Part shown: piece by piece, positions 1-31,377 of the stretch
Layout of the letters: each line of letters opens with the position of its first letter
Position numbering within the stretch: the first letter of the stretch is position 1
Origin: a virus
DNA: 31,377 nucleotides
Reading direction: 5' to 3' (one strand)
IMG/VR virus record: IMGVR_UViG_3300005515_000632
Span: 1 to 31,377 of that record
Program-made: the position numbers and the translations under genes
Notes under the pieces: generated by a model
What the model was told of the DNA's origin: nothing
Databases searched by the model: none
What the model saw: the letters and a program-made list of their open reading frames with translations, nothing else

Positions 1-261
1 CCGACTCTTCGGCCCGCACCCGCACCTGCGCCAACCCGCAAGCCGGTCCCCGTCAGCTGGGTCGAGCGCCACGTCGCGCGCTCCGAGGCCGCGATCGCGT
101 TCCTGAGGGCCAAGCGCTTCGGGATAACGCGTGTGGTCACCTATCTCACGGGTGATCCGGTGCCGACCGGCACGTTCCACGTTTCCGGTTATGACGGTGA
201 GTTCACCCGCGCGCACCTGATCCAGCTGGCCGAGCGTCACGGGTTCGAGCATGGCCGGTAA
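1..261 (+). CDS. Hypothetical protein, 5' truncated by the window edge
   Basis: Frame 1 is open from the first base to the TAA at 259-261, giving at least 86 residues with no start in view. The visible N-terminal part is a Pro/Ala-rich stretch (PAPAPAPTRKP) followed by a compact segment ending in RAHLIQLAERHGFEHGR. I do not recognise the family. It overlaps the next gene, whose ATG is at 251, by 11 bases, so the two are probably translated together as members of the early operon upstream of the transposase. The true length is unknown. Confidence 0.6.
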   Translation, partial: PTLRPAPAPAPTRKPVPVSWVERHVARSEAAIAFLRAKRFGITRVVTYLTGDPVPTGTFHVSGYDGEFTRAHLIQLAERHGFEHGR

Positions 262-541
262 ACTCAGCTTCCTGCAGGAAGAGGCGCTAATTGCGCTCCA
301 TTTCGGCCGGCGCGGCGAGTGCGATCCGCGCGCCGTGCGCGGTCTGATCGTGCGCGGCCTGGTCGGCCGCTCTGACTGGGTGCTCGGCGATCATCTCACG
401 CTCGCCGATAGCCCGCACCTTACCGAAACCGGCGCGCCGATCGCGGCCGAGCTCGCTGCGGCCCGCCGCGCGTCTGCCCAGATGCGCCGCCTGCGCGGCT
501 CTCGCTGCCGCTTCGACGTGATCGCGGGAGGCCGGGCATGA
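251..541 (+). CDS. Small early protein, possibly winged-helix
   Basis: This 96-residue protein is not assigned to a family. Its C-terminal part (LTLADSPHLTETGAPIAAEL) looks like the wing and last helix of small winged-helix proteins, where an LTxxG turn precedes a helix, so DNA binding is a possibility rather than a conclusion. The start ATG overlaps the upstream gene, and the stop overlaps the next ATG as ATGA (538-541). Small genes in this position of Mu-like phages are usually early, poorly conserved and dispensable for growth. Confidence 0.6.
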   Translation: MAGKLSFLQEEALIALHFGRRGECDPRAVRGLIVRGLVGRSDWVLGDHLTLADSPHLTETGAPIAAELAAARRASAQMRRLRGSRCRFDVIAGGRA

Positions 542-687
542 TCCGCGCGCTCCTGCCCAGGTTCGCCAGCTACGAATGGACGGGCTGCGACGACGATGGC
601 GAATGGGAAGGTCGCGAGTATGCGATCACCTGGCTGCGCTGGACCGTCCAGTTCGCCTTCGGCCGCCATAATCGGAGGCTGGGTTGA
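538..687 (+). CDS. 49-residue hypothetical protein
   Basis: A short frame runs from the ATG at 538, inside the ATGA overlap with the preceding gene, to TGA at 685-687. The product is rich in aromatic and acidic residues (EWTGCDDDGEWEGREY). The stop overlaps the TTG start of the next gene as TTGA. Overlaps at both ends, and third-position G/C like the neighbours, argue that it is real despite its size. No family is recognised. A domain-less early accessory protein is the most that can be said. Confidence 0.55.
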   Translation: MIRALLPRFASYEWTGCDDDGEWEGREYAITWLRWTVQFAFGRHNRRLG

Positions 688-1112
688 CCACGCTCCCGCT
701 CCTCCGCGTCGATTTCTGCTGCAACGACCCTGACAACGGGTTGTTCGCCGGCGAGGTCGAAGCGATCCAGATCTACGACGCGGATCCGGTGCTCGAGCTC
801 GAGTGCTGGGGCTACCCCCGGCGCTTCCGCGTCGAGGTGGATCATATCGTCTTGAGCGGCAAACGCGCCGCGTATCACCGGGTTCGACATGGCATCGGCA
901 ACTGGTGCTGGGATGCGTACTGGTTCGAGATCGATGTCGCGATCGCGCTGCTCGAATCGATGCACCGTCGCGATTTTTTCGCGTGTTCGCTGGCAGACGA
1001 GCGGCTGTTCGCACGTTGGCGTTCGCGCGCGCCGTTCGATAACGTAACGCGCCAATTGTTCCGCGGCGTGCTTGAGCGCGTCGCGTCCCGCCAGGGGGGC
1101 CGGCCGCTATGA
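684..1112 (+). CDS. Hypothetical early protein with TTG start
   Basis: The 142-residue product starts at TTG 684, chosen because GGAGG lies at 674-678 with good spacing and because the start overlaps the previous stop as TTGA. The protein is rich in Trp, Tyr, Arg and Asp (ECWGYPRRFRVEVDHIV, NWCWDAYWFEIDVA) and appears to be a soluble globular protein without a signal peptide or membrane segment. No family is recognised. It overlaps the next gene by four bases (ATGA at 1109-1112), so it belongs to the early operon that leads into the transposase. Confidence 0.65.
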   Translation: MTTLPLLRVDFCCNDPDNGLFAGEVEAIQIYDADPVLELECWGYPRRFRVEVDHIVLSGKRAAYHRVRHGIGNWCWDAYWFEIDVAIALLESMHRRDFFACSLADERLFARWRSRAPFDNVTRQLFRGVLERVASRQGGRPL

Positions 1113-1579
1113 AAAAGCGCCGCCCGGCAGTCCCGCCTGGCCAGTTTGCTTTTACCTTCGATGTGCCGTCGCCGGCGCGCGGTGGCTGCGCACTCGCGGG
1201 GCTCGATCGCGAGATCGCCGCGACCGTGGCGACGATGCTCAAGGAAGATCCGCGGCCCTCGCGCTACGCGATCGCCGCCGCGATGTCCGAGCTGCTCGAC
1301 GAAGAAGTCACCAAGGCGATGCTCGACAAGTACGCCTCGGAAAGCAGCGAGGCGCATGCGATCTCGTTCGCGCGCATGCTCGCGCTGACACAGATCACCG
1401 AACGCTACGATCTGCTCGACCGCCTGACGCGCCGGATCGGTGCCGCGCTGCTCGTTGGCGAGGAAATCCTGACGGCCGAACTCGGCCAGATCGACCGACA
1501 AATTGCAGCCTTGAGGGACAGGCGCCGCGCGATCGCGGGGGCGGCGCCGGTCATCGCCAGTGGGAGGAGTAAAGCGTGA
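1109..1579 (+). CDS. Conserved protein preceding the transposase in Mu-like phages
   Basis: This 156-residue protein has an Arg/Pro N-terminus, a helical centre (SRYAIAAAMSELLDEEVTKA, about residues 51-70, followed by LDKYASESSEAHAISFARML) and a C-terminal helix with a Q-I-D-R-Q-I-A-A-L coiled-coil pattern. The central segment resembles a short protein often found directly upstream of the transposase in alphaproteobacterial Mu-like prophages. Its function is not established, and the match is from memory rather than from a search. It overlaps the GTG start of the transposase by four bases, which suggests coupled translation and a role linked to transposition or early control. Confidence 0.7.
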   Translation: MKKRRPAVPPGQFAFTFDVPSPARGGCALAGLDREIAATVATMLKEDPRPSRYAIAAAMSELLDEEVTKAMLDKYASESSEAHAISFARMLALTQITERYDLLDRLTRRIGAALLVGEEILTAELGQIDRQIAALRDRRRAIAGAAPVIASGRSKA

Positions 1580-3564
1580 AGCTGGGCGGGGGGAAAGAAT
1601 GGTACACCGCGTTCGAGCTCGCCGAGCTCGCGCTTCCGGGGCTGCCAAAGACCAAGCGCAAGATCAACGAGCGCGCCGCGGCCGAGTGCTGGGCGCTGCG
1701 CACCGATCCCAATGATGCGCCGCTTGCGCGGCCGCGTGTCGGCGTGCGCGGCGGCGGCCTCGAATATCATGTCAGCGTGCTGCCGGTCGCCGCGCGCACC
1801 GCGATCGCGGCCAAGGGCGTCAGCACTGTCGCGCATGTCAGCGACGTGCCGGAAACCCGCTATTCGGCGATGCTGCGCTGGTTCGAGGGACAGAGCGACA
1901 AGGTGCGCGCCGAGGCGCACGATCGTCTCCGCGTTCTCGATGCCGTCGCGCGCCTGGAAGAAGTCGGGCTGAGCGATACCGCGGCGATCGCGGCGATCGC
2001 CAACCGCGAAGCGATCGCGCCGTCGACGATCTGGAACTGGACCGCACTCGTTGCCGGCATCCCGGTCGAGGAACGGCTGCCCTATCTCGCCCGCCGTCAT
2101 GCCGGTGGTGGCAAGGAGGTCGTGGTCGACGACGGCGCGTGGCAGCAGCTGCTCTCCGACTATCTCCGCCCTTCGAAGCCCAGCTTTTCCAGCTGCTACC
2201 AGCGGGTGCTGACTGAATATTGCGAGCCTCGCGGGCTGAGTCTCCCGATCGAGCGCAGCCTGCGCCGCAAGCTCGAGCGCGAGGTGGACCCACGCGTGGT
2301 AACGCTCCGGCGCCAGGGCGAGGAAGCGCTCCGCCGCTCGCTGCCGGCACAGCGCCGCAGCGTCGCCGGCCTCCACGCGCTCGAGCTCGTGAACATCGAC
2401 GGCCATCGCTGGGACGTGTTCGTCAATTGGGGCAAGGACGCCAACGGCAAGGACATCATTGCCCGGCCGATGATGGTCGGCATCCAGGACGTTTTCAGCC
2501 GCAAGTTCCTCGCCTGGTCGGTCGGCCGCTCGGAAAGCGCGGTCGAGACGCGTCTTGCATTCGCGCACCTGTTCGAGCGCTACGGCATCCCCGGCGCGGT
2601 GCTGATGGACAATGGCCGCGCCTTCGCCAGCAAGTGGATCACCGGCGGCGCGACCTCGCGATTCCGCTTCAAGATCCGCGAGGAGGAGCCGCTTGGCATC
2701 CTCACCGCGCTGGGCATCCAGAACCATTGGGCGAAGCCGTACCGCGGCCAGTCGAAGCCGATCGAGCGCGCGTTCGGTGACTTCTGCGACAAGATCGCGA
2801 AGCACCCGGCATTCGAGGGCGCCTACACCGGCAACCGCCCCGATGCGAAGCCCGAGAACTACGGCACCAGGGCCGTGCCGATCGCGCGCTTCATGGAGGT
2901 GGTCGAGGCAGGGTTCGCGGCGCACAACGCCAAGCCCGGGCGGCGCACCGAGATGGCCCGCGATGCAGGCCTGAGCTTCGACCAGGTGTTCGAGCAGAGC
3001 TACGCGGTCTCCCCGATTCGCAAGGCGAAGCCGGAAGAAATGCGCATGGCGCTGCTCGCGGCCGACGATCGCCCGACCGATCGCAGCACCGGCGCCATCA
3101 ACCTGTTCGGCAACCGCTACTGGACCGAGGAGCTCGGCCGCATCGCCGGCGAGCGCGTCACCGTGCGGTTCGATCCGGACGATCTGCTCGCCCCAATCCA
3201 TGTCTACGATCGCCGCGGCCGATTCCTGTGCACCGCGCCGGCGATCGAGGCGACGGGCTTCCTCGACGTCTCGGCCGCCAAGCGCCGGGCCCGTCTCGAG
3301 CGCGATTACAAGCGCGCGACCCGCGAGCAGGAAGAGGCGCTGCAGCTGCTCACCGCCGACGAGGTCGCCGACCTCTACTCGCCCGTCGCTGCGGCGCCGA
3401 TCCCCGAATCCACCGTCGTGCGGCCGATCCGGCGGCGCGGCCCGACTGCCGCGGCCCTCAAGCCCGTCGCCCAGACCCGCCCGAACGGCCTTTCAGAGGC
3501 CGCTCAGGGGGCGCTGATCGACCGCATGGCCGGTGGCCTGACGAAACTCCGCAGCGTGAAGTGA
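1576..3564 (+). CDS. A: Mu-type DDE transposase (MuA)
   Basis: The 662-residue product, almost the length of MuA (663), is the DDE recombinase that cuts the phage ends and joins them to target DNA. Residues 5-80 look like the N-terminal Mu winged-helix domain (WYTAFELAEL, then AARTAIAAKG). Residues 110-260 fit the end-binding domains. The catalytic RNase H-like core shows D275 (LVNIDGHRWD), D345 (VLMDNGRAF) and E397 (KPIERAFGD), spaced like D269/D336/E392 of MuA. The C-terminal 100 residues are basic and variable, as expected for the region contacting B. The start is GTG 1576, preceded by GGGAGGAG at 1561-1568 and overlapping the previous stop. The DDE triad is intact, so it is probably active. 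Confidence 0.97.
   Translation: MKLGGGKEWYTAFELAELALPGLPKTKRKINERAAAECWALRTDPNDAPLARPRVGVRGGGLEYHVSVLPVAARTAIAAKGVSTVAHVSDVPETRYSAMLRWFEGQSDKVRAEAHDRLRVLDAVARLEEVGLSDTAAIAAIANREAIAPSTIWNWTALVAGIPVEERLPYLARRHAGGGKEVVVDDGAWQQLLSDYLRPSKPSFSSCYQRVLTEYCEPRGLSLPIERSLRRKLEREVDPRVVTLRRQGEEALRRSLPAQRRSVAGLHALELVNIDGHRWDVFVNWGKDANGKDIIARPMMVGIQDVFSRKFLAWSVGRSESAVETRLAFAHLFERYGIPGAVLMDNGRAFASKWITGGATSRFRFKIREEEPLGILTALGIQNHWAKPYRGQSKPIERAFGDFCDKIAKHPAFEGAYTGNRPDAKPENYGTRAVPIARFMEVVEAGFAAHNAKPGRRTEMARDAGLSFDQVFEQSYAVSPIRKAKPEEMRMALLAADDRPTDRSTGAINLFGNRYWTEELGRIAGERVTVRFDPDDLLAPIHVYDRRGRFLCTAPAIEATGFLDVSAAKRRARLERDYKRATREQEEALQLLTADEVADLYSPVAAAPIPESTVVRPIRRRGPTAAALKPVAQTRPNGLSEAAQGALIDRMAGGLTKLRSVK
2626..2691 (+). 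repeat. Segment of gene A repeated near the start of the DnaA-like gene (copy 1)
   Basis: Residues 351-372 of the transposase, between catalytic D345 and E397, are matched by residues 11-32 of the protein encoded at 4555-5049. Thirteen of 22 residues are identical, including TGGA and RFRFKIR, and 20 consecutive bases are identical (2662-2681 and 4621-4640). From memory the segment is a normal part of the catalytic domain in Mu-like transposases, so this copy is likely the original. Confidence 0.75.
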
Positions 3565-3577
3565 AGGACGTACCCCG

Positions 3578-4558
3578 ATGAACGACCCCGAAAACATGCC
3601 GATCGACGTCGACGCGATGATCGCGTGGCTTGCCGAGCACCGCACCCGCAAGGGCCTCAGCTGGGCCGCCCTGGCGAAGGACAGCAACATCCCGGCCCCG
3701 ACGCTCTCGATGTTCGTCTCAGGCTCCTACGGGGGCAATCTGGACAACGTCGCCCGGCGCGTTTTCCAGTACCGCCAGAAGGTCGAGAGCCAGGAGACGC
3801 GCTCGCAGCAGGCGCTCGAGACGGCGCCGTTCATCCACATGCCCACGGCGAAGCGCGTGCTCTTCCTGCTCGAATGGGCGCATCTCGGGCGCATCGTCGT
3901 CGCCGGCATGGGGCCCGGAACCTGCAAGACGGAAGCGGCGCGGCACTACAAGGCGAGCGTCGGCGACACAGTGTTCCTCGCGACAATGGAGCAGTCGACC
4001 AAGTCGGTGAGCGCCATGATCGCCGAGGTGATGAAGGCGATGGGGATCGCCAGCCGGAGCGGCTGGGTGCAGCAGCGTTCGGCCCAGGTGCTCGAGCATG
4101 TCGCGGGGCGGCGCGCGCTGCTGATCGTGGACGAGGCCAACCACCTCGAATGGGCCGCGCTCGAGCAGTTGCGCGCATGGCACGACAAGGCCGGCCTCGG
4201 CATCGCGCTGCTCGGCAACGAGGAGCTGATCACCACGCTCAGCGGGCGCGACGGCAAGCTCAACCGCCACGCCTACGCCCGCCTCAACAGCCGGGTGGCC
4301 AAGCGGCACCTGCAGGACGTGCCGGTCCCCACCGACGTCGAGGCCTATTGCGACCATTTCGACATCATCGAGCCCGAGATCCGCGCGATGCTGATCGATA
4401 TCGCCCAGACGCCGGGACGCGGTGGCCTGCGCGAGGTGAAGTACGTGCTCGAGACCGCGCACATGCTCGCGATCGGCGACGATACGCCCCTTTCGCCGAA
4501 GCACTTCCACGAGGCGGTCAGCACCCGCGCCACCACCACGCTGCGGAGGGCTGCATGA
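3578..4558 (+). CDS. B: Mu-type target-capture ATPase (MuB)
   Basis: The 326-residue AAA+ protein (MuB is 312) would bind target DNA, stimulate transposase A and give target immunity. Residues about 20-65 form a Cro/CI-like helix-turn-helix (GLSWAALAKDSNIPAPTLSM), as in the MuB N-terminus. Walker A is at 110-118 (GMGPGTCKT) and Walker B at 181-186 (LLIVDE), followed by a sensor-1-like segment (LGIALLGNEEL). The glycine normally just before the Walker A lysine is Cys116 (TGC at 3923-3925), which is unusual. The gene starts 14 bases after A, with a GAAGGA-like ribosome site at 3562-3570, and ends in an ATGA overlap with the next gene. Confidence 0.95.
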   Translation: MNDPENMPIDVDAMIAWLAEHRTRKGLSWAALAKDSNIPAPTLSMFVSGSYGGNLDNVARRVFQYRQKVESQETRSQQALETAPFIHMPTAKRVLFLLEWAHLGRIVVAGMGPGTCKTEAARHYKASVGDTVFLATMEQSTKSVSAMIAEVMKAMGIASRSGWVQQRSAQVLEHVAGRRALLIVDEANHLEWAALEQLRAWHDKAGLGIALLGNEELITTLSGRDGKLNRHAYARLNSRVAKRHLQDVPVPTDVEAYCDHFDIIEPEIRAMLIDIAQTPGRGGLREVKYVLETAHMLAIGDDTPLSPKHFHEAVSTRATTTLRRAA

Positions 4559-5049
4559 TTATGATCGACAACTACAGGCTACACTCCCGCAAGTACGTCA
4601 CGGGCGGCGCCGCGAACCGGTTCCGCTTCAAGATCCGCGACGATGCTCCGCGGATCCGCGCCGTCATCGTCGAGGGAGAGCTCGACGACGCGACGATCGC
4701 CGCGCTGCGCGACGCGATGGACCGGCCCGAGCTCCGCGTTGTCTACGCGTTGCCGACCGTCGCCGAGATCGCGGGCCGTGTCTGTTTCGAGACCGGCGTA
4801 ACTCCCGCGGCGATCACGGGCAACGGCCAGCCCCGGAACGTCTCGCGGGCGCGCAAGGCGATCTCGTGGGTCGCGCACTACTTCGGCAACCGCACCTACG
4901 CCCAGATCGCCGCCGCGCTCGGCGACCGCGACTACAAGACGATCCGCTGGCAGGTCGACCAGGCCGAGAAGCTCCGCCAGCGCGACCCGGCCTTCCTCGC
5001 CCTCACGGACAAGGTGGTCCGCCACTTTAACGATGGAGGCCTCGCATGA
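4555..5049 (+). CDS. Small DnaA domain IV-like helix-turn-helix protein
   Basis: The 164-residue product starts at ATG 4555, with GGAGG at 4545-4549, overlapping the stop of B as ATGA. Residues about 97-155 resemble the DNA-binding domain IV of the initiator DnaA: a helix (ARKAISWVAHYFGNRTYAQI) followed by GDRDYKTI at 123-130, which corresponds to the GGRDHTTV signature. There is no ATPase domain. Residues 11-32 repeat a segment of transposase A. Placed between B and GemA, it could help move the transposition complex to replication or act as a DNA-binding regulator. The fold is well supported and the role is inferred. Confidence 0.75.
   Translation: MIMIDNYRLHSRKYVTGGAANRFRFKIRDDAPRIRAVIVEGELDDATIAALRDAMDRPELRVVYALPTVAEIAGRVCFETGVTPAAITGNGQPRNVSRARKAISWVAHYFGNRTYAQIAAALGDRDYKTIRWQVDQAEKLRQRDPAFLALTDKVVRHFNDGGLA
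4585..4650 (+). repeat. Segment of gene A repeated near the start of the DnaA-like gene (copy 2)
   Basis: This stretch encodes K-Y-V-TGGA-A-N-RFRFKIR and matches the transposase stretch at 2626-2691 in both protein and DNA, with 20 identical bases at 4621-4640. It lies outside the DnaA-like domain. A partial duplication or recombination from gene A is the simplest explanation. Independent origin of a 13-of-22 identity with this DNA match seems unlikely. Confidence 0.7.
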
Positions 5050-5807
5050 AGAGCGGCGCACGACTGTTCGGCGCCGGCCGCTTCGCCGGCGTCCCCCACA
5101 TTCCCGGCCGCACCGCGAAGGCCGCTAACGCCGCTGCCGCAGACGCCTCGCCCTATCGCCGCCAGCTGCTCGGCAAGGTCCATCTCGCCGCGAAGCAGCT
5201 GATGCTGGCCGAGGACGATTATCGCGGGATCCTGTTCGACGTCGCCAGCGTGCGCAGCGCCAAGGATTGCACCGATCAGCAGCTCGTCGACGTGCTCGAT
5301 CACTTCAAGGCCCGGGGCTGGAAGCCCGCCCAGCCCAAGGGTCGCGGCGGCGCGAAGCCGGCCGACCACAAGCCCGCGGCCAAGGCGCGCGCCCTGTGGA
5401 TCTCGCTCCACAGCCTCGGCGCGATCGCCGATCCGTCCGAGCGCGCGCTCGAGGCGTTCGCATGCCGCCAGCTGGGCTGTGCACGCCTGCAGTGGGCGGA
5501 CCAGGGCCTGATGTACCGGTTGATCGAAGCCGAGAAGGCGATCGCCGAACGCCACGGCTGGAGCCAGGACACCGCGGGGCTTCGGCCCGAGGCGGTGCCG
5601 ATCGTGCTGCGCCGCCGCCTTGTCGAAGCGATCATGGGCAAGCTCTGGGAAGCCGGGGTGATCCCGCTCGAATGGGACGTCAGCCGTGCTGCCTATGAAT
5701 TCGCCGGCGTGGATGCCGAGCTGATGCTCGCCACCGCCAGCGAGCTGGACGTCATCGCGCGCGAGCTCGGCCGCGTGCTGCGTCAAAATCCGAAGGGAGA
5801 CCGCTGA
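5046..5807 (+). CDS. gemA: GemA-like regulatory protein (DUF1018, Mu gp16)
   Basis: The 253-residue product carries the DUF1018 signature from about residue 38: LLGKVHLAAKQLMLAEDDYR, GILFDVASVRSAKDCTDQQL and HFKARGWKP. In Mu, GemA affects host DNA supercoiling and early gene expression. After a basic linker, residues 110-205 continue the family pattern (KARALWISLHSLGAI, then RLQWADQGLMYRLIEAEKAI). The last 50 residues (PLEWDVSRAAYEFAGVDAEL and on) look like an extra helical tail. The ATG overlaps the stop of the preceding gene, with GATGGAGG upstream at 5032-5039. Position between the B region and the Mor-like gene is as in Mu relatives. Confidence 0.88.
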   Translation: MKSGARLFGAGRFAGVPHIPGRTAKAANAAAADASPYRRQLLGKVHLAAKQLMLAEDDYRGILFDVASVRSAKDCTDQQLVDVLDHFKARGWKPAQPKGRGGAKPADHKPAAKARALWISLHSLGAIADPSERALEAFACRQLGCARLQWADQGLMYRLIEAEKAIAERHGWSQDTAGLRPEAVPIVLRRRLVEAIMGKLWEAGVIPLEWDVSRAAYEFAGVDAELMLATASELDVIARELGRVLRQNPKGDR

Positions 5808-6025
5808 TGATCTTCGCCGTCTATTCGAAGGAGATGCGCGCGGTGCGTGGCTACGCGCCGCTCTACCGCGCCGGTACCTGCTGCCCCGGCTGCGGCCGAT
5901 CGAACTGGACGATCGGCCGCTCGTCAGCGGAGTGCGCGTTCTGCGCCACCGCCCTTCCGCTGGCGCCGGCCGAGCAGGCTTCGGCTTCCGAGATCGCCGC
6001 TCCCGGCTGGGCGGCGCGCGCATGA
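5807..6025 (+). CDS. Small zinc-ribbon protein
   Basis: The 72-residue product has two cysteine knuckles, C26-P-G-C29 and C43-A-F-C46, the arrangement of a minimal zinc ribbon that can hold one zinc ion. The N-terminus (MIFAVYSKEMRAVRGYAPLY) is a probable beta-strand region and the C-terminal 25 residues are Ala-rich and likely flexible. It starts one base into the stop of gemA (TGATG at 5805-5809) with GAAGGGAGA upstream, and ends in an ATGA overlap. The function is unknown. A nucleic-acid or protein-binding adaptor would fit such a ribbon. Confidence 0.65.
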   Translation: MIFAVYSKEMRAVRGYAPLYRAGTCCPGCGRSNWTIGRSSAECAFCATALPLAPAEQASASEIAAPGWAARA

Positions 6026-6282
6026 TCCGCGTGTCCGATCACGCGCTGCTGCGCTTCCTCGAGCGCACCCAGGGGATCGACATCGAGGCCTTGCGAAGCG
6101 AGCTCGAGCAGAGATTGGACCGCGCCCATGCCGGAGCCGCCGAGATCGGCGTGCGTAACTATGCGATCCGCTCGGAGGGCAACCAGTTCATCGTTCGCGG
6201 TGGCACGGTGACGACGGTGCTCCAGCACCGCACGGCCGCTGGTCGCCTTGCCGCGCTCCCGCCGCGGGAGCCGCGCGGCTGA
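6022..6282 (+). CDS. Hypothetical 86-residue protein
   Basis: The start at ATG 6022 is chosen because it overlaps the previous stop as ATGA and opens the conserved-looking sequence MIRVSDHALLRFLERTQGID. The H-A-x-x-R-F-x-E-R start followed by beta strands (NYAIRSEGNQFIVRGGTVTT, then VLQHRTA) resembles small RelE/BrnT- or DUF4258-like folds, which use a His at the N-terminal helix and a strand-rich C-terminus. That is a fold guess only. It lies immediately before the Mor-like gene (TGATG overlap), so it is probably an early protein. Confidence 0.6.
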   Translation: MIRVSDHALLRFLERTQGIDIEALRSELEQRLDRAHAGAAEIGVRNYAIRSEGNQFIVRGGTVTTVLQHRTAAGRLAALPPREPRG

Positions 6283-6641
6283 TGACCGAAGGGCTCTCCG
6301 ACGAACTGCGCGAGCTGCTCGGCACCGCCGGGTTCATCGCGCTCGTCGAGGCCTTTGGCGGCACTCGTCTCTATGTGCCGCATACGATCCACGCCGATCA
6401 TGAAATCGCCAGCGCGATCGGTGACGAGGGAGCCCGGCTGCTGTCCCGGCGTTATGCACCCTCGGTGCTGCGCATCCCCCTTGCCCGCGAATGCCGCGCC
6501 CTGCATTATCGCGCGCAGGGACTCAGCAACGCCCAGATTGCCCGCAAGCTCGGGATCGGCGAAAGCGGCGTTGACAAGCTGATGCGCCGCAACCGCGAGC
6601 GCGCCTCGCAATCCTCTCAACTTCCCCTTTTCGAAGCCTGA
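6282..6641 (+). CDS. mor: Mor-family transcription activator (middle/late regulator)
   Basis: The 119-residue product matches the Mu Mor/C family (Mu Mor is 129 residues). It has an N-terminal helical dimerisation part (residues 1-35), a strand region (GGTRLYVPHT) and a C-terminal helix-turn-helix at about 72-103 (LHYRAQGLSNAQIARKLGIG, then ESGVDKLMRR). Mor activates the Mu middle promoter and C the late ones. Only one such protein is seen in the window and no separate C, so this protein may serve both steps. It is the last gene before the 114-base gap that precedes the lysis genes, the position of a late promoter. Confidence 0.88.
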   Translation: MTEGLSDELRELLGTAGFIALVEAFGGTRLYVPHTIHADHEIASAIGDEGARLLSRRYAPSVLRIPLARECRALHYRAQGLSNAQIARKLGIGESGVDKLMRRNRERASQSSQLPLFEA

Positions 6642-6642
6642 C

Positions 6643-6674
6643 GCCCGCCGTGGCGGGCATGTGATGCCCGCGCC
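6643..6674. promoter_or_regulatory. Two overlapping inverted repeats between mor-like gene and endolysin
   Basis: The arm GCCCGCC (6643-6649) pairs with GGCGGGC (6652-6658). The overlapping arm GCGGGCAT (6653-6660) pairs perfectly with ATGCCCGC (6664-6671) across a 3-base loop. The two hairpins exclude each other because they share the middle arm. No T-run follows, so a simple intrinsic terminator is not supported. The gap 6642-6755 holds no gene and corresponds in place to the Mu Plys promoter region. The dyad could be an activator site or an RNA switch. No convincing -35/-10 boxes were found. Confidence 0.4.
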
Positions 6675-6755
6675 GCACGGTCCACCTTCGACGCTCCATG
6701 GGGAGTAACGGGAGGGCGGCGGATCGGGGTCTGCCGCTCTCTTCCCCCGAACGGG

Positions 6756-7385
6756 GTGGGTATCGTGGCGATCATCAACGCGTATGCGCTGCAGCAGCGG
6801 CTTGGCGTGGTCCAGGACGGCAAGATCGGCCGCGGGACGCTGGGCGCGCTGTTCGCGCGCGCGGGCGCAGTGCCCGCCGTCGCGGCCGAGCTGGGGCTCG
6901 CGGCCAATGTCCATTTCCGCACCTATGGCATTCTCGACGATCCGCTGCGGCTCGCGCACTTCATGGCGCAGTGCGCGCATGAGAGCGGCGGCTTTCGCTA
7001 CAATCGCGAGGTCTGGGGGCCGACGCCTGCTCAGCTGAAATATGAAGGCCGCGCGGATCTGGGGAACGACCAGAAGGGCGACGGCTTCCGCTATCTTGGC
7101 CGTGGGCCCGGGCAGGTGACGGGACGCGACAATTATCGGTGCACCGGCCGTCAGCTCGGCATCGACCTCGAATCGCACCCGGAGTTGCTCGAGATCTGGT
7201 CGATCGGCCTGCTCGCCTTCTGCGCATCGTGGGACGCCAAGCGCCTCAACGTCGAGGCCGACGACGACAATCTGCTGCGCGTCTCGAATGGCGTGAATCG
7301 GGGGGACACCGGATCGGAGCGGCTCCCCAATGGCTGGGATGACCGGCAAGCTCGCTACGCGGTGATGCGGCGGCTGATCCTGTGA
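6756..7385 (+). CDS. GH19 chitinase-like endolysin
   Basis: The product (209 residues from GTG 6756, or 206 from GTG 6765, whose GGGG at 6753-6756 is better spaced) degrades cell-wall peptidoglycan for lysis. Residues 10-37 (ALQQRLGVVQDGKIGRGTLG) look like a short peptidoglycan-binding motif. The glycoside hydrolase 19 core shows AQCAHESGGF with the likely catalytic E76, then KYEGRADLGN with the second acid E97, and FRYLGRGPGQVTGRDNY. The last motif differs slightly from the usual GRGLIQLTGR. No signal peptide is seen, so release probably depends on the holin encoded next. The stop overlaps the downstream GTG. Confidence 0.9.
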   Translation: MGIVAIINAYALQQRLGVVQDGKIGRGTLGALFARAGAVPAVAAELGLAANVHFRTYGILDDPLRLAHFMAQCAHESGGFRYNREVWGPTPAQLKYEGRADLGNDQKGDGFRYLGRGPGQVTGRDNYRCTGRQLGIDLESHPELLEIWSIGLLAFCASWDAKRLNVEADDDNLLRVSNGVNRGDTGSERLPNGWDDRQARYAVMRRLIL

Positions 7386-7687
7386 CCTTGTGGGATTTCC
7401 TCCATCGCCTCGGGCCCGGCTGGCCGAGCGCCCGCGGCTGGTATGCGCTGGCGCTGTGCGGCCAGACGTGCGGCATCCTCGTGATGCTCGCCCTGTTCCC
7501 GACGCTCAGCAAGGACGAGTTCTTCAAGTCGCTCGCCACGGCGATCGTCGTCACCGGCTGGGTCGGCTTCGCCGTTGCCGGCCGCGACAACCGGCTCGAT
7601 CGCGAACAGGTCGGCCAGGCCCAGCAGCTCGCAGCCGATGCGCTCCGGCGCGTCCCCACCACCGACGAAAGGGCATCCGTCCGATGA
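7382..7687 (+). CDS. Putative holin (two membrane segments)
   Basis: The 101-residue product starts at GTG 7382, overlapping the endolysin stop as GTGA. It has two hydrophobic segments, about residues 20-40 (WYALALCGQTCGILVMLALF) and 51-67 (LATAIVVTGWVGFAVAG), separated by a short charged turn (SKDEFF), and a charged C-terminal tail. Size, topology and position directly after an endolysin fit a class II-type holin that opens the inner membrane. Sequence families of holins are too diverse to name this one. An antiholin or another lysis membrane protein remains possible. Confidence 0.65.
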   Translation: MTLWDFLHRLGPGWPSARGWYALALCGQTCGILVMLALFPTLSKDEFFKSLATAIVVTGWVGFAVAGRDNRLDREQVGQAQQLAADALRRVPTTDERASVR

Positions 7688-8001
7688 AGCTCAGGATATT
7701 GCTGGCGTGTGCCGCCAGCCTCGCGCTCGCCGCCTGCGCCCGTCCGGCGCCGCCCGCAAGTGCACCCGTGGCCGGCGGGCTGACGATCGAGAAGGTCGAG
7801 GCCGACTATCAGGACGCAAAGGCGTTCGCCGCATTGCTGTTCCCGTATCTCCCGGCTCAGCGCATCGCGCAGATCGCCGAGCTCGAGCGGAAGATCGAGG
7901 CCGCGATCGCCGTCGCGAAAGCCGCGCGGACGCTTGCGGAGCAGCTCCGCGCGCTGGCGGACGCTCATGCCGCGACGGCCGAGCTGGGTTCGGGCGAATG
8001 A
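7684..8001 (+). CDS. Lipoprotein, possible outer-membrane spanin subunit
   Basis: The start at ATG 7684 (ATGA overlap) gives a 105-residue protein with a clear lipoprotein signal: MKLRILLACAASLALAAC, lipobox LAAC with the modified Cys at 18. Ala follows at position +2, so sorting to the outer membrane is expected. A Pro-rich linker (ARPAPPASAPVAGG) resembles Rz1-type spanins, and the remainder is helical with a coiled-coil pattern (RIAQIAELERKIEAAIAVAK). In a lysis cluster this suggests an o-spanin or u-spanin-like role in disrupting the outer membrane. No homologous family was recognised, and the length exceeds a typical Rz1. Confidence 0.65.
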   Translation: MKLRILLACAASLALAACARPAPPASAPVAGGLTIEKVEADYQDAKAFAALLFPYLPAQRIAQIAELERKIEAAIAVAKAARTLAEQLRALADAHAATAELGSGE

Positions 8002-8204
8002 GGCGGCTGTTCTCAGGCATCTCGTTCGCTCCGTTCATGCTGGCGACTGCGGCCGCGGCGCTGGCCATGCCATCGCACGAGCTGCTGCCCGCCGATCGGC
8101 CGACCCGCTATCGCAGCCGTCGCTCGCAAACGAAGCCCCGGCGCCGGCCGAACCGGCTGCATATTTCGCGGCGCGTCCGTCGCCGGAACCGGAGGGCAGC
8201 ATGA
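7998..8204 (+). CDS. Small basic protein with N-terminal signal-like segment
   Basis: The 68-residue frame starts at ATG 7998 in an ATGA overlap and ends at 8204 in another ATGA overlap. Residues 1-23 (MRRLFSGISFAPFMLATAAA) look like a signal peptide with a possible cleavage after ALA. The rest is extremely Arg-rich (RRRPNRLHISRRVRRRNRRA). Coupling at both ends supports translation, but the same DNA is also open in the frame of the next gene, where it reads as a Pro/Ala-rich sequence, so the coding frame is not certain. A lysis accessory protein is possible. No family is recognised. Confidence 0.45.
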   Translation: MRRLFSGISFAPFMLATAAAALAMPSHELLPADRPTRYRSRRSQTKPRRRPNRLHISRRVRRRNRRAA

Positions 8205-8437
8205 TCGTGCTGTGGGAGTTGGTCCGCGCGATCGTGCTCGCGCTCGCGATGGTCTGGTCCGTCGTATCGCTGATCATCCTCGCGATGCGCCCGTGGCGGC
8301 ATTTCGATCGTGACGATCGCTGGCTCGCCTGGGCGCTGATCTTCGGATGGCCCTGCATCTTCGGTGCGATGGCGATCGAGCTGGCGCTCGAATGGCGCCT
8401 CGATCGACGGGACGCGCGAGGCGGCCGTGTTCGATAG
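8201..8437 (+). CDS. Small two-span membrane protein
   Basis: From ATG 8201 the frame encodes 78 residues with two hydrophobic segments: about 10-29 (AIVLALAMVWSVVSLIILAM) and 42-64 (WLAWALIFGWPCIFGAMAIE and on). They are separated by a charged loop (RPWRHFDRDDR), and an Arg-rich tail follows. This is another holin- or antiholin-like topology in the lysis neighbourhood. The ATG overlaps the previous stop. The gene overlaps the GTG start of the TraR-like gene by 11 bases. No specific family is recognised. Confidence 0.6.
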   Translation: MIVLWELVRAIVLALAMVWSVVSLIILAMRPWRHFDRDDRWLAWALIFGWPCIFGAMAIELALEWRLDRRDARGGRVR

Positions 8438-8642
8438 CGAGCGTGCCCTCGAAACGTCCACGGCGCTTGCCGAGCAGCTGAACGAGGCGGCGATCGCGCG
8501 CATTCGCGCCGGCCTGGAAGGCGACGGCGCCGAGGACTGTGTCGAGTGCGGCGGGCCGATCGGCGAGGAGCGCCGCGCTGCGCTCCCGTCCGCAATCCGG
8601 TGTGTGGGCTGTCAGGCCCGTGTTGAGCGTAGGGGGAAATGA
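8427..8642 (+). CDS. DksA/TraR-family zinc-finger protein
   Basis: The 71-residue product is a short member of the DksA/TraR family, small proteins that enter the RNA polymerase secondary channel and alter promoter use. It shows an N-terminal helix (ALAEQLNEAAIARIRAGLEG) and the C4 zinc finger C38-VE-C41-GGPI, then RRAALPSAIR and C59-VG-C62-QARVERR. GTG 8427 gives the expected TraR length and puts the helix at the start. A start further upstream would add a non-family segment. Such genes are common next to lysis genes in Mu-like phages. The acidic tip residues typical of TraR are partly present (D in ALEGDGAED), but activity cannot be judged. Confidence 0.85.
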   Translation: MFDSERALETSTALAEQLNEAAIARIRAGLEGDGAEDCVECGGPIGEERRAALPSAIRCVGCQARVERRGK

Positions 8643-8935
8643 TGGGGACCGCGACATGGATGATGGCGCTCAGCGCGATCTCGCTGCTGCTGAGCATCGC
8701 GAACACGCTGTGGGTCTGGCTTAGCCGAGGTGCAATCCGGGCTGCGGATCACGAGCGCCGGATCCAGGCGATCGAGGGCGAGCTCAAGCACCTGCCCAGC
8801 AAGGAGGACGTCGCAGCGCTCGAGCTGCAGCTGAGCACGATGCACGGCCAGCTCAACTCGGCTGAACGGGAGCTCGCGAGCGTGGCGCGCACCGCGCGCA
8901 GGATCGAGGACCATCTCTTGGGAATGAAGGCATGA
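8642..8935 (+). CDS. Mu gp25-like protein (DUF2730)
   Basis: A 97-residue protein with one N-terminal membrane segment (ALSAISLLLSIANTLWVWLS) followed by a long coiled coil (HERRIQAIEGELKHLPSKED, then ALELQLSTMHGQLNSAEREL). This is the build of the DUF2730 family found just upstream of the terminase genes in Mu-like phages. ATG 8642 is preferred over ATG 8639 because AGGGGG at 8631-8636 is then properly spaced. Either start overlaps the previous stop. It is probably an inner-membrane anchored protein with a periplasmic or cytoplasmic coiled coil. Its function is unknown in Mu as well. Confidence 0.8.
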   Translation: MGTATWMMALSAISLLLSIANTLWVWLSRGAIRAADHERRIQAIEGELKHLPSKEDVAALELQLSTMHGQLNSAERELASVARTARRIEDHLLGMKA

Positions 8936-9231
8936 CCAGTTTCGCTGACGTAATCGCGCACGATGCCCGGCTCTGCATCCTCAAGGAGCTGGCGCAGCAG
9001 ACCGGCGGCCGGCTCAACGAGTCGACGCTGCAGCGCGTGCTCGACGCTTTCGGCATCGCTCGAACGCGCGACTGGGTCCGCACCCAGCTTCGCGCCCTGG
9101 ACGATCTCGGCGCCGTCAACATCACCGAGATGGGAACCGTCATGATCGCCACCCTCACGAAGAGTGGCCGCGATCACGTCGAGCGTCGCGCGGTGATCGA
9201 GGGGATCTCGCGCCCCTCGGACGAGGACTGA
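8932..9231 (+). CDS. Mu gp26-like winged-helix protein
   Basis: The 99-residue product follows the gp26-like pattern: an N-terminal helix (FADVIAHDARLCILKELAQQ), LNESTLQRVLDAFGI, TRDWVRTQLRALDDLGAV, a beta hairpin (MGTVMIATLTKSG) and a C-terminal RP motif (GISRPSDED). This reads as a winged helix that may bind DNA or act in packaging. It sits between gp25- and gp27-like genes as in Mu and overlaps the preceding stop as ATGA. The biochemical role of gp26 is not established, but its conserved place points to DNA packaging. Confidence 0.8.
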   Translation: MTSFADVIAHDARLCILKELAQQTGGRLNESTLQRVLDAFGIARTRDWVRTQLRALDDLGAVNITEMGTVMIATLTKSGRDHVERRAVIEGISRPSDED

Positions 9232-9233
9232 TC

Positions 9234-9827
9234 GTGGTCGGCGGCGGCGCCGATCGGCGCGAGGGCCGCGGCCGGCTCTCCACCCTCGACATGCTGCCCG
9301 ATGCGGCCGAGCCGGACATCGTCTGGGCGCTCGAGCAGCTGCGCGAACGCAGCATGCCGCAGAATGCGATCCTCGACGAGTTCAACGCGCGGCTCGCCGA
9401 TCGCGGCATCGCCTCCGTCAGCAGATCGTCTTTCTCGCGCTGGTCGGTTCGCAAGGCGATCCAGTTCCGCCGCCTGGACGAGGTCCGCGCGATCACCAAT
9501 GATATCGTCAACAGCCTCGGCACCGGTGACGCGGACGACGTGACGATCGCCGTGGCCGAGATCCTCAAGGCCTCGATCTACGAGCGGGTTGAAGGCGGCG
9601 AGCTCAAGTCGAAAGAGATCCTCGAGCTCTCGCGCTCGTTGGGCTCGCTTGTCGCCGCCCAGAAGGGTTCGGCCGCGTATCGCCGCCAGCTCGAGGAGCG
9701 CGTCAACGCCCAGCTCGAGGCGGCGGCCGAGAAGGTCGGCGAGGCTGAGACCGCCATGCGCGAGGCCGGGCTCAGCGCCGCGTCGATCGCGCAGATCCGC
9801 AAGGACGTGCTGGGGCTGCGGAAATGA
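9234..9827 (+). CDS. Putative small terminase subunit (Mu gp27, DUF3486)
   Basis: The 197-residue product begins at GTG 9234, with GGACGAGGA upstream at 9219-9227. It has the DUF3486 features: GRGRLSTLDMLPDAAEPDIV near the N-terminus, a helix-turn-helix-like part (MPQNAILDEFNARLADRGIA), SRSSFSRWSVRK, and a long helical C-terminal half (RRQLEERVNAQLEAAAEKVG) fit for oligomerisation. In Mu-like phages this protein is taken to be the small terminase that recognises the packaging start at the left prophage end. The large subunit lies downstream but is separated from it here by two extra genes. Confidence 0.88.
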   Translation: MVGGGADRREGRGRLSTLDMLPDAAEPDIVWALEQLRERSMPQNAILDEFNARLADRGIASVSRSSFSRWSVRKAIQFRRLDEVRAITNDIVNSLGTGDADDVTIAVAEILKASIYERVEGGELKSKEILELSRSLGSLVAAQKGSAAYRRQLEERVNAQLEAAAEKVGEAETAMREAGLSAASIAQIRKDVLGLRK

Positions 9828-10348
9828 TCCGCGAGGCGATTCTCTCGACGTGTGGCCTCTACCGGCTCGAACTTCGCAGGATATGGAATTCCGGATTGCC
9901 GCTGCTCGTCGTCGTCATGCTCAATCCGAGCACCGCCGACGCCGAGAAGGACGATCCCACGCTCCTCGCGCTGATCCATTTCGCGACACTGTGGGGCTTT
10001 GGCGGCCTCCTGATCATCAATCTGCGTGCGTACCGGACGTCCAGACCGCGCGAGCTATTCGCGGCCCATGACGCCGGCGTGAACACGATCGGCGACGAGA
10101 ACCATCGCTATGTCGGCGCGGCGCTCGACTATGCGAAGGCTACCACCGGGCGCGTTCTCGTCGCGTGGGGCACGGGCGGCAGCGATCTTGGCCTGGATGC
10201 ACATGTCGCCTCCCGTTGTCGCGCGCGCGGGCTCGAGATGATCTCCCTTGGCCGGAACGCGGACACCTCGCCGAAGCATCCGATGGCGCGTGGAAGGCAT
10301 CGTGTTCCGCGTGACCAGCAACCCATTGTCTGGCGGGAGGCGGTATGA
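9824..10348 (+). CDS. DUF1643 protein, accessory insertion in the terminase region
   Basis: The 174-residue product has the DUF1643 hallmarks: MLNPSTADAEKDDPT (32-46), a hydrophobic strand pair with INLRAYRTSRPREL (65-78), and LVAWGTGG (about 112-119), with a His-Pro near the C-terminus. The biochemical role of DUF1643 is not known. The gene overlaps the gp27-like stop as ATGA and its own stop overlaps the next ATG, so it is neatly fitted into the operon. It is not part of the Mu packaging set and is best seen as a cargo gene. Codon use does not look different from the neighbours. Confidence 0.85.
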   Translation: MIREAILSTCGLYRLELRRIWNSGLPLLVVVMLNPSTADAEKDDPTLLALIHFATLWGFGGLLIINLRAYRTSRPRELFAAHDAGVNTIGDENHRYVGAALDYAKATTGRVLVAWGTGGSDLGLDAHVASRCRARGLEMISLGRNADTSPKHPMARGRHRVPRDQQPIVWREAV

Positions 10349-10524
10349 GCGAGCCCGAGGACATCGCGGGCCGGCGCGGCCATGTCGTGATTGATGAGTT
10401 CTTCACGGCCGCCGTGCCGGACCTCCAGCCCTACCAAGAGGAATGGCTCGAGGGTGAAGGCTATGCTCCGTTTGCGCGTCCCAGCGATCCGGCGCCGGAG
10501 ATCTGGGCGGAGTGGTTGACGTGA
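10345..10524 (+). CDS. Small, highly acidic protein
   Basis: A 59-residue frame starts at ATG 10345 with GGGAGG at 10335-10340 and overlaps the DUF1643 stop as ATGA. It ends in a GTGA overlap with the large terminase. I count 13 Asp/Glu against 3 Arg and no Lys, with many aromatics (FFTAAVPDLQPYQEEWLEGE). Such composition occurs in DNA-mimic proteins, including some phage anti-defence proteins, but also in unrelated acidic proteins. It is likely soluble with no signal peptide. The coding call rests on the strong ribosome site and on coupling at both ends. Confidence 0.65.
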   Translation: MSEPEDIAGRRGHVVIDEFFTAAVPDLQPYQEEWLEGEGYAPFARPSDPAPEIWAEWLT

Positions 10525-12323
10525 AGTCCAATCAGTCCCCCGCCGAACGCGACGCCTCCAACCTGATGCGCAAGGTACGGGCCGCGGTCCGCACCGGCGT
10601 GGCGGCCGCCGCGGTCGCAGCCGGCGTTGTCACTGGCCCGCCTGTGCTCGCCCGCGCGCCCGCCGAGCTGCCGGTCGAGTTGCCCCGCGGCGCAGAGATC
10701 CCGGCCGACCATGATCCGCTCGCCGACGGCATCCTGATGGATCACCAGAAGGAGTGGCTCGAGGACCAGTCGGCGCTCAAGCTGGGGGAAAAGGGCCGGC
10801 GCACCGGGATCACCTATGCCGAGGCGCTCGACGACACGCTGATCGCGGCGGCATCGCGCGAAGCCGGCGGCGACAACGTCTTTTATATCGGCGACACGAA
10901 GGACAAGGGCCGCGAGTTCATCGGCTATGTCGCCCACTTCGCCAAGGTGGTCGCGGGCCAGCTCGGGCAGATCGAAGAGTTCCTGTTCGAGGATCAGGTC
11001 GAGGACGGGACCGGCACCGTCACCTCACGCCAGATCTCGGCCTACCGCATTCGCTTTGCGTCCGGCTTCCGCGTCGAAGCGCTGTCCTCGCGACCCGAGA
11101 ATATCCGCGGTCTGCAGGGCGTCGTCGTCATCGACGAGGCGGCGTTCCACCAGAACGTCCGCGCCGTCCTCGACGCCGTCAACGCGCTGCTGATCTGGGG
11201 CGGCCGGATCCGCGTCATCTCGACGCACAACGGCAAGCTCAATCCGTTCAACGAGCTGATCAAGGAAGCGAAGGCGGGCAAGGTCCCGTTCTCGCTCCAC
11301 TTCATCCCGTTCCAGAAGGCCGTCGACAACGGGCTCTATCGCCGCGTGTGCCTGCTGCGCGGCATGGAATATTCGGCCGAGGCCGAACGGGAATGGGAAG
11401 CGAAGATCCGCGGCGCCTACGGGCTCCGCAAGGCGCAAATGGCGCAGGAGCTCGACGCGATCCCGGCCGATGCCGAGGGTGCCGCGCTTAGCCAGGTGGT
11501 GATCGAGTCGGTCACCAGCCCGGACGTGCCGGTGGTCCGCTGGACGCTGGGCAACGACTTCGCCGAGCTCACGCCGGAAGCGCGCAAGAAGATCACCGAC
11601 GCCTTCCTCGAGGAGAAGGTGCGGCGTGTCCTCGACGCGCTGGACAAGGATCGGCGGCACGATCTCGGCTGGGACTTCGCGCGATCGGGCGACGCCTCGG
11701 GGCCGGTGGTGACGGAGACCGGTCAGGATCTCGTGCGCCGGCAGAAGCTCGTGCTCGAGCTGCGCAACGTGCCCTTCGAGACGCAGCGCGAAGTCGCCTT
11801 CTTCATCATGGCCCGGCTGCCGCGGTTCGGGCACGGCGCGTTCGATGCGACCGGCAACGGCGCCTATCTGGCCGAGGTCTGCGCGATCGGCTACTCGACC
11901 GGTACGGGCTTCCGCCCCGGCTTCGGCGCGCGGATCAGCCAGGTGAAGCTTAGCCAGGAATGGTACCGGACGAACGCCGTCGCCTACGTCAACGCGTTTG
12001 GCGAGAAGACGATCGTCGTCGCGGCGGACGCCGACGTCGTGCTCGATCACCAGGCGCTGCAGTATGTCGGCGGCATCATCAAAGTGCCCGACGACTTCCG
12101 GTTCAAGGGCGGCGATGGCCTCGATCGACATGGCGACACGGCGATCGGCGGCATGCTCGCCTGGTACGCGTCTCGGCAGAACGCGGTGGCCTATGGCTAT
12201 GAGGGCGTCCAGCGCGGCCGCCAGGAGCCCAATTTTGACGATCCCGACGATGACGAGGATCTGGGCGTCAACGGCAACTGGTGGCGATCGCCGCGGGGCG
12301 CTGGCTTCCGGGGCGGGCTGTGA
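10521..12323 (+). CDS. Large terminase subunit (Mu gp28-like)
   Basis: The 600-residue product is the packaging motor and head-filling nuclease. GTG 10521 is preferred (GGAG at 10509-10512, overlap with the previous stop). GTG 10512 would add three residues. The ATPase part shows a deviant Walker A-like stretch (LGEKGRRTGITYAE, about 88-101) and Walker B VVVIDEAAF with D205/E206, followed by ISTHNGK. The RNase H-like nuclease part shows LGWDFARSGDAS (D385), GAFDATGNG (D442) and DRHGDTAIGG (D539) as probable metal ligands. Residues about 20-45 are unusually Ala/Val-rich and look almost like a membrane segment. The Asp-rich tail (DDPDDDED) precedes the C-terminus. Confidence 0.92.
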   Translation: MKSNQSPAERDASNLMRKVRAAVRTGVAAAAVAAGVVTGPPVLARAPAELPVELPRGAEIPADHDPLADGILMDHQKEWLEDQSALKLGEKGRRTGITYAEALDDTLIAAASREAGGDNVFYIGDTKDKGREFIGYVAHFAKVVAGQLGQIEEFLFEDQVEDGTGTVTSRQISAYRIRFASGFRVEALSSRPENIRGLQGVVVIDEAAFHQNVRAVLDAVNALLIWGGRIRVISTHNGKLNPFNELIKEAKAGKVPFSLHFIPFQKAVDNGLYRRVCLLRGMEYSAEAEREWEAKIRGAYGLRKAQMAQELDAIPADAEGAALSQVVIESVTSPDVPVVRWTLGNDFAELTPEARKKITDAFLEEKVRRVLDALDKDRRHDLGWDFARSGDASGPVVTETGQDLVRRQKLVLELRNVPFETQREVAFFIMARLPRFGHGAFDATGNGAYLAEVCAIGYSTGTGFRPGFGARISQVKLSQEWYRTNAVAYVNAFGEKTIVVAADADVVLDHQALQYVGGIIKVPDDFRFKGGDGLDRHGDTAIGGMLAWYASRQNAVAYGYEGVQRGRQEPNFDDPDDDEDLGVNGNWWRSPRGAGFRGGL

Positions 12324-12481
12324 TGATCGGGGCCGCAAATCGAACCCCCCGAAATTTGGCCGCAGGAGGCCCTGCAGGCGCTTCGGGTACCTCCGGTGCC
12401 CGATCGGGGGGCACTTGCCCTCTTAGTGGCCTTTTAGCCCTTTTAATCGTGGATCTGGATCGAAGGACGGCGCTGCCATGA
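12323..12481 (+). CDS. Doubtful 52-residue frame between terminase and portal
   Basis: An open frame from ATG 12323 (TGATG overlap with the terminase stop) to 12481 (ATGA overlap with the portal start) fills the whole gap. The overlap at both ends is what a real coupled gene would show. Against it, the codons are rich in A/T at third position (GCA, CGA, AAT, CTT, TTA), quite unlike every neighbour, and the product (NRTPRNLAAGGPAGASGTSG, then a short hydrophobic run) has no recognisable family. The DNA also forms hairpins. It may be a leader that keeps ribosomes moving into the portal gene rather than a useful protein. Confidence 0.3.
   Translation: MIGAANRTPRNLAAGGPAGASGTSGARSGGTCPLSGLLALLIVDLDRRTALP
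12362..12414. promoter_or_regulatory. Pair of inverted repeats upstream of the portal gene
   Basis: GCAGG (12362-12366) pairs with CCTGC (12371-12375). Further on, GTGCCC (12396-12401) pairs with GGGCAC (12409-12414), overlapping a perfect palindrome CCCGATCGGG at 12399-12408. A T-rich, lower-GC stretch (CTTTTAGCCCTTTTAAT) follows at about 12431-12447. The layout could be a weak terminator, an attenuator or a late promoter region between the packaging and head genes. No promoter boxes were convincing. Confidence 0.35.
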
Positions 12482-14067
12482 CGGGCCTGGTTGATCAGTA
12501 CGGCAAACCGTTGCGCAAAGAGGTCCTCAGGCAGGACCTGGCGGGCCCGACGCTCGCCGGCGTTCGCTCGCCGATCGGCGGCTATCCCGCGGACGGCCTC
12601 AATCCCGTGCGGCTCGCCAATCTGCTCCGCGAGGCGGACCAGGGCAACGCCCAGCGCTATTTCGAGCTCGCCGAGCTGATCGAGGAGCGCGACCTCCACT
12701 ATGTGGGGGTGCTCGGCACCCGCAAGCGGGCGGTCGCGCAGCTCGACATCACCGTCGAGGCGGCGAGCGATAGCGCGCTGGACGTGCGCATCGCCGACAT
12801 GGTTCGCGACTGGCTCACCCGCGACGAGCTCGCCGAGGAGATGTTCGATATCCTCGACGCGATCGGCAAGGGCGACTCCTTCACCGAGATCATGTGGGAC
12901 ACCAGCGAGGGCCAGTGGATGCCCGCGCGCCTCGAATGGCGGGACCCGCGCTGGTTCACCTATGATCGGCGTGACGGCCGCACGCCGCTGCTGCGCGGCG
13001 GCGAGGATGGGAACAGCACCGATTGCCCGCTCCCCGCCTTCAAGTTCATCCGCCTGACGATCAAGGCCAAGTCGGGCCTGCCCGTGCGATCGGGCCTCGC
13101 GCGGATCGCCGCCTGGGCGTGGATGTTCAAGGCCTTCACGCTGCGCGACTGGGCGATCTTTGCGCAGACGTTCGGCCAGCCGGTCCGCGTGGGCAAGTTC
13201 CACACTGGCGCCACGAAGGAAGATCGCGCGACCCTGTTCCGGGCCGTGGCGAATATCGCGGGCGACTGCGCCGCGATCATTCCCGAGGGCATGAACATCG
13301 AGTTCATCGAATCGGGGAATGTCGGCCAGGGCGCGGATCTCTACGAGAAGCGCGCCGACTGGTTCGACCGGCAGCTCTCCAAGGCTGTGCTGGGACAGAC
13401 CAACACGACCGATGCCATGGCTGGCGGGCTCGGCTCCGGCCAGGCGCAGGTCCACAAGTCGGTGGCGGACGATATCGAGGCCGCCGACGCGAAGGCCGTG
13501 GCCGCCGCGCTCAATCGCGACCTGGTCCGCCCGTGGGTCGATCTCGAGCACGGGCCGCAGAAGCGCTATCCGAAGATCAAGATCGCGCGGGCCGAGCCCG
13601 AGGATCTGCAGCGGCTCGCGACGGTGCTCAGGGATATCGTGCCGCTCGGCGTGCAGATCGAGGAAAGCCAGGTGCGCGACAAGCTTGGCTTCTCCGAGCC
13701 CGCGGCCGGCGCGCGCATCCTCACATCGCCCTCGACCGCCGCCGCGCCGCTGGCACCGCCGGCCGCAACCTTGGCAACTGCGCCGCAACCGTCGCTCCAC
13801 GGGCAGCAGGGAGCTACGGACGCTGGCGCTTTCCCCGGCGACGCGGTCGGCGATCGCCTGACGGACGAGGCGGGTCCGGATCTCGCCGAGATGGTCGGGC
13901 AGATCGAGGGCATGCTCGCCCAGGCTACCGACATGGATGAGCTCAAGGCCATGCTGCTCGCCGCCTACCCCCGCCTCGATATCGCCCGCCTCGGCGCGAA
14001 GATCGCGCTCGGCCTTTCAGCCGCCGCATTCGCCGGCGTCGCGGACGTGGAGGCGGAGAGTGCCTGA
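12478..14067 (+). CDS. Portal protein (DUF935, Mu gp29-like)
   Basis: The 529-residue product forms the dodecameric ring through which DNA enters and leaves the head. DUF935 features run through residues 1-450: LVDQYGKPL at the start, RYFELAELIEERDLHYVGVL, TRKRAVAQLDITVEAAS, a central MWDTSEGQWMPARLEWRDPR, FAQTFGQPVRVGKFHTGATK, and LSKAVLGQTNTTDAMAGGLG. The C-terminal 100 residues are Ala/Pro-rich and then helical (EMVGQIEGMLAQATDMDELK), a linker toward the F protein. The start overlaps the upstream frame and the end overlaps the GTG of F. Confidence 0.93.
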   Translation: MTGLVDQYGKPLRKEVLRQDLAGPTLAGVRSPIGGYPADGLNPVRLANLLREADQGNAQRYFELAELIEERDLHYVGVLGTRKRAVAQLDITVEAASDSALDVRIADMVRDWLTRDELAEEMFDILDAIGKGDSFTEIMWDTSEGQWMPARLEWRDPRWFTYDRRDGRTPLLRGGEDGNSTDCPLPAFKFIRLTIKAKSGLPVRSGLARIAAWAWMFKAFTLRDWAIFAQTFGQPVRVGKFHTGATKEDRATLFRAVANIAGDCAAIIPEGMNIEFIESGNVGQGADLYEKRADWFDRQLSKAVLGQTNTTDAMAGGLGSGQAQVHKSVADDIEAADAKAVAAALNRDLVRPWVDLEHGPQKRYPKIKIARAEPEDLQRLATVLRDIVPLGVQIEESQVRDKLGFSEPAAGARILTSPSTAAAPLAPPAATLATAPQPSLHGQQGATDAGAFPGDAVGDRLTDEAGPDLAEMVGQIEGMLAQATDMDELKAMLLAAYPRLDIARLGAKIALGLSAAAFAGVADVEAESA

Positions 14068-15316
14068 TCAGCATTCGAGCACCCTCTCAGGGGCGTTTCG
14101 AAGGCCGTTCAATGAGCAGATAGCCTTCTTCCGCCGGAAGCTCGGCCGGCTCGTCCCGACCAGGCGCTGGACGGATCTCGAGCACGCCGGGCACGACAGC
14201 GCGTTCATGGTCGCCGGCGCGATCAAGGCGGATCTCCTCAGCGATCTCGCCGCGGCCGTCGACCGCGCGATCGCGGAGGGCACTAGCCTCGAGACGTTCC
14301 GGAAGGACTTCCGCGCGATCGTCGCGCGCAGCGGATGGCACGGCTGGGCCGGCGAGGACACCGCCGCGGGCCGCGCGTGGCGCACCCGGACCATCTATCG
14401 CACCAACGCCGCGACCAGCTACGCCGCCGGGCGCCACGCCCAGCTCACCGCCGGGGGATACGCCTTCTGGGTCTATAGGCACGGCAATTCGCAGGAACCG
14501 CGGATCGTCCATCTCGGCTGGGACGGCCTCGTGCTCGAGCCCGGCCATGCCTTCTGGGCCACCCACTATCCGCCCTCCGGCTGGGGCTGCTCGTGCTACG
14601 TCCTTGGCGCGCGCAGCGCCCGTGCTGCGATCCGCCTGGGCGGCAATCCGGACAAGAAGCTCCAGCCGGGCTGGGACCGGATCAACCCGCGGACCGGCGC
14701 GCCGATCGGCATCGGCAAGGGCTGGGGCTATGCACCTGGCGCCAGCGTATCCCCCGTCGTGCACGCCATGGCGGAGAAGATCCGCAATTGGGATTATCGC
14801 ATTGCCAAGGCCTTCATGGAGGAGGTGCCCGAGGCCCAGCGCGATGCTCTGGCGCGGTCCTATCGGTCGCTGCCCTCGGTCGCGGACGATGCGCGTCGCT
14901 ATGTGCAGCGCGTCTGGTCGGATGATGCCGAGGTCGAACCCGGCCGCACGCTCGGCATGCTGACCAGCGCCCAGGCCGCGGCGATCGCGGCGGCGCGCGA
15001 GCTCGACGCTGCCGGCTTCGATTTCTCCCTTTCCCCGTCCGAGCTCGCGCACGTCCGCGCGGCCCACGGTGATCAGGCGGCCGAGGCGCGGCAAGGCCAG
15101 CGCGCCGTCACGCCCGGTGACTTCGCGTCGCTGCCGCGCGTGCTCGAGAGCGACGCGATGCGGTTCGTCGGCATCTCCGAAGGGCACAAGGTGCCGGTGT
15201 TCGAGATCCGGCGCGTGATCGACGGCGAGGAGCTCGTGACCCGGTGGGAATATTGGAAGCGGCGGCGCACCATGACGCTGCTCAGCTTCTCGATCCGGAC
15301 GGGAGTGAGGACCTGA
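14060..15316 (+). CDS. F: Mu gpF-like minor head protein with C-terminal nuclease-like domain
   Basis: GTG 14060 is chosen because GGAGG lies at 14049-14053 and it overlaps the portal stop. It yields 418 residues. Residues about 40-195 are the phage Mu F domain: RTIYRTNAATSYAAGRHAQL, WVYRHGN, WDGLVLEPGHAFWATHYPPS, GWGCSCYVLG. Residues about 295-411 form a separate segment with FSLSPSELAHVRAAHGD (H331, H336), RAVTPGDFASLPRVLES and WEYWKRRRTMTLLSFSI. This resembles the phage PBECR nuclease-like domains (Barnase/EndoU/colicin E5/RelE-like) found at the end of MuF proteins. It may be injected or act on host RNA. F itself is needed for head assembly. Confidence 0.88.
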   Translation: MPDQHSSTLSGAFRRPFNEQIAFFRRKLGRLVPTRRWTDLEHAGHDSAFMVAGAIKADLLSDLAAAVDRAIAEGTSLETFRKDFRAIVARSGWHGWAGEDTAAGRAWRTRTIYRTNAATSYAAGRHAQLTAGGYAFWVYRHGNSQEPRIVHLGWDGLVLEPGHAFWATHYPPSGWGCSCYVLGARSARAAIRLGGNPDKKLQPGWDRINPRTGAPIGIGKGWGYAPGASVSPVVHAMAEKIRNWDYRIAKAFMEEVPEAQRDALARSYRSLPSVADDARRYVQRVWSDDAEVEPGRTLGMLTSAQAAAIAAARELDAAGFDFSLSPSELAHVRAAHGDQAAEARQGQRAVTPGDFASLPRVLESDAMRFVGISEGHKVPVFEIRRVIDGEELVTRWEYWKRRRTMTLLSFSIRTGVRT

Positions 15317-15380
15317 CCGCCTCTCCATTTTCGGGTTACGGGCCCGCGGGTGGAGACGGCCAGGCACAGGAGAAATAGCG

Positions 15381-15872
15381 ATGTTCCGCACCGTCTTCAA
15401 CGGCCAGCCGATCGTCCAGGCGCTTCGGGCCGCGCAGGGCCAGCTCGTCGAGATGACGCCGATCTACGAGGATATCGGCGAGTATCTGATCGAAGCGACC
15501 AAGAACCGCTTTCGCACCGGCACGGCGCCGGACGGATCGGCCTGGGCGCCGAAGAGCCCGGTCACGATCGAGCGGTACCGCCGCGCCGGCGACGGTAATC
15601 TTGCCCGGCCGCTGATCGGCCCCTCGCGCCGCCTCGGCAATGAGATCGTCAAGTTCGTCGATCGCATCGGCGTCGAGGTTGGCTCCAATCTCGCCTATGC
15701 CGGGGCGATGCAGGAAGGCGCCGCCAAGGGCCAGTTCGGTGCCGACCGGCACGGCCGGCCAATCCCATGGGGCAACATCCCGGCGCGGGTGTGGCTGGGG
15801 CTCTCCGAGGCCGACGAGCGCAACATCCTCGACATCGTTGACGAGCATCTCGGGACGGCGATCGGCGGCTAG
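15381..15872 (+). CDS. G: Mu gpG-like virion morphogenesis protein
   Basis: The 163-residue product matches the phage virion morphogenesis family (Mu G, P2 S): an N-terminal helix region, YEDIGEYLIEATKNRFRTGT, APDGSAWAPKSPVTIERYRR, PLIGPSRRLGNEIVKFVD, GVEVGSNLAYAGAMQEGAAK, and IPARVWLGLSEADERNIL. Proteins of this family complete the tail or neck. Start ATG 15381 has AGGAGAAA at 15367-15374. A 64-base non-coding gap separates it from F and shows a short GC palindrome (CGGGCCCG at 15338-15345) but no clear promoter. Confidence 0.9.
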   Translation: MFRTVFNGQPIVQALRAAQGQLVEMTPIYEDIGEYLIEATKNRFRTGTAPDGSAWAPKSPVTIERYRRAGDGNLARPLIGPSRRLGNEIVKFVDRIGVEVGSNLAYAGAMQEGAAKGQFGADRHGRPIPWGNIPARVWLGLSEADERNILDIVDEHLGTAIGG

Positions 15873-15908
15873 CCACGCACTTTTCCCGACATCGACTGTT
15901 TGATTTCA

Positions 15909-15954
15909 GCGCCGGGGGATGGCAACGTTTTGCCGTTCCCCGATTCTCCGGCGC
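15909..15954. promoter_or_regulatory. Long imperfect hairpin upstream of protease gene I
   Basis: Outer stem GCGCCGG (15909-15915) pairs with CCGGCGC (15948-15954). A middle stem GGGA (15916-15919) pairs with TCCC (15937-15940). An inner stem GGCAA (15921-15925) pairs with TTGCC (15930-15934) around a CGTT loop. That is about 16 base pairs with one 7-base bulge. No T-run follows. It lies in the 140-base gap 15873-16012, which holds no gene and matches the place of the Mu PI promoter. It could protect or process the mRNA, weakly terminate, or be part of the promoter. Confidence 0.5.
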
Positions 15955-15968
15955 GTAATGCTGCCCAA

Positions 15969-16002
15969 GGCGGGCATGCCGGACGCCGCCCCCGGCGGGC
16001 AT
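15969..16002. promoter_or_regulatory. Two copies of GGCGGGCAT upstream of gene I
   Basis: The nonamer GGCGGGCAT occurs at 15969-15977 and 15994-16002, and also at 6652-6660 in the other large gap, upstream of the endolysin. These gaps correspond to the Mu late promoter regions PI and Plys. The copy spacing here is 25 bases. The 15994 copy lies close to the gene I start, so it might equally be a translational element. The functional meaning is inferred. Confidence 0.3.
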
Positions 16003-16012
16003 TGTGGTCTTC

Positions 16013-17062
16013 ATGACCAAGGCCGCCATCGCGCTCTGTTCCGCGACGACTATCCCTTTCGACGGCGACGCCGTCCCCGAGTGGATCCATCTGATCCCCG
16101 CGGGCGAAGTGCGCACCATGGACGGTCGCGGCCCGTATCGTGTCGCGGACGCGCCGGCGCTGATGGCTGCCTCGCTCCCTGCCGGGCAAAAGCTCGTTCT
16201 CGACGAGAACCACGCCACCGACCTCGCCGCCCCGCGCGGAGAGTCGGCGCCGGCCCGCGGCTGGATCGTCGAGCTGCAGAATCGCGACAACGGAATCTGG
16301 GGCCGTGTCGAATGGACCGGCGAAGGCCGCCGTCTGATGGAGGACAAGGCCTATCGCGGCATCTCGCCGGCGATCTCCCACCGCAAGGACGGCGTGATCA
16401 CCCACGTCCTGCGCGCCAGCCTCATCAACGCGCCCAACCTGATCGGGCTCGCCTCTCTTCACCAGGAAGGACACGACGTTATGGATTGGAAGGTTAAGCT
16501 GTGCGAGCTGCTCGGGCTCGCCAGCGACGCCAGCGACGAGGATATCGCCGCGGCGTTGAAATCGAAGCTCGAGGGCGGCTCCGAGACCGCCCTGCAGTCC
16601 GCGCTGGCACCGATCGCCAAGGCGGTCGGTCTCGCCGAGACCTCCAACGCGGCGGCCGTGCTCGCCGGCGTGCAGGCGATCGCCGGTGGCGATTCCAACG
16701 CCACGATCGTGGCTCTGCAGGGTGAGGTCGCGTCGCTCGCTACCCAGCTCAATCAGCTGACCGAGGACGGCACGAAGAGGGCGGCGATCGCCTTCGTCGA
16801 TGGCGCGATCAAGGCGGGTCGCGTGGGCGTCAAGCCGCAGCGCGATCGCTATATCTCGCTGCACATGGCCGACGCCGCCGCGACGGAGGCGCAGATCCGC
16901 GCGCTTCCGATCCTGCATGGCACCCGCCTCTCGACCGAGGTCTCCGGCAACGCCGATCCCGAGGCCCTCGACGATACCGACAACACCGTCATCGCGCTGA
17001 TGGGCCTCGATCCCGAGGCCTACAAGAAGAACCGCGATGCCGCCCGGAAGGAGATGCTCTGA
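16013..17062 (+). CDS. I: Head maturation protease with nested scaffold (Mu gpI-like)
   Basis: From ATG 16013 the product has 349 residues (GTG 16004 would add three). The N-terminal half is the protease: VLDENHATDL with the likely catalytic H67, APARGWIVEL, IWGRVEWTGEGRRL, and YRGISPAISH with likely catalytic S118, then RASLINAPNLIGLASL. Residues about 157-349 are helical and scaffold-like (LASDASDEDIAAALKSKLEG, ATIVALQGEVASLATQLNQL), ending in DPEAYKKNRDA. As in Mu, the scaffold part can also be made alone from an internal start. The protease processes portal or scaffold during head maturation. The stop overlaps the next ATG as TGATG. Confidence 0.9.
   Translation: MTKAAIALCSATTIPFDGDAVPEWIHLIPAGEVRTMDGRGPYRVADAPALMAASLPAGQKLVLDENHATDLAAPRGESAPARGWIVELQNRDNGIWGRVEWTGEGRRLMEDKAYRGISPAISHRKDGVITHVLRASLINAPNLIGLASLHQEGHDVMDWKVKLCELLGLASDASDEDIAAALKSKLEGGSETALQSALAPIAKAVGLAETSNAAAVLAGVQAIAGGDSNATIVALQGEVASLATQLNQLTEDGTKRAAIAFVDGAIKAGRVGVKPQRDRYISLHMADAAATEAQIRALPILHGTRLSTEVSGNADPEALDDTDNTVIALMGLDPEAYKKNRDAARKEML
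16481..17062 (+). CDS. Z: Internally initiated head scaffold (Mu gpZ-like), in frame within gene I
   Basis: ATG 16481 is preceded by a strong AGGAAGGA ribosome site at 16464-16471 inside gene I, just where the protease part ends. The resulting 193-residue protein (MDWKVKLCELLGLASDASDE and on) is the helical scaffold segment. In phage Mu the scaffold Z is made exactly this way, from an internal start in I. The Shine-Dalgarno sequence and its placement are seen directly. The expression is inferred by analogy. Confidence 0.7.
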   Translation: MDWKVKLCELLGLASDASDEDIAAALKSKLEGGSETALQSALAPIAKAVGLAETSNAAAVLAGVQAIAGGDSNATIVALQGEVASLATQLNQLTEDGTKRAAIAFVDGAIKAGRVGVKPQRDRYISLHMADAAATEAQIRALPILHGTRLSTEVSGNADPEALDDTDNTVIALMGLDPEAYKKNRDAARKEML

Positions 17063-17466
17063 TGGTGGCGCTCACCGCTGACCGCAACACGCCCCGCGCA
17101 CAGGGAGACGTGCTCGAGCCCCCGATGAACGGCGGCTCCACCATCTTCGCCGGCAGCCTCGTCTGCCTCGACGCCACGGGATTCGCGGTGCCGGGATCGA
17201 CGGCGACCACACTGCTCGCGATCGGCCGTGCCGACGAGCAGAAGACCAATTCCGGCGCCGACGGTGCGGTGAACATCAAGGTTCGCCGCGGCACCTTCCG
17301 CTTCGCCAACAGCGCCGCGGGCGATGCCATCTCGTGGGCCGACTACGGCAAGCAGGTCTACGTCGTCGACGATCAAACCGTCGCCAAGACCAATGGCGGC
17401 AACACCCGCAGCGTCGCCGGCATCTGTCGCGGCGTGGACGCCCAGGGCGTCTGGGTCGAGTTCTAA
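17062..17466 (+). CDS. Putative capsid decoration protein
   Basis: The 134-residue product lies between the protease and the major head protein, the usual place for a capsid cement protein. It reads as beta-rich: an N-terminal arm (MVALTADRNTPRAQGDVLEP), GGSTIFAGSLVCLDATGFAV, LLAIGRADEQKTNSG, GTFRFANSAAGDAISWADYG, QVYVVDDQTVAKTNGG and GVDAQGVWVEF. This pattern resembles DUF2190/head-decoration-like trimeric proteins that stabilise the capsid. The name is supported by position and fold pattern only. It overlaps the gene I stop as TGATG. Confidence 0.7.
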   Translation: MVALTADRNTPRAQGDVLEPPMNGGSTIFAGSLVCLDATGFAVPGSTATTLLAIGRADEQKTNSGADGAVNIKVRRGTFRFANSAAGDAISWADYGKQVYVVDDQTVAKTNGGNTRSVAGICRGVDAQGVWVEF

Positions 17467-17478
17467 GGGGACCATCAG

Positions 17479-18378
17479 ATGATCATCAATTCGCAGAACC
17501 TCGCCGCGCTTCGCACCGGCTATTCGACCGCGATGCAGCAGGGTCAGGCGCAGGCGGCGAAGCCGCAGGCCGATCGCATCACCTCGCGGGTTCCCTCCAC
17601 CCAGAAGGAACAGAAGTACGGGTGGCTGGGCAAGCTGCCCGACGTCCGGGAATGGATCGGCAAGCGCGTCGTCCAGAACATCTCCGAGGCCGATTACGCC
17701 ATCAAGGAGAAGAAGTTCGAGCTTACGGTCGGCGTCGATCGCGACGATATCGAGACCGACAATCTCGGCCACTACTCGCTCCTCTTCCAGCAGATCGGCG
17801 AATCCACCCAGACCAAGCCCGAGCGCCTGATCTGGGAGCTGCTCAAGGCCGGCTTCGCCACCAACTGCTATGACGGGCAGTTCTTCTTCGACACCGATCA
17901 CCCGGTGCTCGATGCGGACGGCAACCCGGTCTCGGTCGCGAACACCGATGGCGGCGCGGGCACGCCGTGGTTCCTGCTGGACGTCAGCCGGGTGATCAAG
18001 CCGATCATCCTGCAGGTTCGCCGCGATTTCGGCGACCTGGTCGCCAAGGACAAGCCGACCGACGACAACGTGTTCGACGAGAACGAATACGTCTACGGCG
18101 TCGATGCGCGCATGAACGTTGGCTACAGCTTCTGGCAGCTCGCCTGGGGCTCCAAGCAGACGCTCGACGCCGCCCACTACGGCACCGCTCGTGCCGCGCT
18201 GGGCAGCATGAAGGGCGACTATGGCCGCCCGCTCGGCATCACCGGCAACCTGCTCGTCGTGCCGCCGTCGCTCGAGAGTGCTGCCCGCAAGATCCTCAAC
18301 AACGAGCTCGGCGCCAACGGCGAGAGCAACGAGTGGAAGGGGACGGCCGAGCTGCTCGTCGTTCCCTGGCTCGCCTAA
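17479..18378 (+). CDS. T: Major head protein (Mu gpT-like)
   Basis: The 299-residue product matches the Mu T family (Mu T is 305 residues). Recognisable parts are MIINSQNLAALRTGYSTAMQ at the N-terminus, TQKEQKYGWLGKLPDVREWI, SEADYAIKEKKFELTVGVDR, DDIETDNLGHY, and GQFFFDTDHPVLDADGNPVS, then LLVVPPSLESAARKILN near the C-terminus. It builds the icosahedral shell in an HK97-like fold. AAGGGGACCATC precedes ATG 17479. As the main structural gene it would be strongly expressed late. Confidence 0.95.
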   Translation: MIINSQNLAALRTGYSTAMQQGQAQAAKPQADRITSRVPSTQKEQKYGWLGKLPDVREWIGKRVVQNISEADYAIKEKKFELTVGVDRDDIETDNLGHYSLLFQQIGESTQTKPERLIWELLKAGFATNCYDGQFFFDTDHPVLDADGNPVSVANTDGGAGTPWFLLDVSRVIKPIILQVRRDFGDLVAKDKPTDDNVFDENEYVYGVDARMNVGYSFWQLAWGSKQTLDAAHYGTARAALGSMKGDYGRPLGITGNLLVVPPSLESAARKILNNELGANGESNEWKGTAELLVVPWLA

Positions 18379-18396
18379 GCCGGGAGGGCGAACCCC

Positions 18397-18855
18397 ATGG
18401 TCACCCAGGAACAGGCCGCCGCCAAAGCGGCGAAGCCCAAGGCGGCAAAGCCGAAGGCCGCAAAGCCAGCGGCCCCGAAGCCGAGCGCGCCAGCCACCGT
18501 GCCGGCCGCGGGCGGTCAGCCGGATACGGCGGAAGCGGCGACGGGCGGCACTTCGACGGCTTCGACGCCCGCGGAAGAAGGCAACCCGGGCGCGGGCGAT
18601 CTGGCGTCGTCGGTCCCGGATGAAACGCTCACCGCATCCATCCAGGCCGGTGCTGAGCGAGATGCTCTCGATCGCACATACGGGGTGTTGGTGGTGGTCG
18701 GTCCGCGCGAGGGCCGCCGTCGTGCCGGCCGAGCCTTTGGGCGTGAGCCGACCGCGATCTCGCGCGCCGAGCTCGACGATGACAGCCTCGCGGCGATCAT
18801 GGGCGATCCGTACCTGCAATGTTCGGTGGTCCTGCCGGATCAGGCGGACGCGTGA
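18397..18855 (+). CDS. FluMu N-terminal domain protein (Mu gp35-like)
   Basis: The 152-residue product begins with a low-complexity Ala/Lys/Pro tract (AAKPKAAKPKAAKPAAPKPS, residues about 11-30), a flexible acidic/Thr-Ala linker to about residue 90, and then a compact domain (95-145: YGVLVVVGPREGRRRAGRAF, then ELDDDSLAAIMGDPYLQCSV). The last part matches the FluMu-N pattern of an RRAGR motif followed by a DPxL end, found next to the major head gene in Mu-like prophages. The function is unknown, likely in the head-tail joint. The AKP repeats resemble histone-like tails and could contact DNA. Confidence 0.75.
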   Translation: MVTQEQAAAKAAKPKAAKPKAAKPAAPKPSAPATVPAAGGQPDTAEAATGGTSTASTPAEEGNPGAGDLASSVPDETLTASIQAGAERDALDRTYGVLVVVGPREGRRRAGRAFGREPTAISRAELDDDSLAAIMGDPYLQCSVVLPDQADA

Positions 18856-19283
18856 GCTACGCCACCCTCGAGCAACTGATCGAGAAGCTGGGCGAGCCGA
18901 CGCTCGTCCAGCTCACCGATCGCGACCAGCCGGCGACGGGCGCGATCGTCGTTGGGCGCGTGGACCGCGCGCTCGCCGACACCGACGCGGTGATCGACGG
19001 CTATCTGGCCGGCCGGTACCGGTTGCCGATCGAGGGCGGCGTGCCGGACCTGCTCGTGGACCTCGCGCTGGCGATCGCCTCGTACAAGCTCCACCCGTTC
19101 ACGCCCGACGGGAAGATCAAGGACGACTATGGCGACGCGATCGCCGCGCTGGGCAAGATCGCGACCGGCACGATCCGCCTGCAGATCGCCGGCCTCGAGC
19201 CGACCTCGTCGGGGTCGAGCGGGGTGCAGGCGATCGACCGCGAGCGTCCGCTGACGCCTGAATCCATGCGGGGCTTCATCTGA
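18852..19283 (+). CDS. DUF1320 protein (Mu gp36-like head-tail connector)
   Basis: GTG 18852 (GTGA overlap) gives 143 residues starting MSYATLEQLIEKLGEPTLVQ, the typical DUF1320 opening. Other family parts are VDRALADTDAVIDGYLAGRY, RLPIEGGVPDLLVDLALAIA, SYKLHPFTPDGKIKDDYGDA and IAALGKIATGTIRL. The helical fold resembles adaptor proteins that bind below the portal. A start further upstream is open but would add a segment outside the family. The stop overlaps the next ATG as TGATG. Confidence 0.9.
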   Translation: MSYATLEQLIEKLGEPTLVQLTDRDQPATGAIVVGRVDRALADTDAVIDGYLAGRYRLPIEGGVPDLLVDLALAIASYKLHPFTPDGKIKDDYGDAIAALGKIATGTIRLQIAGLEPTSSGSSGVQAIDRERPLTPESMRGFI

Positions 19284-19720
19284 TGCTCGCCGATCTCGCC
19301 GAGCAGCGGATCGTCGCCAGGCTGCCGGAGCTTGTCGGCAGCATCGGCACCGCGCTCCAGTTCTCGGAAGCGATGCGCACGGGCTCCCTCGGGCAGCGTG
19401 ACCTGTCCGCCTACCTGCTGCCGCTCGGCATGCGGGGCGGCGCGGCGACCGCGGCCACCGGGCTGTTCCGTCAGTCGATCGACCGGTTCCTCGGCGTCGT
19501 TCTGGTGAAGCGCGCGATCGCCGATCCGCTCGGCGCCAAGGTAGCGGACGCCTTCATGCCGCTGATCGACGGCGTGGTCGAGGCGATCGCCGGCTGGGCG
19601 CCCGAGGACGCTGTCGGCGTCTTCAAGCTCGAGCGCGGCGAGCTCGTCAGCCTCTCGGGCGGCGTCGCGACCTTCCAGCTCGATTTCAGTCTCGATGATC
19701 AACTGAGGATCCAGTCATGA
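19283..19720 (+). CDS. Putative tail terminator / gp37-like protein
   Basis: The 145-residue product starts at ATG 19283 within TGATG. It reads as an alpha/beta protein: LADLAEQRIVARLPELVGSI, a strand-rich middle (LSAYLLPLGMRGG), TGLFRQSIDRFLGVVLVKRA, then a C-terminal strand pair (GGVATFQLDFSLDDQLRI). This matches the pattern of tail terminator proteins, in which a terminal strand holds a temperature-like FxLxF segment, and the place after the gp36-like adaptor fits. It would cap the tail tube and join it to the head. The stop overlaps the next ATG. Confidence 0.7.
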   Translation: MLADLAEQRIVARLPELVGSIGTALQFSEAMRTGSLGQRDLSAYLLPLGMRGGAATAATGLFRQSIDRFLGVVLVKRAIADPLGAKVADAFMPLIDGVVEAIAGWAPEDAVGVFKLERGELVSLSGGVATFQLDFSLDDQLRIQS

Positions 19721-19956
19721 AGAAACGCAATCCGGTCGGCGCACAGCCGGCCGACCCGGTCGAGCAGACGATCTTGACCGACGTCGCGCCGATCTCGTCG
19801 CCCGTTGTCGACGCAGCCGATTCGACGGGCACGATCACGGCGACTCCCGCGGCCGAGCCCGAAGCGGCTCCGGCCGAACCCATCACGAAGCCCGAGGGCG
19901 GCGGCAGCTATGTCCGCGATCGCGCCACCGGCCACCTCACCCGTCAGGAGGCGTAA
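19717..19956 (+). CDS. Small Pro/Ala/Thr-rich protein of the head-tail region
   Basis: The 79-residue product is mostly disordered in appearance (PADPVEQTILTDVAPISSPV, then ATPAAEPEAAPAEPITKPEG) and ends in a short motif GGGSYVRDRATGHLTRQEA. That C-terminal motif recalls small proteins in the gp38 position of Mu-like phages (DUF2635-like VRDP-TG pattern), but the match is weak. It starts in an ATGA overlap and its TAA directly touches the ATG of the tube gene. A structural linker or chaperone tag is possible. No function is assigned. Confidence 0.6.
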   Translation: MKKRNPVGAQPADPVEQTILTDVAPISSPVVDAADSTGTITATPAAEPEAAPAEPITKPEGGGSYVRDRATGHLTRQEA

Positions 19957-20928
19957 ATGCCCGCACCCATTTTCTGGAAATCGAAGAGCGCGCTGGTCAA
20001 ACCCGAGGTCACCTACGGTGTAGATCCCGCGCCGACCGCTGCCAACGCCGTGCTGCTGACCGACGTCCAGTTCCAGCCGATGGAGGGCGAGGACGTCACC
20101 CGCAACGTCGAGCTGCCGTACATGGGCGCTCAGGAGCAGATCGCGGCCGGGCTGCGCGCGGTGCTGACCGGATCGTTCGAGCTTGTCGGCTCGGGTGAGA
20201 CCGGGGTGGCGCCGGGCTGGAGCGCGCTGATCCGCGCGATGGGCGTGGCCGAGGTCATCACCCCGGACGCGGTTCCCGGCGATGGCACCGGCACGGTCGA
20301 ATATTCACCAGTCAGCAGCGCCCACGAAAGCGTCGCGATCTATTTCCAGATCGGCCCGACCCGCTACGTCATGCTAGGCTGCATGGGCACCGGCGAGCTC
20401 ACGGTGAACGCGCAGGGCATCCCTGTCGTGCGCGGCACCTGGACGGGTCTGTTCACGCTACCGGCCGACCAGGCACCGCCCGTCGGCATCGATCTTTCGA
20501 ACTTCATCCCGCCCAAGGTCGCGAGCAAGGCGAACACGCCGGTGTTCAAGATCAATGCGCTCGATTTCGTGATGCGCAGCTTCACGTTGAACCTGGGCAA
20601 CGACGTCCAGCCGCGCATGCTCGTCGGCGTGGAGCGGATCCTGATCGTCGATCGGGCCGAGTCTATCTCGACCACCGTCGAGGCGGTGCCGATGGCGACG
20701 TACAATCCGTACGACAAGGCGCGCTCGCCCAAGCCGCGCATGCCGATCCTGCTGCAGCACGACAACGATGCCGGCCGGCGTGTGACGATCTCGGTGCCGA
20801 CCGCGGTCCAGAACCGGCCCTCGGGCATCGAAAATCAGCAGGGCGTCGTCGAATGGCCGCTCTCGTTCACGCCGCTGCCCGATGCCGGCAACGACCAGTG
20901 GAAGATCACGCTCGGCGTGGTCGCCTAA
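19957..20928 (+). CDS. Tail tube protein (siphovirus type)
   Basis: The 323-residue product begins MPAPIFWKSKSALVKPEVTY, GVDPAPTAANAVLLTDVQFQ, PMEGEDVTRNVELPYMGAQE, the common opening of siphovirus tube proteins. It continues with beta-rich stretches (RGTWTGLFTLPADQA, INALDFVMRSFTLNLGNDVQ, SGIENQQGVVEWPLSFTPLP). It would stack in hexameric rings to form the tail tube. In Mu the corresponding place is held by the sheath L and tube M. No sheath gene is present here, so the tail is non-contractile. Its ATG follows the previous TAA immediately, with GTCAGGAGG upstream at 19943-19951. Confidence 0.85.
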   Translation: MPAPIFWKSKSALVKPEVTYGVDPAPTAANAVLLTDVQFQPMEGEDVTRNVELPYMGAQEQIAAGLRAVLTGSFELVGSGETGVAPGWSALIRAMGVAEVITPDAVPGDGTGTVEYSPVSSAHESVAIYFQIGPTRYVMLGCMGTGELTVNAQGIPVVRGTWTGLFTLPADQAPPVGIDLSNFIPPKVASKANTPVFKINALDFVMRSFTLNLGNDVQPRMLVGVERILIVDRAESISTTVEAVPMATYNPYDKARSPKPRMPILLQHDNDAGRRVTISVPTAVQNRPSGIENQQGVVEWPLSFTPLPDAGNDQWKITLGVVA

Positions 20929-20945
20929 CCCCGGAGATCCCCGTC

Positions 20946-21275
20946 ATGTTCATCGTCACCGACAATCCGACGTTCACCCACACGGTCGAGGCACATGTGC
21001 CGACCGATGGCGGCTTCGAGATCCAGAAGTTCAAGGTCACTTACAATCTCGTCGCTGGCGAGGAGTTCGAGGCGTTCGATCTGTCGACGCGCGAAGGATC
21101 CAGCGACCTCCTGCGCAAGGTGATCGCCTCGATCGGCGATCTCGTCGACGCCGAGCGCAACCCGGTGCCCTACTCGGATGCCATTCGCGAGAAGGTGATC
21201 CGGCTGCCTTGGGCCCGTCGCGCGATCGTCAAAGGCTATTTCGACGCGGTCAACAAGGAAGCGGAGGGAAACTGA
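20946..21275 (+). CDS. Tail assembly chaperone, G-type
   Basis: The 109-residue product starts at ATG 20946. It has a beta-rich N-terminal half (MFIVTDNPTFTHTVEAHVPT, FEIQKFKVTYNLVAGEEFEA) and a helical C-terminal half ending in RAIVKGYFDAVNKEAEGN, as in many phage tail chaperones that coat the tape measure protein before tube assembly. The last codons, GGA AAC TGA, contain the slippery heptamer GGGAAAC. Most ribosomes stop here to make this short form. A fraction is expected to slip back one base and make a longer G-T fusion that continues to 21637. Confidence 0.88.
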   Translation: MFIVTDNPTFTHTVEAHVPTDGGFEIQKFKVTYNLVAGEEFEAFDLSTREGSSDLLRKVIASIGDLVDAERNPVPYSDAIREKVIRLPWARRAIVKGYFDAVNKEAEGN

Positions 21276-21307
21276 AGGCCGCCGCCCGCGCATGGGCGAC
21301 GGGCGGC
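21266..21307 (+). promoter_or_regulatory. -1 ribosomal frameshift signal (slippery site plus hairpin)
   Basis: GGGAAAC at 21266-21272 is read in the zero frame as G GGA AAC, the X XXY YYZ form, directly before TGA. After a -1 slip it reads GGG AAA CTG. Eight bases downstream, GCCGCCC (21281-21287) pairs perfectly with GGGCGGC (21301-21307) across a 13-base loop. Spacing and stem fit a stimulatory hairpin. The lambda G-T site is GGGAAAG. Tail chaperone genes commonly use this device. Confidence 0.9.
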
Positions 21308-21637
21308 ACTTCGGATCTGGGCGAGGCGATCGCGGACGCGGAGGAAATGGGGCTGCCGGGGCTGGCGGCGATGCTCAAGGACGCCTCGTCGAAGGAAAGC
21401 GGGTTCAAGGTGTGGCGGCGAAACTGGGACATCGTGCTGGCCTTCCTCTCGGTCGCGACGCAGTGGCGCGCGATCGCGCGGGGCCTCGACGGCGCCGTCT
21501 ACTGGATGGGGCTCGACTATACCGCCGCGCTCGCGGATCTGCGCGCGTCAGGCTTCGCCGTCACGCCCAAGCTCTGGGCGGGCGTGAAGACCATGGAGCG
21601 AGCCGCGCGCGACGCGCTGAATGGCGTGGCCGGGTGA
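21272..21637 (+). CDS. T-part of the frameshifted tail assembly chaperone (DUF1799-like)
   Basis: This frame has no ATG, GTG or TTG near its start and is in the -1 frame relative to the preceding gene. It is therefore most likely made only as the C-terminal part of a fusion (109 + about 121 residues, about 230 in total). The sequence FKVWRRNWDIVLAFLSVATQ, WRAIARGLDGAVYWMGLDYT matches DUF1799, a family often found in this place. The T-part would link the chaperone to the tape measure protein encoded next. A low-level CTG start at 21272 behind GGAGGG is conceivable but poorly spaced. Confidence 0.85.
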   Translation: MKAAARAWATGGTSDLGEAIADAEEMGLPGLAAMLKDASSKESGFKVWRRNWDIVLAFLSVATQWRAIARGLDGAVYWMGLDYTAALADLRASGFAVTPKLWAGVKTMERAARDALNGVAG

Positions 21638-21644
21638 TCGCGCC

Positions 21645-24600
21645 ATGACGCTTCGTACCGGCCTCATCATCACCGGCGATACAGACGGCGCACAAAAGGC
21701 GGTGAGCGATCTCGCGGCCGAGATGGGCCGCGCCGGCAATGCGGCGAAGAACCTTGGCGCGGCCGAGGGCGTTGTCGAGGCGGCTACCGAAAGCCTCGAG
21801 GCGGAGCTGCGCCAGGCGCGCGCCGCGCTGGACGGCATGGTTGGCGAGCTCAACCAGATGCGCGAGGCCGCCGCTGCAACCGCCGGCCGCATCGATGTGC
21901 TCGAGACGCAACTTGCCCGGGCCAGTGTCGCTGGCCGGGCAAATGTGCGGAGCATGGGCGAACAGGCGCTGGGCGCCCGGATGCTCGGCCAGCAGTTCCT
22001 CGACGTCGGCGTGATGGCGCAGATGGGGCTCAACAGCGTCAGCGACGGCATGCGCATCGTCGCGATGCAGGGCCCGCAGATGGCTCTCGCGCTCGAGCAG
22101 ATGGGCACCAAGGGCGCACTCGGCCGCGCGATGGCAGCGATGGGAACGCCGTGGGGCGCGGCGATCGCCGCAGCCGTGATGGTGCTGGGCCCGTTCGTTT
22201 CCAAGCTATTCGAGGCGAGCGGCACGGCGGACGATCTGGCCGGCAACCTCGACAAAGCCGCCTCGTCGGCCGACTCTTTCGGCAACGCGCAGTCGATGCT
22301 CGGCAAGGTCATCGATCTCAACACCGGCAAGCTCAAGACGCATAACCTCGTCCTGATCGAGACGATCCGGCTGCAGGCCGAGGCGATGCTTCTCGCCGGG
22401 CAAAAGGCCGAGAGCGACGCGCGGAAGAGCATCGGCAGCGTCGGCGATCTGAGCATCACGGAGAAGATCGCCGGCGGGCTCGCCGCCGATCAGGGCTACC
22501 GGGGCAACCTTCGCAAGGACATCAAGCGCGAGAACGCGCCGCTTAGCCAGCTGCGCGGCGACGTCCTCGAGGGCAGCCTGAGCGTCACCGATATCCGCCA
22601 GCGCGTCGATGCGATGGTGCAGGCCGGGCAGCTCGCCGGCTATTCGTCCAAGCAGATCGTCGAGCTCAAGCAGCAGCTCTACACGCTGCCCCAGGCTCTC
22701 AACGACCAGAAGGCCGCGCAGCAGTCGCTGGACGCGATCGACGGCAAGGGCGTCGCGACGGACCTCAAGCCCTGGAAGGCGCCGGGCAAGCCGAAAAAGG
22801 GCGGGTCGGGCTCAGCGCGGGAAGAGTTCGGTCGCGACGCGGCCGATCGTATCGCGTCGATCACCGAGGCGTTCGACGACACGCCGGCCGCCGTGCGCCA
22901 GGCCGATCGCGCGATCCGCCAGCTCGACGATCTGATCGACGATCTCGGCCGCAAGAAGCCCGCCAATTTCGCAGAACTGATCGCCGGGGCGCAGGCCGCC
23001 AAGCAGACGATCGACGGCGGCCTGCTGCGCTCGCTCAGCGAGGCGTACAAGGCGCCGGAGACGCTGGCCGAAAAGGCGGCGCCGGCATTGGGCGCGATCG
23101 ACGACGTGATCCGGCGGCTGTCGGAACAGCGGCCCGCGGGTTTCGAGAAGCTGATCGCCGATGCGCAGGCTGCGCGCGGCGTGATCCAGGACGGGATCCT
23201 CCGCCCGTACAGCGACTTCCTCGTGGCGCAGGAACAGTCGCTCGATATCCTGACGCTGCAGGCGAAGGGGCAGAACGACCAGGCCGAGGCGTTGCGCACG
23301 ATCGTCGGCCTCGAGCGCCAGCTCGGCCCGCTGCGCGACGATCAGAAGGACGCGATCCTCGCATCGGTGCAGGCGATCCGCGCGCAGCAGCGCGAGGTGG
23401 AGATCCTCCGCCAGGATACCCAGAAGTATATCGACGCGCTCTCGTCGATCGAGGGCATCGTCAAGGATGCCAGCCAGGCGTTCGTCCGCGGCGAATTCGG
23501 CCAGCTGCTCAAATCGCCGGGCAAGCTGCTCGACGCATTCCAGACCCTCAAGGGTCGGGAGCTGTTCGACAAGCTGTTCGCGGGCACCTTCCGGGATCTC
23601 CAGGACCAGATCAACGGCACCAGCGTCGTGCAGGACGCGTCCTCGCGCATGGCAGCGGCGGTCGACGGCGTGACGGCTTCCACCGCCCGGACCACCGGCG
23701 CGCTGGACAAGCTCGCATCGTCCGCGGCGAGAACTGCAGGAGCTATCGGTAACGATGGCGCCATCGACAAGGCCATCAGCGGCGCAATTTCCTCCGCCGC
23801 GGTGCAAGCGATCGGTGGCGTGGGTGCGACCATTGCAAGCCTTGTCCGCGATACCGGTGCAGCCAGCGGCGAGATCCTCGTGACCGGCTCGCGAAAAGGC
23901 ACGCTCAGCTCAAGCGAACTGTTCACGAAATCGATTGGCGACGTTTCTAGCGCGCTGCTCAACGTCTTCACGAACGATACCGCCGCAAAGAAGATCGGCG
24001 GCGCAATCGGCAAGTTCGCCGGCAAGGGCCTCGAGGGGGCGGCCACCGGTTCGATCGTCTCGGGCATCAGCAACGCGCTCGGCATCAAGATGAACTCGAC
24101 CGGCTCCCAGATCGGCGGCGCGATCGGGAAGATGACCGGCATCCCCGGCGGCGATATCATCGGCTCGATCGCCGGCGGCCTGATCGGCAATCTGTTCAAC
24201 AAGCCGAAGTACGGCACCGCCAGCATCAGCGGCCAGAGCGCCGCGGCGATCGCGGGCAATGCCGGCAGCGCGAAGTCCGGGGCCGGCACGCTGGCCGGCG
24301 CGGTCCAGTCGGGCATCGCGAAGATCGCGGAGACGCTCGGCGGCGAGCTGGGGAATTACAAGGTCTCGATCGGCACGTTCGACGGTAAGTACCGCGTTTC
24401 CACTACCGGTTTCACCGGCTCGCTCGACAGCAAAAAGGCCAAGGGCCAGGGGCTGCACGATTTCGGCAAGGACGGCGCCGATGCCGCGATCTCGTTCGCG
24501 ATCGCCGACGCGATCAAGGACGGCGCGGTGACCGGCCTCTCGGGCGCTGTGCAGCAGGCGCTCCGGGGCAATGCCGATATCGATGCGGCGCTGAAGGAGG

Positions 24601-25259
24601 CGCTGAAGGTCGCGGATGTCGAGCAGCTGCTCGGCGGATTGCCGGCCGAGATGGCGAAGGCCTTCAAGGACTTCGAAAAGACGGCGGCGGAGCGCGTGCG
24701 GATCGCCCGCCAATATGGCTTCGACGTCGTCGAGATCGAAAAGCGCAACGCCCAGGACCGACTCAATCTCCAGAAGCAATTGATGGAGGAGCAGGTCGGC
24801 TCGCTCCAGCGACTGGTCGACGAGATGACCGGTGGATCGCTGTTCGAGGGCTCGGCGGTCGACCAGCGCGCCGCGATCCTGAAGGCGATCGGCTCGGCCG
24901 AGGCGGATCTCGATGCCGGTGTTGCCGGCGCGGCCGACAAGCTCGCCACGCTTTATGAGCAGCTGAATGCCGTCTCAGAAGCCGTTTATGGCACTACCGG
25001 AGGCTTCGCGGTCGATCGCGCCGCGATCCTCGACCAGGCGCGCGCGGCAATCGCCAAAGCGAACGCCGATATCAACGCGGCGGCGGGCAAGGCGTCCGAC
25101 CCGGCGCTGGCAACCACGAACGCGGCGCTGGACGAGAACAACGACCAGAATGCCCGCATCATCGACGCGATCCGGCGCCAGGGCGAACTGCTCGAGGCGT
25201 ACCTCGCGGCCGGCGGCTCGGGCACCGGCTATCTGTCCCAGATCGCGCGGACGAGCTGA
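21645..25259 (+). CDS. Tape measure protein
   Basis: The product (1204 residues from ATG 21645) sets tail length. The N-terminal 110 residues are coiled coil (EAELRQARAALDGMVGELNQ). Residues 170-190 form one hydrophobic segment (WGAAIAAAVMVLGPFVSKLF). Residues about 420-540 hold two related helical units, 58 residues apart. Residues about 785-855 are a Gly-rich hydrophobic region (GGAIGKFAGKGLEGAATGSI), as in many tape measure proteins. The C-terminal part is again helical. By the usual relation of about 0.15 nm per residue, the tail would be near 180 nm long. ATG 21621 would add eight residues but lacks a ribosome site. The stop overlaps the next ATG. Confidence 0.93.
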   Translation: MTLRTGLIITGDTDGAQKAVSDLAAEMGRAGNAAKNLGAAEGVVEAATESLEAELRQARAALDGMVGELNQMREAAAATAGRIDVLETQLARASVAGRANVRSMGEQALGARMLGQQFLDVGVMAQMGLNSVSDGMRIVAMQGPQMALALEQMGTKGALGRAMAAMGTPWGAAIAAAVMVLGPFVSKLFEASGTADDLAGNLDKAASSADSFGNAQSMLGKVIDLNTGKLKTHNLVLIETIRLQAEAMLLAGQKAESDARKSIGSVGDLSITEKIAGGLAADQGYRGNLRKDIKRENAPLSQLRGDVLEGSLSVTDIRQRVDAMVQAGQLAGYSSKQIVELKQQLYTLPQALNDQKAAQQSLDAIDGKGVATDLKPWKAPGKPKKGGSGSAREEFGRDAADRIASITEAFDDTPAAVRQADRAIRQLDDLIDDLGRKKPANFAELIAGAQAAKQTIDGGLLRSLSEAYKAPETLAEKAAPALGAIDDVIRRLSEQRPAGFEKLIADAQAARGVIQDGILRPYSDFLVAQEQSLDILTLQAKGQNDQAEALRTIVGLERQLGPLRDDQKDAILASVQAIRAQQREVEILRQDTQKYIDALSSIEGIVKDASQAFVRGEFGQLLKSPGKLLDAFQTLKGRELFDKLFAGTFRDLQDQINGTSVVQDASSRMAAAVDGVTASTARTTGALDKLASSAARTAGAIGNDGAIDKAISGAISSAAVQAIGGVGATIASLVRDTGAASGEILVTGSRKGTLSSSELFTKSIGDVSSALLNVFTNDTAAKKIGGAIGKFAGKGLEGAATGSIVSGISNALGIKMNSTGSQIGGAIGKMTGIPGGDIIGSIAGGLIGNLFNKPKYGTASISGQSAAAIAGNAGSAKSGAGTLAGAVQSGIAKIAETLGGELGNYKVSIGTFDGKYRVSTTGFTGSLDSKKAKGQGLHDFGKDGADAAISFAIADAIKDGAVTGLSGAVQQALRGNADIDAALKEALKVADVEQLLGGLPAEMAKAFKDFEKTAAERVRIARQYGFDVVEIEKRNAQDRLNLQKQLMEEQVGSLQRLVDEMTGGSLFEGSAVDQRAAILKAIGSAEADLDAGVAGAADKLATLYEQLNAVSEAVYGTTGGFAVDRAAILDQARAAIAKANADINAAAGKASDPALATTNAALDENNDQNARIIDAIRRQGELLEAYLAAGGSGTGYLSQIARTS
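22923..23250 (+). repeat. Tandem 58-residue repeat inside the tape measure gene
   Basis: The segment from residue 427 (LDDLIDDLGRKKPANFAELI, AGAQAAKQTIDGGLLR) is repeated from residue 485 (IDDVIRRLSEQRPAGFEKLI, ADAQAARGVIQDGILRPYSD). The shared frame is P-A-x-F-x-x-L-I-A-x-A-Q-A-A, then I-x-x-G-x-L-R. It is an old tandem duplication of a helical unit that would lengthen the ruler. Confidence 0.7.
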
Positions 25260-28200
25260 TGGCGGCTCCGTTGATCCTCGTCGAGGCGCAGCCCCGCAAC
25301 GCCGCGACCGGCGCGCCTGTGACCACCCGCCTCGCGGGCGGCGGTGGCGCATTGCCCTATTATTATGTCGGCCAGCATTGGCGCGCCGGGCTCGCTGGCT
25401 TGCCGACGATCGTCACGTCGATCGACTTCGACGGCACGGACCTGGGCATCGGCAGCGTGCCACAGGCGATGACGCTGCGCTGGGCGCCGGCGAGCTCGGC
25501 CGCGCTCGCCGAGCTGGCGGCGCTGCACTGGGCCGATGCCGCGATCACCGTGCGTGTCGGGCCCGAGGGCGCCTATCCGCCGGTGCTGACGGCGGGCAAG
25601 GTGCTCAGCGTCTCCGCCCGCGACGGCGCGCTCTCGATCGCGCTGGCCGATCCGGCCGCGGATCTGAAAAAGCCGATCCTGGTGGATCGCTTCGCCGGCA
25701 CCGGTGGCGTGGAAGGGCCGGCCGAGCTCGAGGACCGTATCAAGCCCCGCGCGTGGGGCCGGGTGTTCAACGTCGAGGGCTTCGTCCTCGACGCCGCCAA
25801 CAACATCTATTGCTTCGGCGATCCGGCCCGCATGTGGGATTCGTTCGTCTCGGTGCGCGACAAGGGCGCCACCGCGGCGGCGCTCAATGTCCTGGCCTGG
25901 CAGGGCAGCGTCGCCGCCACCTTTGCCGCGCTGCAGGCCGCCGCGGCGCCACAGGGCGGCGGTGTGGCGTGCCCGTCGATCGCGTGCGTCAAATGGTGGA
26001 CCCAGCCGTCCGGCGCGCTGTGCGCGGATATCAAGGGCGAGAACGCCGGGGGCTATGTCGAGACCGCAGCCGAGATCGCGCAGCGCATCGCCGCCAGCGT
26101 CTCCACGGTTGCATTCGCCGCCGGGACTGTCGCCGCCGCTGCTACCGCCCGGCCGGCGCCGGTTGGCTGGTACCAGGTCGACGAGAGCGGAACGGCCGCC
26201 GCTGCGCTGGACCGTATCCTGAGCGACGTCTCGCTACTGTGGGTGCTCAACGACGATCAGATCTTCATCCGCAAATGGGAATGGGGCGCGAGCGTCGCCT
26301 TGGCCCGCAGCGTCGAGGTCTCCCGCCGATCGACGTTCAAGCCCGTGATCCGCCGCCGCCTCGGCTATCGGCGCAATCAGCACGTCATGACCCGCGACGC
26401 GATCGCCGGCATCGTGCTCGCTACCGACGTCGTGCTCGACGACGGCACCACCGCGCAGGATCTCCAGTCGATCACCCTCGCCGCGATGGAGCTCGCGAGC
26501 GGCAAAGTGAAGACGTTCTTCGAGCCGGCACCGCCGCTGGCGAGCGAGAGCAAGCCGGGCGACCTGTGGTTCGATACCGATGACGGCAACTTCATGTACC
26601 GTCGCCTTCCCGGCGACACCGGCCGGATCTCGTTCGGCGGCGCTGTCATCACCTTCGGCGGCGGTTCGATCCTGTATCGGCCTTGGGCACCGGCTCCGGA
26701 TCAGCGGATCGCGCAGGCGCTCGCGCAGGCCGCCTCGGCGATCTCGGCTGCGCAGGATGCGCAGGCGACTGCGGACGAGGCGATCGACAGTCTCGCCGCG
26801 CTGGTCGACGACGGCCTGCTGACCGGCGTCGAGAAGAAACAGCTCGTGATCGACGACAGCCGCCTGCAGGGCGCTTGGTCGATCCTCGACGCGCAGGCCG
26901 CGTTGTTCGGCATCACGACGGAACGGACCGCCGCGGCTGCCGCGCGCACCAACTGGCTCGCACTGCGCAACGGGCTCGTGCCGGCCTGGAACGATGTTTC
27001 GGCCGACACGGCCGTCGTCCGCGCTACCTTCCTCGCCACGCTCGGCGCCTATGATGATGCGCTGACCACGCTGCAGAAGGCGATCAGCGCCAAGGCCGCG
27101 ACCACGGCCGACTGGACCGGCGTGACCGGCGCCGGCAAGGATCAGCTGCTCGCCGACGCCGCGACGGCCAAGGCGAACGCCGCCTCGGCGCTGCTCTCGA
27201 TCGGCGTGATCCAGTCTGACGGGTATCTCTCGGCGAGCGAGAAGCCGGACATCATCCGCCAGCGCATCGCGATCGAGGCGGAGTATGGCGGGCTCGTCGC
27301 GCGCGCTGCGGCGCAGGGCGTATCGTCGACCACCTATCAGGGGGCATATACCGCTCTGATTGCCTACCTCGACGCGCTGTCGCCCGCCTGGAACAACACC
27401 GGCCTCGACACGGCCGTCGTGCCCGCGACCTTCAACGGCAAGTTCACCGACTATTATTTCGCGCGCACCGGGCTGTTCAACAGCACCGCCGATCTGACGG
27501 CCGCCAACCAGGTCGCCGTCACGGTGGCGCAATCACTCGAGATCCCGGCAGACTATACCGGCGCTCTCGCGGCGGGCACGCTGCCCAAGTACATCGTGCC
27601 GGTGGTCAAGCGCGGCGGCGTCGACGTTACCACCAATGCGAGCATCACCTATGCCCTGAGCAACTGGACCGGCGGCTGCACCAATACCAACACCACCGTC
27701 GACAATGGCGCGGGCTCGGCGACCAAAGGGCGCGTCGCGATCGGCGGCGACTGGAATGCGGATGGATCGGTGGACCTCAGCATCTCGTCAAACGGGTTGC
27801 TGGTCCAGACCTGTCCGCTCACCATCAAGAAGCGGCTCGCCAGCGCGCCAAGCGGCGGCGGATCTGGCTCGTCCGGTTTCGTCAAGACCGGGGATTTCGA
27901 TATCGCTGGGCAGTCGATCGGCAACACGACGCTGAACGAAGTCGCCCGGATCCCGAACATGGTGAAGGCGACGGGCGAGACAATCAAAGCCTATTTCAAC
28001 GCCACCTACACCTGCTCGGCGAGCGCGAACGCATCGCGCAACATGATCGCGAAGTGGCAATATAGTGTTGCCGGCGCGAATAGCTGGACCGACCTCGCCG
28101 CCGCGGTGAACGGATCCAACGCGCAGTTCCTCCTCGGATCGGGCACGAGCTCGACCGGCTCGATCCCCTGCAACCAGACCGCGGCGCCGGCCAATGGCAA

Positions 28201-28297
28201 TTACGATCTCCGCCTCGTGGCCGCCATCAACAACAACGCCAGCCTTGCCACGCTGCTCGTCGAGAGCGGCTATGGCTTCGTAAAGATCGAGCCCTGA
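25259..28297 (+). CDS. Large tail tip protein (J/Tal-like central fibre)
   Basis: The 1012-residue product follows the tape measure gene directly (TGATG overlap). Residues 1-400 are beta-rich and fit a baseplate hub/tip module (PLILVEAQPRNAATGAPVTT, AWGRVFNVEGFVLDAANNIY). Residues about 400-500 contain FFEPAPPLASESKPGDLWFD, common in tip proteins before the fibre. Residues about 505-745 hold two related helical repeats. Residues about 750-1012 are beta domains rich in Thr, Asn and Gly with an Ig-like pattern and a Gly/Ser linker (SGGGSGSSGF). It likely forms the central tip fibre that contacts the host surface. The C-terminal part is expected to vary between relatives. Confidence 0.8.
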   Translation: MAAPLILVEAQPRNAATGAPVTTRLAGGGGALPYYYVGQHWRAGLAGLPTIVTSIDFDGTDLGIGSVPQAMTLRWAPASSAALAELAALHWADAAITVRVGPEGAYPPVLTAGKVLSVSARDGALSIALADPAADLKKPILVDRFAGTGGVEGPAELEDRIKPRAWGRVFNVEGFVLDAANNIYCFGDPARMWDSFVSVRDKGATAAALNVLAWQGSVAATFAALQAAAAPQGGGVACPSIACVKWWTQPSGALCADIKGENAGGYVETAAEIAQRIAASVSTVAFAAGTVAAAATARPAPVGWYQVDESGTAAAALDRILSDVSLLWVLNDDQIFIRKWEWGASVALARSVEVSRRSTFKPVIRRRLGYRRNQHVMTRDAIAGIVLATDVVLDDGTTAQDLQSITLAAMELASGKVKTFFEPAPPLASESKPGDLWFDTDDGNFMYRRLPGDTGRISFGGAVITFGGGSILYRPWAPAPDQRIAQALAQAASAISAAQDAQATADEAIDSLAALVDDGLLTGVEKKQLVIDDSRLQGAWSILDAQAALFGITTERTAAAAARTNWLALRNGLVPAWNDVSADTAVVRATFLATLGAYDDALTTLQKAISAKAATTADWTGVTGAGKDQLLADAATAKANAASALLSIGVIQSDGYLSASEKPDIIRQRIAIEAEYGGLVARAAAQGVSSTTYQGAYTALIAYLDALSPAWNNTGLDTAVVPATFNGKFTDYYFARTGLFNSTADLTAANQVAVTVAQSLEIPADYTGALAAGTLPKYIVPVVKRGGVDVTTNASITYALSNWTGGCTNTNTTVDNGAGSATKGRVAIGGDWNADGSVDLSISSNGLLVQTCPLTIKKRLASAPSGGGSGSSGFVKTGDFDIAGQSIGNTTLNEVARIPNMVKATGETIKAYFNATYTCSASANASRNMIAKWQYSVAGANSWTDLAAAVNGSNAQFLLGSGTSSTGSIPCNQTAAPANGNYDLRLVAAINNNASLATLLVESGYGFVKIEP
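26807..27470 (+). repeat. Two related helical repeats in the tail tip protein
   Basis: Unit 1 (from D517, DDGLLTGVEKKQL) and unit 2 (from S653, SDGYLSASEKPDI) share a DG-L-x-x-x-EK start and the same end, PAWNDVSADTAVVRATF against PAWNNTGLDTAVVPATF at residues 575 and 709. The repeat period is about 134-136 residues. This is a known kind of helical module in phage tip proteins. Confidence 0.75.
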
Positions 28298-28298
28298 T

Positions 28299-28931
28299 AT
28301 GGCTCGGTGGATCATTGAGCTCGAGGACGGTTCCATCCTCCAGTCGGCCGACGCACCGGGGACCATGGGCACGCCGGAAGGTGTTCGCTCGGCCGAGCTG
28401 CCGCGCTGCTTCGACGTCGCGATCGAGCGTTGGGATTGGGACGCCGGCGCGATCGTGACGCGATTCACGCCGGCCGAGGCCGCCGCGATCATGTGGGATC
28501 GCGCGAAGCAATACCGGGACGTCGAACGCTTCTTCGCCGATCCGCTCCCGGTCGCGGATGTCGTGCCCGGTGAGATCGTGATGGTTGATCGCGACGATCG
28601 CTATCCGAGGAAGGATCGTACGATTGTCAGCGGCCTCGCCTGGGCCGCGTCCGAGGCGTTGCGTCGCGGCGAGGACCTCACGATCAGCTTCACCGATGGC
28701 GCGAGCCCAGTGAACCAGGCGTTCGTCGTAAATGCCGAGCAGACTGTGAAGCTCTGGGCCGCAGTGGTGCGCGACGACGCACTTTGCCACGCCCGCAGCC
28801 AGATCATTCGTGCGCAGATCGCCGCTGCGCTCGAAGGCGGCGCGTCCGCCGATGACATTTTCGCGATCGACATCACCGCTGGATACCCGTCGCTCGAGGT
28901 CGAGCCCGCGCCGCCGGAAGAGGAAAACTGA
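28299..28931 (+). CDS. Tail fibre-associated protein, possibly DUF4376-like
   Basis: The 210-residue product starts at ATG 28299, two bases after the tip gene. The N-terminal part is beta-rich with many Trp (MARWIIELEDGSILQSADAP, RWDWDAGAIVTRFTPAEAAA). The middle is helical (IMWDRAKQYRDVERFFADPL). The C-terminal part (ISFTDGASPVNQAFVVNAEQ, TVKLWAAVVRDD) resembles the end of DUF4376-type proteins that accompany tail fibres. That match is approximate. A role as fibre chaperone or adaptor between tip and side fibre is inferred from its place before the fibre gene. The end is Glu/Pro-rich. Confidence 0.6.
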   Translation: MARWIIELEDGSILQSADAPGTMGTPEGVRSAELPRCFDVAIERWDWDAGAIVTRFTPAEAAAIMWDRAKQYRDVERFFADPLPVADVVPGEIVMVDRDDRYPRKDRTIVSGLAWAASEALRRGEDLTISFTDGASPVNQAFVVNAEQTVKLWAAVVRDDALCHARSQIIRAQIAAALEGGASADDIFAIDITAGYPSLEVEPAPPEEEN

Positions 28932-28933
28932 CC

Positions 28934-30220
28934 ATGGCCGATACCGATTTCTCCGACCTTACGGCGACCAACGCGCTCGCGGCGACTGATCAGATCATCG
29001 TCGTTCGCGGCGGCATCCCCTACCGATTCAATGGAACGCTCCCGAATACCGACCCTGCGGGCAATTACGGCTTTGGCATCGGTGCGCCGGGTGCACGGAT
29101 CGATATTCAAGGGAGCGCGAGCGGGGCGTCCGTTGAAGTCCTGCGCCTCCGCAACGGCGGCGGCGGTGCGAACACACAAGCCCAGATGACATTCTATGCG
29201 GGCGGGACGAAGTATGCCTCGATCCGCGGGGGCTATTCTGCAGCAGCTCCGGTGCTCGCCTTCGACGTCAACAATGTCGAAGTGGCGCGCATGGAGGGCG
29301 GGAATCTGCTCGTTGGAACCTCCGCCGGAACAGCTCACGCCCTTACGAAGGCCGCGGCGGAAGCGGGAGTCGTCCTAAACGTCTATTCGACGACGACGGG
29401 CTTTGTGTCTCTCCAGTGCTTCGCGGTTGCGAACAACGCATGGAACGGGGCGGCCTGCGGTGTCGGTGTTGGGAAGCACTCGAGTACGGGTCGTTCCATC
29501 AATGCAGCGGGCACCGTCAATGCCAGTGGCGCCGACTACGCAGAGTACATGACGAAGGCACCCGGATGCGGCGAGATCGGCAAGGGCGACGTCTGCGGAG
29601 TCGATCGCAACGGCCAGCTCACCCGAAGCTGGGCCGAGGCGATCAGCTTCGTCGTAAAGAGCACCGATCCGTCCTATGTGGGCGGCGATAGCTGGGGGGC
29701 GCATCTTGGCGCCCGCCCGGAAGCGCCTGCGCCGGTCGGCCCTGAGCCCCAGGCATCCTTCGTGGAGGTGATCCCCGATCGCGCGGAAGGCGAGGACGAG
29801 GCGGCATTCGAGCAGCGCCTCAGCGCGTGGTACACGCTGGCCAACGAAGCGGCGGCAGCGCGCGTCGCCGACCATGCGGAATGGCTGACCGCCAAGGCGG
29901 CCTTCGACGCTGCGCAGGCAGAGTATGAAGCCGCCCTTCCGGTGTGGGAGGCCGCGTTCGAAGAGGCCCGCCAAAAGGTCGACCGCATCGCCTTTGCCGG
30001 TCAGGTGCCCGTCAACGTCGATGCCGAGACCTTGGCCGAGTGCGATCTCGCGCTCGATCAAGGGCTGGGCGTCTATCTGGTCGCGACGGACGGAGAAGGC
30101 GGGATCAAGGCCGTGGCCATGCTCGAGGCGGCGATGACGCTGCCTCTCTACATGCGCCGCCTCGGCAAGGTCTGGGCGATCCGCGACGGGCGCCCGATCA
30201 TCGACGTGCAGCACGGCTGA
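28934..30220 (+). CDS. Tail fibre protein with peptidase G2-type autoproteolytic domain
   Basis: The 428-residue product starts at ATG 28934 behind GAGGAAAA. Residues 1-125 are a short fibre part (LRLRNGGGGANTQAQMTFYA, VEVARMEGGNLLVGTSAG). From about 190 the sequence SGADYAEYMTKAPGCGEIGK, GDVCGVDRNGQLTRSWAEAI, SFVVKSTDPSYVGGDSWG matches the peptidase G2/intramolecular chaperone family, which trimerises and cuts itself off tail spikes. About 100 helical Ala/Glu-rich residues (AEWLTAKAAFDAAQAEYEAA) then interrupt the domain before it resumes with VDRIAFAGQVPVNV, GVYLVATDG and VWAIRDGRPII. The fibre is short, so host contact may be through partners. Confidence 0.8.
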   Translation: MADTDFSDLTATNALAATDQIIVVRGGIPYRFNGTLPNTDPAGNYGFGIGAPGARIDIQGSASGASVEVLRLRNGGGGANTQAQMTFYAGGTKYASIRGGYSAAAPVLAFDVNNVEVARMEGGNLLVGTSAGTAHALTKAAAEAGVVLNVYSTTTGFVSLQCFAVANNAWNGAACGVGVGKHSSTGRSINAAGTVNASGADYAEYMTKAPGCGEIGKGDVCGVDRNGQLTRSWAEAISFVVKSTDPSYVGGDSWGAHLGARPEAPAPVGPEPQASFVEVIPDRAEGEDEAAFEQRLSAWYTLANEAAAARVADHAEWLTAKAAFDAAQAEYEAALPVWEAAFEEARQKVDRIAFAGQVPVNVDAETLAECDLALDQGLGVYLVATDGEGGIKAVAMLEAAMTLPLYMRRLGKVWAIRDGRPIIDVQHG

Positions 30221-30223
30221 GCG

Positions 30224-30589
30224 ATGGCCTCGGTCGATCCGATCTTTGCGCAGTGGCTCCAGGAGGAAGGGCTCTGGCTCGTCGCCGAAGACGCGGCCGG
30301 CGTCGCGCGCTGGGGCGCGGACGGTGTGAAGAGCGAGCGCATGACGTGCATCGCCCTTCGCGCCGACGCCGATGTCGAGGCTGCGCGGCAGCTGCTCTTC
30401 ATGCGCGGTCCGCTGGTCATCGATGACCATGTGCTCGCCGGCGAATGGCGCCAGTATCGCGGCCAGGTCATCACCCTGACGATCGACAAGCTCGGCTACG
30501 ATGCCGGCGTCGCCGTGTGGGTGCTCGGCGCCGAGGACAACAAGGCGACCGGCCTTTCCACCGTCACCGTGCTGCGGAGCCTCGTATGA
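30224..30589 (+). CDS. Hypothetical tail-region protein
   Basis: The 121-residue product begins MASVDPIFAQWLQEEGLWLV and reads as an alpha/beta protein with several strands (YRGQVITLTIDKLGYDAGVA, VWVLGAEDNKATGLSTVTVL). No membrane or signal segment is seen. It follows the fibre gene by three bases and its stop overlaps the next ATG (ATGA at 30586-30589), so it belongs to the same operon and is probably virion-associated or an assembly factor. I do not recognise the family. Confidence 0.65.
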   Translation: MASVDPIFAQWLQEEGLWLVAEDAAGVARWGADGVKSERMTCIALRADADVEAARQLLFMRGPLVIDDHVLAGEWRQYRGQVITLTIDKLGYDAGVAVWVLGAEDNKATGLSTVTVLRSLV

Positions 30590-31377
30590 GCAATCTTCTG
30601 ATCCTCTCGCCGGCTCCGATCGCGGCGATCGCGGCGTCGCGTGGCTCGGGCGTTGCCAATCTGCTCACCCCCGATCCGCGCGAGGTCTGGGCCGATGCAG
30701 CCAGCGGCTCGGCGGCGACGCTCAGCATCGACCTCGGCGCCGCTCGCAACGTCGACACGATCTTCCTCGGCCACGTTCTGCCGCCGCACGCTGCCGCGAC
30801 CTGGTCGATCACCGGGGGCGTCGCCGGCTACACCGACACGGTGATCGCGGCTGCGGCCAGCCTGCGCGTGCCCGACGTCGCCGGCCGGGCGCCCCTGCTG
30901 AGCCACGCTCTGTGGCATGGAGCGCCGGTCACCGTCCGTTATCTGCGGTTGACCCTCAATCAGCCGGGTGCCTCGCCCGCGCTGTCGGCCGGCGTCGTTC
31001 TCGTCGGCTCGGCGCTGGTACCCGAATTCCCGCAGGAATGGGGCTCCGGCCGGAAGCCGATCGACACTGGCAGCGTGACCGCCCTTCCCAGCGGCGGCTT
31101 CGCCGTCGTCGAGGGCGTGCGCAAGGTGGCATGGTCGTGGACGCTGGGCGATCTGAGCGACGTCGAGCTCGACGCGCTCTGGGAGATCGCGCTCGATCGC
31201 GGCGAGAGCCGGCCGGTGCTGGTCGTGGAGAACTTCGCCGCGACCGCCGGGCTGCGGCGCCGCATCCGCTATGGTCTCTTCCGCCAGCTGCGCCCGTTCG
31301 AACGCTCGAAGCCGAACCGCACCCGCTGGGAATTCACGATCGAGGATTGGGGCGGCGACGAGACGGCGCCACTGTGA
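30586..31377 (+). CDS. Tail-tip protein with discoidin-like carbohydrate-binding pattern
   Basis: From ATG 30586 the frame gives 263 residues, and its stop is the last codon of the window. Residues about 20-135 follow a galactose-binding/discoidin-like pattern: NLLTPDPREVWADAASGSAA, LSIDLGAARNVDTIFLGHVL, then VTVRYLRLTLNQPG. The C-terminal half (PSGGFAVVEGVRKVAWSWTL, SDVELDALWEIALDRGESRP, then RWEFTIEDWGG) resembles baseplate or minor tail proteins of siphoviruses. A surface-sugar binding role at the tail tip is plausible. The assignment is by pattern only. More tail genes probably follow downstream. Confidence 0.7.
   Translation: MSNLLILSPAPIAAIAASRGSGVANLLTPDPREVWADAASGSAATLSIDLGAARNVDTIFLGHVLPPHAAATWSITGGVAGYTDTVIAAAASLRVPDVAGRAPLLSHALWHGAPVTVRYLRLTLNQPGASPALSAGVVLVGSALVPEFPQEWGSGRKPIDTGSVTALPSGGFAVVEGVRKVAWSWTLGDLSDVELDALWEIALDRGESRPVLVVENFAATAGLRRRIRYGLFRQLRPFERSKPNRTRWEFTIEDWGGDETAPL

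Follow-up and report, generated by a model that had tools for sequence, protein, structure and literature searches.

The window analyzed here, a virus record of 31,377 bases, carries two open frames, G and T, that meet within its tail module, and this junction raises the question of whether they are translated as separate proteins or joined by a change of reading frame. The window encodes a Mu-type transposase (Pfam DDE_2 and Mu DNA-binding domains) and a Mu-like gpT capsid protein (Pfam), and its tail module has the siphovirus-type order of tail terminator, tail tube, G frame, T frame, and a 1204-aa tape-measure-like ORF, the last with no Pfam match. The G/T pair is placed between the tail tube and tape-measure-like genes, as is expected of the G/GT type. 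Judging from the sequence and its relatives, a programmed −1 ribosomal frameshift at 21266–21272 almost certainly fuses G and T. The features of the locus are collected in Table 1.

Table 1. Features of the G/T locus, in window positions, with the evidence for each.
Feature	Position	Strand	Evidence
Tail tube protein gene, upstream	19957..20928	+	Pfam Phage_tube_2, E 3e-12
G-type tail assembly chaperone, 109 aa, 0 frame, from ATG 20946, ending E-G-N-stop	20946..21275	+	Translation, PHROG 569, position, relatives, AlphaFold model
Predicted slippery heptamer, read G GGA AAC	21266..21272	+	Sequence and conservation in relatives
0-frame stop TGA adjoining the heptamer	21273..21275	+	Kept in relatives; AGR/CTA codon choice
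Putative stimulatory hairpin, 8-bp stem (21281-21288 / 21300-21307), 11-nt loop	21281..21307	+	Fold prediction, codon shuffles
T-part, −1 frame, 121 aa + stop, DUF1799; predicted 230-aa GT fusion	21272..21637	+	Pfam PF08809, conserved LKAAARAWA-like start
Tape measure protein gene, downstream, 1204 aa	21645..25259	+	Directly after T; weak PHROG 4211 tape-measure match, E 0.0024

The identity of both proteins is consistent with a tail chaperone pair. T, which the preliminary description had called DUF1799-like, indeed matched Pfam DUF1799 (E 6.6e-10; 39.5 bits against a curated cut-off of 26), as did the T-part of 30 of 30 members tested in a first alignment. The G protein matched PHROG 569 (E 1e-14) and had no match in Pfam, including Phage_TAC_4 (PF08748). 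G proteins of seven relatives sharing the gene pair matched Phage_TAC_4, 'Phage tail assembly chaperone', with E-values down to 1e-43, and PHROG 569, which takes in the window G and all 29 aligned members, is common to the window G and two of these seven. In a viral predicted-structure library, an AlphaFold model of G (pLDDT 91) matched the tape measure chaperones of Ec_L1, Solomon, and Scapp, all phages, and its fold matches include 210- and 236-residue forms, lengths that suit frameshift fusions. This library alone gave a match, and for G; fold searches of the PDB with G and T returned nothing significant, and sequence searches of solved structures with both proteins found no phage relative.

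At the junction, the gene frame reads GAG GGA AAC TGA; GGGAAAC lies in the X XXY YYZ register directly before the stop of G, exactly as first described. GGGAAAC occurs only once in the window, counting both strands, where about 2 copies are expected by chance, and a lone copy is, by itself, unremarkable. The combination of elements is what stands out, because this is the only GGGAAAC or AAAAAAC copy in the window with a stop directly after it, it is in the right register, and it is followed by a rightly placed 8-bp stem; in this window of 68% GC, a perfect 8-bp stem begins 5–9 nt after a random position at 0.3% of positions. The −1 frame is open from CTG at 21272 to 21634, ending with TGA at 21635–21637. 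The claim that this frame lacks a normal start also held, the nearest ATG, GTG, or TTG upstream lying 21 codons before the T start and the first one downstream being the ATG at T codon 26. Upstream, this frame stays open across almost the whole of G, in an ORF of 251 codons (20882–21637) with an ATG at 20882, which could mislead gene callers.

Relatives of T were drawn from viral contigs, bacterial genomes, and annotated phages, and the end of the G gene and the heptamer were located by script at each locus. The resulting 77 loci, the window included, are less than 90% identical to each other in T; they extend from prophages in Alphaproteobacteria to phages infecting Pseudomonas, Acinetobacter, Xanthomonas, Stenotrophomonas, Serratia, Vibrio, and Pantoea. 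In one scan, the pattern began with the first T residue and so slightly favoured position 7 of the heptamer in the loci concerned, a bias of which the phage tblastn matches are free. The G protein alone, used as a query in viral contigs, returned no relatives; G diverges faster than T. The end of G carries GGGAAAC in 66 of the 77 loci, AAAAAAC in 10, and neither in one, Klebsiella phage Diencephalon. Measured against the refuting conditions named in the preliminary description, this is the single locus of the 77 with no XXXAAAC at the junction, and in none of the relatives does the second frame open with an ATG, GTG, or TTG of its own. A frameshift joining tail chaperone genes, as originally proposed, is therefore supported by a heptamer in 76 of 77 loci, by the Phage_TAC_4 matches of related G proteins, and by the chaperone-like G model.

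The heptamer might be kept only for the C-terminal Gly-Asn of G, whose asparagine is invariant and whose glycine is nearly so, with no slippage taking place. Codon choice makes this exceedingly unlikely: the glycine codon is GGA in 66 of 66 cases, against 7% of glycine codons in these genes, and the preceding base is always G before GGA and always A before AAA, without exception. Moreover, Gly-Asn changes to Lys-Asn only in the form AAAAAAC, an exchange that retains XXXAAAC and is expected under selection for slippage, while selection on the protein sequence does not predict it. The frame change could also be real and arise from slippage of the transcribing polymerase, for which the run of six A in the 10 AAAAAAC relatives would be suited. 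As the other 66 have no long homopolymer, and selected downstream folding with an adjoining stop fits ribosomal slippage, we regard transcriptional slippage as having hardly any chance of being the explanation.

The remaining alternative is that T is a separate protein and no fusion is made, translation restarting at the CTG that overlaps the stop (CTGA, a weak start codon) or at an ATG inside T, roughly 25 codons from its beginning. In the window, a shorter T could begin at the ATG at codon 26, which has GGAGG upstream, only 2 nt away, and annotators of RcapMu, Thiobacimonas phage P1, and others have started T internally. Nevertheless, the junction triplet in the 76 relatives with a heptamer is CTG in 67, CTA in 8, and CTC in one, the latter two being codons without known start use; ATG, GTG, or TTG is absent from the head of T in every relative, although one change from CTG would suffice. 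An ATG, GTG, or TTG preceded by a Shine-Dalgarno core of 4 nt or more is lacking in 31 of the 76; among the relatives with such a codon, all except one have the first at codon 34 or beyond. In nearly all relatives, T begins with L-(K/R/T/I/E) followed by roughly AAARAWA, coded straight from the last base of the heptamer with varying synonymous codons, L being invariant and A4, A5, R6, and W8 nearly so. This LKAAARAWA-like segment is conserved as protein upstream of the internal starts and precedes any plausible start codon, and it is therefore most simply read by ribosomes arriving from G. Judged by this conservation, the −1 frame is protein-coding from the heptamer onward. A separate T also leaves the exchange between GGG and AAA without explanation, and overall we consider it very unlikely, if somewhat less so than the two previous alternatives.

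The stop codon after the heptamer appears to be under selection as well. Of the 76 non-redundant loci with a heptamer, 75 have the stop directly adjoining it. An arginine at the second T position is encoded by AGR in 22 of 23 cases, compared with 10% AGR in the rest of T, and the opening leucine codon is CTA in 10% of cases against a background of 3%; through these choices in the −1 frame, the adjoining 0-frame stop is preserved. The near-universal stop is thus apparently selected at the nucleotide level, which is the modest addition made here. A statement of an abutting-stop rule for the DUF1799 family was not found in the literature searched; Xu et al. 2004 (Mol Cell), outside that literature, could contain one. 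Two loci, L083 (L083:1866-1899) and L057 (L057:1995-2106; analyzed separately, not among the 77), have kept the heptamer and lost the stop, lengthening G by 9 and 35 codons, respectively, which suggests a tighter constraint on the heptamer than on the stop. These loci are natural tests of the role of the stop.

It is conceivable, though in our view rather doubtful, that the stop contributes actively to the signal as a −1 'shifty stop', in which case frameshifting would hinge on a UGA decoded slowly in the A site. Such a reading fits because the stop is conserved at the nucleotide level. AAC is a weaker slip codon than AAG in Escherichia coli at A_AAA_AAN (PMC5009743). On the other side, L083 and L057 lack the stop and yet keep the heptamer, which argues that the stop is not essential. 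If the stop did act in this way, the ratio of G to GT would respond to release factor 2. The conserved adjoining stop poses a simple, testable question on −1 slippage at AAC in bacteria.

The hairpin downstream had been described as a 7-bp GC stem starting 8 bases after the heptamer; its start was placed correctly, and the perfect stem proved to be 8 bp, pairing GCCGCCCG (21281–21288) with CGGGCGGC (21300–21307) after a spacer of 8 nt. The predicted fold adds three further inner pairs beyond a bulge. This fold is only mildly unusual with respect to dinucleotide shuffles (z −1.6) and more so with respect to synonymous codon shuffles (z −2.8). Across the 77 loci, the mean MFE of the 52-nt segment that opens 3 nt past the heptamer is −26.3 kcal/mol compared with −22.2 kcal/mol for codon-shuffled T (mean z −1.2), a comparison that treats relatives as independent and hence overstates significance, giving p-values that are too small. 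In windows of 45 nt, the excess at these loci peaks for a start 3 nt past the heptamer (mean z −1.1), declines at 9 nt, and has disappeared at 15 nt and beyond, and the first stable pairing in the relatives usually starts 3–8 nt after the heptamer. Downstream structure thus appears to be selected for, its shape not.

In the comparison of relatives suggested with the preliminary description, the heptamer is conserved and the specific hairpin is not. Of the pairs in the window stem, two are disrupted in L002 and three in L003, the two closest relatives, and none of these losses is compensated; the downstream region of L002 is not more structured than its shuffles (z +1.1). We therefore rejected the exact window hairpin as a conserved element, since it is not kept in the two closest relatives and stems differ between relatives. 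An upstream Shine-Dalgarno-like stimulator is an optional element of such signals, known for dnaX; across the relatives, we found no clear excess of anti-Shine-Dalgarno pairing over codon shuffles, leaving unused the window's own values, whose G slice was probably not frame-aligned. An Rfam scan of the window gave no family at threshold.

From these patterns, we infer programmed −1 frameshifting at this site, including the slippage itself, its efficiency, and the roles of both products. Most ribosomes would read G and stop at the TGA at 21273, yielding the chaperone of 109 aa. A minority, carrying tRNA-Gly and tRNA-Asn at GGA and AAC, respectively, would slip one base back onto GGG AAA, delayed by the hairpin 8 nt downstream and probably also by the stop in the next position, and would continue in the −1 frame from the CTG to give the GT fusion. 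By analogy with lambda gpG and gpGT, the tape measure protein would be coated by many copies of G and few of GT, with the T-part bringing in the tail tube protein, and both forms would depart ahead of tail completion. If so, an annotation of G and T as two separate genes would be wrong.

The closest precedents are the junctions between genes 49 and 50 of Rhodobacter phage RcapMu (NC_016165) and between genes 47 and 48 of RcWaterboi, likewise transposable phages with non-contractile tails and the same gene order, which share with the window a GGGAAAC-TGA junction and a DUF1799 second frame; their T is only 32% identical to the window T, and the downstream fold is different. The signal elements had been pointed out here as present in a transposable phage, which they are, but they are not new for one, as the RcapMu record already marks a 'potential −1 frameshift' (misc_feature) at this junction. 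T1-like and related chaperones (Silvanus, Smarc2, Solomon, and Scapp) also have a DUF1799-related T; joined frameshift products are annotated in Silvanus and Smarc2, both with AAAAAAC adjoining the stop where the window has GGGAAAC, and Solomon and Scapp are those matched by the window G fold. We know of no transposable phage among these four.

The lambda G/GT genes, which precede the tape measure gene, give two forms of tail chaperone by −1 slippage, as proposed here, at the slippery site GGGAAAG; to our knowledge, lambda T belongs to a different family from the window T. In lambda, gpG and gpGT both bind the tape measure protein, the tail shaft protein is the partner of the T domain, and the short product outnumbers the long one at a ratio of about 30 to 1 (PMC5009743). 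Frameshifting of 6–7% was measured for two HK97-like tail chaperone sites (PMC3711429). The same two heptamers as in the window family are found in large prolate-head siphophages, AAAAAAC in the phiCbK group of Caulobacter phages and GGGAAAC in Colossus (PMC3556154), and their chaperone is only remotely similar to the window G, the fold match to Colossus being weak (E 0.5). Phage Mu also has a chaperone frameshift in a Mu-like transposable phage; it differs in its contractile tail and in using −2 frameshifting (PMC5009743). A −1 site T TTT TTC has been proposed for D3112-like transposable phages (PMC4378225), and G_GGA_AAC is listed for the archaeal virus HCTV-1 (PMC5009743).

The window site is another case of the well-known lambda G/GT-type −1 frameshift in tail assembly chaperones, of modest importance; given the RcapMu mark and the published GGGAAAC and AAAAAAC sites, its novelty is only that of another member. 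Gene callers split or mis-start the G and T genes. With the family rule, namely GGGAAAC or AAAAAAC, a stop at once, and then a leucine-initial DUF1799 frame, annotators could reliably connect G with GT in many proteobacterial phages and prophages.

Some minor observations concern single relatives and public annotation. Diencephalon (L111) has the same G and DUF1799 frames, with CAAAAGCCT-TAA at the junction and CAAAAGCCTTAA in place of XXXAAAC (L111:1040-1090), and may slip at A_AAG one codon earlier. In Pseudomonas phage PS-1 (L105:1526-2664), genes for a partition ATPase and an anti-repressor come after the DUF1799 gene, in the place of a tape measure gene. PHROG 569 (G) and PHROG 680 (T) both carry the name 'tail length tape measure protein', and under PHROG 209 the tail terminator (19283–19720) is called 'portal protein'; such names appear in public annotations, for example those of RC1 and RS1.
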